Assembly: GCA_016794005.1 (NCBI GenBank)
Contig: JAEUKY010000034.1
Span: 1 to 49,705 of the forward strand
Source: Rhodospirillales bacterium
GTDB lineage: Bacteria > Pseudomonadota > Alphaproteobacteria > CACIAM-22H2
Direction: 5' to 3'
DNA: 49,705 nucleotides
Both the position numbers and the translations under genes were made by a program. The notes below the pieces were generated by a model. The model ran no database searches. It worked only from the letters and a program-made list of their open reading frames with translations, and was not told where the DNA came from. Positions 1 through 49,705 of the stretch are shown in pieces. Each line of letters opens with the position of its first letter. Position 1 is the stretch's first letter.

Positions 1-776
1 CCGGTGCCGCGGAACCACGGCTTCCAGCTGCGCTTCCATTCCTCGCGCGTCATCCACAGCGAGCCGGACAGCGGCAGCAGTTCGTCCTTGCCGTGCGCGT
101 GGCGCGAGGCGAGCCACAGCGTCTCGCCGACCGCGAACAGGCCGACCGCGACGACGATCACGTTGATGCCGTCGAGCAGCTCCAGCAGGCCGAACGTGAA
201 GCGCGGCTGGCCGGTCTGCAGGTCGATGCCGATGAGGCCGAGCCAGATGCCGAAGAACAGCGACGTGAGCCCGCGCGACGTTGAATTGCCGAGCACGGCC
301 GACACGGTCACGAAGGCCAGCACCATCAGGCAGAAATATTCGGCCGGGCCGAATTTCAGCGCCAGTTCCACGACGATGGGCGCAAGGAACGTGATGCCCA
401 TCGTGCCGATGGTGCCGGCGACGAAGCTGCCGATGGCCGACGTGGCGAGGGCCGCACCCGCGCGCCCGCGCTTGGCCATCCTGTTGCCTTCGAGGGCGGT
501 GACGATGGTCGCACTCTCGCCCGGCGTGTTGAGCAGGATCGACGTCGTCGAGCCGCCGTACATGGCGCCGTAGTAGATGCCCGCGAACAGGATGAAGGCG
601 CCCGTCGCGTCGACCTTGAACGTGATCGGCAGCAGCAGCGCGATCGTCAGCGCCGGCCCCAGGCCCGGCAGCACGCCGATGGCCGTGCCGAGGAACGTGC
701 CGAGCAGCGCAAACAGCAGGTTGGTCGGCGTGAGCGCCACGGCGAAACCCGCGGCGAGCGATGCGAGCGTGTCCAT
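1..776 (-). CDS. tctA: Tripartite tricarboxylate transporter permease TctA (3' end outside window)
   Basis: Large membrane permease subunit of a tripartite tricarboxylate transporter (TctABC), a binding-protein-dependent secondary importer of citrate-like or other carboxylates. I translated the minus strand from the ATG at 776. It gives a hydrophobic N-terminus ([20 protein letters not shown]), then the family-typical segments [37 protein letters not shown] and [15 protein letters not shown]. About 258 residues are present; TctA is normally near 500, so the C-terminal half lies beyond position 1. The start is 1 base after the tctB stop codon, so translation is probably coupled. The substrate cannot be read from the permease. 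Identity as TctA is firm. Confidence 0.95.
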
Positions 777-777
777 C

Positions 778-1251
778 CTAGAAAAGCGCCTCGATGGGCC
801 CGGCGCCGATATTGATGCCCAGCCCTCTGGAGAAACCGAAATACGCGACGGCGGAAAGGACGATCCCCGCCGCGAAATCCTTGAGCGGCCGGCCGCTGCC
901 GAAGCAGCGCGCGGTGCACGCGAACAGCAGGGCCGAGGCGAGGATGAAGCCCGCGTCGGCGATCAGCGAAACGTTGAGCGCCAGGCCCAGCAGCAGCCAA
1001 CGCGCGCTGCGCCAGTCGACCGGCAGCGTCAGTTCCGGATCGTCGGCCGTGTTCCAGCTTCCGCGCGCGTTCTGGAACAGCAGCACGACGCCCAGCAGGC
1101 CGAGCCCGCCGGCGACCGCGAACGGCACCACCTGCGGGCCGACGCGCGCATAGACCGACGTGGGGATCAGCGAGGCCTCGTAGCCGACCGTTGCGGCGAA
1201 GGCGAGCACGGCGATGCCGCACCAGAACTCAGGCGTTAACCGTGTTGACAT
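778..1251 (-). CDS. tctB: Tripartite tricarboxylate transporter small membrane subunit TctB
   Basis: Small membrane subunit (157 aa) of the TctABC transporter. The protein has four hydrophobic segments (roughly residues 10-27, 39-58, 85-112 and 125-145), the usual TctB architecture, and length typical of this poorly conserved family. I chose the ATG at 1251, which has a purine-rich GACGGGGA just upstream, over an in-frame TTG at 1269. It lies between tctC and tctA in the order C-B-A that is standard for these operons. Assignment rests on topology plus position more than on sequence motifs. Confidence 0.9.
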
Positions 1252-1327
1252 TCCCCGTCGTCCCCCCAAACGAAACGGCGCGGGCCGCCCCCGACCCGCG
1301 CCGCCATCCGTCGTCCGCGCCTTCGCG

Positions 1328-2308
1328 TCAGGTCGCGAGACCCAGGCCGCGCAGCACGCCTTCGATGCGCGTCACTTCGGCCTTCACGTAGTTCGAGAAC
1401 TCGTCGCCCGACTGGTAGATCTGCGTCCAGTCGCGCTTGGCGCATTCGTCCTTCCACTGGCTGCTCTTCGCCATGCGGTCGACGAGGCCGAGAAGGGCGG
1501 TGCGCTGGGCGGCACTCACGCCCGGCGTGGCGAACACGCCGCGCCAGTTGAAGAGCTCCACGTTGATGCCCTGCTCGATCAGCGTCGGCACGTCGATGCC
1601 GGGCTGGCGCGTCGGCGCCGAGATCGCGATGGCGCGCAGGCGCCCGGCCTTGACCTGCTCGGAGAACTCGCCCCAGCCGGAAACGCCGCAGGTCGTCTGC
1701 CCGCCGAGGATCGCCGCCTGGGCGGGACCGCCGCCGGAGAACGCCACGTAGCTCATCGCCTTGGGCTCCACGCCCAGCGCCTGGCCGACCATGCCGACGA
1801 GGATGTGGTCCGTGCCGCCGGCCGAGCCGCCGGCCCACGACACCGAACCCGGGTTCGCCTTCACGACGGCGGCGAGGCTCTTCATGTCCTTGTGCGGCGA
1901 GTTGGGCGGCACGACGACGACCTGGAATTCGCCCGTCAGGCGCGCGATCGCGGTCGCGTCGGTGATCTTGACCGGGCTCTTGTTCGCGATCAGCGAGCCG
2001 ACCATCACCATGCCGCCGACCATCAGCATGTCGCTCTGGCCGCGCATGGCGAGGAAGCGCGGAAGGCCGACCGCACCGCCGGCACCCGGCACGTTCTCGA
2101 ACTGGAAGTTCTGCATGATGCCGGCCGCGCGCATCACCTGCTCCATCGAGCGGCCGGTCTGGTCCCAGCCGCCGCCCGGTGCGGCGGGGATGTACATGCG
2201 AAGGCGGTCGATGGCCTGCGCGCTCGCGGCACCGGGGATGCCGGCGAGTGCTGCTGCGGCGGCCGAATACTGCAGAAGCGAACGGCGATTGAGGTTCTGG
2301 ATCGTCAT
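1328..2308 (-). CDS. tctC: Tripartite tricarboxylate transporter substrate-binding protein (TctC/Bug family)
   Basis: Periplasmic solute receptor, 326 aa, first gene of the tctCBA operon. The N-terminus has a twin-arginine-like export signal (NRRSLLQYSAAAAALAG, cleavage near AASA-Q, about residue 29). The body has Bug-family features: the IPAAPGGGWDQTGR ligand loop at about residue 38-51, VPGAGGAVGL further on, and WAGGSAGGTDH in the middle. The ATG at 2308 is preceded by GGGAGGAATGC, a strong ribosome-binding site. Bug receptors bind many carboxylates, so citrate/tricarboxylate is only the family default. A likely promoter (2380-2408) lies upstream, and the gene is divergent from a hybrid sensor kinase. 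Confidence 0.95.
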   Translation of the reverse strand: MTIQNLNRRSLLQYSAAAAALAGIPGAASAQAIDRLRMYIPAAPGGGWDQTGRSMEQVMRAAGIMQNFQFENVPGAGGAVGLPRFLAMRGQSDMLMVGGMVMVGSLIANKSPVKITDATAIARLTGEFQVVVVPPNSPHKDMKSLAAVVKANPGSVSWAGGSAGGTDHILVGMVGQALGVEPKAMSYVAFSGGGPAQAAILGGQTTCGVSGWGEFSEQVKAGRLRAIAISAPTRQPGIDVPTLIEQGINVELFNWRGVFATPGVSAAQRTALLGLVDRMAKSSQWKDECAKRDWTQIYQSGDEFSNYVKAEVTRIEGVLRGLGLAT

Positions 2309-2379
2309 GCATTCCTCCCGATTTGTGCCTTGCGGCGGCGCTGAAATGCGATGCTTTCGCGCCGTTCCCTGTCGGACGG

Positions 2380-2408
2380 GTTGTAGCGGAGGGGCATCCG
2401 GCGCGCAA
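2380..2408 (-). promoter_or_regulatory. Candidate sigma70 promoter of tctCBA
   Basis: On the minus strand TTGCGC (2408-2403) is followed after exactly 17 bases by TACAAC (2385-2380), close to the TTGACA/TATAAT consensus. The predicted transcription start near 2373 would give a leader of about 65 bases before tctC. Read by eye, not tested. Confidence 0.5.
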
Positions 2409-2434
2409 GTGAGCCGCCATGTCCGAACTTGCCC

Positions 2435-2456
2435 GGATAGGCTCGAAAGCCTATCC
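2435..2456. promoter_or_regulatory. Perfect 9-bp inverted repeat between tctC and the sensor kinase
   Basis: GGATAGGCT (2435-2443), a CGAA spacer and AGCCTATCC (2448-2456) form a perfect inverted repeat in the divergent tctC/kinase intergenic region. Relative to the predicted tctC start it sits at roughly -62 to -83, a usual place for an activator site. It also lies 37 bases ahead of the kinase start codon and could form a stable hairpin in that mRNA. There is no T-tract, so it is not a terminator. The binding protein is unknown. Confidence 0.5.
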
Positions 2457-2492
2457 TCGGCGCGAGCGGGGGAGAATGCGGGTGCATCAATC

Positions 2493-5438
2493 ATGAGCGT
2501 TCCGCACCGGGCCTCTTTCGCGCAGCTTCGCGTGGGCCGGGTCCAGACGGTGGCGCTGGCGATGGTCTGCCTCGTGTGGATCGCGGCGGCGGCGGCTCTC
2601 TATTCCCAGAGACTGCACTCGCGCGAGGCGGCGACGGCCACCCTCGTCGAGACGTGCCGCCTGGCGCGCGAAAGCGTCGGGCGCACGCTCGAATCCGTCG
2701 ATCGCATCGCCCAGCTTGCCGTCTCGTTCGCCGGCCGCTCGCCGGGCCTGGACGGGGCGCTGCTCGCGCATCTGGCCGCCTCGGCCCCCGGACTGGTCGA
2801 TTTCGTCGCCCATGCCGATGCCGCGGGCGACGTCGTGGCGATCGCGGGGGCCGCCGCCGGCAACGTGGCCGACCGGGACTTTTTCGTCTTCCACCGCGAC
2901 GCGCGCGACGACGCGCCGTTCCTCGGCCTGCCGCGCGTCAGCAAGCTTTCGAACAACAGTTCGATCCCGCTGTCGCGCCGCATCGTGCGGCCCGACGGAT
3001 CGTTCGCCGGCGTCGTCGTCGTGTCGATCGTGCCCACGCGCCTGCTCGCGATCGCGCACGCCGTCGAACTGGGCAGCGACGGCGCCATCGGTCTCGTCGG
3101 GCGCGACGGGATGACGCGCATCCGGATTTCCAGCGGCGGCCGCGTCGACGACGGCCCGGCCGACCTGCGCGCGCACGCGGCATGGCCGGTCCTGGTCGCC
3201 GAGGGCGGCGCGATCCTGCAGGCGAAGAGCCCGGTCGACGGCGTGGACCGGTTCTCGGCTTTCGAATGGGTGGACGACTGGTCAGTCGCGATCTTCGTCG
3301 AGCACGCGTCGGCCGATGCGGCCGCGCACGGCCGCAGCTTCGACGTACCGGTCGTCGCGGTCGGGTCGCTCGCCACCTTCGCGGTGCTGGCGATGGCCTG
3401 GCTGCTGCGCCGGCGCCTCGACGAGCTGGAATCGGCCCAGCACGCGATCCTCGACCGGGAACGGCGCTTCCGCGACTTCGCCGAGACGACCGCCGACTGG
3501 TTCTGGGAACAGGACGCCGATCTGCGCTTCACGTTCCTGTCGGACTCCAACTACCGCCTGGCCGGTTCGCAGCCGGAATCGCGGTACGGCATGCGGCGCG
3601 ACGAGCTCGGCGTGATGGGCGTCGACGAGAGCGGCTGGACGGCGCACCGCGCCCAGCTCGAGCGGCGCGAGGCGTTCCGCGACTTCCGCTACGAGCGCTT
3701 CGATCCGATCGGGCGCCGCCGTTATCTGTCGATCAGCGGCAAGCCGATCTTCGACGAGGACGGAAAGTTCGCCGGCTATCGCGGCTCGGGCCGCGACATG
3801 ACCGAAGAGATGGAGGCCCGCCAGGCGCTCGCCATCGCGAAGATCCGCGCCGAAGACAGCGAACGCACGCTGCGCGACGGCATCGAGGCGCTGCGCGACG
3901 CCTTCGTCATGTTCGACGCGAGCCGGCGCGTGCTGATGTGGAACCGCAAGTACGAGGAGATGTACCCGCACGTGCGCGGTCAGATCGAGGTCGGCATGCT
4001 CGCCTACGACCTGATGCATCTGCATGCGGCGGCGCCGATGTTCGGCGTGCCGCCCGAAGGCGCCGAAACCTGGGTCGCCGAGCGGCTGTCCTTCGTCGTG
4101 CGCGGCGGGATCCCGTTCGACCGCCATCTCGCCGACGGGCGGACGATCCGCGTGATCGGCTTCTCGACCGCGTCGGGCGGCGAGATCCACCTGCTCCAGG
4201 ACGTGACCGCCGACATCGCCGCGACCCGCGCGCTGACGCAGGCGAAGGAAACGGCCGAGGCGGCGAGCGACGCCAAGTCCCGCTTCCTCGCGACGATGAG
4301 CCACGAGGTCCGCACGCCGATCAACGGCGTGATGGGCATGGCGAGCCTGCTGCTCGACACGTCGCTGGATTCCCAGCAGCGGCTCTACGTCCAGTCGATC
4401 CGCGACGCGTCGGACGCGCTGCTGCAGATCATCAACGACGTGCTCGACTTCTCGAAGCTGGAGGCGGGCCGGCTGGAGTTCGAGGACCTGGCCTTCGACC
4501 TCAACGCGCTGGTGCGTTCGACGATCGAGATCGTCGCCGCGCGCGCCAAGGCCAAGAACCTGACGCTCGAATGGCAGATGGACGGCGAGGTGCCCCAGCG
4601 CCTGCGCGGCGACCCGGGCCGCCTGCGCCAGGTGCTGCTCAACCTGCTTTCCAACGCGATCAAGTTCACCGAGCAGGGCGGCGTGCGCGTCGAGGCGTCG
4701 GCGCGCGTGCAGCCGGACGGGCGGATCCGAGGCTGGTTTTCGGTCCGCGATACCGGCATCGGCATTCCCGCCGACCGCCTGCCGCGCCTGTTCCGCGAGT
4801 TCGAGCAGCTCGACGGATCGATCGCGCGCCGCTTCGGCGGCACGGGCCTGGGCCTTGCCATTTCGCGCCGGCTGGTCGCGCGCATGGGCGGCGAACTGCG
4901 CGCGGAGAGCGTTCCCGGCAGCGGCAGCGTCTTCCTGTTCGACGTCCTGCTGCAGCCGGCGAGCGAGGAATCGGACGCCAAGCCCGGCAATGTCGACTGG
5001 GCGAACGAGATCGAGCGGCTGGCGCGCATGCGCAACCGGCCGCTGCGCATCCTGCTGGCCGAGGACAACCAGACGAACCGCCTGATCGTTTCGGCGATGC
5101 TCGAGCCGCTGGGCCTGCGCGTGGACACCGCGGGCAACGGGCTGGAGGCGGTCGAGGCGCAGCGCGTCGCGCCCTACGACCTGATCCTGATGGACGTCAA
5201 CATGCCGGAGATGGACGGGTACGCGGCAACCGCCGCCATCCGGGCGCTCGACGGGAATGCCGCGGCGGTACCCATCGTGGCCGTGACCGCCAACGCGTTC
5301 GAGACCGACCGCGAGGCGGCGATCGCCGCGGGCATGAACGATTTCATCTCCAAGCCGTTCCGCAAGGAAGCGCTGCTTGCCGTCGTCCTGCGCCATCTCG
5401 ATACCGGTGCCGGCGCATCGGGCCAGGCGGCGGACTAG
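2493..5438 (+). CDS. Membrane hybrid sensor histidine kinase (Cache-like sensor, PAS domains, HisKA, HATPase, receiver)
   Basis: Hybrid histidine kinase of 981 aa. Transmembrane helices at about 17-38 and 285-306 bracket an extracytoplasmic Cache-like sensor (motifs [13 protein letters not shown] and GRPSP-like [19 protein letters not shown]). Then come a PAS domain (about 325-450), a second PAS of the PAS_7 type (about 466-580, [17 protein letters not shown]), HisKA with phospho-acceptor His604 in [14 protein letters not shown], a HATPase domain ([25 protein letters not shown]), and a C-terminal receiver with Glu857-Asp858 and phospho-acceptor Asp901 ([13 protein letters not shown]). No DNA-binding output domain is present, so a partner regulator must be encoded elsewhere. 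The ATG at 2493 directly precedes the signal-anchor; its ribosome site is weak. Divergence from tctC suggests, but does not show, a role in carboxylate sensing. Confidence 0.93.
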
Positions 5439-5470
5439 TAATCGTGTTTTCGCGTGCCTAGATTGGTCCG

Positions 5471-7396
5471 ATGCGCAGAGTGAGTCCCTCCGATCCGTTG
5501 CATGTGCCGGGCGTCGCCGACCAGGAGGTCCGGACGGTGGCGCGGCTGCTGCCGTATCTCTGGCCGAAGGACCGGCCGGACGTCCGCATGCGCGTCGTGG
5601 CGGCGATCGTGCTGCTGGTCGGCGCCAAGCTCGCGACGATCGTCGTGCCGCTCTTCTACCGCTATGCGGTCGACGCGCTGTCGAATGCCGGCGGTGCCGC
5701 AGTGGTTGTGCCCGTCGGCATCGTGCTGGCCTATGGCGGGGCGCGCGTCCTTTCGCAGGCTTTCAACGAGCTGCGCGAGATCGTGTTCGCGCGCGTCGCG
5801 CATCAGGCGATGCACAAGGTGGCGCTCGAGACGTTCCAGCACCTGCATCTCCTGTCGCTGCGCTTCCATCTCGACCGGCAGACCGGCGGACTCAACCGCG
5901 CGATCGAGCGCGGAACGGCCGGCATCGAGAACCTGCTGCACTTCATGCTCTTCCAGGTCGTGCCGACGCTGCTGGAGATCATGATGGTCTGCGGCATCCT
6001 CTGGTATCTCTACGACTGGCGCTTCGCCGCCGTGACTTTCGTCACGATCGGACTCTACGTCGCCTATACGTTCGCGATCACGGCCTGGCGGCTGCGCTAC
6101 CGGCGCGCGATGCTGGAGGCCGAAGGCGAAGCGTCGACCAAGGCGATCGACAGCCTGCTCAACTACGAGACCGTCAAGTATTTCGGCAACGAGGCGCACG
6201 AGGCCCGCCGCTTCGACCGCTCGCTCGACGCCTACGAGCGCGCGGCGGTCCTGTCGAAGACGTCGCTGTCGATCCTCAACGTGGGGCAGGGCTTCGTCAT
6301 CGCCATCGGCCTGACGCTGGTGATGCTGCTTGCGGCTTTCGACGTGGCGGCAGGTGCGATGACCGTCGGCGGGTTCGTGATGGTCAACGCCTACCTGATC
6401 CAGCTCTACCTGCCGCTCAACTTCCTCGGCATGGTCTATCGCGAGATCCGGCAGGCGCTGATCGACATGCAGTCGATGTTCAAGCTGCTGCATGCGAACG
6501 CCGAGGTCTTGGACAGCCCCGGCGCGGTCGACCTTCAGGCGACCGGCGGGCACGTACGGTTCGAGAACGTGACGTTCGGCTACGATCCGCGCCGCACGAT
6601 CCTGGAAGGCGTCGACCTCGACGTGCCGCCCGGCAAGACGCTCGCCATCGTCGGCGCGTCGGGAGCGGGGAAGTCGACGATCTCGCGTCTGCTGTTCCGC
6701 TTCTACGACGTGACCGACGGTGCCGTGAAGATCGACGGGCAGGATCTGCGCGACGTGACGCAGGCTTCGGTGCGCGCGGCGATCGGCATCGTTCCGCAGG
6801 ATACGGTGCTGTTCAACGACACGATCTTCTACAACATCGCCTACGGGCGTCCGTCGGCGACGAAGGAAGAGGTGGAAGAGGCCGCGAAGCTCGCGCGTAT
6901 CCACGACTTCGTGCTGTCGCTGCCCGACGGATACGCGACGCGCGTGGGCGAACGCGGCCTGAAGCTTTCGGGCGGCGAACGCCAGCGCGTGTCGATCGCG
7001 CGCACGATCCTGAAGCGGCCCAAGCTGCTCGTGTTCGACGAGGCGACCAGCGCCCTCGACACGCGCACGGAGAAGGCGATCCAGGAATCGCTGCGCCAGA
7101 TATCGGCGGGCGTCACGACGCTGACGATCGCGCACCGGCTGTCGACGGTGGTGGATGCCGACCAGATCGTCGTGCTGGAGAAAGGCCGTGTGGTCGAGCG
7201 CGGCACGCATGCGGGCCTGCTCGCTGCCGACGGCGTCTACGCGCAGATGTGGCGCCGCCAGCTCGAGACGCGCGAAGCCCTGGCGCGCATCGAGGCGGCC
7301 GCTTCGCCCGGATCAGGCAAGCTGGGCGACGAAGCTGTCGACGGGCGGGATGCGCGGAATGATGCCGTTCGCGTGCAGGAACCGCGCGAAGCGTAG
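5471..7396 (+). CDS. ABC transporter, fused permease-ATPase, Atm1/HMT family
   Basis: Half-size ABC exporter, 641 aa, of the Atm1/heavy-metal-tolerance family, which in bacteria exports glutathione-linked metal or persulfide species. A five- to six-helix membrane domain spans about 35-330 and includes the family-typical NYETVKYFGNE stretch. The ATPase domain has Walker A GASGAGKST (about 395-403), signature LSGGERQR (499-506), Walker B LLVFDEATSALD (519-530) and the H-loop in TIAHRLSTV. It starts 32 bases after the sensor kinase, so they may be cotranscribed. Its last 28 codons run antisense through the 3' end of thiY, giving an unusual tail (ending VRVQEPREA) after the normal family end. The family call is strong; the substrate is not known. 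Confidence 0.93.
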   Translation: MRRVSPSDPLHVPGVADQEVRTVARLLPYLWPKDRPDVRMRVVAAIVLLVGAKLATIVVPLFYRYAVDALSNAGGAAVVVPVGIVLAYGGARVLSQAFNELREIVFARVAHQAMHKVALETFQHLHLLSLRFHLDRQTGGLNRAIERGTAGIENLLHFMLFQVVPTLLEIMMVCGILWYLYDWRFAAVTFVTIGLYVAYTFAITAWRLRYRRAMLEAEGEASTKAIDSLLNYETVKYFGNEAHEARRFDRSLDAYERAAVLSKTSLSILNVGQGFVIAIGLTLVMLLAAFDVAAGAMTVGGFVMVNAYLIQLYLPLNFLGMVYREIRQALIDMQSMFKLLHANAEVLDSPGAVDLQATGGHVRFENVTFGYDPRRTILEGVDLDVPPGKTLAIVGASGAGKSTISRLLFRFYDVTDGAVKIDGQDLRDVTQASVRAAIGIVPQDTVLFNDTIFYNIAYGRPSATKEEVEEAAKLARIHDFVLSLPDGYATRVGERGLKLSGGERQRVSIARTILKRPKLLVFDEATSALDTRTEKAIQESLRQISAGVTTLTIAHRLSTVVDADQIVVLEKGRVVERGTHAGLLAADGVYAQMWRRQLETREALARIEAAASPGSGKLGDEAVDGRDARNDAVRVQEPREA

Positions 7397-8275
7397 CTCG
7401 CGCGCCCTGTCGACGGCACCCGGCGCCTTCGCGAAGCGCGGCACGCTCGCGCGCCACGCCCGGCGGTTCAGTTCGTTGTCGAGCTGGCCGCGCCCCTTGA
7501 CGAACAGCCCCCACGCGGCCTCCGGATTGTTCGTACAGTAGAGCGCGCCGCGCTCGACCGCGTCGAGGAAGGCGCGCAGGCGCGGATCGCCCGCACGCGC
7601 GCGTTCGCGGTTGGCCGCGAAGGTGAGCGCGTCGTGCGTGGGCACGCCGTGCTCCTCGAGGAAGAAGGCGCGTCCCTTCGATCCTTCGATCTCGAGCTGG
7701 AAAAGTTCGAAATTCCGGAACGCGCCGATCACGCCGTCCACGCGCCTGGCCAGCAACGCCGGCGATAGCGAGAAATTGACGTTGACGAGCTCGATCTCGT
7801 TCGCACCCACGCCGGCGGTCGCAAGCATCGTGCGCAGCAGGGCCCCCTCGATGCCGGAGATCGAATAGCCGATTTTCCGGCCGCGGAAATCGGCAAGCGT
7901 CCGGATCGGACCGTCCGCAAGGACGGTGATCGTCGACAGCGGCGTGTCGATCAGCGCGCCGATGCGCATCGTCGGGATATCGTCGACGGCCTGCCGGATC
8001 TGCGTGTGCGGATAGCTGACCGCGACGTCGCCGCGCCCGGCCGCGACAAGCCGCGGCGGATCGTTCGGATCGGCCGGCGGCACGATGTTCATCGCGAGGC
8101 CGGCCTCGCGGAAATAACCCAGTTCCTGTGCCGCAAGGATCGGCCCGTGGTTCGGATTGATGAACCAGTCGAGCAGCAGCGTGAAGGGTTGGCCTTGCGC
8201 CGATGCGGGCCGCAGCAGGGCGGGTGCCGCGAGGGCGGCAAGGGCAGAGGCGAGGGCGGTGCGGCGGGAGATCAT
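7313..8275 (-). CDS. thiY: ABC transporter substrate-binding protein, NMT1/THI5-like (ThiY, pyrimidine precursor)
   Basis: Periplasmic binding protein of 320 aa, last gene of a riboswitch-controlled thiZXY operon. It carries an Arg-Arg export signal (MISRRTALASALAALAAPAL, cleavage near ASA-Q). Then comes the NMT1/THI5 fold with LLLDWFINPNHGPILAAQE, the ligand loop seen in binding proteins for the thiamin pyrimidine precursor HMP or its formyl-amino form. GDVAVSYPHTQI and GRKIGYSISGIEGALLR follow, as in the family. The ATG at 8275 lies 17 bases after the thiX stop. The TPP riboswitch ahead of the operon makes a thiamin-precursor substrate much more likely than the taurine or nitrate alternatives of this superfamily. 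Confidence 0.9.
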   Translation of the reverse strand: MISRRTALASALAALAAPALLRPASAQGQPFTLLLDWFINPNHGPILAAQELGYFREAGLAMNIVPPADPNDPPRLVAAGRGDVAVSYPHTQIRQAVDDIPTMRIGALIDTPLSTITVLADGPIRTLADFRGRKIGYSISGIEGALLRTMLATAGVGANEIELVNVNFSLSPALLARRVDGVIGAFRNFELFQLEIEGSKGRAFFLEEHGVPTHDALTFAANRERARAGDPRLRAFLDAVERGALYCTNNPEAAWGLFVKGRGQLDNELNRRAWRASVPRFAKAPGAVDRARELRFARFLHANGIIPRIPPVDSFVAQLA

Positions 8276-8292
8276 CGGCTTGGTTCCTTCGG

Positions 8293-9048
8293 TCAGTCGG
8301 AATCGGAAGTGACGGGCTGCCACGGCACGAGCAGGCGCAGCAGCCGGTCGATGGCGGCGTAGAAGGCGATGGCGAAGAGTGCGAGGACGGACAGCGCGGC
8401 GAACAGCAGGTCGACCTGCATCTGCGCGTTGGCTTGCAGCATCAGGAACCCGAGACCGGCGGAAGCGCCGACCCATTCGCCGATCACGGCACCGATGGGT
8501 GCGACGGCCGCGGCGACGCGGATACCCGAGGCCAACGCAGGCAATGCGGCCGGCACGCGCAGCCGGAGCAGGATCGCGGCCGGTCGCGCCCCCATCACGT
8601 GCGCGAGATCGAGCCAGCCGCGTTCGGTGCGCACCAGCCCGTCGTAGAAGGCCGACGTGACGGGAAAGAAGATGATGAGGGCCGCGGCCGCGACCTTGGA
8701 CGCGATGCCGAAGCCGAGCCATAGCACGAGCAGCGGTGCGATCGCGAAGACCGGGATCGCCTGGCTGGCGAGGACGAGCGGCAGGAACCACCGCCGTACC
8801 GCCCGCGACTGCGCGAGCAGCAGGGCCGACACGCTGCCGCAAGCCACGCCGAGAAGCATGCCGAGCAGCATCTCGAGCAGCGTGGTCGCCGCATTCTCGA
8901 GGATGAACGCGTGCTGTGCGGCCAGCGCGTTCGCCACGCGGACGGGCCCCGGCAGGATGTAGTGGGGCACCCCCGTCGCGCGCACGACGAGTTCCCACGC
9001 CGCGCACACGCCGGCAAGCACCAGAAGCGGGCGAAGCACGCGCATCAT
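8293..9048 (-). CDS. thiX: ABC transporter permease for thiamin pyrimidine precursor (ThiX)
   Basis: Inner-membrane permease, 251 aa, of the BPD_transp_1 (SsuC/TauC-like) family. About six transmembrane helices are evident, and the cytoplasmic EAA-type loop reads DLAHVMGARPAAILLRLRVPAALP (split here: DLAHVMGARPAA, then ILLRLRVPAALP). The start ATG at 9048 overlaps the thiZ stop in an ATGA, a sign of translational coupling; a second ATG follows at once. It passes substrate from ThiY, energised by ThiZ. Confidence 0.92.
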   Translation of the reverse strand: MMRVLRPLLVLAGVCAAWELVVRATGVPHYILPGPVRVANALAAQHAFILENAATTLLEMLLGMLLGVACGSVSALLLAQSRAVRRWFLPLVLASQAIPVFAIAPLLVLWLGFGIASKVAAAALIIFFPVTSAFYDGLVRTERGWLDLAHVMGARPAAILLRLRVPAALPALASGIRVAAAVAPIGAVIGEWVGASAGLGFLMLQANAQMQVDLLFAALSVLALFAIAFYAAIDRLLRLLVPWQPVTSDSD

Positions 9049-9794
9049 GCCGCCGCTCCGGCAAGCTCGCCGATCAGGCGCGTTTCGAGGGCGAGCAGAT
9101 CCGGCGCTTCGAGCGGACGCGGAACGACGCCCGACGGACGGAGCGGCGCGCCGAGCCGGGCGGGGCTGCCGGCGACGACGCGGATCTCGTGGCCGATGCG
9201 CAGCGCTTCGCGCGGATCGTGCGTGACCAGCACGACGGTGCGCCCGGCAAGCAGCGTGGCGGCGAGTTCCTGAAGGCGCCAGCGCGTGATGGTGTCGAGC
9301 GCCCCGAACGGTTCGTCCATCAGCACGAGCGGCCGGTCTTCCATCAGCGTGCGGGCGAGGGCCGCGCGCTGGCGCTGGCCGCCGGAAAGCGTGGCCGGCA
9401 TCGCGCCGGCCTTGTCGGAAAGGCCGACCGCGTCGAGCAGCGCATCCGCGCGCGCGGCATCGGCCGGTTCGCCGCGCAGCCGGCTGCCGAGCAGCACGTT
9501 GCCGCGCACGTCGAGCCACGGGCACAGCAGGTCCTGCTGCGCCATCCATGCGATACGCCCTTCGAGAGGCCGGCCGTCGCCGGCTTCGATCCGGGTTCCC
9601 GGCTCGCCGGGCACGAGGCCGGCGATCAGGCGCAGAAGCGTGCTCTTGCCCACGCCGGAGGGCCCGAGCAGGCACATGGTCCTTCCCGTCGCCAGATGCA
9701 GGTCGAGCCCGTCGAACAGCTTCGCACCGGCATAGGAAACGCCGCCGGAACGGACGTCGACGTCGAATACGGATGGAGAGCGGTCGGTCTTCAA
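9045..9794 (-). CDS. thiZ: ABC transporter ATP-binding protein for thiamin pyrimidine precursor (ThiZ)
   Basis: ATPase subunit, 249 aa, first gene of thiZXY. Walker A GPSGVGKST is at 44-52, the Q-loop in MAQQDLLCPW, the signature LSGGQRQR at 136-143, and Walker B LVLMDE at 156-161. The start is a TTG at 9794. This is supported by the Shine-Dalgarno AGGGA (9806-9802) exactly 7 bases upstream, which is also the conserved 3' end of the TPP riboswitch. An ATG at 9801 opens only three codons before a TGA and is not a start. Expression is therefore expected to be shut off at translation when TPP is bound. Confidence 0.92.
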   Translation of the reverse strand: MKTDRSPSVFDVDVRSGGVSYAGAKLFDGLDLHLATGRTMCLLGPSGVGKSTLLRLIAGLVPGEPGTRIEAGDGRPLEGRIAWMAQQDLLCPWLDVRGNVLLGSRLRGEPADAARADALLDAVGLSDKAGAMPATLSGGQRQRAALARTLMEDRPLVLMDEPFGALDTITRWRLQELAATLLAGRTVVLVTHDPREALRIGHEIRVVAGSPARLGAPLRPSGVVPRPLEAPDLLALETRLIGELAGAAA

Positions 9795-9797
9795 GAG

Positions 9798-9874
9798 CGC
9801 ATCCCTACGCCGGTACGAACCGGATCAGGTTCTCGGGTGTGATCTCAGCCGGCACATTGCCGGCACCCCGTGCG
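9798..9874 (-). promoter_or_regulatory. TPP riboswitch (thi box) controlling thiZXY
   Basis: On the minus strand the aptamer core is complete: CGGGGTGCC, then a GGC-hairpin arm ending in GGCTGAGA, then ACACCCGAGAACCTGATCC, GGTTCGTACCGGC and GTAGGGA. These are the invariant TPP-binding elements (CUGAGA, ACCUGAUC, GUAGGGA). Closing helix P1 can form between CGCA (9874-9871) and TGCG (9801-9798). The terminal AGGGA (9806-9802) doubles as the thiZ ribosome-binding site, with TTG 7 bases downstream. Ligand binding should hide it, a translational off-switch. No terminator hairpin follows. Confidence 0.97.
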
Positions 9875-9932
9875 AACGCATCCCGTATACCGCCACGTTG
9901 ACGGCGAAGGCAAGCGGCACTAACTCGATGGC

Positions 9933-11039
9933 ATGGCGGCGCAGGCGCGTTTCATCGGTTCGGAGATCTACCGGCGGTCGCGCTACGGCTCGAACCATCC
10001 GCTGGCGATCCCGCGGGTTTCGACCTGCATCGACCTGTGCCGGGCGCTGGGCTGGCTGCCGGACGACGTCTATGTCGACAGCCCCACCGCCACGCCGGAC
10101 GAACTGGCGCGCTTCCACGATCCCGACTACGTCGCGGCCTTGCAGGCCGCCGAAGCCGCACAGGCGATCGACGAGGACGCGTCCGCGCGCTTCAATATCG
10201 GGCGCGGCGGAAACCCCGTGTTCGGCGAGATCTTCCGCCGACCGGCCACGGCCTGCGGCGCTTCGCTCCATGCGGCCGACCTGCTGGCGACCGGAACCGC
10301 GCGCACGGTCTATTCGCCGGCCGGCGGAACGCATCACGGGCGGAAGGCCGCGGCGAGCGGCTTCTGCTATCTCAACGATCCCGTCCTCGCGATCCTGCGG
10401 CTGCTCGATCGCGGGGTCGCGCGCGTGGCCTATGTCGACGTCGACGCGCATCACTGCGACGGCGTGGAAGCCGCACTCGGCGGCGATCCGCGCGTGCTGA
10501 TCGCGTCGATCCACGAAGCGGGGCGCTGGCCGAACACTGGGCCGTTCGATCCGGATGCGCGGGAAACGCTGCTCAATCTTCCCGTGCCGCCGGGCCTCAA
10601 CGACGACGAGTTCGCGCTGCTGTTCGACGAAGCCGTCCTGCCGCGCGTCGCCGCGTTCGCGCCCGAAGCGCTCGTCGTGCAGGGCGGCGCGGACGCGCTG
10701 GCCGACGATCCGCTGTCGAACCTGTCGCTGTCGAACAACGCGCTGTGGCGGGCCGGGGCGGCACTTCGTGCGCTCGACCGGCCGATGCTGGTGACGGGCG
10801 GCGGCGGCTACAATCCGTGGAGCGTGGCGCGCGCGTGGAGCGGGATGTGGGCCACGCTTCGCGGTTTCGAGATTCCCGACCGGCTTCCGCCGCAGGCCGA
10901 GACGATCCTGCGGGCCTTGCACTGGCACCGGCGAAAGGATCAAATCAGGCCCGAAACATGGTTCACGACGCTTCGCGACGCGCCGGCAGGCGGGCCGATC
11001 CGGCCCGAGATCGCCGACATGGCGCGCCGGGCGCGATAG
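9933..11039 (+). CDS. Histone deacetylase-family amidohydrolase (AcuC/APAH-like)
   Basis: Zinc-dependent deacetylase-fold enzyme of 368 aa. All catalytic elements are visible: the His pair in GGTHHGRKAAASGFCYLND (H134, H135), zinc ligands D171 and H173 in DVDAHHCDG and D254 in QGGADALADDPLSN, and the transition-state tyrosine Y293 in GGGGY. Such bacterial enzymes remove acetyl groups from acetoin-linked proteins, acetylpolyamines or lysine residues; the substrate cannot be told here. An ATG five bases upstream (9928) is out of frame. A DUF192 gene follows after 13 bases and is probably cotranscribed. Confidence 0.92.
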   Translation: MAAQARFIGSEIYRRSRYGSNHPLAIPRVSTCIDLCRALGWLPDDVYVDSPTATPDELARFHDPDYVAALQAAEAAQAIDEDASARFNIGRGGNPVFGEIFRRPATACGASLHAADLLATGTARTVYSPAGGTHHGRKAAASGFCYLNDPVLAILRLLDRGVARVAYVDVDAHHCDGVEAALGGDPRVLIASIHEAGRWPNTGPFDPDARETLLNLPVPPGLNDDEFALLFDEAVLPRVAAFAPEALVVQGGADALADDPLSNLSLSNNALWRAGAALRALDRPMLVTGGGGYNPWSVARAWSGMWATLRGFEIPDRLPPQAETILRALHWHRRKDQIRPETWFTTLRDAPAGGPIRPEIADMARRAR

Positions 11040-11052
11040 GACGGGAACGGGG

Positions 11053-11514
11053 ATGACGACGAGACGCAACCTGATGGCGCTGACGCTGGCCCTGGCATTC
11101 GCGGGCAGCGCGCTGGCGCAGAACCCGAATGTCCGGTTTGAGAAATCGGACCTCACCATCGAGAGCGGCGGCAAGCGCCACCGCTTCACGGTCGAATTCG
11201 CCGACAACGACGAGCGGCGCACGCTCGGCCTCATGCACCGCCGCCAGATGGCGGCCGACGCCGGCATGCTGTTCGATTTCAAGCGCGACGCGCCCGTGGC
11301 GATGTGGATGCGCAACACGCTGATCCCGCTCGACATGCTGTTCGTCGACCGGACGGGCATCGTGCGGCACATCCACGAACGCGCGGTTCCGCTTTCCGAG
11401 GCGATCATCTCGTCGGAAGAGAACGTCCGTGCCGTGCTGGAACTGAACGGCGGGACCGCCTCGCGCCTCGGCCTGAAGAAGGGCGACCGGCTGGTCCACG
11501 CGATGTTCCGCTAG
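11053..11514 (+). CDS. DUF192 family exported protein
   Basis: Small protein of 153 aa with a signal peptide (LMALTLALAFAGSALA-Q, cleaved about residue 23) and a DUF192 domain. The family pattern is clear: ERRTLGLMHRRQMAADAGMLF, MWMRNTLIPLDMLFVD, and an ending in VLELNGGTASRLGLKKGD. The biochemical role of DUF192 is unknown. GGAACGGGG lies just ahead of the ATG. The stop is 1 base from the stop of the convergent O-methyltransferase gene. Confidence 0.93.
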   Translation: MTTRRNLMALTLALAFAGSALAQNPNVRFEKSDLTIESGGKRHRFTVEFADNDERRTLGLMHRRQMAADAGMLFDFKRDAPVAMWMRNTLIPLDMLFVDRTGIVRHIHERAVPLSEAIISSEENVRAVLELNGGTASRLGLKKGDRLVHAMFR

Positions 11515-11515
11515 T

Positions 11516-12178
11516 TCAGCGCTTGCGCGCGAGCGTCAGTCCGTCGCCGACGGGCAGCATCGAAATGTCGAAGCGCGCGTCGTCCTTCAGGTTCCGGTTG
11601 AGTTCGCGCAGCGCCACCGTGTCGACGCCGGTCGCTGCCGGATCGGCGACCTTGCCGCCCCACAGCACGTTGTCGATCAGCAGCAGCCCGTTGGGGCGCA
11701 GCAGCCGGAAGATGCGCTCGACATAGGCTGCATAGCCGGTCTTGTCGGCGTCGACGAAGGCGAGATCGACCTTGCCCTCGTATCCACCGGCGAGCAGCGC
11801 GTCGAGCGTCTCGACGGCGGGTGCGAGGCGAAGCTCGATACGATCGGCCACGCCTGCTTCCTTCCAGTAGCGCCGAGCGACCGCCGTCCATTCTTCGGAC
11901 ACGTCGCAGCAGATCGCGCGCCCGTCCGCCGGCAGCGCCTGGACGACGCTGAGCGCGCTGTAGCCGGTGAAGGTGCCGACCTCGACATAGAGCCGCGCGC
12001 CGATCAGCCGGGCGAGCAGCGCCATCAGCTGGCCCTGTTCGGGACTTATCTGCATGCCGCCCATCGGCAGCTTCGTCGTCTCCTCGCGCAGACGCACCTG
12101 CAGCGGCGTTTCGCGCAGCGACACGGACTGGAGATAGGCCCGCAATTCTGCGGACATGCCGAACATCGAACGGGACAT
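11516..12178 (-). CDS. SAM-dependent O-methyltransferase (caffeoyl-CoA OMT-like, class I)
   Basis: 220-aa methyltransferase of the Methyltransf_3 family, which methylates catechol-like hydroxyls with a divalent metal. The SAM-binding motif YVEVGTFTGYSAL is at about 64-76. DVSEEWTAVARRYWKEAGV matches the second motif, and the metal-site loop FVDADKTGYAAYVE and the IDNVLWGGKV strand are conserved. The ATG at 12178 is supported by AGGA eight to nine bases upstream; longer in-frame starts lack a ribosome site and run toward the tRNA gene. The substrate is unknown. Confidence 0.9.
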   Translation of the reverse strand: MSRSMFGMSAELRAYLQSVSLRETPLQVRLREETTKLPMGGMQISPEQGQLMALLARLIGARLYVEVGTFTGYSALSVVQALPADGRAICCDVSEEWTAVARRYWKEAGVADRIELRLAPAVETLDALLAGGYEGKVDLAFVDADKTGYAAYVERIFRLLRPNGLLLIDNVLWGGKVADPAATGVDTVALRELNRNLKDDARFDISMLPVGDGLTLARKR

Positions 12179-12263
12179 GGGGGAATTCCTCAAGGTTGCC
12201 GGACCGGGCCGGGTTCGTGTATCACATCGCGCGAAGGCATGCGCCGCCTTCAAGGATCCGGTC

Positions 12264-12337
12264 CGGAGCGTAGCTCAGCCTGGTAGAGCGCCAGCTTTGG
12301 GAGCTGGATGTCGAGAGTTCGAATCCCTCCGCTCCGA
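12264..12337 (+). tRNA. tRNA-Pro (anticodon TGG)
   Basis: Full cloverleaf: acceptor CGGAGCG/CGCTCCG with discriminator A, D-arm AGCTCAGCCTGGTAGAGC, anticodon stem CCAGC/GCTGG with loop TTTGGGA (anticodon TGG, 12298-12300) and T-arm with GTTCGAATC. The 3' CCA is not encoded (the genomic bases are CCG), unlike the other three tRNAs in the window. Confidence 0.97.
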
Positions 12338-12374
12338 CCGGAATTCCCCAGAAATCGCCGCTGGAGGCCATGAG

Positions 12375-13397
12375 ATGGAATATCGCCGCCTTGGAAATTC
12401 CGGACTTCGCGTTCCGGCCCTGAGCTTCGGCACCGGCACCTTCGGCGGCGGCACCGAGTTCTTCAAGGCCTGGGGATCGACCGATGCGGCGGGCGCTTCG
12501 CGCCTCGTCGACATCTGTCTCGATCACGGCGTATCGATGTTCGACAGCGCGTCGGGCTACTCGGCCGGCCTCGCCGAGACGATCCTCGGGCAGGCGATCA
12601 AGGGCAAGCGCGAGCGCGTGCTGATCTCGACCAAGGCGACGTTCCCGACAGGGCCGGGCCCCAACGACTACGGCTCGTCGCGCCAGTATCTGACCGAGGC
12701 GGTCGACAAGGCGCTGAAGCGGCTGGCGGTCGACCATATCGACCTGTTCCAGCTTCACGGGCAGGATTACAACACGCCGGTCGAGGAAACGCTCGCCACG
12801 CTCGACGGCTTCGTGAAGGCCGGCAAGATCCGCTACATCGGCTGCTCGAACTTCTCGGGCTGGCATCTGATGAAGTCGCTGACGGTCTCCGACCGCTACG
12901 GCTATCCGCGCCACGTCGCGCATCAGGCCTATTATTCGCTTCTCAACCGCGACTACGAGTGGGAGCTGATGCCGCTCGGCCAGGACCAGGGCGTGGGCGC
13001 GGTCGTGTGGAGCCCGCTCGGCTGGGGCAAGCTCACCGGCCGCATCCGGCGCGGCCAGCCGGCTCCGGCCGGTACGCGCGCCGCGCAGATCCCGGAAACC
13101 GGCCCGAAGTTCGATCCCGAGCGCCTCTACCGCATCGTCGACGCGCTCGACGCGGTCGCCAAGGAAACGGGAAAGACGATCCCGCAGGTGGCGCTCAACT
13201 GGCTGCTGCAGCAGAAGACCGTCTCGACGCTGATCATCGGCGCTCGCGACGAGAAGCAGCTCGTCGAGAATCTGGGGGCCGTCGGCTGGCAGATCACGCC
13301 GGCGCAGCGCGCGGCCCTCGACGCTTCCAGCGACGTGACCCCGGCCTATCCGGTCTGGCACCAGCGCGGCTTCCCGATGCTCAACGAGAAGCGCTGA
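12375..13397 (+). CDS. Aldo/keto reductase
   Basis: NADPH-dependent oxidoreductase of 340 aa with a (beta/alpha)8 fold. The catalytic tetrad is intact: D57 and Y62 (FDSASGYSAG), K87 (LISTKATF) and H128 (DLFQLHGQD). The cofactor region is SNFSGWHL and, near the C-terminus, TLIIGARDEKQLVENLGA. ATG 12375 is preceded by GGAGG with 7 bases between. It follows tRNA-Pro by 37 bases and is directly abutted by the beta-CASP gene (stop TGA then GTG). The substrate is unknown; it resembles the YajO/YdhF-like group. Confidence 0.94.
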   Translation: MEYRRLGNSGLRVPALSFGTGTFGGGTEFFKAWGSTDAAGASRLVDICLDHGVSMFDSASGYSAGLAETILGQAIKGKRERVLISTKATFPTGPGPNDYGSSRQYLTEAVDKALKRLAVDHIDLFQLHGQDYNTPVEETLATLDGFVKAGKIRYIGCSNFSGWHLMKSLTVSDRYGYPRHVAHQAYYSLLNRDYEWELMPLGQDQGVGAVVWSPLGWGKLTGRIRRGQPAPAGTRAAQIPETGPKFDPERLYRIVDALDAVAKETGKTIPQVALNWLLQQKTVSTLIIGARDEKQLVENLGAVGWQITPAQRAALDASSDVTPAYPVWHQRGFPMLNEKR

Positions 13398-14756
13398 GTG
13401 CGGCTGACGTTCCTCGGTGGGGCGGGGACGGTCACCGGCTCGAAATATCTCGTCGAGGCGGGCGGGCGTCGCGTCCTCGTCGATTGCGGGCTCTTCCAGG
13501 GTCTCAAGGAACTGCGTCTGCTGAACTGGGCGCGATTGCCCGTCGATCCGGCGTCGATCGACGCCGTCGTCCTGACGCACGCGCATCTGGACCATTCGGG
13601 CTATCTGCCGCTGCTGGTACGAAACGGCTTCCGCGGGCCGATCCATTGCACGCCGCCGACATCGGACCTGTGCGCGATCCTGCTCCCCGACAGCGGCTAC
13701 CTGCAGGAGAAGGAGGCCGAGTACGCGAACCGGCACGGCTTCTCGAAGCATCGGCCGGCCCTCCCGCTCTACACGGCGCAGGAGGCGATCGCGAGCCTCG
13801 ACCGGTTCGAACCGAAGCGCGTCGGACACGCGTTCGACGTGGTTGCCGGCGTGACCGCGCACCTGCGTCCGGCGGGGCACATCCTCGGTGCGGCGTCCGT
13901 CGAGCTATCGGCCGACGGCCGTACGATCGTGTTTTCCGGCGATCTCGGCCGGACGGGCAGCCCGACGATGCCCGATCCCGAGCCTGTCCATGCGGCGGAT
14001 TACGTCGTCGTGGAATCGACCTATGGCGACCGCACCCACGATGAGACCGATCCGGAGGACGTGCTTGCCGAGATCATCGTGCGGACCGCCGGGCGCGGCG
14101 GCAGCGTGCTGATGCCGATCTTCGCGGTCGGCCGCATCCAGACGATCCTGCACCATATCCGTCGCCTGAAGATCGCCGGCCGCATTCCCGACCTGCCGGT
14201 CTTCGTCGACAGTCCGATGGCGAGTGCCGCGAGCAAGGTCTTCGCCAACCATCTCGGCGCGCACCGGTTCGACGCGAAGCAGTGCGTCGAGCTTGCCGCC
14301 GCGGCACGCTACGTCGACAGCGTCGAAGAGTCGAAACGGCTGAGCGAAAGCCGCGTGCCCCGGATCATCCTGTCGGCGAGCGGCATGGCGACCGGCGGGC
14401 GCGTACTCCATCACCTGAAGGTTCTGGCGCCCGACCCGGCCAACACGATCCTGTTCGCCGGCTATCAGGCGGCGGGCACGCGCGGGGCGGCGATGGTGGC
14501 AGGGGCACGCAGCGTCAAGATCCACGGCGCGCAGGTGACCGTCGCTGCCGAAGTCGCCAATCTCGGCATGCTGTCCGCGCATGCCGATCGGGAAGAGATA
14601 CTTTCCTGGCTTTCGAAGTTCGAGCGGCCGCCTCGGCACTGCTTCGTTACGCATGGCGAACCGCCGGCGTCCGAAGCCTTGCGTGCCGATATCGAACGCC
14701 GCTTGGGTTGGAAATGCTCGGTGCCGCAGGCCGGCGCCGTCGCGGATCTGGGTTAG
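13398..14756 (+). CDS. Metallo-beta-lactamase/beta-CASP RNA nuclease-like protein (YSH1/CPSF family)
   Basis: 452-aa hydrolase of the RNA-specificity metallo-beta-lactamase family (CPSF73/YSH1-like bacterial proteins). The zinc motif THAHLDHSG is at 60-68 (H61, H63, D65, H66). Later metal ligands are GHILGAASV and VVVESTYGDRTH, and the beta-CASP part has SASGMATGGRVLHHL and LSAHADREE. Start is GTG at 13398, immediately after the aldo/keto reductase stop, so translation is probably coupled. Likely an endo- or exoribonuclease; RNA specificity is inferred from family only. Its stop shares bases with the convergent regulator's stop. Confidence 0.92.
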   Translation: MRLTFLGGAGTVTGSKYLVEAGGRRVLVDCGLFQGLKELRLLNWARLPVDPASIDAVVLTHAHLDHSGYLPLLVRNGFRGPIHCTPPTSDLCAILLPDSGYLQEKEAEYANRHGFSKHRPALPLYTAQEAIASLDRFEPKRVGHAFDVVAGVTAHLRPAGHILGAASVELSADGRTIVFSGDLGRTGSPTMPDPEPVHAADYVVVESTYGDRTHDETDPEDVLAEIIVRTAGRGGSVLMPIFAVGRIQTILHHIRRLKIAGRIPDLPVFVDSPMASAASKVFANHLGAHRFDAKQCVELAAAARYVDSVEESKRLSESRVPRIILSASGMATGGRVLHHLKVLAPDPANTILFAGYQAAGTRGAAMVAGARSVKIHGAQVTVAAEVANLGMLSAHADREEILSWLSKFERPPRHCFVTHGEPPASEALRADIERRLGWKCSVPQAGAVADLG

Positions 14757-15439
14757 GGCATCCGACCGACCAGACGGTCCTCGACGGTCTGGAGATGGCG
14801 GCGCATCGCATCGGCCGCCTTGACCGGTTCGCCGTGCGCGATGGCGTCGACGATCGTGTCGTGGTCCGTGAAGCTGTGGTGTGCTGTCGACGGGCGGTCG
14901 CCCTCCGGCCGCGGGCGCCCCCAGGTGACGGCGCGCCGCACGCCGTTCAGCGTGTCGAGCATCGCGAGAAGGACAGGATTGCGCGCGGCCTTGGCGATGC
15001 CGTGATGGAACCGCGCGTCGTATGCCTCGTACTCGCGCCAGTTTTTCGCCGAGCGGCACGCGCCGTTGAGCGCCTGAAGCTCCGCGATTTCGGCCGCGGA
15101 AATGTTCAGTGCCGCGAGATGCGCAAGCTCGGGTTCGAGCGCGATACGCGCGCGCATCATCTGGAGCGACGTGGTGCGCTCGGCCAGTTCGGCGATGTCC
15201 AGCATCTGGGGCGGCTTGGGTCCGACGAAGGTTCCCGTGCCGACGCGGCGCCAGAGCTGGCCTTCGCTTTCCAGAACGGCGAGGCCCTTGCGCAGTTCGG
15301 CGCGCGTGATGCCCAGCCTGTCGGCAAGGTCGCGTTCGTTGGGAAGGCGGCCGTTCTCCGGAAGCTGGACCGCGGCGAGGAACTCGCGCAGGACCACGAC
15401 GACGTCGCGACGCTCCTTGACCGATTGCGTTCCGTCCAT
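14753..15439 (-). CDS. FadR-subfamily GntR transcriptional regulator
   Basis: 228-aa regulator. The N-terminal winged helix-turn-helix (about 10-75) has LPNERDLADRLGITRAELRK and the wing VGTGTFVGP. The C-terminal FCD ligand domain has RIALEPELAHLAA, the metal/ligand-type ARFHHGIAKAARNPVL and a final SFTDHDTIVDAIAHGE with HL. FadR-type regulators usually bind a small carboxylate or sugar acid and repress a neighbouring catabolic or transport gene. Here the divergent neighbour (15749) is gutted, so this may be an orphan. I prefer ATG 15439 (AGAGGTCGGG upstream) to the earlier in-frame ATG at 15466. Confidence 0.9.
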   Translation of the reverse strand: MDGTQSVKERRDVVVVLREFLAAVQLPENGRLPNERDLADRLGITRAELRKGLAVLESEGQLWRRVGTGTFVGPKPPQMLDIAELAERTTSLQMMRARIALEPELAHLAALNISAAEIAELQALNGACRSAKNWREYEAYDARFHHGIAKAARNPVLLAMLDTLNGVRRAVTWGRPRPEGDRPSTAHHSFTDHDTIVDAIAHGEPVKAADAMRRHLQTVEDRLVGRMP

Positions 15440-15748
15440 GACCCGACCTCTGGATTGGTCTCGCATTGTGGGGCTGCGATAGCACGCTTGGCCAATGCCA
15501 TCAACCATTCAAGAATTGGTTTTATTAGAATTGGGAAGGAGACGAAACAGTTCAGGGGATAAATCATATTTTTAACAGCTAGATGGATTTTCACTTTGAC
15601 TGTCGATGCCGCGTGATCTGCGGTGTTCAAAATACAAATTGGTTGAAACCAAATCGACCGTGTCCGCCACGACCGTCCCGGCGAAAGCCAAAAGAGCCCG
15701 GTGCGGCCATCGCCCCGAGGACAAAAGCCGCCGAGGGAGAGAAATCAA
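15440..15748. promoter_or_regulatory. AT-rich intergenic region with repeated ATTGGT operator-like half-sites
   Basis: This 309-base gap holds no credible gene and is much more AT-rich than its surroundings between about 15500 and 15655. ATTGGT occurs at 15454, 15515 and 15638, with a variant ATTGGG at 15530. Two copies of AGAATTGG are directly repeated (15512-15519 and 15527-15534). At 15639-15652 there is a perfect inverted repeat TTGGTT-GA-AACCAA, close to the TTGGT-nnn-ACCAA form of FadR-subfamily operators though one base longer in the centre. These are candidate sites for the adjacent regulator. Confidence 0.5.
15476..15504 (-). promoter_or_regulatory. Possible promoter of the FadR-type regulator
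   Basis: Minus-strand TTGATG (15504-15499) and TATCGC (15481-15476) are spaced by 17 bases. The match at -10 is only moderate. ATTGGT half-sites lie on both sides (15454 and 15515), as expected if the regulator controls itself. Confidence 0.35.
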
Positions 15749-15918
15749 ATGAAGACCTCGTTCGGATTTCTGAGACGTTCCGTCTGTGCCGCGTTCCTCG
15801 CCGCTCCTGCCGCGCTCGCGGCGGGTGCGGCGGACGCGCGAAAAGTCCGTGTCGCGTTCGGCGACGTGATGAGGGCTTCTGCGAGGGCGCGGGGTCGGTC
15901 AAGGCGAAGGTCGCCTGA
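15749..15918 (+). pseudogene. Gutted substrate-binding-protein gene (start and end only)
   Basis: A strong ribosome site (GAGGGAGAG) precedes ATG 15749. The reading frame gives a good signal peptide (MKTSFGFLRRSVCAAFLAAP, cleavage near ADA) and then RKVRVAFGDV, the usual first strand of an ABC-type solute-binding protein. After that the frame turns into Arg-rich nonsense. A different frame over 15872-15918 reads EGFCEGAGSVKAKVA and stops at TGA 15916-15918, 24 bases before a good terminator. The simplest reading is an internal out-of-frame deletion leaving both ends of a gene formerly controlled by the divergent FadR-type regulator. This is an inference; a short secreted peptide is the alternative. 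Confidence 0.55.
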
Positions 15919-15942
15919 ACCTGCCGGTCCGTCGTGCGAGGG

Positions 15943-15966
15943 GGGCCGGAGAAACCCGGCCCTTTT
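15943..15966 (+). terminator. Rho-independent terminator after the gutted gene
   Basis: Stem GGGCCGG (15943-15949), loop AGAAAC, stem CCGGCCC (15956-15962), then TTTT. It sits 24 bases after the relic's stop codon. Confidence 0.75.
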
Positions 15967-16050
15967 CGCGTTTCTGCGGGGTTTCGCATGCAGTTGCCTG
16001 CCGCGCAAACGGTGGTAAAGTCCGCCCAACCCCACAGGAATCCGCGCGCC

Positions 16051-16350
16051 ATGACCAAGCCCGCCCGCATCTTCAAGCCGACAAAGACCGCCATGCAGTC
16101 GGGCCGCGCCAAGAGCAAGGCGTGGGTGCTGGAGTTCGAGCCGGCGGCAGCGAAGCGCCCGGACGCGCTGATGGGCTGGGCGGGTTCCGCGGATACGCAA
16201 GGCCAGGTCCAGCTCCGCTTCGCCAGCCAGGACGAGGCGATCGCCTATGCCGACCGCCACGGGATCGTCTACGAGGTCGGTGCCGCGAACGCGATGCGGG
16301 TCAGACCGAAGGCCTACGCCGACAATTTCAAATTCGACCGGATCCGCTGA
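16051..16350 (+). CDS. Complex I accessory protein, NDUFS4-like (ETC complex I subunit)
   Basis: 99-aa protein homologous to the mitochondrial NDUFS4/18-kDa accessory subunit of NADH:ubiquinone oxidoreductase, a hallmark of alphaproteobacteria. Family-typical stretches are ARIFKPTKTAMQSGRAKSKAW, ALMGWAGSADTQGQVQL and RFASQDEAIAYADRHGIVYEV. It is soluble and expected to bind the peripheral arm. AGGAA lies 10 bases before ATG 16051; longer in-frame starts run into the upstream terminator. It stands alone, away from a nuo operon, as is usual. Confidence 0.93.
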   Translation: MTKPARIFKPTKTAMQSGRAKSKAWVLEFEPAAAKRPDALMGWAGSADTQGQVQLRFASQDEAIAYADRHGIVYEVGAANAMRVRPKAYADNFKFDRIR

Positions 16351-16366
16351 ACGCCGCGCGCCGGAC

Positions 16367-16443
16367 GGGCCCATAGCTCAGCTGGATAGAGCAACAGCCT
16401 TCTAAGCTGTAGGTCGCTGGTTCGAATCCAGCTGGGCTCGCCA
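16367..16443 (+). tRNA. tRNA-Arg (anticodon TCT)
   Basis: Acceptor GGGCCCA/TGGGCTC (one G-T pair), discriminator G, encoded CCA (16441-16443), D-arm AGCTCAGCTGGATAGAGC, anticodon stem ACAGC/GCTGT with loop CTTCTAA (anticodon 16401-16403), T-arm GCTGGTTCGAATCCAGC. Confidence 0.97.
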
Positions 16444-16462
16444 TCGCGCCCGCGACGGGCGG

Positions 16463-16792
16463 TTACTTCGGAAAGAGGTCGTCGAGGCTGGTTTCTTCCA
16501 TCGACGACGTCATCGATGCGGCCAGGCGCTCGAACGGGCTCTGCACGATCTCCTGGGCCTTGACGATCGCTTCGCGGCGGATCGTCTCGCGCACCGTGAG
16601 GGGCAGCGACTTGAAGTGCGTCTCGCACTGGCGCTGCAGGCGGCGGCGCTCGGCGTCTTCGGCCGACATGAGGTCGAAATAGCAGGCAGGGGCATCGGGG
16701 ACGGCGCTGCGGACGGCTGCGACGAAAACGCCGAGGGCCTTTTCGGGGCCCACGGCATCGAGGCTCTTCAGCGTATCGCCGAGTTCGTTCAT
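16463..16792 (-). CDS. Hypothetical cytoplasmic protein
   Basis: 109-aa protein that I do not recognise. It has no signal peptide or membrane segment and is rich in charged helix-forming residues. Notable parts are ALGVFVAAVRSAVPDAPACYF, AEDAERRRLQRQCETHF and an acidic end (SLDDLFPK). It lies 19 bases beyond tRNA-Arg on the opposite strand. GC-rich third codon positions support it as coding. No operon partner is obvious. Confidence 0.65.
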   Translation of the reverse strand: MNELGDTLKSLDAVGPEKALGVFVAAVRSAVPDAPACYFDLMSAEDAERRRLQRQCETHFKSLPLTVRETIRREAIVKAQEIVQSPFERLAASMTSSMEETSLDDLFPK

Positions 16793-16919
16793 CGTCTTGT
16801 GCGCCGCGTCAATCTCGTCCGGTGCAGAACCTAGACGATTTCAGCCGCTTCTGTCTCGCGTCGAAAGCGCGTCGGCGCGCGAACGCGGTATGACGCGCGG
16901 GCGTTCCGGCCAAGCGGAA

Positions 16920-17351
16920 TCAGGCGACGAAATTGACGGGATCGCGCGTGGCGCCGGTGCGCCCGCCGGGCGGCGGCGGGGCGGGGGGCGTGCCGAAGAC
17001 CCGCGCCACACGGCGGTTCTCGTCGCCCGACAGCACGATGTCGACGAACACGCGGGTGGAGTTCACGTAAAGGCCGACATTCTGCGAGAAGGGAGGCGAG
17101 GGCAGCTGCGCACGCGGCTTGTTGTTGGAATCCGTCGCCGGTTCGCCGGCAGCCGTGCTCTTCGAGGCTTCGAGAAGGGCCTGCTTGGCCTGATTGGCGA
17201 TCGCGGACGATGCCGCACCGCCGCCGATCGACGCACCCGCGTTCGTACCGCCGCGCGCGGCGACCGGCGCCGGGGCAGGCTGCGAAACGGGAACCGGCCG
17301 GGCATAACCCGGCAGGGTCGTCGTTGCGGTGATTGGCGGCAAAGCCACCAT
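16920..17351 (-). CDS. Hypothetical protein with Pro/Ala-rich N-terminal half
   Basis: 143-aa protein that I do not recognise. The first 55 residues are low-complexity (LPPITATTTLPGYARPVPVS, then Pro/Ala/Gly). A short folded C-terminus reads PFSQNVGLYVNSTRVFVDIV then LSGDENRRVARVFGTP. This is faintly reminiscent of FlaG-type flagellar proteins in having a V-x-V strand plus a small final motif, but I would not name it on that. ATG 17351 has AAGGA eight bases upstream. An earlier GTG at 17408 would coincide with the predicted transcription start, so it is unlikely. Confidence 0.65.
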   Translation of the reverse strand: MVALPPITATTTLPGYARPVPVSQPAPAPVAARGGTNAGASIGGGAASSAIANQAKQALLEASKSTAAGEPATDSNNKPRAQLPSPPFSQNVGLYVNSTRVFVDIVLSGDENRRVARVFGTPPAPPPPGGRTGATRDPVNFVA

Positions 17352-17413
17352 TGCGACAGTCCTTCTGACAGCCATTGCATGGACGGTCTTCGACCGATCC
17401 GTAGTCACTTCAT

Positions 17414-17442
17414 AATATAGTCGTCAGGTTCGGGCATCGCAA
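17414..17442 (-). promoter_or_regulatory. Sigma70-like promoter of the hypothetical gene at 16920-17351
   Basis: Minus strand TTGCGA (17442-17437), 17-base spacer, TATATT (17419-17414). Transcription should begin near 17408, giving a leader of about 55 bases to ATG 17351. Just upstream (about 17455-17505) is an A/T-rich tract of the UP-element kind. Confidence 0.6.
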
Positions 17443-17519
17443 TGAAAAGGCGAGGATGTGGTAAAGATTTGTTAAAAATTTAAATAATATATGTTTTACA
17501 GCGACATAACTTCTCGTTC

Positions 17520-17894
17520 TCAATCTTCACCGGGATCTGCGCTCGCCCGGAGCAGCCGGCGGAAGGCAGCAATTTCTGCGGCAAGCGTATGCCGCGCCAG
17601 ATTCTCCATCCGCTGATAGCGTTCGAGGACATCCGAGCCCAGCGCGGTTACGGCTGCGCCGCCCCCGCGGCGACCCCCGGTCGCGCTGACGACCAAGGGA
17701 GCCCGAAAGGCCCGGTTCATTTCGTCGACAAGCGTCCAGGCACGCCGGTAGCTCATTCCCATCGACCGGGCTGCGGCCGAGATCGACCCGGACTTCCGGA
17801 TTGCCGCAAGCAGTGCGGCCTTTCCGGGGCCGAGCGCGATCGCTTCACCCAGCAGGATGCGGAGGCGCGGGCTGGCAGGCGTCTTATCCGCCAT
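17520..17894 (-). CDS. ModE-like winged helix regulator (N-terminal domain only)
   Basis: 124-aa DNA-binding protein matching the N-terminal domain of ModE/LysR-type HTH proteins. Typical are LGPGKAALLAAIRKSGSISA, then AARSMGMSYRRAWTLVDEMN and a GGRRGGGAAVTALG wing. The molybdate-binding (TOBE) domains of full ModE are absent, as in many stand-alone homologues. ATG 17894 lies inside the hisI 3' end (11-base overlap), so translation is probably coupled to hisI. Whether it responds to molybdate is not visible. Confidence 0.88.
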   Translation of the reverse strand: MADKTPASPRLRILLGEAIALGPGKAALLAAIRKSGSISAAARSMGMSYRRAWTLVDEMNRAFRAPLVVSATGGRRGGGAAVTALGSDVLERYQRMENLARHTLAAEIAAFRRLLRASADPGED

Positions 17895-18276
17895 ACAGCG
17901 TCTTGGGATCGACGAGCACCGGCCGGTCGACGACGAACTTCCCGTCGCGCACGACGCGGAAAAAGCAGTCGCGCCGTCCGGTGTGGCAGGCGACACCGCG
18001 CTGGTCGACGCGCAGCAGGACCGTGTCGCCGTCGCAGTCGACGCGCAACTCGACCACACGCTGCGCCTGGCCCGAGCTTTCGCCCTTGCGCCAGAGCTTC
18101 ATGCGCGAACGCGACCAGTAGCACGCGTCGCCGCTGCGCAGCGTCTCGCGTACCGCGTCGCGGTTCATCCAGGCGACCATCAGGACCTCGCCCGTGTCGT
18201 GCTGCTGTGCCACGGCAACCACGAGGCCCTGCGCGTCGAAGGCGATCTCGGCAAGAAGGACGTCGACCGGGTCCAT
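17884..18276 (-). CDS. hisI: Phosphoribosyl-AMP cyclohydrolase
   Basis: Third step of histidine biosynthesis: hydrolytic opening of the adenine ring of PR-AMP. The 130-aa protein is the mono-functional form, without a HisE domain, as usual in alphaproteobacteria. Magnesium and zinc ligands are seen: D80, D82 and D84 in VDCDGDTVLL, and C81, C97 and C104 (ACHTGRRDCFFR). It lies 4 bases after metC and overlaps the ModE-like gene, a three-gene unit not connected with the other his genes. Confidence 0.95.
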   Translation of the reverse strand: MDPVDVLLAEIAFDAQGLVVAVAQQHDTGEVLMVAWMNRDAVRETLRSGDACYWSRSRMKLWRKGESSGQAQRVVELRVDCDGDTVLLRVDQRGVACHTGRRDCFFRVVRDGKFVVDRPVLVDPKTLYGG

Positions 18277-18280
18277 CCCG

Positions 18281-19465
18281 TCAGGCCTTTTCGCGCGCGA
18301 CCTTGCGAAGGCGCTGGAAGCCCTTTTCGAGATCGGCGATCAGGTCGTCCGGCGCTTCGAGCCCGGCGTGGACGCGCATCAACTGGCCGGGATCGGTCCA
18401 TGGTTTCGCCGTGCGAAGGGAACGCACGTCGGACGGGACCATCAGGCTTTCGAAGCCGCCCCACGAAAAGCCCATGCCATAGAGTTCGAGATCGTCGACC
18501 ATCGCGGCAAGTGCGGCGCGCGGAACCGGCTTCAGCACGAAGCTGAACAGGCCCGAAGCACCCTTGAAATCGCGTTTCCACAGCGCGTGTCCGGGAAAGT
18601 CGGGCAGGGCCGGGTGCAGGACGCTGGAAACCTCCGGCTGCTCCTTCAGCCACTTCGCGAGCACGAGGCCGGTTTCGTAGTGGCGGGGCATCCGGACCGC
18701 GAGCGTACGCAGGCCGCGCAGCGCCAGGTACTGGTCGTCGGGACCGGTGCAGGCACCCAGTTCGTCGACGGACGCGCGCATCGTCTTGTAGACGGTCTCG
18801 TCGCGTACCGTGATCAGCCCCATCATGATGTCCGAGTGGCCGCCGACATACTTCGTGCCGGCCATCACGGAAACGTCGACCCCCAGGTCGAGCGGGCGGA
18901 AATAGATCGGCGTGCCCCAGGTGTTGTCGAGCGCGGTCGCGACACCCTTCGCCTTGCACGCGGCGACGACGGCGGGCACGTCCATCATCTCGAACGTCAG
19001 CGAGCCGGGCGCTTCCATCATGCACAGGGTCGTATTCGGGCGGATCAGGGCCGAGATACCCGCGCCGATCATCGGATCGAAGTATGTCGTCTCGACGCCG
19101 TAGCGCTTCAGCACGACATCGAGATACCGGCGCGTGGGCGCATAGACCGTGTCGGCGCACAGTACGTGGTCGCCGGACTTCGTGTATGCCATCAGCGTGG
19201 CGACGATGGCCGCGGCACCCGAGCCGACCGCGAATGTCGCGTAACCGCCCTCGAGTTCGGCGATCGCATCTTGGAGCGCGAAGGTCGTCGGTGTCCCGTA
19301 ACGGCCGTAACGCATCTGGTTCTTGTATTTCGTCTTGGTCGCGGCCTCGATCGCGTCGAGCGTCGGAAACAGGATGGTCGATGCGTGATAGACGGGCGGA
19401 TTGACGACGCCGAAATTGGCTTCGGGGTCGCGGCCGAGCGTGGTCACCTTCGTTTCGGGCTTCAT
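18281..19465 (-). CDS. metC: Cystathionine beta-lyase
   Basis: PLP-dependent enzyme of the Cys/Met metabolism family, 394 aa, converting cystathionine to homocysteine, pyruvate and ammonia. The PLP lysine is K205 (VMAGTKYVGGHSD), the pyridine-binding aspartate D180 (ALDNTWGTP), and phosphate-loop residues lie in VGSGAAAIVATLMA. Active-site Tyr-Gly-Arg occurs in YGRYGTPT. Start is ATG 19465, with a weak AGGCGAA upstream. It is led by a good promoter. Cystathionine gamma-synthase and gamma-lyase are close relatives, but the overall form (YFDPMIGAG, GFSWGGFESL) is that of beta-lyases. Confidence 0.92.
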   Translation of the reverse strand: MKPETKVTTLGRDPEANFGVVNPPVYHASTILFPTLDAIEAATKTKYKNQMRYGRYGTPTTFALQDAIAELEGGYATFAVGSGAAAIVATLMAYTKSGDHVLCADTVYAPTRRYLDVVLKRYGVETTYFDPMIGAGISALIRPNTTLCMMEAPGSLTFEMMDVPAVVAACKAKGVATALDNTWGTPIYFRPLDLGVDVSVMAGTKYVGGHSDIMMGLITVRDETVYKTMRASVDELGACTGPDDQYLALRGLRTLAVRMPRHYETGLVLAKWLKEQPEVSSVLHPALPDFPGHALWKRDFKGASGLFSFVLKPVPRAALAAMVDDLELYGMGFSWGGFESLMVPSDVRSLRTAKPWTDPGQLMRVHAGLEAPDDLIADLEKGFQRLRKVAREKA

Positions 19466-19502
19466 ATTCGCAATTCGCCTGTTTTCTTGAGGAAAGCCCG
19501 CG

Positions 19503-19532
19503 ACTATAGCGCCAGCCCCCGACCGCGACCAA
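19503..19532 (-). promoter_or_regulatory. Promoter of metC-hisI-modE-like operon
   Basis: Minus strand TTGGTC (19532-19527), 18-base spacer, TATAGT (19508-19503). The start of transcription would be about 30-35 bases before ATG 19465. Confidence 0.55.
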
Positions 19533-19570
19533 CCCCACAACGTATCGATACAAACCGATTGAGACCGGTT

Positions 19571-19591
19571 CCGACGCCGTGTTAGCGTCGG
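19571..19591 (+). other. Hairpin in the metC/aapJ intergenic region
   Basis: CCGACGC (19571-19577) and GCGTCGG (19585-19591) form a 7-bp stem with a 7-base loop, followed by a short pyrimidine run. AACCG-N8-CGGTT lies immediately before it (19554-19571). It could be a weak terminator or an operator for either divergent operon. Confidence 0.35.
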
Positions 19592-19683
19592 GCTTCTAGG
19601 CTTGGGGAAGCGGGCCTTTTCGGGGTTCCGTTTAAACCAGGGCGGTCATCCAAAATCGTTCGATCCGACAGGGAGTTCAATTC

Positions 19684-20712
19684 ATGAAAACCATGGCCAC
19701 CGTTCTCGCGACGGCCGTCGTTGCATTCGCCGCAGCCGTTCCGGCGCAGGCGCAGGCGCCGGCATCCTCGCCCACGCTCGACGCCGTCAAGGCGCGCGGC
19801 TTCGTCCAATGCGGCGCCAACGGCAGTGTCGCCGGCTTCGGCATGCCGAACGCCCAGGGTGTGTGGACCGGCCTCGACGTCGATTCCTGCCGCGCGGTTG
19901 CAGCCGCCGTCTTCGGCGACGCCACGAAGGTCCGTTACACGGCGCTCACCGCCCAGCAGCGCTTCACGGCGATCCAGTCGGGCGAGGTCGACATCCTCGC
20001 GCGCAACACGACCTGGACGCTTTCGCGCGACACGTCGCTCGGCCTCGATTTCGTCGGCGTCAATTTCTACGACGGCCAGGGCTTTATGGTGAAGAAGTCG
20101 GCGAACATCAAGAGCGCCAAGGAACTCAACGGCGCCACGATCTGCGTGCAGCCGGGCACGACGACGGAACTCAACCTCGCGGACTATTTCCGCGCCAACC
20201 GCATCCGTTTCACGCCGGTCGTCATCGAGCGTCTGGAAGAAAACATCGCGGCCTATCTCGCCGGCCGTTGCGACGCCTTCACGACCGACGTGTCGGGTCT
20301 CGCCTCGGTGCGCGCCTCGAACACGCCGGTTCCGGCCGACCACGTGATCCTTCCGGAAGTGATTTCGAAGGAGCCTCTCGGCCCGTCGGTTCGCCACGGT
20401 GACCAGCGTTGGGCCGACATCGTTCGTTGGTCGCTCGCGGCGATGGTGGAAGCCGAGGAAATCGGCCTCTCCTCGACCAACATCGACTCCCAGCTCAACT
20501 CGACGAACCCGGCCATCCAGCGGTTCGTGGGCGCCACGGGCGGCCTCGGCGCGATGATGGGCATCGACAACAAGTGGGCCTACAACATCGTCAAGCAGGT
20601 CGGGAACTACGGCGAAAGCTTCACCCGCAACGTGACGCCGCTCGGCATCGAGCGCGGCGTGAACAACCTGTGGACCAACGGCGGCATCATGTACGTTCCG
20701 CCGGTGCGCTAA
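19684..20712 (+). CDS. aapJ: General L-amino acid ABC transporter substrate-binding protein (AapJ)
   Basis: Periplasmic binding protein of 342 aa for broad-range L-amino acids. It has a signal peptide (cleavage about residue 23, AQA). The family-typical ARGFVQCGANGSVAGFGMPN is followed by a Lys/Arg-binding-type ligand site (WTGLDVDSCRAVAAAVFGD, QSGEVDILARNTTWTLSRDT, CVQPGTTTELNLADYF). GGGAG stands nine bases before ATG 19684. It is the first gene of aapJQMP. A strong hairpin follows the stop, as often seen where the binding protein must be made in excess over the membrane parts. Confidence 0.96.
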   Translation: MKTMATVLATAVVAFAAAVPAQAQAPASSPTLDAVKARGFVQCGANGSVAGFGMPNAQGVWTGLDVDSCRAVAAAVFGDATKVRYTALTAQQRFTAIQSGEVDILARNTTWTLSRDTSLGLDFVGVNFYDGQGFMVKKSANIKSAKELNGATICVQPGTTTELNLADYFRANRIRFTPVVIERLEENIAAYLAGRCDAFTTDVSGLASVRASNTPVPADHVILPEVISKEPLGPSVRHGDQRWADIVRWSLAAMVEAEEIGLSSTNIDSQLNSTNPAIQRFVGATGGLGAMMGIDNKWAYNIVKQVGNYGESFTRNVTPLGIERGVNNLWTNGGIMYVPPVR

Positions 20713-20724
20713 GACGGAAGCGTC

Positions 20725-20750
20725 GGCGTCCGGGGCATCTCCCGGACGCC
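20725..20750 (+). other. Strong intercistronic hairpin between aapJ and aapQ
   Basis: GGCGTCCGGG (20725-20734), loop CATCTC-like six bases, and CCCGGACGCC (20741-20750) give a perfect 10-bp GC-rich stem. There is no U-tract directly after it, so it is more likely a 3'-end stabiliser or partial attenuator for the aapJ message than a full terminator. Confidence 0.7.
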
Positions 20751-20777
20751 GATGGCCCGTTTCTTGAAGGACTACCC

Positions 20778-20813
20778 ATGCGGCCATCCAAGAGCTGCAG
20801 GTTCGACCACTAG
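20778..20813 (+). CDS. Candidate 11-residue leader ORF ahead of aapQ
   Basis: ATG 20778 has AAGGA six bases upstream and opens MRPSKSCRFDH, ending in TAG. It lies between the aapJ hairpin and aapQ, 30 bases before the aapQ start. The ribosome site is better than that of many genes here. Two Arg, one Lys, one His and one Cys codon in ten, in front of an amino-acid permease, suggest a translated leader or coupling ORF. It is too short to judge by composition, so function is a guess. Confidence 0.4.
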   Translation: MRPSKSCRFDH

Positions 20814-20843
20814 AGCGTAAACAGCGAGCGAGGGGGTGGAGCG

Positions 20844-22043
20844 ATGGCCGGAAGTTCGGCAGGCTCCGGCGGACGACCGAGCGGAAGCGCCATGCGCATG
20901 TCGCTCAACGATCCGACATTCCGGGCGATTTTCTGGCAGGTCGTCGTCATCGGCGGCTTCGGATTGATCGTCTGGTGGCTGATTTCCAACACCCTGCGCA
21001 ATCTCGAGATCCGGGCGATCGCCACGGGCTGGGACTTCCTGACCCGGGAAGCCGGCTTCGCGATCGGCGAGTCCGTCATAGAGTTCGAGCCCGAACACAG
21101 CTACGGCCGCGCGCTGTGGGTCGGCATCCTCAACACGCTGCGCGTCGCCATCGTCGGCATCGTCCTTGCGACGATCCTCGGCACGCTGATCGGCATCGGC
21201 CGGCTTTCGAAGAACTGGCTCGTCTCGCGGGCCTGCTCCGTCTACGTCGAGTTCATGCGGAACCTGCCCCTCCTGGTGCAGCTGTTCTTCTGGTGGGCGA
21301 TGTTCCAGGACGCCTTTCCGGGCCCGCGCGAGGCGCTTCAGCCGCTGCCCGGACTGTTCTTTTCCAATCGCGGCATCAAGATGCCGATCCCGGCCGAGCA
21401 CTGGATTCACGCCTGGATGGGCGTGGCCTTCCTGGCCGGAATCGGGGCGAGCTATTTCATGAAGCGCTGGGCGGCCGCGCGGCAGGCCGCGACCGGCGAG
21501 CAGTTCCCGGTTTTCGCCGCGACGCTCGGACTGGTCCTCGGACTGCCGTTCGTGGTTTGGCTGTTCGGCGGCGCGCCGGTCGCGCTCGACTGGCCGGTGA
21601 TGCGCGGTTTCAACTTCCAGGGCGGTCTGACCATGACGCCGGAGTTCGCAGCGCTCCTCGTCGGTCTCGTCACCTACACGGCCGGCTTCATCGCCGAGAT
21701 CGTGCGCGCCGGCATCCTCGCGGTTCCGCACGGGCAGACCGAGGCGGCCTCCGCCCTCGGCATCCGGAAGGGGCCGATGCTGCAGCTCGTGATCCTGCCG
21801 CAGGCGCTGCGCGTTATCATCCCGCCGATGACAAGCCAGTTCCTGAACCTGACCAAGAACTCGTCGCTTGCAGTCGCGATCGGCTATCCCGATCTTGTGT
21901 CGATCGCCAATACGACGCTGAACCAGACCGGGCAGGCGATCGAAGGCATTTCGATCATCATGGCGGCCTACCTGACCGTCAGCCTTTCGATTTCCGTGTT
22001 CATGAACTGGTACAACAAGCGCATCGCCTTCAAGGAGCGCTGA
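20844..22043 (+). CDS. aapQ: General L-amino acid ABC transporter permease AapQ
   Basis: Inner-membrane permease of 399 aa in the His/Glu/Gln/Arg/opine (HEAT) family. Eight or so membrane segments are seen. The LWVGILNTLRVAIVGIVLAT segment, followed by YVEFMRNLPLLVQLFFWW, is diagnostic, and the ATPase-contact loop is EAASALGIRKGPMLQLVILPQ (written as two parts: EAASALGIRKG, PMLQLVILPQ). GAGGGGGTGGAG precedes the ATG. AapQ and AapM form the heterodimeric channel. Large periplasmic insertion between helices is typical of AapQ. Confidence 0.95.
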   Translation: MAGSSAGSGGRPSGSAMRMSLNDPTFRAIFWQVVVIGGFGLIVWWLISNTLRNLEIRAIATGWDFLTREAGFAIGESVIEFEPEHSYGRALWVGILNTLRVAIVGIVLATILGTLIGIGRLSKNWLVSRACSVYVEFMRNLPLLVQLFFWWAMFQDAFPGPREALQPLPGLFFSNRGIKMPIPAEHWIHAWMGVAFLAGIGASYFMKRWAAARQAATGEQFPVFAATLGLVLGLPFVVWLFGGAPVALDWPVMRGFNFQGGLTMTPEFAALLVGLVTYTAGFIAEIVRAGILAVPHGQTEAASALGIRKGPMLQLVILPQALRVIIPPMTSQFLNLTKNSSLAVAIGYPDLVSIANTTLNQTGQAIEGISIIMAAYLTVSLSISVFMNWYNKRIAFKER

Positions 22044-22046
22044 GAG

Positions 22047-23153
22047 ATGGCGAACGGTCATTCGACGGCGATCGGCGGCCCGTCATCCGGCGGCCTGATG
22101 GATTCCAAGGCTGCCCAATGGGTACGGGCGAACTTTTTCTCGAGCTGGTGGAACACCGCGCTTTCGCTGGTCCTGCTGTATATCGTCGGCAAGACGCTGA
22201 TCTGGTTCCTCGGCTGGGGCGTTTTCAATGCGGTCTGGTACGGTCCGGCGGCCGACTGCCGCGCGGCGAAAGGTATCGGCGCCTGTTGGGCGGTATTTCC
22301 GGAAAAGTGGCGCTTCATCCTGTTCGCCACGTATCCGTACGACGAGCAGTGGCGCCCGGCATTGTCGTGCGTGATCTTCTTCGCGCTCTACGTCTACAGC
22401 GCGCTGCGCGTGAACTGGAACGGCCGCCTGCCGCTGGTCTGGATCGTCGGTCTGCTCGCGATCGCTTTCCTGATGTGGGGCGGGACATTCGGGCTCAGCT
22501 TCGTGCCGCAGGAGCGCTGGGGCGGCCTCGTTCTGACGCTGATCCTGTCGACCTTCGGCATAGCGCTGGCATTTCCGCTTGCGATCCTGCTCGCACTCGG
22601 CCGCCGCTCGCACATGCCGGCGATCAAGACGCTCTGCGTCGTCTACATCGAACTGATCCGCGGCGTGCCGCTGATCAGCCTGCTGTTCATGGCGTCGGTC
22701 ATGTTCCCGCTGTTCCTGCCGGAAGGGATCACGATCGACAAGCTGCTGCGCGCGCAGATCGCGATCATCGGCTTCGCCGGCGCCTACCTCGCCGAAGTCG
22801 TCCGTGGCGGCCTGCAGGCGCTGCCGAAGGGGCAGTACGAGGCGGCAGACGCACTCGGCCTGTCCTACTGGCAAGCCACGCGCATGATCATTCTGCCGCA
22901 GGCCCTGCGCATGGTCATTCCGCCGATGGTCAACACCTTCATCGGCCTGTTCAAGGACACCTCGCTCGTCCTGATCATCGGCCTGCTCGACATCCTGAAT
23001 GCCGCGAAGACGGCCGTGAGCGATCCCGCCTGGCGAGGCTTCGGCCCCGACGTCTATTTCGGCGTGTCGCTGATCTATTTCGTGTTCTGTTTCGCGATGT
23101 CGAAATACAGCCAGCAGGTCGAGCACGAGCTCAACCGCGACCGGCATCGCTGA
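22047..23153 (+). CDS. aapM: General L-amino acid ABC transporter permease AapM
   Basis: Second permease, 368 aa, 3 bases after aapQ. The conserved contact loop is YEAADALGLSYWQATRMIIL and the membrane region contains YIELIRGVPLISLLFMASVM, characteristic of AapM/BztC. A Cys-bearing periplasmic loop (ADCRAAKGIGACWAVFPEKW) is as in the family. The start ATG 22047 lies just past GAGCGCTGAGAG. Confidence 0.95.
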   Translation: MANGHSTAIGGPSSGGLMDSKAAQWVRANFFSSWWNTALSLVLLYIVGKTLIWFLGWGVFNAVWYGPAADCRAAKGIGACWAVFPEKWRFILFATYPYDEQWRPALSCVIFFALYVYSALRVNWNGRLPLVWIVGLLAIAFLMWGGTFGLSFVPQERWGGLVLTLILSTFGIALAFPLAILLALGRRSHMPAIKTLCVVYIELIRGVPLISLLFMASVMFPLFLPEGITIDKLLRAQIAIIGFAGAYLAEVVRGGLQALPKGQYEAADALGLSYWQATRMIILPQALRMVIPPMVNTFIGLFKDTSLVLIIGLLDILNAAKTAVSDPAWRGFGPDVYFGVSLIYFVFCFAMSKYSQQVEHELNRDRHR

Positions 23154-23190
23154 ACCCTCGGTATCCAGCTAGAGACGGAGTGAACCGCAC

Positions 23191-23958
<768 letters not shown>

Positions 23959-23976
23959 CCATCCGGACGGGTACCG

Positions 23977-24522
23977 TCAGTCGAGGGGACGCGGGTCGGC
24001 GATCCGCGTCGTCTCGCGTGCGAACACGTCGAATCCCCAGCGTTGGTAGAAACCGAGCGCGCGCGGGTGGTCGAGCGTGCAGGTATGGACCCATACGCGT
24101 GACGGCATAGGCCCGGCCGACCACGCCCGGTCGAGCGCGGCCGACATCAGCGTGTCGCCGAGGCCCTTGCCAAGATAGTCCTGCATCAGCCCGAAATAGC
24201 GGATCTGCGTTCCAGGTCCGTCCGTCTGCCGCGTATCGAGTTCGGCGTAGCCCGCCGGCGCGCCGCCGGCATAGAGAACGAGAATCTCGACGCCGTCGGC
24301 ATGGATTTCGGCGGCGAGGGCGGCGTCGGACATCAGCCGACGCTCGTACCAGAGCCATTCGCGTCCGACCTCGCGATAGAGATAGCGATAATAGGCGATC
24401 GGACAATGCTCGACGCGCAGCGTGGCGACCGAGAAGGGGAAGCGCCGCTGTCCGCGCGACGAAGCGCCGGGGCGCTGGCGCATTTCGAGATGCGTGATCT
24501 CGACGTCGATCTCGGGTTTCAC
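23977..24522 (-). CDS. GNAT family N-acetyltransferase
   Basis: 181-aa acetyltransferase. The acetyl-CoA pyrophosphate-binding loop is DYLGKGLGDTLMSAALDRAW (Q/R-x-x-G-x-G type), and the C-terminal VWVHTCTLDHPRALGFYQRW plus GFDVF is the usual fold end. Start GTG 24522 overlaps the sseA stop (GTGA), and it closes the nudix-cysK-sseA unit. The N-terminal part (HCPIAYYRYLYREVGREWLW) resembles GNATs of sulfur/amino-acid operons, but the acceptor is unknown. Confidence 0.88.
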   Translation of the reverse strand: MKPEIDVEITHLEMRQRPGASSRGQRRFPFSVATLRVEHCPIAYYRYLYREVGREWLWYERRLMSDAALAAEIHADGVEILVLYAGGAPAGYAELDTRQTDGPGTQIRYFGLMQDYLGKGLGDTLMSAALDRAWSAGPMPSRVWVHTCTLDHPRALGFYQRWGFDVFARETTRIADPRPLD

Positions 24523-25367
24523 GGGCCCGTCGCGACCGGTGGGCCGCCTTCGAGACCCCATTCGGACCAGGAACCGTCGTAGATCGCGACGTCCTTCGCG
24601 CCGAGGATATGAAGGCCGAGTGCGAGCACGCAGGCCGTCACGCCCGAGCCGCAGCTCGCGACGATCGGCTTGGTCGAATCGATACCGGCGGCCGCGAACT
24701 GGCGCGCCAGGTCGAGCGGTGGGAGGACAGTGCCGGTCGCCGGATCGAGAAGCTGCGTAAAGGGGAGGTTCTTCGAGCCCGGGATATGGCCGCTGCGCAG
24801 GCCGGCGCGCGGTTCGGGCGCCGTTCCTGCGAACCGGGCCGCCGCGCGCGCGTCGATCACCTGGACGGCATTCGCGCCCAGATTGGCGACCAGATCGGAT
24901 TTCGCGCGGACGAGTTCGGGGCGCAGCGTCGCCTTGAAGCGGCGTGCCGCGACCGTCGGCGTGCCGGACTGGGTCGGTCGCGCCTCCTTCGTCCATTTCG
25001 GATAGCCGCCGTCGAGAACCGAAACCTGCTCGTGGCCGAAGATCCGGAACATCCACCAGACGCGTGCGGCACTCATCAGGCCGTAGGCGTCGTAGACGAC
25101 GACATGGGTCTGATTGTCGATGCCCATTGCGCCGACCGCCTCGGCGAACGCGTCGGCGGCGGGCAGCATGTGGGGCAGAGTGTTCGAATGGTCGCTGACC
25201 GCTTCGATGTCGAAGAAGCTGGCACCGGGTACGTGGGCGGCCGCGAATTCCGCCGCCGCGTCGCGCTTGGCCGCCGGCAGGTGGTACGAGCCGTCGAGCA
25301 CGCGCACGTTCGCGTCGCCGAGGCGTGCCGCGAGCCATTCGGTGGAGACGAGGGGCGTCGTGGTCAT
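24519..25367 (-). CDS. sseA: 3-mercaptopyruvate sulfurtransferase
   Basis: Two-rhodanese-domain sulfurtransferase, 282 aa, moving sulfur from 3-mercaptopyruvate or thiosulfate to a thiol acceptor. The first (inactive) domain ends in the linker GGYPKWTKEARPTQSGTP. The second carries catalytic C239 in the loop CGSGVTAC, which is the mercaptopyruvate-type loop (CGSGVTA) rather than the thiosulfate-type CRKGVTA. It has ATGA overlap with cysK upstream and GTGA with the GNAT gene downstream. Confidence 0.93.
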   Translation of the reverse strand: MTTTPLVSTEWLAARLGDANVRVLDGSYHLPAAKRDAAAEFAAAHVPGASFFDIEAVSDHSNTLPHMLPAADAFAEAVGAMGIDNQTHVVVYDAYGLMSAARVWWMFRIFGHEQVSVLDGGYPKWTKEARPTQSGTPTVAARRFKATLRPELVRAKSDLVANLGANAVQVIDARAAARFAGTAPEPRAGLRSGHIPGSKNLPFTQLLDPATGTVLPPLDLARQFAAAGIDSTKPIVASCGSGVTACVLALGLHILGAKDVAIYDGSWSEWGLEGGPPVATGP

Positions 25368-26416
25368 GTCGCGACCTTCTCGAACGGGGTGGGAACGGGG
25401 ACGGCACCCGGCTTGTCCAGCCAGTGCGGCACCGGCAGGTTCTTGCTGCGCAGGAACGCCGGATCGAACAGCTTGGAGGCGTAGCGTGCACCGCCGTCGC
25501 ACAGGATCGTCACGATCGTGTGACCGGGCCCGAGCTTGCGGGCCAGCGCCATGGCGCCGGCGATGTTGATGCCGGTCGATGCACCCACGAACAGGCCTTC
25601 TTCGATAAGCAGATCGAAGACGATCTGGACGGCTTCGGCGTCGGGGATACGGAACGCATGGTCGACCTTGAGGCCTTCGAGATTCTTCGTGATGCGGCCC
25701 TGTCCGATCCCCTCGGTGATCGAGCTGCCTTCCGACTTCAGCACGCCGTCGGTGAAGTAGCTGTAGAGTGCCGCCCCATGGGGATCGGCGAGACCGATCT
25801 GAACGCCGGGCTTGAGCTGGCGCAAGGCGGCGGCCGTTCCGGCCAGCGTGCCGCCGGATCCGACTGCGCAGATGAAGCCGTCCACCTTGCCGGCGGTCTG
25901 CCGGAATATCTCGGGACCGGTCGTACGGACATGCGCCTCGCGATTGGCCACGTTGTCGAACTGGTTGGCCCACAGGGCACCGCCGGGCTGGGTACGGCCG
26001 ATCTCTTCGGCAAGCCGCCTCGACACCTTCACGTAGTTGTTCGGGTTCGCGTACGGTACGGCCGGGACGAGGCGCAGTTCCGCGCCGATCAGGCGCAGGA
26101 AGTCTTTCTTCTCCTGGCTCTGCGTTTCGGGCATCACGATGACGCTGCGATATCCGCGCGCGTTCCCGACCAGCGCCAGCCCGATGCCCGTATTGCCTGC
26201 CGTGCCTTCGACGATCGTACCGCCCGGCTTGATTAGGCCCTTGGCCTCGGCATCGAGAATCATCTGGAGTGCGGCCCGATCCTTGACCGAGCCGCCCGGG
26301 TTGAGGAACTCCGCCTTGCCGAGGATTTCGCAGCCGGTTGCCGCACTCGCCTTGCGCAGGCGGATGAGGGGGGTATTGCCGATGGCGCCGACGAAGCCGT
26401 CCCGGATGTCGCTCAA
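25364..26416 (-). CDS. cysK: Cysteine synthase (O-acetylserine sulfhydrylase family)
   Basis: PLP enzyme of 350 aa making cysteine from O-acetylserine and sulfide. PLP lysine K45 is in NPGGSVKDRAAL, the phosphate cup in EGTAGNTGIGLA, and the glycine loop in GSGGTLAGTAAAL. The active-site asparagine loop is as in cysteine/cystathionine beta-synthases. I chose the TTG start at 26416: it overlaps the nudix stop in TTGA, with GGGAGA seven bases ahead. An in-frame GTG at 26467 lies well inside the nudix gene. The insert around FAYANPNNYVKVSRRLAEEI-like residues makes it longer than E. coli CysK (323). Confidence 0.9.
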   Translation of the reverse strand: MSDIRDGFVGAIGNTPLIRLRKASAATGCEILGKAEFLNPGGSVKDRAALQMILDAEAKGLIKPGGTIVEGTAGNTGIGLALVGNARGYRSVIVMPETQSQEKKDFLRLIGAELRLVPAVPYANPNNYVKVSRRLAEEIGRTQPGGALWANQFDNVANREAHVRTTGPEIFRQTAGKVDGFICAVGSGGTLAGTAAALRQLKPGVQIGLADPHGAALYSYFTDGVLKSEGSSITEGIGQGRITKNLEGLKVDHAFRIPDAEAVQIVFDLLIEEGLFVGASTGINIAGAMALARKLGPGHTIVTILCDGGARYASKLFDPAFLRSKNLPVPHWLDKPGAVPVPTPFEKVAT

Positions 26417-27024
26417 GGTCGTGTCTCCCACTTGGTCCGCAGGGCTGTTCGGTTCAGGGCCAGCCACTGCAATGTCATCAGGGTAAAGGAACTGCCGATG
26501 CGACTGCCATCGAAGAATGCGGCGAGGGCGGCATCGAAAGGTTCGACGAGGACGCGGATGTCCTCGCCTTCATGCGCAAGGCCGTGGATGCCGCCCGCAT
26601 GCGAAGCATCGACCCGTGCGACGAACATGTCGACCGTTTCCGTCGTACCGCCCGGCGAAGCCATCGCCCGGCCGGCCCGGACGATTTCGCCCGCGACGAG
26701 GCCGGTTTCTTCCCGGATCTCGCGCCGTGCGACTTCGACAGGGTCCTCGCCGGGGCCGATCATTCCGGCCACGCATTCGACCATCCAGGGCGGGTTCCCG
26801 CTGGCATAGGCGCCGATGCGGAACTGTTCGATCAGCACGACGCTGTCGGCGGCAGGATCGTAGAGCGCCACGCTGACCGCATGACCGCGCTCCATGAGTT
26901 CGCGCGACAGCACGGGGCTCCATCCGCCCGCAAACAGCCGGTGCCGCAGCCGGTATTCGTCGATCCCGAGAAAGCCTTCGTAGCGGCGCTCCCTAGACAC
27001 GATCTCGACGTCGTCGTTGGTCAT
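26413..27024 (-). CDS. NUDIX hydrolase, ADP-ribose pyrophosphatase-like
   Basis: 203-aa NUDIX enzyme cleaving nucleoside diphosphate derivatives, with an ADP-ribose pyrophosphatase-type core. The Nudix box is perfect: G87-x5-E93-x7-R101-E102-x-x-E105-E106-x-G108, within GMIGPGEDPVEVARREIREE. The AGR-type proline-rich SPGGTTET follows, as in NudF. It heads the operon nudix-cysK-sseA-GNAT, whose three junctions are all 4-base overlaps. ATG 27024. Confidence 0.9.
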   Translation of the reverse strand: MTNDDVEIVSRERRYEGFLGIDEYRLRHRLFAGGWSPVLSRELMERGHAVSVALYDPAADSVVLIEQFRIGAYASGNPPWMVECVAGMIGPGEDPVEVARREIREETGLVAGEIVRAGRAMASPGGTTETVDMFVARVDASHAGGIHGLAHEGEDIRVLVEPFDAALAAFFDGSRIGSSFTLMTLQWLALNRTALRTKWETRP

Positions 27025-27159
27025 TCGATTCGCCCCAAGGTCGGTGGAGGGACAGGCATATCGCGCGTGCCGGCCGGTGCGAAAGCGCATTCGCATGACT
27101 CTTGAAGTCGTGCGGTCGGGATGCCAGATCATTGTCTGCAATACGATCACGAGGGCGAC

Positions 27160-27585
27160 ATGGCCGCACCTGAAACCGTGTGGGTCCGGGAAACCGGCCC
27201 GAAATACGAGAACAGCGTCGAGATCGGCGCGCATCGCCTGACGGCCGACGAGCCGGTCGCGGCCGGCGGCGGCAATCGCGGACCGCAGCCTTTCGAGTAT
27301 GTCCTTTCCGGTCTGGGTGCATGCACGAGCATGACCGTCCGCATGTATGCCGACCGCAAGGGCTGGAAACTCGCGCGCGTGTCCGTCCGGCTCGACATGG
27401 ACAAGGTCGACGCGGCCGACGGCAAAGGCAAGATCGACAGGATCGTGCGCGAAATCGAACTCGAAGGCGATCTCGATGCCGAGCAGCGCCAGCGCCTGAT
27501 CGCGATCGCCGAGCATTGCCCGGTCCACAAGTTCCTGTCTGCCGAGAAGCGGATCGAGACGCGCGCGCTTACGTCCCGATCCTGA
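27160..27585 (+). CDS. OsmC/Ohr family protein
   Basis: 141-aa protein of the OsmC/Ohr thiol peroxidase family. The peroxidatic cysteine is C55 in LGACTSMTVRMYADRKGW and the second is C120 in AEHCPVHKFLS. Its pattern resembles the YhfA/OsmC-like group rather than Ohr. GAGG sits six bases ahead of ATG 27160; an earlier in-frame ATG at 27121 lacks a site. Its 3' end overlaps the convergent nadX-like gene by 17 bases. Reduces organic hydroperoxides if like its relatives. Confidence 0.92.
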   Translation: MAAPETVWVRETGPKYENSVEIGAHRLTADEPVAAGGGNRGPQPFEYVLSGLGACTSMTVRMYADRKGWKLARVSVRLDMDKVDAADGKGKIDRIVREIELEGDLDAEQRQRLIAIAEHCPVHKFLSAEKRIETRALTSRS

Positions 27586-28369
27586 CGGGACCCGCCAGCC
27601 GGTCTAGCGTCGCCACGACCGAAAGCGGGACGATGGCGCTGGTCTTCGGGTTTTCCGGCGAGGGAAGCCCCTCCGTCCGGACGGAGAGAGCGACGCTGTC
27701 GGATACCAGATCGAATTCGTGGATGTTCCGCTCGATCGTCGGGTCGGCCCAGATCTCGACCTCCGTGCGGTCCGGCCCTGCGCCGGCGAGGCTCAAGGCG
27801 GCCGCAACGTTGACGTTGGCGGGGAACCCCTTGGCGGCCTCCCTCGCACTACCGCGGAAGATGCAGGTCGGTTCGTGGATCGAACCGAGATCGATGCCTT
27901 GGGCGACGACGTACGGCGCGCCGGCAAGGCCGCGCGGCGGCTTCCTGTTGCGCATCGTCACGCGCTCGATCCGCCCCAGTGCTGCAGCGGCAACCGCATC
28001 GAGCGCAAGCAGGGCGCCGGTCGCGACCACGAGGCGGCCTCCGGATTTCGCCGCCGCGTCGGCGAGATCGGGGGCTTCGAGCAGGGCGGCGGCGTTCACC
28101 GTCACGAGCGTGCGGCCATACGCGAACGCCGCAAGGGCCGTATCGTGCAGCGCTTTCGACGGTCCGCAATCGACGACGATGTCGCAGCATGCCGACAAAT
28201 CGTCGAGGGCGAGGGCGGGGACGCCGAGCGCAAGGTTGCGCACCTGCTCGGCAGCTTTGCCGATGTCCCGGCTGGCGACTGCGGAAAGGACGAGATTGGG
28301 ACGGCCGGCCGCAAGAATGCTTGCGACCCTGCTGCCAATTGCGCCGAGTCCGACGATTCCGATTTTCAT
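27569..28369 (-). CDS. nadX: L-aspartate dehydrogenase (NadX-like)
   Basis: 266-aa NAD(P)-dependent enzyme. Rossmann motif MKIGIVGLGAIGSR opens the protein. ATGALLALDAVAAAALGRIE, PANVNVAAALSLAG and the catalytic histidine in ADPTIERNIHEFDL follow; these are the family signatures. It oxidises L-aspartate to iminoaspartate, feeding NAD synthesis, or works in reverse as an amino acid dehydrogenase. No nadA or nadC is adjacent. ATG 28369 directly opens the Rossmann strand. Confidence 0.9.
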   Translation of the reverse strand: MKIGIVGLGAIGSRVASILAAGRPNLVLSAVASRDIGKAAEQVRNLALGVPALALDDLSACCDIVVDCGPSKALHDTALAAFAYGRTLVTVNAAALLEAPDLADAAAKSGGRLVVATGALLALDAVAAAALGRIERVTMRNRKPPRGLAGAPYVVAQGIDLGSIHEPTCIFRGSAREAAKGFPANVNVAAALSLAGAGPDRTEVEIWADPTIERNIHEFDLVSDSVALSVRTEGLPSPENPKTSAIVPLSVVATLDRLAGPVRIGT

Positions 28370-28488
28370 GGTGCCGATTATGACGAATTTTCCCGGTTTT
28401 CGAAGCACCTAGCGTGCCGGGGAAAAGGGTTCGGTTGACTCGTCGGTTCGTATATAAGTTCGGAAGTTCGATTTCCGCGGAGGCATAT

Positions 28489-28992
28489 TTGCGCTTTGGA
28501 TTTGCAACCGCAGTCGCCGCCCTGACCCTCGGTGTCGGAGCCGGCTCGGCATTCTCGCAGCAGGCGTGTCTGACGCGCGAGGAGGCCGTCGCGGTCAAGG
28601 CGCGCGTCATGCAGACCGAGCTGATGGTTGCGACGCTTTCCTGCGTGCGCGCGGTCGACCAGAGCTCGAAGTACAACGCCTTCATGGAGCGGCACTCGGC
28701 CGAGCTCCAGCGCCACAACCGCGTCATCCAGCAGCATTTCGCCCGCGTCGGCGGCGGCAATCCGCAGCGCCGCTACGACACCTTCACGACGGCGCTCGCG
28801 AACGACGCGTCGAACCGGTCAATGGCGAATCCGACCTTCTGCCACGACACCACGGCACTGTTCGACAGCATCGTACGCATCGAGCGCGGAAAACTTGCAG
28901 ATGCGGTCGAGGAACGCGCGAGGCACACGCCGCAGCGCTTCGGCGAGCTTTGCGGTCGCGACCCGGCGATGCAGTACGCCCTGGCACGCTGA
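28489..28992 (+). CDS. Hypothetical exported protein with four cysteines
   Basis: 167-aa protein that I do not recognise. The start is TTG 28489 with GGAGG five bases before it. The residues that follow (RFGFATAVAALTLGVGAGSA) form a signal peptide cleaved near AFSQ-Q. The mature protein has four Cys (near residues 26, 51, 118 and 159) in a helical, charged context, suggesting two disulfides in the periplasm. SELQRHNRV-like and RRYDTFTTALANDASNRSM stretches are without motif. It is followed by a strong bidirectional terminator shared with ompA. Confidence 0.7.
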   Translation: MRFGFATAVAALTLGVGAGSAFSQQACLTREEAVAVKARVMQTELMVATLSCVRAVDQSSKYNAFMERHSAELQRHNRVIQQHFARVGGGNPQRRYDTFTTALANDASNRSMANPTFCHDTTALFDSIVRIERGKLADAVEERARHTPQRFGELCGRDPAMQYALAR

Positions 28993-29017
28993 ACCGGTCC
29001 GCCGGGTAGGCAAACGA

Positions 29018-29045
29018 AAAGGGCCGGTCTTTCGACCGGCCCTTT
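29018..29045. terminator. Bidirectional terminator between the exported protein and ompA
   Basis: AAAGGGCCGGTC (29018-29029), loop TTTC, GACCGGCCCTTT (29034-29045). The 12-bp stem ends in A/T runs on both sides, so it can stop both the plus-strand gene and the minus-strand ompA gene (29071). Confidence 0.85.
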
Positions 29046-29070
29046 CGCGTTTCCGGCTCGCGCCGGAGGG

Positions 29071-30189
<1,119 letters not shown>

Positions 30190-30375
30190 GGGATCTATCC
30201 TCTTGAACTTCGACGTGTAAGCCCGGAACCGCCCGAAATCGGACAGTCGGGAATCGCTCCAGACGAAGTGATACCACGTGTTTGGGGTTTTTGTGTTCTG
30301 GTTTCGCAATATTCCCGAGTGCTGTTGCCCGGGAGGCACATATGATGTTTTACGTTATATTTTTACTGTAATATA

Positions 30376-31464
30376 TTATTCTATAACGATTTCTACGCGC
30401 CTGTTTCGCGGCTCGTTGATCTGATCGGGTGTCGGTACGAGAAGCTGCGTCTCGCCACGACCGATGACGACAATTTGCGTCGCGGGAATTCCCTCGCGGA
30501 CGAGCACGTCGCGGACGGCGTTTGCCCGCCGGATCGACAGCGCCATGTTGTATCTCGGGGTGCCCATCGTGTCGGCATGCCCGGTCGCTCGGATGCGGGT
30601 GAATATCCCCGCTTTCGCCGACTCGGCGGCCTGCACGAGTACCCGGTTCGCATCTTCGCTGACGTTCGACTTGTCGAATTCGAAGAAGACCGTGAAGGCG
30701 CGCGGCCCCACGATCGGGGCGGCCGCGAGGGCCGGTGGCTGCGACGCTGCCGGCGGCGGGGGAGCGGCGACGGGCTGTGCCGCAGCGGCCGGCATCGCGG
30801 CCGGAACCGCGATCGTCGGATTGAACGCATAGCGCATCCCGATCACGATCGAATGGTCGCGGTACGGAATGCTTGCCGAATCGCCTGCCGTGCTTCCGAT
30901 GCTTGCGGACTGCGTGGCGAAGTAGCGGTAGCTCGCGCCGAGCGCCATATTGTCGCCGATCCTGTAATCCAGCCCGACGATGCCCTGATAGGCGAAAACA
31001 TTCGCGGCACCGGAAACGAACGCGTTGCCCTGATCGGGGCCGACGTCCTTGGCGCGAAGGCGTGCGCCGCCGATGCCGGCGCCAAGATATGGCACGAACG
31101 ATGTCTCGTTCGCGAAATCGTAAAGTACGTTCGCCATCAGGCTCGACACGTCGATGCGACCGCCTCCGGCAGCTCCGGTCGCGTTGTCGACGCCGCGCAC
31201 GCTGCCCGCGCGATGCCCCAGTTCGAGTTCGCCGCGCAGCCCGTTGCCGAAGCCGTAGCCGATCGCGGCGGTACCCGCGGCACCCGCGCCGATCTTGACC
31301 GTCGATGTCTGGCCGTTGCGCGCCATGCTGGAGTTCTGCGGCTTGTGCACGCCGACATTGCCGCCGACATAGATGCCGTCGAGATACTCGGGCCGTTTCT
31401 GCGCCTGTGCAGCCGTGACGGCGAAAATCAGGACGATGGCTGTGGAAAATGCGCGCAAGACCAT
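30376..31464 (-). CDS. OmpA family outer membrane protein, second tandem copy
   Basis: 362-aa paralogue of the gene downstream. It has a signal peptide (AQA-Q, about 22), an 8-stranded barrel with DGIYVGGNVGVHKPQNSSMA and LYDFANETSFVPYLGAGIGG, a shorter Pro/Ala linker, and an OmpA_C domain (FFEFDKSNVSEDANR, ATGHADTMGTPRYNMALSIR, ending NRRVEIVIE). Its 186-base spacer to the next gene lacks a terminator. In the peptidoglycan motif the aspartate/arginine pair is retained. Tandem copies suggest duplication with divergence of the barrel. Confidence 0.92.
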   Translation of the reverse strand: MVLRAFSTAIVLIFAVTAAQAQKRPEYLDGIYVGGNVGVHKPQNSSMARNGQTSTVKIGAGAAGTAAIGYGFGNGLRGELELGHRAGSVRGVDNATGAAGGGRIDVSSLMANVLYDFANETSFVPYLGAGIGGARLRAKDVGPDQGNAFVSGAANVFAYQGIVGLDYRIGDNMALGASYRYFATQSASIGSTAGDSASIPYRDHSIVIGMRYAFNPTIAVPAAMPAAAAQPVAAPPPPAASQPPALAAAPIVGPRAFTVFFEFDKSNVSEDANRVLVQAAESAKAGIFTRIRATGHADTMGTPRYNMALSIRRANAVRDVLVREGIPATQIVVIGRGETQLLVPTPDQINEPRNRRVEIVIE

Positions 31465-31555
31465 GTGGCACCAGCTCGATTCGGAATATCCACAGGCACC
31501 GTCTCATACCGCTTCCGAGTCGCCCAAGCTCGACTCGACACGATAGGATCGCGCG

Positions 31556-31885
31556 ATGGAAATGAAGGACATCCCGTTCGCGACGGTCGACTGGTCGGGC
31601 GTCGAGCGTACCGAGCACAAGGGCGAGACGGGTGTGGCCCACTGGCGCACGCGCCACTTCGCAGACATCCGCGTGCGCATGGTCGAATATTCGCCCGGCT
31701 ACAGTGCCGATCACTGGTGCCAGAAGGGGCACGTGCTGTTCGTGCTTTCGGGCGAACTCGAAACCGAGCTTGCCGACGGCCGCGTGTTCAGGATGGGGCC
31801 GGGACACAGCTATCAGGTCGCCGACAGGGCCGAAGCGCACCGTTCGCGCACGTCGACGGGTGCGACGCTTTTCATCGTCGACTGA
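31556..31885 (+). CDS. DHCW-motif cupin protein
   Basis: 109-aa single-domain cupin. The family mark is SADHWCQKGHVLFVLSGELE, with ADHWC-KGH in place of the usual cupin metal motif 1. The second motif region is GPGHSYQVADRAEAHRS. Function is unknown; such cupins occur widely in proteobacteria. Its stop TGA directly meets the dnaE2 stop (TGATCA). Confidence 0.93.
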   Translation: MEMKDIPFATVDWSGVERTEHKGETGVAHWRTRHFADIRVRMVEYSPGYSADHWCQKGHVLFVLSGELETELADGRVFRMGPGHSYQVADRAEAHRSRTSTGATLFIVD

Positions 31886-34800
31886 TCAGTGGAAATCGCG
31901 CGACGGATAATGCGTGCGCGGCGGTGTTTCGCGCAGGCGCGCCGTGCCGTCGACCAGCGTTCCGAGCAGCGCCGAGCAGTCGGCGAACTTCCGCGCCACG
32001 ACATGGATCACGTCGCCCTGACGCTGCACCTGGCCTTCGACGCGCAGCAGGCGTGCGCCCATCACGATCGCGCGATGCGCCTCGAATATCTTCGGCCAGA
32101 CGATCAGGTTGGCCACGCCATCCTCGTCCTCGATCGTGACGAAGATCGTGCCTTTCGCCGTGCCCGGCCGCTGGCGCAGCAGCACGATCCCGGCAAGCGT
32201 CACGCGGGCACCATTCTTCGCTTGCCGCAGGCCGGCGCATGGCAGTTCGCGCGGGAAATGCCGGCGCAGCAGCGCCATCGGATGGGCCTTCAGCGACAGG
32301 CGCAGATGCGCGTAATCCTCGGCGACCGCCTCGCCCAGCGTCATCGCCGGCAGTTCGATCCGCGCGTCGACGGGCGACAGATGCGCGAACAGCGGCAGGG
32401 TCCGCTCGTCGTGGACTCCGGCCTGCCACAAGGCCGGGCGGCGATCGAGTCCGCACGCCGCGAACGCGTCCGCACGCGCCAGCGCATCGAGGTCGCGCCG
32501 GCCGAGATGCGCGCGCCGCGCGAGATCGGCCGGCCCCCGGTAGCCGTCGGCCGGGCGCGCGGCGACGAGCGCGTCGGCCGCCGCCTGCGAAAGGCCGTTT
32601 ATCTGCCTCAATCCGAGCCGCAGCGTGCGCGCGTCTTCGAGCGTGCAGTCCCACACGCTTGCGTCGACGCAGGGCGGGCAGGCGGTCACGCCGTGTTCCT
32701 GCGCGTCGCGCACGATCTGTGCGGGCGCATAGAAGCCCATCGGCTGGCTGTTGAGCAGGGCGGCCGCGAACGCCGCCGGATGGTGGCATTTGAGCCAGGC
32801 GGAGACGTAGGCGAGCAGCGCGAACGATGCGGCATGACTCTCCGGGAAGCCGTAGGTGCTGAATCCCTTGATCTGCTCGAAGCAGCGCTCGGCGAAGTCG
32901 CGCGCATAGCCGTTCGCGACCATGCCTTCGATCATCTTCGTCTGGAACTTCCCGATCAGGCCCGAACGCTTGAACGTCGCCATCGCGCGGCGCAGCGCGT
33001 CGGCCTCCGTCGGCGTGAATCCGGCGGCGACGATGGCGATACTCATCGCCTGTTCCTGGAACAGCGGCACGCCGCACGTCTTGCCCAGCACCTTTTCGAG
33101 GGCTGGCGACGGATATTCGACTTTCTCCCTGCCGTCGCGCCGGCGCAGATAGGGATGGACCATCCCGCCCTGGATCGGTCCCGGCCGCACGATCGCGACC
33201 TGGATGACGAGGTCGTAGAACACACGGGGCTTCAGGCGCGGCAGCATGCTCATCTGCGCGCGGCTTTCGACCTGGAAGACGCCGATCGCGTCGGCCTTGC
33301 ACAGCATGTCGTAGACGGCGGAATCGTCCTGCGGGATGTCGGCGAGTCCGTTGAGCGCCGGTCCGCCAGCGCCCTCCACCAGATCGAACGCCTTGCGGAT
33401 GCAGGTCAGCATGCCGAGTGCCAGCAGGTCGATCTTCAGGATGCCGAGCGCGTCGAGATCGTCCTTGTCCCATTCGACGAGCGTACGCGCGTCCATCGCA
33501 GCGTCGACGACGGGGCAGATCTCGTCGAGCCGTCCGCGCGCGATGACGAAGCCGCCGACATGCTGCGACAGATGGCGCGGGAAACCCATCAGATCTTGCG
33601 TCAGCGCCAGCGCAAGGCGCAGTCGCGGTTCGCCGGGATCAAGACCGGCTTCGGCGATATGGGCTTCCTCGACGCTTTTCTCGCTGCGGCCCCAGACGGT
33701 ACCGGCCAGCGCTTCGATCGCGTCGCTGCCCAGACCCAGCACCTTGCCGACTTCGCGCAGCGCCGAGCGCATGCGGAACGAGATGACCGTCGCCGCGAGA
33801 CCCGCACGCGTGCGGCCATAGCGTTCGTAGACGTACTGGATCACTTCCTCGCGCCGCTCGTGCTCGAAGTCGACGTCGATGTCGGGCGGCTCGTCGCGCG
33901 CGGCCGAGATGAAGCGCGCGAACAGCAGGTTCGCATGCGCGGGATCGACGGCCGTGATGCCGATGCAGTAGCACACGGCCGAGTTGGCGGCCGAACCGCG
34001 CCCCTGACACAGGATGCCGCGCGAGCGGGCGAACTCCATGATGTCGTGTACGGTCAGGAAATAGGGGGCGAAACCGAGATCCGCGATGATCGCGAGTTCC
34101 TCCGCGATCTGCCTGGCTATCCTGTCGGGCACGCCGCCGGGATAGCGGCGGATGGCGCCTTCGCGCGCGAGACGTGCAAGCGTCGCCTGCGCGCTGCCGG
34201 GCTCGGCGTCGGGCAGATCGGGATAGTCGTAGCGCAGCTCGTCGAGCGAGAAGCGGCACGCCGCGGCAATGTCGAGCGTGGCGGCGAGCGCGTCGGGCCA
34301 GCGGGCGAACAGGCGCGCCATTTCGGCCGGCGTTTTCAGATGGCGTTCGGCGTTGGCATGCAGCCGGTAGCCGGCCGCATCGATGGTGCAGCCTTCGCGG
34401 ATGCAGGTCAGCACGTCCTGCAGGGCGCGGCGTTGGACGACATGGGCATGCACGTCGTTCGTCGCGACGAGACGCACGCCGGCGGCGGACGCCACCGCCG
34501 CGCGCCGCGCGATTTCGGCATGGTCGTCGCCGCGGAAGCGGAAGCTGGCCGCAAGATAGGTATCGCGCGCGAACAGCCGGATCAGGCCGGCCAGCCCGTC
34601 GGTCTCCAGTGCCACGACGACGGCGCGCCCCGCGAGTTCGCCCAGTTCGACGAGGTCGAGCCGGCAGCCCTGGCCGTGTCCGGCGCGACGCCGCCCCGTC
34701 GAGATCAGGCGCGACAGGATCGCATAGCCCTGCCTGTCCTTCGGATAGCACAGCAGCGGCGGGCCGCCCTGCGGTTCGAGACGACTGCCGACGAGAAGCT

Positions 34801-35038
34801 GCAGGCCGGCTTCTTTCGCCGCGACATGCGCACGCACGATGCCGGCAAGACTTTCATGATCGGCGATGCCGATCGCGGCGAGGCCCAGTTCGCGCGCCCG
34901 CGCCACATACTCGTGCGGGTGCGAAGCGCCGCGCAGGAAGCTGAAATTGGTCGTGACCTGCAGCTCGGCATAGCCGGGAACTGGCGACGGCTCGCGCGGA
35001 GCCGCTGCGCGCCTGGGCAGGACATGGACGTCGCTCAT
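31886..35038 (-). CDS. dnaE2: Error-prone DNA polymerase DnaE2 (ImuC)
   Basis: 1050-aa C-family polymerase of the SOS mutasome, which copies past lesions. It has the N-terminal PHP domain (TTNFSFLRGASHPHEYV, GIADHESLAGIVRAH), polymerase palm with D386 and D388 in EPPDIDVDFEHERR, GQGRGSAANSAVCYCIGIT-like start of the fingers region and HHH motif. A C-terminal OB fold is present (GTIFVTIEDEDGVANLIVWP). ATG 35038 overlaps the imuB stop in ATGA. It lacks the tau-binding tail of DnaE1. In Caulobacter and Pseudomonas it needs ImuA and ImuB and is induced by DNA damage. Confidence 0.96.
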   Translation of the reverse strand: MSDVHVLPRRAAAPREPSPVPGYAELQVTTNFSFLRGASHPHEYVARARELGLAAIGIADHESLAGIVRAHVAAKEAGLQLLVGSRLEPQGGPPLLCYPKDRQGYAILSRLISTGRRRAGHGQGCRLDLVELGELAGRAVVVALETDGLAGLIRLFARDTYLAASFRFRGDDHAEIARRAAVASAAGVRLVATNDVHAHVVQRRALQDVLTCIREGCTIDAAGYRLHANAERHLKTPAEMARLFARWPDALAATLDIAAACRFSLDELRYDYPDLPDAEPGSAQATLARLAREGAIRRYPGGVPDRIARQIAEELAIIADLGFAPYFLTVHDIMEFARSRGILCQGRGSAANSAVCYCIGITAVDPAHANLLFARFISAARDEPPDIDVDFEHERREEVIQYVYERYGRTRAGLAATVISFRMRSALREVGKVLGLGSDAIEALAGTVWGRSEKSVEEAHIAEAGLDPGEPRLRLALALTQDLMGFPRHLSQHVGGFVIARGRLDEICPVVDAAMDARTLVEWDKDDLDALGILKIDLLALGMLTCIRKAFDLVEGAGGPALNGLADIPQDDSAVYDMLCKADAIGVFQVESRAQMSMLPRLKPRVFYDLVIQVAIVRPGPIQGGMVHPYLRRRDGREKVEYPSPALEKVLGKTCGVPLFQEQAMSIAIVAAGFTPTEADALRRAMATFKRSGLIGKFQTKMIEGMVANGYARDFAERCFEQIKGFSTYGFPESHAASFALLAYVSAWLKCHHPAAFAAALLNSQPMGFYAPAQIVRDAQEHGVTACPPCVDASVWDCTLEDARTLRLGLRQINGLSQAAADALVAARPADGYRGPADLARRAHLGRRDLDALARADAFAACGLDRRPALWQAGVHDERTLPLFAHLSPVDARIELPAMTLGEAVAEDYAHLRLSLKAHPMALLRRHFPRELPCAGLRQAKNGARVTLAGIVLLRQRPGTAKGTIFVTIEDEDGVANLIVWPKIFEAHRAIVMGARLLRVEGQVQRQGDVIHVVARKFADCSALLGTLVDGTARLRETPPRTHYPSRDFH

Positions 35039-36609
35039 GCGAACAGCCCGTGCAGGTACCAGCGCGGCGGCTGCACGCGATCGGCCGTCCACAGGCCTTC
35101 GCGATAGACCCAGAAGCGCCGACCGTCGCGGTCCTCGAGGCGATAATAGTCGCGCGGCTCGGCGCGCCGGCGCCACCATTCGGCACCGATGCGCTCGGGA
35201 CCGGCGGCGGCAGCGACATGGTGGACGAGCCGCCGCCAGCGGAACAGCAACGGCGGCGCGTCGGGCAGTTCGGCGGCGACGTCGATCGGTTCGGGATGTG
35301 TCAGCAGGCGCAACGGACGCGGGCCGACGGGCGGCCGCGCGCCACGCAAAGCCACCGGCAACGGGGCGAGCGGCGCGACGAAAGCCTGCGCGCGCTCGGG
35401 CAGATGGCTTTCGACATGCGCGAGCCGCACGACGTTCGCGGCACCCAGCCGGTTGGCGAGCCGGTCGACGAGCGGTGCCATCGACGCCGCGTCCGAAAGT
35501 CCGCCGGCCGAAGCGCCGGCATCGGGAAGCAACGCGCGTGCGAAGCGCTGCTGCTCGGGCAGGAGCGCTTCGACGATTTCCGCATCGAGCGTGGCCAGTT
35601 CGAAGCCGAAACCGGGATCGACGCGCTGGATCGGTTCGGCGAACAGCCGGCGGAAGGCGGATGCGTCGCGCGTCGGCCGGCTTGTGCCCAGCGCCGTGCG
35701 CGTCGTGGCGCCGTCGACGCGGTGTAAGACGAGTGCCAGCCGCCGCGCGCCGAGGGCCGCAGTTTCCATCCGCGCGCACAGATCGTCGGACAGCCGGGCG
35801 ACCGCCCGCTCGATATCGGCGAGGGCGCTGATGGGGTCGGCGAAGGACAGCCGCGCGCGCAAGGCAGGCGGTGGGGCATCGGGCGAAAGCGCTTCGGCTT
35901 CCGTCCCCAGCGCCTGGAAAAGCCGCCGTGCGATCGCGGGACCGAAACGCCGGGCGAGGGCGCCGCGTCCGTCGGCGGCGTCCGCCAGCGGATAGAGATC
36001 GCCGATCCGCCGCAGGCCGAGCCGGTCGAGCGTGGCGAGATCCGCTTCGGCAAGGCGCAGTCCCGCGACCGGCAGAGCGGCGATGGACTCGCGCGTGGCG
36101 CCGGGCGCAAAGCGCGCCGTGGCGGTCCGCGCGAAACGCGCACCTGCCCACGCGGCGCCGAGCGTATCGGCAAGGCACGCACGCGCGAGAAGCCGCTGGC
36201 CCTTCAGCCGGGCCGCGACGTCGACGAGCAGCCCCTCTTCGCCGCCGAACAGATGCGCCACGCCGCCGGCGTCCAGACGCAGGCCGCGGTCGTCGTCTTC
36301 TATCGCGACCGAGGGCGACCAGCGCTGTGCGGCTTCCGCCACGCGGCGCAGCAGCGCCCGGTCGGCCTCCGGCGCATGCCGTTCGACGCGCAGGTCGGGA
36401 ACGCGCGCGCGTGCTTCGGCAAGCGGCAGCCCCGGACGCAGGCCCGCGCGTGCGGCGCGTGGACAGACCGCCGCGAGTTGCAGGCCGCCCTGGATGGAGG
36501 CGAAGGTCGCACGAGCGACCGGATCGATCGCGTCGTCAGCCTGCCGCGCGCACCGGTCGGTCGGAAGATGCGGCAGGTAGATCGCCAGGAACCGCCGGTC
36601 GTTCGTCAT
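35035..36609 (-). CDS. imuB: ImuB, Y-family polymerase homologue of the mutasome
   Basis: 524-aa relative of Y-family polymerases. The N-terminus RFLAIYLPHLPTDRC lacks the first catalytic Asp and the FFASVE-type motif, and SVAIEDDDRGLRLDAGG stands where active polymerases have SIDE. This matches ImuB as a non-catalytic hub. The C-terminal DUF6504 region ends RDYYRLEDRDGRRFWVYREG. In known systems ImuB bridges the beta clamp, ImuA and DnaE2. It overlaps imuA by 74 bases and dnaE2 by 4. Confidence 0.94.
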   Translation of the reverse strand: MTNDRRFLAIYLPHLPTDRCARQADDAIDPVARATFASIQGGLQLAAVCPRAARAGLRPGLPLAEARARVPDLRVERHAPEADRALLRRVAEAAQRWSPSVAIEDDDRGLRLDAGGVAHLFGGEEGLLVDVAARLKGQRLLARACLADTLGAAWAGARFARTATARFAPGATRESIAALPVAGLRLAEADLATLDRLGLRRIGDLYPLADAADGRGALARRFGPAIARRLFQALGTEAEALSPDAPPPALRARLSFADPISALADIERAVARLSDDLCARMETAALGARRLALVLHRVDGATTRTALGTSRPTRDASAFRRLFAEPIQRVDPGFGFELATLDAEIVEALLPEQQRFARALLPDAGASAGGLSDAASMAPLVDRLANRLGAANVVRLAHVESHLPERAQAFVAPLAPLPVALRGARPPVGPRPLRLLTHPEPIDVAAELPDAPPLLFRWRRLVHHVAAAAGPERIGAEWWRRRAEPRDYYRLEDRDGRRFWVYREGLWTADRVQPPRWYLHGLFA

Positions 36610-37453
36610 CGCAAAGCGTCCATCCGTCGCGCCGGTGATCGATGTGCCATTCGCCCGGTGTGCCGCCCTGCGCGCGCGCGAGCGTCAGGCGCCAACGGCG
36701 GGCTTCGCCGTCGTGAGCGGGTGCGGGAAGGGCGGCGACGCGCCAGCGTGTGCGCGCGGCACTCGCCAGATCGAGTTCGCCGGGCGGGCGCAGCAGCAGT
36801 GCCGTCGTGCCGCCCATCTCGGCGGCAAGCTGCAGGCGGCGGGACTGCGTGAGATCGACGTCGTCGATCTCGGCGACGGCACCGGCAAGGGCGGGCGTGC
36901 GCAGCGCTTCCTCGAAGGCCCACAGCGCGTCGGCGCGCCGGGGTGCATTGACGATCAGCAGACGTGCGGGTTCCAGGCCGAGTGCGGCAAGTCCCGCCGC
37001 GCTCAACTCGGGGCGGCGCGCGATCCACAGCACCGGACCGTCGCCGGCAAGCCGGGCAAGCAAGGCGGTCGCGAAGCCGGCGGCAGCGCCGTCGTTCGTG
37101 GCGCCGGCGATCTCGTGCAGGGCGCCGCGCGGCAGGCCCGGCCAGGGTAGGGCCCCGTCGATCGCGGGAATGCCGAAAGCAAGCGGCCCGCGGCCAGGTT
37201 GCGCACGTTCCCCGAACGCCGCCAGACGGGCCTTGAGTTCCTGGACCGTGGTCGATGCCGGACGGCGGAGGCTGCGGGACTGTGTTGCCATGGCGCTTTT
37301 GATCAAGGGGTTGCGGATCTTCCCGAAAGTCGACTGTGTCCGGCTGGGCAGGGAGGCGAGGCCAAGTCGGGGCATGCGCGCGAAGCTTTCGTGCACGATA
37401 TGTTCCGGGAAAAACCCATCGAACGATGACTGCGAGAGCGCGGCTTCGAACAT
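36536..37453 (-). CDS. imuA: ImuA, SulA/RecA-like mutasome protein
   Basis: Accessory protein of the mutasome. The core (about 251 aa from residue 55 on) has GIPAIDGALPWPGLPRGALHE, LLARLAGDGPVLWIARRPEL and LLLRPPGELDLASAARTRWR, typical of ImuA, with no intact Walker A. I annotate ATG 37453 since AGGAG lies six bases upstream, giving 305 aa. The alternative ATG 37291 has no ribosome site but would give the usual length. The extra 54 residues (MFEAALSQSSFDGFFPEHIV onward) are unlike anything I know. The operon is headed by an SOS box. Confidence 0.88.
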   Translation of the reverse strand: MFEAALSQSSFDGFFPEHIVHESFARMPRLGLASLPSRTQSTFGKIRNPLIKSAMATQSRSLRRPASTTVQELKARLAAFGERAQPGRGPLAFGIPAIDGALPWPGLPRGALHEIAGATNDGAAAGFATALLARLAGDGPVLWIARRPELSAAGLAALGLEPARLLIVNAPRRADALWAFEEALRTPALAGAVAEIDDVDLTQSRRLQLAAEMGGTTALLLRPPGELDLASAARTRWRVAALPAPAHDGEARRWRLTLARAQGGTPGEWHIDHRRDGWTLCDDERPAVPGDLPAASSDRPVRAAG

Positions 37454-37467
37454 GATTTGCTCCTGAT

Positions 37468-37482
37468 GTTCTATTTTCGTTC
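37468..37482 (-). promoter_or_regulatory. LexA (SOS) box of the imuA-imuB-dnaE2 operon
   Basis: GTTC-TATTTTC-GTTC is an exact GTTC-N7-GTTC, the LexA operator of alphaproteobacteria. It lies 15 to 29 bases ahead of imuA ATG 37453, next to the ribosome site. A further GTTCTAT at 37495-37501 repeats the left part. It also lies 146 bases before the divergent 47-codon gene, so it might regulate both. Confidence 0.93.
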
Positions 37483-37627
37483 AATTCTTGATTTGTTCTA
37501 TATTTTTGTAGGATGGCCGTCAAGCGACCGAATTCATCAGTAGAAAAAATGATCTTGCATTTTGCAACGCCGAATGCGATCTTTGCCAAATCAGACTACA
37601 ATAGAAATCCGGAAGCCCGTGAGAACC

Positions 37628-37771
37628 ATGCCCCGCAAGATCGCAACCCTCCAGACCGGTCGCCGCAAGGGAAGCTCCGCGAAGTCCGATACGCCGGACA
37701 TCGCCGAGGTCCTCGCGAGCCTCAAGAAGATCCTGGTCGAAGACGGACTGCTGCCGCATACGAAGCACTGA
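37628..37771 (+). CDS. 47-residue protein with a PopZ-N-terminus-like helix, divergent from the SOS mutasome
   Basis: Small protein with GC-rich third codon positions, its own terminator, and a start (ATG 37628) after GTGAGAACC. Residues 1-20 are basic (MPRKIATLQTGRRKGSSAKS). Residues 23-40, PDIAEVLASLKKILVEDG, align without gaps to PopZ residues 10-27 of this window, PSMEEILASIRRIISEDG: 9 of 18 identical and 6 conservative. That PopZ segment is the client-binding helix in Caulobacter. The gene lacks the Pro-rich and C-terminal assembly parts of PopZ. I infer a PopZ mimic or competitor, possibly damage-linked. Chance resemblance of short amphipathic helices cannot be excluded. Confidence 0.7.
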   Translation: MPRKIATLQTGRRKGSSAKSDTPDIAEVLASLKKILVEDGLLPHTKH

Positions 37772-37794
37772 CCTCCCGGCATATCGGGAAGCGG

Positions 37795-37821
37795 GGCCAC
37801 GCCGGATGGGCGTGGCCTTTT
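37795..37821 (+). terminator. Rho-independent terminator of the 47-codon gene
   Basis: GGCCACGCC (37795-37803), loop GGATG, GGCGTGGCC (37809-37817), then TTTT. It sits 24 bases after the stop and shows that this short gene is a complete transcription unit. Confidence 0.9.
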
Positions 37822-37844
37822 GCGTTTCAGGACACGGCGAAATC

Positions 37845-39386
37845 TCAGGACGGCACGCGCCCGAGGCCGTGCTTCTCGGCAAGATAGCTGCCCAACGACG
37901 CCTGATCGGCAAGACCGATATGAAGGCCGAGTTTCGAGCGGCGGAAGAGGATGTCGCCCGACGTCCGCGCCCATTCTTCGCCGACCATCAGATCGACTTC
38001 GGCAGCATACAGGCCGGCACCGAAATGGATGCCGAGATCGTCGATCTTCGTCGCCCCTTCGAGGAAGCGGAAGACGCGCCCGCCCTGCCGACGCGCCATC
38101 GCGCGCAGATGGTCGGGCGGCACGAACGCGAAACGGGCGGCAAGTGCCGCCGCAAACCGCTCGAAGTCTCCGTCGATACCGTCCAGTTCGCCGCCGGGCA
38201 GGCGGGCATGCGACGTCCAGGCCGGCTTCATCGCCGGGAAGAACGGCGAAAGCTTTTCCAGCGCGTGCTCGGCAAGCCGCCGGAACGTCGTGATCTTGCC
38301 GCCGAAGATCGACAGGGCCGGGGCGCGGCCGTCGCCGCCGTCGAGCTCGAGCACATAGTCGCGCGTCGTCTCGCTCGCGTTGTCGGCGCCGTCGTCGTAG
38401 AGCGGGCGCACGCCCGAGTAGCTCCAAACGGCGTCGGACGGCGACACCGGCCGGGCGAGAAAGCGGTTCGCCGCATTGCACAGGTACTCGGTCTCGGCCG
38501 GCGTGATCGCCACGCGGCCCGGATCGCCTTCGTAGACGACGTCGGTCGTGCCGATCAGCGTGAAACGGTCCTGATACGGAATCACGAAGACGATGCGCCT
38601 GTCCTCGTTCTGCAGGATGAAGGCGTGCTCGCCCTCGTACTGGCGCGGCACGACGATATGGCTGCCCTTCACGAGCTTGAGTGCCGCCGGCGCGTTCGAG
38701 CCGAGGATGCCTGAAATCGTCTGCATGACCCACGGGCCGGCCGCATTGACGATCGCGCGCGCGCTGACTTCGGATTTCTGGCCGGAGATGCGGTCGGAGA
38801 GCGCCGCGCGCCACACGCCGTTCTCGCGGCGGGCTGCCGTCGCCTGCGTGCGCACGCGAATGTCCGCCCCGAGATCGGCGGCATGCCGGGCGGCGAGGGC
38901 GACGAGGCGCGCGTCGTCGACCCAGCCGTCGGAGTAGACGAAGCCGATCCGAACGTCGGTACGAAGGCCGCGGCCATAGGGACTGCGCGCGAGATCGACC
39001 TTGTGCGAACCCGGAAGGCGCGACTTGCGGCCCGGGATCCAGCCCAGATGGTCGTAAAGAAAAAGCCCCGCGCGGATCATCCAGGCCGGCCGCAGGCTGG
39101 AATCGTGCGGCAGCACGAAACGCATCGGCCACATGATGTGGGGAGCGCCGCCGAGCAGCACATCGCGCTCGGACAGCGCCTCGCGGACGAGGCGGAACTC
39201 GTAGTGTTCGAGATAGCGCAGCCCGCCGTGGATGAGCTTCGTCGAAGCCGACGACGTCGCCGACGCGAGATCGTTCTGCTCGACCAGCAGGACGGACAGG
39301 CCGCGTCCGGCGGCGTCGCGCGCGATACCGCAGCCGTTCACGCCGCCGCCGATGATCAGAAGGTCGTAAGTGGAATCCGTTTGCAT
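37845..39386 (-). CDS. glpD: Glycerol-3-phosphate dehydrogenase (FAD-dependent)
   Basis: 513-aa membrane-associated flavoenzyme oxidising glycerol 3-phosphate to dihydroxyacetone phosphate with electrons going to quinone. The FAD motif LLIIGGGVNGCGIARDAAGR is at about 9-28, followed by SSASTKLIHGGLRYLEHYEF and, in the middle, PLYDDGADNASETTRDYVLE. The C-terminal DAO_C domain is present. No glycerol kinase, facilitator or glpR is adjacent. ATG 39386. Confidence 0.96.
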   Translation of the reverse strand: MQTDSTYDLLIIGGGVNGCGIARDAAGRGLSVLLVEQNDLASATSSASTKLIHGGLRYLEHYEFRLVREALSERDVLLGGAPHIMWPMRFVLPHDSSLRPAWMIRAGLFLYDHLGWIPGRKSRLPGSHKVDLARSPYGRGLRTDVRIGFVYSDGWVDDARLVALAARHAADLGADIRVRTQATAARRENGVWRAALSDRISGQKSEVSARAIVNAAGPWVMQTISGILGSNAPAALKLVKGSHIVVPRQYEGEHAFILQNEDRRIVFVIPYQDRFTLIGTTDVVYEGDPGRVAITPAETEYLCNAANRFLARPVSPSDAVWSYSGVRPLYDDGADNASETTRDYVLELDGGDGRAPALSIFGGKITTFRRLAEHALEKLSPFFPAMKPAWTSHARLPGGELDGIDGDFERFAAALAARFAFVPPDHLRAMARRQGGRVFRFLEGATKIDDLGIHFGAGLYAAEVDLMVGEEWARTSGDILFRRSKLGLHIGLADQASLGSYLAEKHGLGRVPS

Positions 39387-39428
39387 GGTGAGGCGCAGAA
39401 TAGCCGCAAAAGCCGGGCAGGGAAGGCT

Positions 39429-39776
39429 TCAGTCGCGAAAGCCGTTCGCACGCAGACAGGCGGCCGTTTCGGCATCGACGCGACTGAAATAGCGCGTCTC
39501 GGCGACGAGCGCCAGATCGGCCTGCGCCCGGCAGCGATCGTTTGCCTGGGCATCGCCGCCCTCGCGACAGGCGGCGGGCGAGGCCGACGCAGGTGCGGGG
39601 CCAAGGCGCCGTTGCGCGTCCGACGCGCAGGCGTTGCGGATCGCGGTCTGCTCGCCGGTGCCGAGCGTGGGATGGAAAAGGGGCCGACCGTCGGCAGCCG
39701 GCCCGCACGACGCCATAAAAAGGCCACAGGCCGAAAGCACGAGTAGGACGGGCAGCGGCGAACGCATCGCGGTCAT
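39429..39776 (-). CDS. Small predicted lipoprotein
   Basis: 115-aa protein that I do not recognise. The N-terminus MRSPLPVLLVLSAC is a lipoprotein signal (lipobox LSAC, then a second possible SC in MASCG). The mature part is Ala-rich with five more Cys, including AIRNACASDAQRRLG and ETAACLRANGF, a pattern often seen in small periplasmic Cys-rich proteins. Start could be ATG 39776 or 39767; no clear ribosome site distinguishes them. It is 38 bases from the divergent lpxR start. Confidence 0.65.
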   Translation of the reverse strand: MTAMRSPLPVLLVLSACGLFMASCGPAADGRPLFHPTLGTGEQTAIRNACASDAQRRLGPAPASASPAACREGGDAQANDRCRAQADLALVAETRYFSRVDAETAACLRANGFRD

Positions 39777-39814
39777 TGTAGTGCATCGGAGCGAATTGGG
39801 GTAAGGGAACACGA

Positions 39815-40846
39815 ATGCGTTATTCCGTGTTGCTTGCGGTCGTAGTCGTTCCGGCGCTGTCGGTACCCGCCCTGTCGCAGGACGGGTCGAGCGAGCCGCG
39901 TGGAACGCTGTCGATCGTCGTCGAGAACGACAAGTTCAATTCCGTCAATCCGGCGAAACAGACCGACCGGAACTTCACGAACGGCATCCGCTTCAACTGG
40001 ATTTCCGAGCCGCGGGCGACGCCGGAATGGGGGCGCGAACTCGCAGCCTGGGTTCCGATGTTTCCCGACGGCGGGACGACGCGCGTGGGCTACGCGTTCG
40101 GGCAGAACATGTACACACCGGAGAACATCACTGCCCGCGAGCGGATCATCGGCGATCGGCCGTATTCCGGCTGGACCTATCTCGCCGCGGCGATCACGTC
40201 GAGCCGGGAACTCGGCGACAGCGCGCGGCTCGATACGCTCGAACTCAATCTCGGGATCGTCGGTCCGCAGAGCTATGCCGAGGAGACCCAGCGAGAGTAC
40301 CATCGGCTCATCAACTCGCCGCTGCCGCAGGGCTGGAACAACCAGTTGCGCAACGAACCGGGCGTGGCGCTCTTCTACGAACGCAAGTGGCGCAATGTCA
40401 GCCGCTCGAAGCTGTTGCCGGGCATCGAAGGCGACTTCTCGCCGCATGCCGGCGGGTCGCTCGGCAACGTTTTCACGTATGGCGGGACCGGCATGACGCT
40501 GCGCGTCGGCCACAATCTCGGCGTCGATTACGGCCCGCCGCGCATCCGGCCCGGCCTCGCCGGATCGATGCACTTCGAGACGATCGAGGAAGACCCGTTC
40601 GCGGCCTATGCGTTCCTTGGCTTCGAGGGCCGCGCCGTCGCGCGCGACATCACGCTCGACGGCAATACCTTCGCGCGGAGCCATTCCGTCAATCGCCGGG
40701 TGCTCGTCGGGGATCTGCAGACGGGCTTTGCCGTCGTCTATGCGCCGGTCCGTTTCACGTTCACCTACGTGATGCGCACCCGGGAGTTCGAATCCCAGCG
40801 CAGTCCTGACCGGTTTGGCGCGCTGTCGCTGTCCGTCAAGTTCTAG
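39815..40846 (+). CDS. lpxR: Lipid A deacylase LpxR family protein
   Basis: 343-aa outer-membrane beta-barrel enzyme (DUF2219) that in Salmonella removes the 3'-acyloxyacyl group of lipid A. It has a signal peptide (cleavage near LSQ-D, about 22). The first strand has SIVVENDKF with N38 and D39, followed by TDRNFTNGIRFNW, both conserved calcium and active-site elements. The YHRLINSPLPQGWNNQLRNE stretch carries the catalytic His and the following Glu. GGGAACACG precedes ATG 39815. It ends in SVKF, a barrel-type aromatic C-terminus. Lipid A remodelling alters envelope permeability and host recognition. Confidence 0.92.
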   Translation: MRYSVLLAVVVVPALSVPALSQDGSSEPRGTLSIVVENDKFNSVNPAKQTDRNFTNGIRFNWISEPRATPEWGRELAAWVPMFPDGGTTRVGYAFGQNMYTPENITARERIIGDRPYSGWTYLAAAITSSRELGDSARLDTLELNLGIVGPQSYAEETQREYHRLINSPLPQGWNNQLRNEPGVALFYERKWRNVSRSKLLPGIEGDFSPHAGGSLGNVFTYGGTGMTLRVGHNLGVDYGPPRIRPGLAGSMHFETIEEDPFAAYAFLGFEGRAVARDITLDGNTFARSHSVNRRVLVGDLQTGFAVVYAPVRFTFTYVMRTREFESQRSPDRFGALSLSVKF

Positions 40847-41151
40847 CGGACCGGGACGAGCGCGAAGCCCTTGTTGCGCATGCAGAAGTCGTTGAGTCGC
40901 ATTTCCGCGAATTGGCGTTCGCTGAAATCCGGATAGTAGTGCGGGTAAAGGCGGCCTTTGCGGTCGCGGACGTAGCGTGGCCCGAAATACATGAAAGACT
41001 GGCGCTGGGCTTCGGCCCAAGCCTGCTGCCGACAATCCTGCGCCTCGCGTCCGGCCTCTTCGGGGCCGAATGCGGGATGTTCCCAGCGCATCGGCGTGCA
41101 GCCGGACGCAAGAATTGCACAACAGGCGGCGATGGAAAGAGAAACGCGCAT
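40843..41151 (-). CDS. Small predicted lipoprotein
   Basis: 102-aa protein, signal MRVSLSIAACCAILASGC with lipobox ASGC (Cys18). The mature part contains three more cysteines, and PRYVRDRKGRLYPHYYPDFSE suggests a basic-aromatic surface. I do not recognise the family. It is convergent with lpxR, sharing CTAG as stop codons on both strands. Confidence 0.75.
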   Translation of the reverse strand: MRVSLSIAACCAILASGCTPMRWEHPAFGPEEAGREAQDCRQQAWAEAQRQSFMYFGPRYVRDRKGRLYPHYYPDFSERQFAEMRLNDFCMRNKGFALVPVR

Positions 41152-41214
41152 CTCGCGCCCGACAACGTCCGGCGGGCGGATGAAATTCCGCCGGGGCCGA
41201 CGGTGTCGGGAAGG

Positions 41215-41289
41215 TGGCTCCCTGGGTTAGATTCGAACTAACGACCAGCCGATTAACAGTCGGCTGCTCTACCGCTGAGCTACCAGGGA
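41215..41289 (-). tRNA. tRNA-Asn (anticodon GTT)
   Basis: Minus-strand cloverleaf: TCCCTGG/CCAGGGA acceptor, discriminator G, encoded CCA, D-arm AGCTCAGCGGTAGAGC, anticodon stem GCCGA/TCGGC with loop CTGTTAA (anticodon at 41257-41255), and T-arm GTTAGTTCGAATCTAAC. Confidence 0.97.
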
Positions 41290-41347
41290 ACGAAACGAGG
41301 CAGGCTTATATCAAAAACCGAACGCCGCGCCAGCCGAAAAAGTGACC

Positions 41348-41422
41348 TGGAGGCCGGGGGCGGAATCGAACCGCCGTATAGGGGATTTGCAGTCCCCTGC
41401 ATTACCACTTTGCTACCCGGCC
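41348..41422 (-). tRNA. tRNA-Cys (anticodon GCA)
   Basis: Minus-strand cloverleaf: GGCCGGG/CCCGGCC acceptor, discriminator T, encoded CCA, anticodon stem GGGGA/TCCCC with loop CTGCAAA (anticodon GCA), and T-arm with GGTTCGATTCC. It is in tandem with tRNA-Asn, 58 bases upstream of it. Confidence 0.97.
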
Positions 41423-41543
41423 GCCGGGCGACGGCAGGACGTATAGTCAGGCCGACCCCGGGGGTCAACTGCCCGATGCCACCCGCAGGAATCGGGCAAC
41501 GTGGCTGTCGGGACACGGATTCAACGATCTAGCAGCGCTTTGA

Positions 41544-41572
41544 TTGTCACGCGGGCAAGACGGACTTATATA
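41544..41572 (+). promoter_or_regulatory. Sigma70 promoter of the methyltransferase-tolC unit
   Basis: TTGTCA (41544-41549), 17-base spacer, TATATA (41567-41572): a near-consensus pair. Transcription would start near 41579, about 68 bases before ATG 41647. Confidence 0.75.
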
Positions 41573-41646
41573 GTTACCTGTGGCGGTTGCCTGTCGATTC
41601 GACCGGCAGCGCATGCCGCATGGACCCAGCCGGAAGACTCGCCGCA

Positions 41647-42300
41647 ATGGATTACGCCGCAGCCCGCCACAATATGGTCGAGAGCCAGTTGCGCACCAAC
41701 AAGGTGATCGACGAACGGATCGTCGCTGCAATGTCGCGTGTGGCGCGCGAATCCTTCCTGCCCGACGCGCTGCGCTCCATCGCCTATGTCGACGAGGATA
41801 TCCCGCTCGGCGGGGACCGTTTCCTGATCGAGCCGATGGTTTTCGCACGCCTCGCGCAATATGCGCAGCTTTCCCCCGGCGAACGTGTCCTGCTCGTCGG
41901 GGCCGGGTGCGGATATGGTGCGGCGATCCTTGCGGCCGCAGGTGCCACCGTCTTCGCGCTGGAAAGCGACAGCCGCTTTGCGGCCGCCGCGAAGATCGCG
42001 CTTTCGCGCAACGCGATCTCGGGCGCCAACGTCGTCGAAGGACCGCTGGAGGCCGGATGGCCGTCCGGAGCGCCCTACGACGCGATCGTTTTCGAAGGCG
42101 CGACGGGCCGCTTGCCCGCGTCTTTTGCCGGGCAACTCGCCGAAGGCGGGCGCATCGTTGGCATCGTCGCGCAACCCGGACAGCCGGGGCGTGCCACCGT
42201 CTGGCGCAAGTTCGGCGGAAGCCTGACGAGCCGTATCGTTTTCGATGCCGGCACGCCGATGCTTCCGGGGCTGGCACTCGAACCGGGGTTCGTGTTTTGA
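41647..42300 (+). CDS. Protein-L-isoaspartate O-methyltransferase-like protein
   Basis: 217-aa SAM-dependent methyltransferase of the PCMT family. The start MDYAAARHNMVESQLRTNKV and motif VLLVGAGCGYGAA (81-93) fit it. Real isoaspartyl methyltransferases have a TISQP-type active-site motif; here the equivalent is DRFLIEPMVF, so repair of isoaspartate is doubtful. This variant next to tolC is common in alphaproteobacteria. A role linked to TolC assembly has not been shown. Confidence 0.85.
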   Translation: MDYAAARHNMVESQLRTNKVIDERIVAAMSRVARESFLPDALRSIAYVDEDIPLGGDRFLIEPMVFARLAQYAQLSPGERVLLVGAGCGYGAAILAAAGATVFALESDSRFAAAAKIALSRNAISGANVVEGPLEAGWPSGAPYDAIVFEGATGRLPASFAGQLAEGGRIVGIVAQPGQPGRATVWRKFGGSLTSRIVFDAGTPMLPGLALEPGFVF

Positions 42301-42392
42301 CGGCGGCGCGGCCTTTGCACGATCAGCGGCCTGGACGGATCGGTTTCTGCGATGTTTCGAGTTCGAGGAGTACGGGTAGAATGGAGATTCTG

Positions 42393-43808
42393 ATGCGACG
42401 GACGGCCACGGCGGCAATTGCGCTTGCGATCGGGTTCGCGTGCGCGCCGGCGAACGCCCAGTCGCTCGAAGACGCGCTCGCCAATGCGTACCGTTCGAAT
42501 CCCGAGCTGCTGGCGCAGCGTTCGGCGCTTCGGGCGGTCGACGAGCAGGTCCCGCGCGCCCTTTCGCAGTGGCGCCCGACCGTGCAGGTGACCGGCAACG
42601 CCGGTCCCGCGCGCGATTTCAATGCGACGACCACGACCAACTACGGAAATAACGGAAGCTCGGATCGGGGGACGACCTACAACGAGCGGACGCGCAGGCA
42701 GGCGCTTGCCACTTTTCAGGTGACCCAACCCCTCTATCGCGGTGGCCGTTCGCAGGCCGAGCTTGCGCGGGCCGAGGCGAACGTACAGGCGTCGCGCGCG
42801 CAACTTTCGGTGACCGAGCAGCGCGTCCTTCTCGATGCGGCGACCGCTTACATCAATCTGGCGCGCGAACTGGCGGTTCTCGATCTCAACATCAACAACG
42901 TCCAGGTCCTCCAGCGCCAGCTCGACGCGGCGCGCGACCGCTTCCAGGTCGGCGAGATCACCCGCACGGACGTGAGCCAGGCCGAAGCGCGCCTTGCCCA
43001 GGCGCAGGCCACGCGCACCGGTTCGGAAGGCAACGTGAATACGGCGCGTGCGGCGTATTTGCGCGTCGTCGGCGAGCAGCCGGGCCGCCTCGCGGTTCCC
43101 GCCGTGCCGGCAAGCCTGCTCCCGGGCTCTGATGCGGAAGCGCGGGATCGCGCGCTGACCGTCAATCCGACCGTGGTGCAGGCGCGCTATTCCCACGAGG
43201 CGTCCGGCCACGACGTATCGCTGATCGAAGGCGAAAAGCTGCCGACCGTCAATCTGCAGGCCGATGCGATCCGCTCGAACGAGCCGGCCGGCAGCCGCGG
43301 CGTGCGCCGCGATACGGTCGACCTGCTCGTCGCGGTGACCGTTCCGATCTATCAGCAAGGTCTGACGGATGCGCGCGTGCGCGAAGCCAAGCAGACGCAA
43401 GGCCAGCGCAAGACCCAGATCGACGTTTCGCAGCGCCAGGTCGTCGACGACGCGAACCGTGCCTGGCAGCAGCTCACGACCGCGCGCGCGCAGATCGAAT
43501 CGTTCGGGGCGCAGATCCGCGCGAACGAGATCGCCCTCGAAGGCGTTTCCCAGGAGGCCCGGGTCGGCTCGCGTACCGTCCTCGACGTGCTGAACGCGGA
43601 GCAGGAACTGCTCAACAGCCGAGTCAGCCTCGTTCAGGCCCAGCGCGATCAGGTCCTGGCGGCTTTCCAGCTTCTTTCGGCGACCGGGCGCCTGACGGCC
43701 CGGGACCTTTCGCTCAAGGTCGATCTTTACGATCCGACGGCATATCTCGAGGCGACGCGGAACCGCTGGTTGGGTACCGACATACCCGACGAAGCACCGC
43801 GACGGTAG
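42393..43808 (+). CDS. tolC: TolC family outer membrane efflux/secretion channel
   Basis: 471-aa outer membrane factor. Signal peptide (MRRTATAAIALAIGFACAPA, cleavage near ANA-Q, about 23), then two repeats of the OEP domain with long coiled-coil helices (LARAEANVQASRAQLSVTEQ, LDLNINNVQVLQRQLDAARD and, in the second repeat, ARVGSRTVLDVLNAEQELLN). I prefer ATG 42393, which has GGAG six bases before it, to ATG 42381. It forms the trimeric exit duct for RND efflux pumps and type I secretion; no inner-membrane partner is adjacent. Confidence 0.94.
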   Translation: MRRTATAAIALAIGFACAPANAQSLEDALANAYRSNPELLAQRSALRAVDEQVPRALSQWRPTVQVTGNAGPARDFNATTTTNYGNNGSSDRGTTYNERTRRQALATFQVTQPLYRGGRSQAELARAEANVQASRAQLSVTEQRVLLDAATAYINLARELAVLDLNINNVQVLQRQLDAARDRFQVGEITRTDVSQAEARLAQAQATRTGSEGNVNTARAAYLRVVGEQPGRLAVPAVPASLLPGSDAEARDRALTVNPTVVQARYSHEASGHDVSLIEGEKLPTVNLQADAIRSNEPAGSRGVRRDTVDLLVAVTVPIYQQGLTDARVREAKQTQGQRKTQIDVSQRQVVDDANRAWQQLTTARAQIESFGAQIRANEIALEGVSQEARVGSRTVLDVLNAEQELLNSRVSLVQAQRDQVLAAFQLLSATGRLTARDLSLKVDLYDPTAYLEATRNRWLGTDIPDEAPRR

Positions 43809-43898
43809 GGAAGGGTGGGGAACTGCCGCGGCGGATATCTCTGGCGTGGCAGCGATTCGTCGCCTAAGCTCTAGACTTGGAATGGTTAAAGCACGACG

Positions 43899-44537
43899 AT
43901 GACGGACCCAAAGAACCAACAAGAACCGTCGATGGAGGAGATCCTCGCCTCCATCCGTCGAATTATTTCGGAAGATGGAGACGCGGGTAAGGCGCCTCCG
44001 GCTGCCCCGGCCGAAGCTGCGGCACCACCCCCTCCGCCTCCGCCTCCGCCACCACCCCCGCCGCCCCCTCCGCCGCCGCCACCCCCTCCGCCGGCTGCGG
44101 CGCCCCCGCCGCCGGCGCCTGAACCCGAGCCTGAACCGGAGCCCGAACCCGAGCCGATGATGGAGGCGCCGCCGCCCCCACCGCCTCCTCCTCCTCCTCC
44201 GCCGCCGCCGCGTCCGCGCATGCCGGAACCGGAGATGGACGACGTACTCGAGCTCACCAACGTGGTGGACAAGCCGCCGCCGGTGATGTCGGAGGAGCCG
44301 CGCCGACTCATGTCGGACGACACGGCCCGGCAGGCGTCGGACTCGTTGCAGGGGCTGCAGGCGCGCGTGCCGCGCAACCTGCTGCTCGGCAACTCCGACC
44401 TCACGATCGAGGATCTGGTCCGTGCCGAATTGCGGCCGATCCTGAAGGCTTGGCTCGACCAGTACCTGCCCGACCTCGTCGAGCGGATGGTCCAGCGCGA
44501 GATCCGAAGGATCACCCGCGAGTCGCAGGACTATTGA
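43899..44537 (+). CDS. popZ: Polar organizing protein PopZ (DUF2497)
   Basis: 212-aa scaffold that condenses at cell poles and anchors the chromosome origin through ParB. Residues 10-27 (PSMEEILASIRRIISEDG) are the conserved client-binding helix. The linker holds an unbroken run of 23 prolines at 43-65, then a Glu-Pro repeat and a second run of 14 prolines. The C-terminal oligomerisation region (about 160-212) has LTIEDLVRAELRPILKAWLD and LPDLVERMVQREIRRI. It is followed directly by valS, the usual order. The proline runs should demand elongation factor P. Confidence 0.96.
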   Translation: MTDPKNQQEPSMEEILASIRRIISEDGDAGKAPPAAPAEAAAPPPPPPPPPPPPPPPPPPPPPPPAAAPPPPAPEPEPEPEPEPEPMMEAPPPPPPPPPPPPPPRPRMPEPEMDDVLELTNVVDKPPPVMSEEPRRLMSDDTARQASDSLQGLQARVPRNLLLGNSDLTIEDLVRAELRPILKAWLDQYLPDLVERMVQREIRRITRESQDY

Positions 44538-44569
44538 GCGACAGCCCCGCGTCCGTCTAAGACATCCGC

Positions 44570-47314
44570 ATGACCCAGCCATCGAACGACGAGACCGCTG
44601 CGGGCGGTCTCGCCAAGACCTATTCGCCCGCCGAGATCGAGCCGCGCCGCTACGCCGAGTGGGAAAAATCCGGCGTCTTCGCGTGCGATCCGAAGTCGTC
44701 GAAGCAGCCCTATACGATCATGATGCCGCCGCCCAACGTCACGGGCTCGCTGCACATGGGGCACGCGCTGACCTTCACCGTGCAGGATGTTCTCATCCGC
44801 TACTGGCGCATGCGCGGGCGCGACGCGCTGTGGCAGCCGGGCACCGATCATGCCGGCATCGCCACGCAGATGGTGGTCGAACGCCGGCTTGCCGAGCAGG
44901 GCGTGTTTCTCGACCGCGGCGGCGTTCCGTCCGGCGGAAACAAGACGCTTATCGGCCGCGCGAAGTTCCTCGAGGAAGCCTGGAAGTGGAAAGCCGAATC
45001 GGGCGGCACGATCACGAACCAGCTGCGCAGGCTGGGCGCGTCGCCGGACTGGGCGCGCGAACGCTTCACGATGGACGAGGGGCTTTCGAAGGCCGTGCGA
45101 AAGGTCTTCGTCGATCTTCACGCGCAAGGCCTGATCTACCGCGACAAGCGTCTGGTCAACTGGGACCCTAAGCTGCAGACGGCCGTTTCCGACCTCGAAG
45201 TCGAGCAGCGCGAGATCAAGGGCAATCTCTGGCACTTCCGCTACCCGGTCGAGGGCGAGCCGGGTCGTTTCATCGTCGTCGCGACGACGCGTCCGGAAAC
45301 GATGCTCGGCGACACCGGCGTCGCAGTCCATCCCGACGATGTGCGATTCAAGGATCTCGTCGGCAAGCGCGCGATCCTGCCGCTGGTCGGCCGCGCGATC
45401 CCGATCGTCGCGGACGAGTATTCGGACCCGGAGAAGGGGACCGGTGCCGTCAAGATGACGCCGGCGCACGACTTCAACGACTTTGCGGTCGGCAAGCGCC
45501 ACGGCCTTGCGATGATCAACGTGCTCGACAAGGACGCCCACATCACCGGCGACGTGCCGGAGAAATATCGCGGGCTCGAGCGCTACGCCGCGCGCAAGGC
45601 GATCGTCGCCGACATGGAAGCCGAAGGCTTCCTCGACAAGATCGAGCCGCACGTGCACACCGTTCCGCACGGCGACCGCTCCGGCGTGGCGCTGGAGCCG
45701 TGGTTGACCGACCAGTGGTTCTGCGATGCGGCGACGCTCGCCAAGCCCGCGATCGAGGCGGTCGAGCAGGGCCATACGACGTTCGTCCCCAAGCACTGGG
45801 AGAACACCTATTACGAATGGATGCGCAACATCCAGCCCTGGTGCATCAGCCGCCAGCTCTGGTGGGGCCATCGCATCCCCGCCTGGTACGGACCCGACGG
45901 CCATGCTTTCGTCGCGCACGACGAGGCGGGCGCGCAAGCACTGGCGAAGGAAAAGTACGGCAAGGACGTGGCGCTGACGCAGGACAACGACGTGCTCGAC
46001 ACGTGGTTCTCGTCGGCACTCTGGCCGTTCTCCACGTTGGGCTGGCCGGAGGGCACGCCGGAACTGAAGCGCTATTATCCCGGCGACGTGCTCGTCACGG
46101 GCTTCGATATCATCTTCTTCTGGGTCGCCCGGATGATGATGATGGGCATCCATTTCGGCAATCCGGGCAAGTCGCTGGCCGAACGCGTGCCGTTCAAGCA
46201 CGTCTATATCCACGCGCTGGTGCGCGACGAGCGCGGCCAGAAGATGTCGAAGTCGAAGGGCAACATCATCGACCCGCTCGACATCATCGGAAAATACGGC
46301 ACCGATGCGCTGCGCTTCACGCTGTGCGCGCTGGCCGCCCAGGGGCGCGACATCAAGCTGGCGCCTGCGCGCGTCGAAGGCTACCGGAACTTCATCACCA
46401 AGCTGTGGAACGCCGCGCGCTATGCGCGCATGAACGGGGCCGTTCCGGTCGCCGGGTTCGATCCGGCCAAGGTTACCCTGACGGTCGACAAATGGCTGCT
46501 CGGCGAGCTTGCGAAGACCGCAGGCGCCGTCACCGCGGCGATCGAGGCCTACAAGTTCAACGAGGCGGCGGATGCGATCTACCGCTTCGTCTGGGGCACG
46601 TTCTGCGACTGGTACCTGGAGTTCACGAAGCCGCTGCTGCAGCAGGGCAGCGAGACGGAGAAAGCCGAGGTCCGCGCGACGACGGCCTACGCCATCGGCC
46701 AGTGCCTGAAGCTGCTGCACCCGCTCTCGCCGTACGTGACCGAGGAACTCTGGGACACGCTCGGCTACCGGAACGGCACGACCGGCCTGATTGCCGAAAG
46801 CTGGCCTGCGTTGCCGGGCACGCTTGGCGATGCGGCGGCGCAGGAAGAGATGAACTGGGTCGTCGACGCGATCTCGGGCATCCGTGCACTTCGTGCCGAG
46901 ATGAACGTCCCGCAGGCTTCGCGTCTGACGCTGCTCCACCGCGACGCCGGCAAGTCCGCGCGCGACCGGATCAAACGCCACGAAGGCCTGATCAAGACGC
47001 TGGCGCGCGTCGAGACGGTCGCGGCGGAGCAGGGCGGGGCGACCAAGGGTGCCGCGACTTTCGTCGTGGCGGACGCCACGCTTGTCCTGCCGCTTGCCGG
47101 CGTCATCGACGCGGCAGCCGAGCGCAAGCGGATCGAGAAGGAAGTGGCGCGATTGGCCAGCGACATCGACAAGATCGGGCGCAAACTCGCCAATGCGGAT
47201 TTCGTCGCGAAGGCCGATCCCGAAGCGGTCGAGGAACAGCGCATCCGTCTTGCCGATGCCGAAGCTACGCGCAAGCGGCTGACGGCGTCGCTGGCGCTGA
47301 TCAGCGAGATCTAG
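44570..47314 (+). CDS. valS: Valyl-tRNA synthetase
   Basis: Class Ia synthetase of 914 aa charging tRNA-Val. The HIGH box is HMGH at 62-65 (PPPNVTGSLHMGHAL), the KMSKS loop K558-S562. The editing domain (CP1) carries VATTRPETMLGDTGVAVHP, the anticodon domain follows, and a C-terminal arm coiled coil ends the protein (RKRIEKEVARLASDIDKIGR). Start ATG 44570, 32 bases after popZ. Complete and of normal length. Confidence 0.98.
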   Translation: MTQPSNDETAAGGLAKTYSPAEIEPRRYAEWEKSGVFACDPKSSKQPYTIMMPPPNVTGSLHMGHALTFTVQDVLIRYWRMRGRDALWQPGTDHAGIATQMVVERRLAEQGVFLDRGGVPSGGNKTLIGRAKFLEEAWKWKAESGGTITNQLRRLGASPDWARERFTMDEGLSKAVRKVFVDLHAQGLIYRDKRLVNWDPKLQTAVSDLEVEQREIKGNLWHFRYPVEGEPGRFIVVATTRPETMLGDTGVAVHPDDVRFKDLVGKRAILPLVGRAIPIVADEYSDPEKGTGAVKMTPAHDFNDFAVGKRHGLAMINVLDKDAHITGDVPEKYRGLERYAARKAIVADMEAEGFLDKIEPHVHTVPHGDRSGVALEPWLTDQWFCDAATLAKPAIEAVEQGHTTFVPKHWENTYYEWMRNIQPWCISRQLWWGHRIPAWYGPDGHAFVAHDEAGAQALAKEKYGKDVALTQDNDVLDTWFSSALWPFSTLGWPEGTPELKRYYPGDVLVTGFDIIFFWVARMMMMGIHFGNPGKSLAERVPFKHVYIHALVRDERGQKMSKSKGNIIDPLDIIGKYGTDALRFTLCALAAQGRDIKLAPARVEGYRNFITKLWNAARYARMNGAVPVAGFDPAKVTLTVDKWLLGELAKTAGAVTAAIEAYKFNEAADAIYRFVWGTFCDWYLEFTKPLLQQGSETEKAEVRATTAYAIGQCLKLLHPLSPYVTEELWDTLGYRNGTTGLIAESWPALPGTLGDAAAQEEMNWVVDAISGIRALRAEMNVPQASRLTLLHRDAGKSARDRIKRHEGLIKTLARVETVAAEQGGATKGAATFVVADATLVLPLAGVIDAAAERKRIEKEVARLASDIDKIGRKLANADFVAKADPEAVEEQRIRLADAEATRKRLTASLALISEI

Positions 47315-47697
47315 CTCTTCGGTTCGTCCATCAACGAGACCTGCGCCGCGACGACGCGCCAGCCTTCGGCGAAACGCACCCATGTCTGCTGCTGGCGGCC
47401 GATCTTGCCGGGTACGCGGCGGAACAGCGTCGATGCTGTCGCGAAGTCCCGCCCGAACGTGGTGATCAGCGTGCGCTCGAGCGTGCGCTGAAGACCCTGA
47501 CCCGGCCGCGAAGCGCGGAAAGCCTGGATCTCGGCATAGCCGTAGAGGATTTCCGTCGCCCCATAGCGCACCGTGTAGGGCGCGTCCTTGAACAGCTCGT
47601 CGAGCACGGCGATGTCGTTTGTGGTGAGCGCCACCTCGTAGCGCCGGAACGCTTCGGTCACTTCGGCGAGAACATCGGGGATGTTGATCTCGGGCAT
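47311..47697 (-). CDS. atzH: AtzH/HpxZ-like SnoaL-fold protein (DUF3225)
   Basis: 128-aa NTF2/SnoaL-fold protein of the AtzH/HpxZ group. It has LAEVTEAFRRYEVALTTND, TVRYGATEILYGYAEIQAFR and WVRFAEGWRVVAAQVSLMD. In Pseudomonas sp. ADP AtzH is reported to be a dicarboxyurea amidase. Other relatives belong to oxalurate utilisation (HpxZ). AGGTAGGAAC precedes ATG 47697. It ends a three-gene unit with atzE and atzG; its stop shares CTAG with the valS stop. Confidence 0.85.
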   Translation of the reverse strand: MPEINIPDVLAEVTEAFRRYEVALTTNDIAVLDELFKDAPYTVRYGATEILYGYAEIQAFRASRPGQGLQRTLERTLITTFGRDFATASTLFRRVPGKIGRQQQTWVRFAEGWRVVAAQVSLMDEPKS

Positions 47698-47701
47698 GTT
47701 C

Positions 47702-49090
47702 CTACCTTGCGACGGGGGCCGCACAGATGCCGGTCCGTTCGAGTTCGTGGGCGACGCGAAGAGCGACATCCTCGCGCCACGGTGCGGCGATGACCTGAAC
47801 GCCGACGGGAAGGGACGAAACACCCTGCACCGGGACGGCGGCGACGGGAAGGCCGATGAAGGAAATCGGCTGCGTGTAGATGCCGATATTCGGGCGCAGC
47901 GGCACTTCCTTTCCGTCGAGCACGAAGGTCTGCTGGCCGATCAGCGGCGCCGTACACGGCGTCGACGGAGCCAGCAGAACGTCGAAACTCCCGAACACCT
48001 TCGCGACCTCGCGCTGGAACCATGTGCGGAACCGCTGGGCTTGCGCGTACCACGCCGCAGGCAGCAGGTTTCCGGCGATGAGCCTGTCGCGCGTCGCCGG
48101 ATCGAAGTCCGCGGCGCGCTTGCGCAGTCTGTCGAGATGGAGTTGCGCACCTTCGACGTTCGTGATGACGAAGGCGGCCGCGCGCGCACGGTGCGCCTCC
48201 GGCAGTTCCACGCCCGTTGCGGCACCCAGTGCCTTGGCGACTTTGTCGAGGGCGGCATAGATGACTGGATCGCCGCCGCGCGCGAAATAGCCGCCGAGCG
48301 CGCCGATCCGAAGCCCGTCGATACCAGCGGCGATCGAGGGCAGCGTCGGCGCGACGGCGCGTTGCGCGCATGCCGGATCGGCCGGATCCGGGCCCTGCAT
48401 GGCGTCGTAGGCGAGGGCAAGGTCGGCGGCCGTGCGTGCGAACGGCCCCAGATGATCGAACGACGCGACGAACGGGAACGATCCGGCGCGCGACAGCCGG
48501 CCGAAGGTCGGCTTCAATCCGAACAGGCCGCAGAAGGACGACGGCACGCGGATCGAGCCGTTGGTGTCGGAGCCAAGCGCCAGCGGCACCATTCCGGCCG
48601 CGACGGCACTGCCCGATCCGCCGGACGATCCGCCGGACATGCGCGAAACGTCGTGCGGGTTGCGCGACGGGCCGTCATGCGCGTTCTCGCCCGTGAAGTC
48701 GTAGGCGTATTCGCCCATGTTGAGGGCGCCGACCAGCACGGCGTCGGCCGCGTCGAGCCGGGCCACGAGCGGGCCGTCGGCAGCAGCCGGCGGCAGGTCG
48801 CGGTTGATCTTCGATCCGGAGCGCGTGGTCAACCCCGCGACGTCGAACAGGTTTTTGACCGCGAACGGCACGCCGGCAAGCGGCCCCAGGGCGCCACCGG
48901 CCGCGCGGCGCGCGTCGATGTCGCGCGCCTTGGCGAGCGCACGCTCGCGCGTCAAGTCGGTGAAGGCGTTGAGCGTGGGGTTGCGCGCCGCGATCTGGGC
49001 AAGGTGCGTTTCGGCGACGGCGAGGGCGGAAAGGGACCCTTCGCGCACGCGCCGGGCGATCTCGCCGGCCGGCATCTCGATCGGGGTCAT
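47702..49090 (-). CDS. atzE: AtzE-family amidohydrolase (1-carboxybiuret hydrolase-like)
   Basis: 462-aa amidase-signature enzyme. Catalytic K79 (GVPFAVKNLFDVAG), the cis-serine in SGGSSGGSGSAVAAG (S155) and nucleophile S179 (GSDTNGSIRVPSSFC) are present. The SDTNGSIRVP form is that of AtzE, not GatA. In the atrazine/cyanuric acid pathway AtzE deaminates 1-carboxybiuret and needs small partner AtzG for folding, which is encoded just upstream with ATGA overlap. Cyanuric acid hydrolase is not in the window, so the substrate may differ (e.g. a ureido compound). Confidence 0.88.
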   Translation of the reverse strand: MTPIEMPAGEIARRVREGSLSALAVAETHLAQIAARNPTLNAFTDLTRERALAKARDIDARRAAGGALGPLAGVPFAVKNLFDVAGLTTRSGSKINRDLPPAAADGPLVARLDAADAVLVGALNMGEYAYDFTGENAHDGPSRNPHDVSRMSGGSSGGSGSAVAAGMVPLALGSDTNGSIRVPSSFCGLFGLKPTFGRLSRAGSFPFVASFDHLGPFARTAADLALAYDAMQGPDPADPACAQRAVAPTLPSIAAGIDGLRIGALGGYFARGGDPVIYAALDKVAKALGAATGVELPEAHRARAAAFVITNVEGAQLHLDRLRKRAADFDPATRDRLIAGNLLPAAWYAQAQRFRTWFQREVAKVFGSFDVLLAPSTPCTAPLIGQQTFVLDGKEVPLRPNIGIYTQPISFIGLPVAAVPVQGVSSLPVGVQVIAAPWREDVALRVAHELERTGICAAPVAR

Positions 49091-49275
49091 GGCCGGAAGA
49101 TCGCCGCGCTCTCGATGTGGTCGGGGATCGCGAACTCCGTCACGAGGCGCGCGACCTCGGACGTGCGCTGGAAATTGACGATCACGCCGGGCCGGTGCTC
49201 GGCGGCGATCGTCAGGCCGACGGCCGCCGCGGCGCGGTCGACATAGTCGGCGACATTGTCCGGAGGCGTCGTCAT
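49087..49275 (-). CDS. atzG: AtzG-like subunit (DUF4089, GatC-like)
   Basis: 62-aa protein, DUF4089, similar in role to GatC: it wraps its amidase. It reads VADYVDRAAAAVGLTIAAEH and ends EFAIPDHIESAAIFRP, near-typical of AtzG. ATG 49275 follows GAAAGAG. It precedes atzE with a 4-base overlap, so the two subunits are made in step. Confidence 0.88.
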   Translation of the reverse strand: MTTPPDNVADYVDRAAAAVGLTIAAEHRPGVIVNFQRTSEVARLVTEFAIPDHIESAAIFRP

Positions 49276-49389
49276 GGAGCTCTTTCGAAGGGTTGCCGGG
49301 GCCGGTAAGGCTAGCAAGAACCTCGCCAAAGCCGTGCCGTTCCCATATCGTTCGTCCGGAGTTGCATGCCGCCGCCGCGTGCCGCATAA

Positions 49390-49705
<316 letters not shown>

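Follow-up and report, generated by a model that had tools for sequence, protein, structure and literature searches.

The open reading frame at 37628–37771 on the plus strand of the window (the whole stretch of DNA analysed, 49,705 nucleotides) is a real protein-coding gene under purifying selection. It encodes a 47-residue microprotein with a helix whose resemblance to helix 1 (H1) of PopZ, the organiser of the cell pole, goes beyond chance. The gene stands beside the imuA operon but has a conserved operator of its own, which recurs in the genus near chemotaxis and adhesion-type genes. We tentatively propose that the microprotein may naturally modulate the polar hub.

A Conserved Gene Adjoining imuA

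37628–37771, plus strand: gene of the 47-residue PopZ-H1-like microprotein (open reading frame, orthologues, dN/dS)
37793–37819, plus strand: terminator-like hairpin 3′ of the microprotein gene
36536–37453, minus strand: imuA, divergent neighbour (match to the ImuA family of NCBIfam below cut-off; neighbour conserved)
37845–39386, minus strand: glpD-like FAD-dependent dehydrogenase gene, convergent neighbour (DAO domain)

Protein and profile searches found orthologues of the encoded protein (MPRKIATLQTGRRKGSSAKSDTPDIAEVLASLKKILVEDGLLPHTKH), 47 to 54 residues long, in 10 of the 11 genomes of the genus (Tagaea and relatives), the named carriers being Tagaea sp. CACIAM 22H2 and other Rhodospirillales MAGs. 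Neither the microprotein nor imuA gave a match in the eleventh (G007, 74% complete). The divergent arrangement with imuA, noted originally for the window, holds at 10/10 loci, and the hairpin answers to the terminator claimed for the gene; a glpD-like gene lies beside it in 7/10 loci, the window's own included (tblastn). Close orthologue pairs differ mostly at third codon positions, and dN/dS is approximately 0.09–0.16 in five of seven pairs and 0.23–0.25 in two. The orthologues, the fixed locus, the low dN/dS, and the hairpin thus indicate a conserved protein-coding gene. The frame is short and confined to one genus, as a chance frame might be, but with dN/dS mostly at 0.1–0.25 and with core, tail, and operator conserved in ten genomes this explanation can be dismissed as very improbable.

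At the sensitivity used, the microprotein is restricted to Tagaea and relatives. Outside the genus, 385 alphaproteobacterial genomes yielded only weak matches (E ≥ 0.003), many of which are PopZ, and a pattern search of the imuA loci of other genera in the family recognised no similar frame. There was no useful homologue in searches of Pfam, NCBIfam, PDB, plasmids, or viruses, and no match to the region in Rfam. The literature searched describes no small protein of this type, in agreement with the original prediction. One record, titled as an Asaia bogorensis MAG (L080), carries a locus of this genus, and its title may be misassigned. Elsewhere in the window (29071–31464), two similar genes lie side by side; by eye, their products seem to be outer-membrane beta-barrel proteins whose C-terminal part is OmpA-like.

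Anatomy of the Microprotein

37628–37693, plus strand: codons 1–22, variable N-terminal part, predicted disordered, basic in most orthologues (alignment, charge, pLDDT)
37694–37747, plus strand: codons 23–40, PopZ-H1-like segment PDIAEVLASLKKILVEDG (alignment, profiles, predicted helix)
37748–37768, plus strand: codons 41–47, family-specific conserved tail LLPxxxH, absent from PopZ (alignment)

AlphaFold2 predicts a single helix at residues 25–39 (pLDDT ~90), the remainder being mostly of low confidence (pLDDT 52–55 in the N-terminal part, whose net charge ranges from 0 to +5 across orthologues). There is no long hydrophobic stretch. In the family alignment K4, P23, L29, K33, L36, E38, D39, G40, L42, P43, and H47 are invariant, and L41 is nearly so. 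After the helix comes a tail of only 7–8 residues, with the family consensus EDG[LV]LPx(3-4)H; its mean identity beyond EDG is 0.78, versus 0.74 for the helix. The protein had been said to carry a copy of the PopZ helix. The H1-like pattern is indeed there, but the protein is not simply a copy, because conservation is just as high in the tail EDGLLP..H, which PopZ lacks, as in the PopZ-like part. Conservation of this tail suggests a function beyond H1 mimicry.

Resemblance to PopZ Helix 1

43899–44537, plus strand: popZ of the same genome, used as comparison gene, with the H1 core at 43926–43979 (PF10691; PopZ family of NCBIfam below cut-off)

Residues 23–40 of the microprotein align without gaps to PSMEEILASIRRIISEDG of the window PopZ, with 9/18 identical and 15/18 positive residues (BLOSUM62 score 54), which reproduces the match first reported. 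The best unrelated 18-mers of the window and seven loci of the genus score 32–34, and none of 200,000 shuffles reaches 54. Profile–profile comparison (hhalign) of the microprotein family with PopZ gives a probability of 90–91% and a score of 27.9; the highest score among 400 column shuffles is 18.5. Among 973,000 18-mers, a PopZ profile made from a sample drawn by PopZ's other domain (PF10691 matches) ranks the microprotein helices directly after PopZ, with scores of 32–47; this set includes loci fetched for their profile resemblance, among which one chance match scores 40 (L042), and 18-mers from sequences fetched for other reasons score up to ~27. Reciprocally, the microprotein family profile ranks PopZ first after its own members in the same set.

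When the family profile is run against six-frame whole genomes, PopZ comes second among its matches in 10/10 carriers (E 0.15–0.62), which amounts to one observation and not ten, because the PopZ copies are related. When whole genomes are searched with the microprotein or its family profile, PopZ reaches only E 0.15–0.9 per genus genome. A very sharp profile of PopZ helices only, whose member sequences are almost the same, does not list the microprotein at E ≤ 10. With a joint profile the sample's two microproteins sit among PopZ (~1e-7 to 4e-8), partly by construction, as the family is in the profile. The same profile was used to look for further stand-alone H1 microproteins in 240 genomes; among the matches listed (E up to ~1e-4), the four other short frames checked are short or contig-end PopZ.

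The P, L, and R/K of the microprotein helix match invariant PopZ positions, and the hydrophobic H1 positions are kept. A local duplication of popZ may or may not lie behind the segment: between the popZ and microprotein segments 30/54 nucleotides are identical, and the same codon is used at 5/9 shared residues. The resemblance is beyond chance, but it is limited to 18 residues and could have arisen by convergence. To judge by residue pattern and profile similarity, the segment would class as H1-like. The microprotein is PopZ-H1-like and not a PopZ, since the linker and the DUF2497 domain are absent and the tail has no counterpart in PopZ. The linker of the window PopZ itself contains a long poly-proline run.

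A Conserved Operator and Its Other Targets

37555–37567, no strand assigned: palindrome TTGCATTTTGCAA, a conserved operator that overlaps the putative −35 of the microprotein gene
37578–37583, plus strand: putative weak −10 GATCTT (3/6), 17 nt from TTGCAT

All ten orthologues have an operator TTGCA-N3-TGC[A/G]A at the promoter, 53–81 nt before the start codon, and its first half can serve as the −35 of the microprotein gene. The putative −10 is better in most other orthologues (4/6 at a spacing of 16–17 in 8/9; 3/6 in L006), and a generic sigma-70 scan found no promoter for the window copy.

Across the 11 genomes the pattern TTGCAWWWTGCRA is over-represented, with 61 distinct sites versus 3 for the reversed control. 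The microprotein gene is the only target common to all ten carriers, and it is the sole site in two genomes (G009 and G001). The site recurs at chemotaxis receptors, one of them with PilZ, at PAS hybrid kinases, at DUF2336 proteins and pentapeptide proteins, and at adhesin-like genes; it is also found near a DUF4347 protein (L202, L209, L198, L207, and L217 for the receptors, a PAS hybrid kinase, and this protein). In six genomes (L226, L179, L200, L201, L213, L222) a gene with a GH114 domain shares the operator region with a 75-residue protein (MFRNKxDGFK..., no Pfam match), and L222 has two operators at this locus. In four genomes (L186, L204, L218, L221) one operator is shared by mnmG (identified by eye) and a divergent 68-residue protein (METYVVQFYKAG..., no Pfam match). 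Several matches lie inside called frames or downstream of genes, and not all sites are promoters. Taken as sequence matches, the sites suggest an undescribed chemotaxis/adhesion regulon. RtrC (PMC9648850) was considered as a possible regulator. In one genome only (G010, L224) an operator stands just upstream of an Lrp/AsnC-like gene, a possible regulator. The conservation of the operator and its recurrent targets favour a lifestyle regulon and disfavour SOS control.

Possible Function

The N-terminal helix 1 of PopZ is the client-binding element (PMC9926476; PMC9512792), and the client side of this binding is described as largely uncharacterised (PMC9926476). A homologue of the RcdA family (DUF1465) is present in 11/11 genomes of the genus. 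RcdA is a PopZ client in Caulobacter.

The explanation that we favour is that the microprotein is a genus-specific protein that engages the partner surface of PopZ H1 and competes for clients or tunes their recruitment, under lifestyle and not SOS control; we regard this as plausible, although we would not yet call it probable. The mostly disordered chain would present, on one amphipathic helix, the residue pattern of H1, and this helix would bind a partner surface that recognises PopZ H1, e.g., on RcdA. Lacking an oligomerisation domain, such a soluble H1 pattern would occupy clients without recruiting them, so that the microprotein could compete with PopZ or tune the recruitment of clients to the polar hub. 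Its expression would be set by a non-SOS regulator of the TTGCA-N3-TGCAA operator, which would also control chemotaxis/adhesion genes and might occlude the putative −35. An H1-like helix together with a promoter that points to a chemotaxis/adhesion switch is what suggests a natural modulator of the hub. Competition with PopZ for clients is possible. A more elaborate form of the proposal is rather unlikely: the microprotein would be a natural mimic of the client-binding helix of PopZ that stands alone and perhaps descends from the nearby popZ, and with a chemotaxis/adhesion regulator in control, a lifestyle switch would titrate clients off the hub.

In the literature searched, PopZ is the only described carrier of this client-binding helix. 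If the proposal is true, a 47-residue natural competitor would show that cells can tune the polar hub by a soluble peptide, and it would be a ready tool for mapping which clients use H1. The operator, for its part, brings to light a regulon that seems not to have been described before, in a genus that has been little studied.

The microprotein might instead serve the chemotaxis/adhesion regulon as regulator or adaptor, with a partner unrelated to PopZ clients and with the tail EDGLLP..H as main binding element. An operator common to chemotaxis, PilZ, kinase, and adhesion-type genes would fit this, as would a tail conserved as much as the helix; the PopZ-like helix pattern is left unexplained, and we place this alternative on the unlikely side while giving it serious weight.

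Two further explanations start from the neighbourhood of imuA, for which the following sites matter.

37468–37482, no strand assigned: LexA box GTTC-N7-GTTC of the imuA promoter
37484–37498, no strand assigned: second box, ATTC-N7-GTTC, LexA-like and conserved in the upstream regions of all ten orthologues

Strict adjacency to imuA and co-occurrence with it in the genus could mean that the microprotein works with the ImuA-ImuB-DnaE2 mutasome and that its helix resembles PopZ H1 by convergence only. This is improbable, as the gene has an operator unrelated to LexA, the PopZ resemblance is above chance, and a pattern search of imuA loci in the family's other genera recognised no such frame. The original prediction had coupled the protein to the SOS response. 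In this explanation LexA would repress both it and imuA from the divergent region between them, and the protein would act on PopZ clients after DNA damage. The gene does always stand beside imuA and its conserved LexA boxes, and the microprotein is absent where imuA was not found (the 74%-complete G007). However, these boxes are part of the imuA promoter, close to imuA, and stand 56–105 nt upstream of the operator and putative −35 of the microprotein gene, whose own promoter has no LexA box; in other genera of the family, LexA-like boxes are retained at imuA loci where no such frame was recognised. Because the boxes sit at imuA and the gene has another operator, common to chemotaxis, kinase, and adhesion-type genes, SOS control is not supported, and we consider an SOS microprotein quite improbable.

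Comparison with Known Systems

SidA and DidA are DNA-damage-induced small division inhibitors of Caulobacter. The microprotein shares with them its small size and, as regards SOS, only adjacency to an SOS operon. It would differ from them in that no LexA box is at its promoter and in that its sequence has no long hydrophobic stretch.

With PopZ (PF10691/NF052660) the microprotein shares the H1 pattern P-x-[hydrophobic]-x-x-[IV]-L-x-[SD]-[hydrophobic]-[KR]-x-[IV]-[IL]-x-E-D-[GD] and a single helix within a disordered segment. Unlike PopZ, it lacks both the C-terminal DUF2497 oligomerisation domain (47–54 residues, no Pfam or NCBIfam match) and the central acidic, proline-rich disordered linker, its N-terminal part is basic in most orthologues, it carries a conserved tail LLPx(3-4)H that PopZ lacks, and its gene has a different promoter.

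As a general concept, microproteins and decoys may copy just one element by which a larger protein interacts. The present microprotein resembles them in having one such element but none of the larger protein's functional domains; unlike them, it has a conserved tail of its own, and its competition with PopZ is a prediction.
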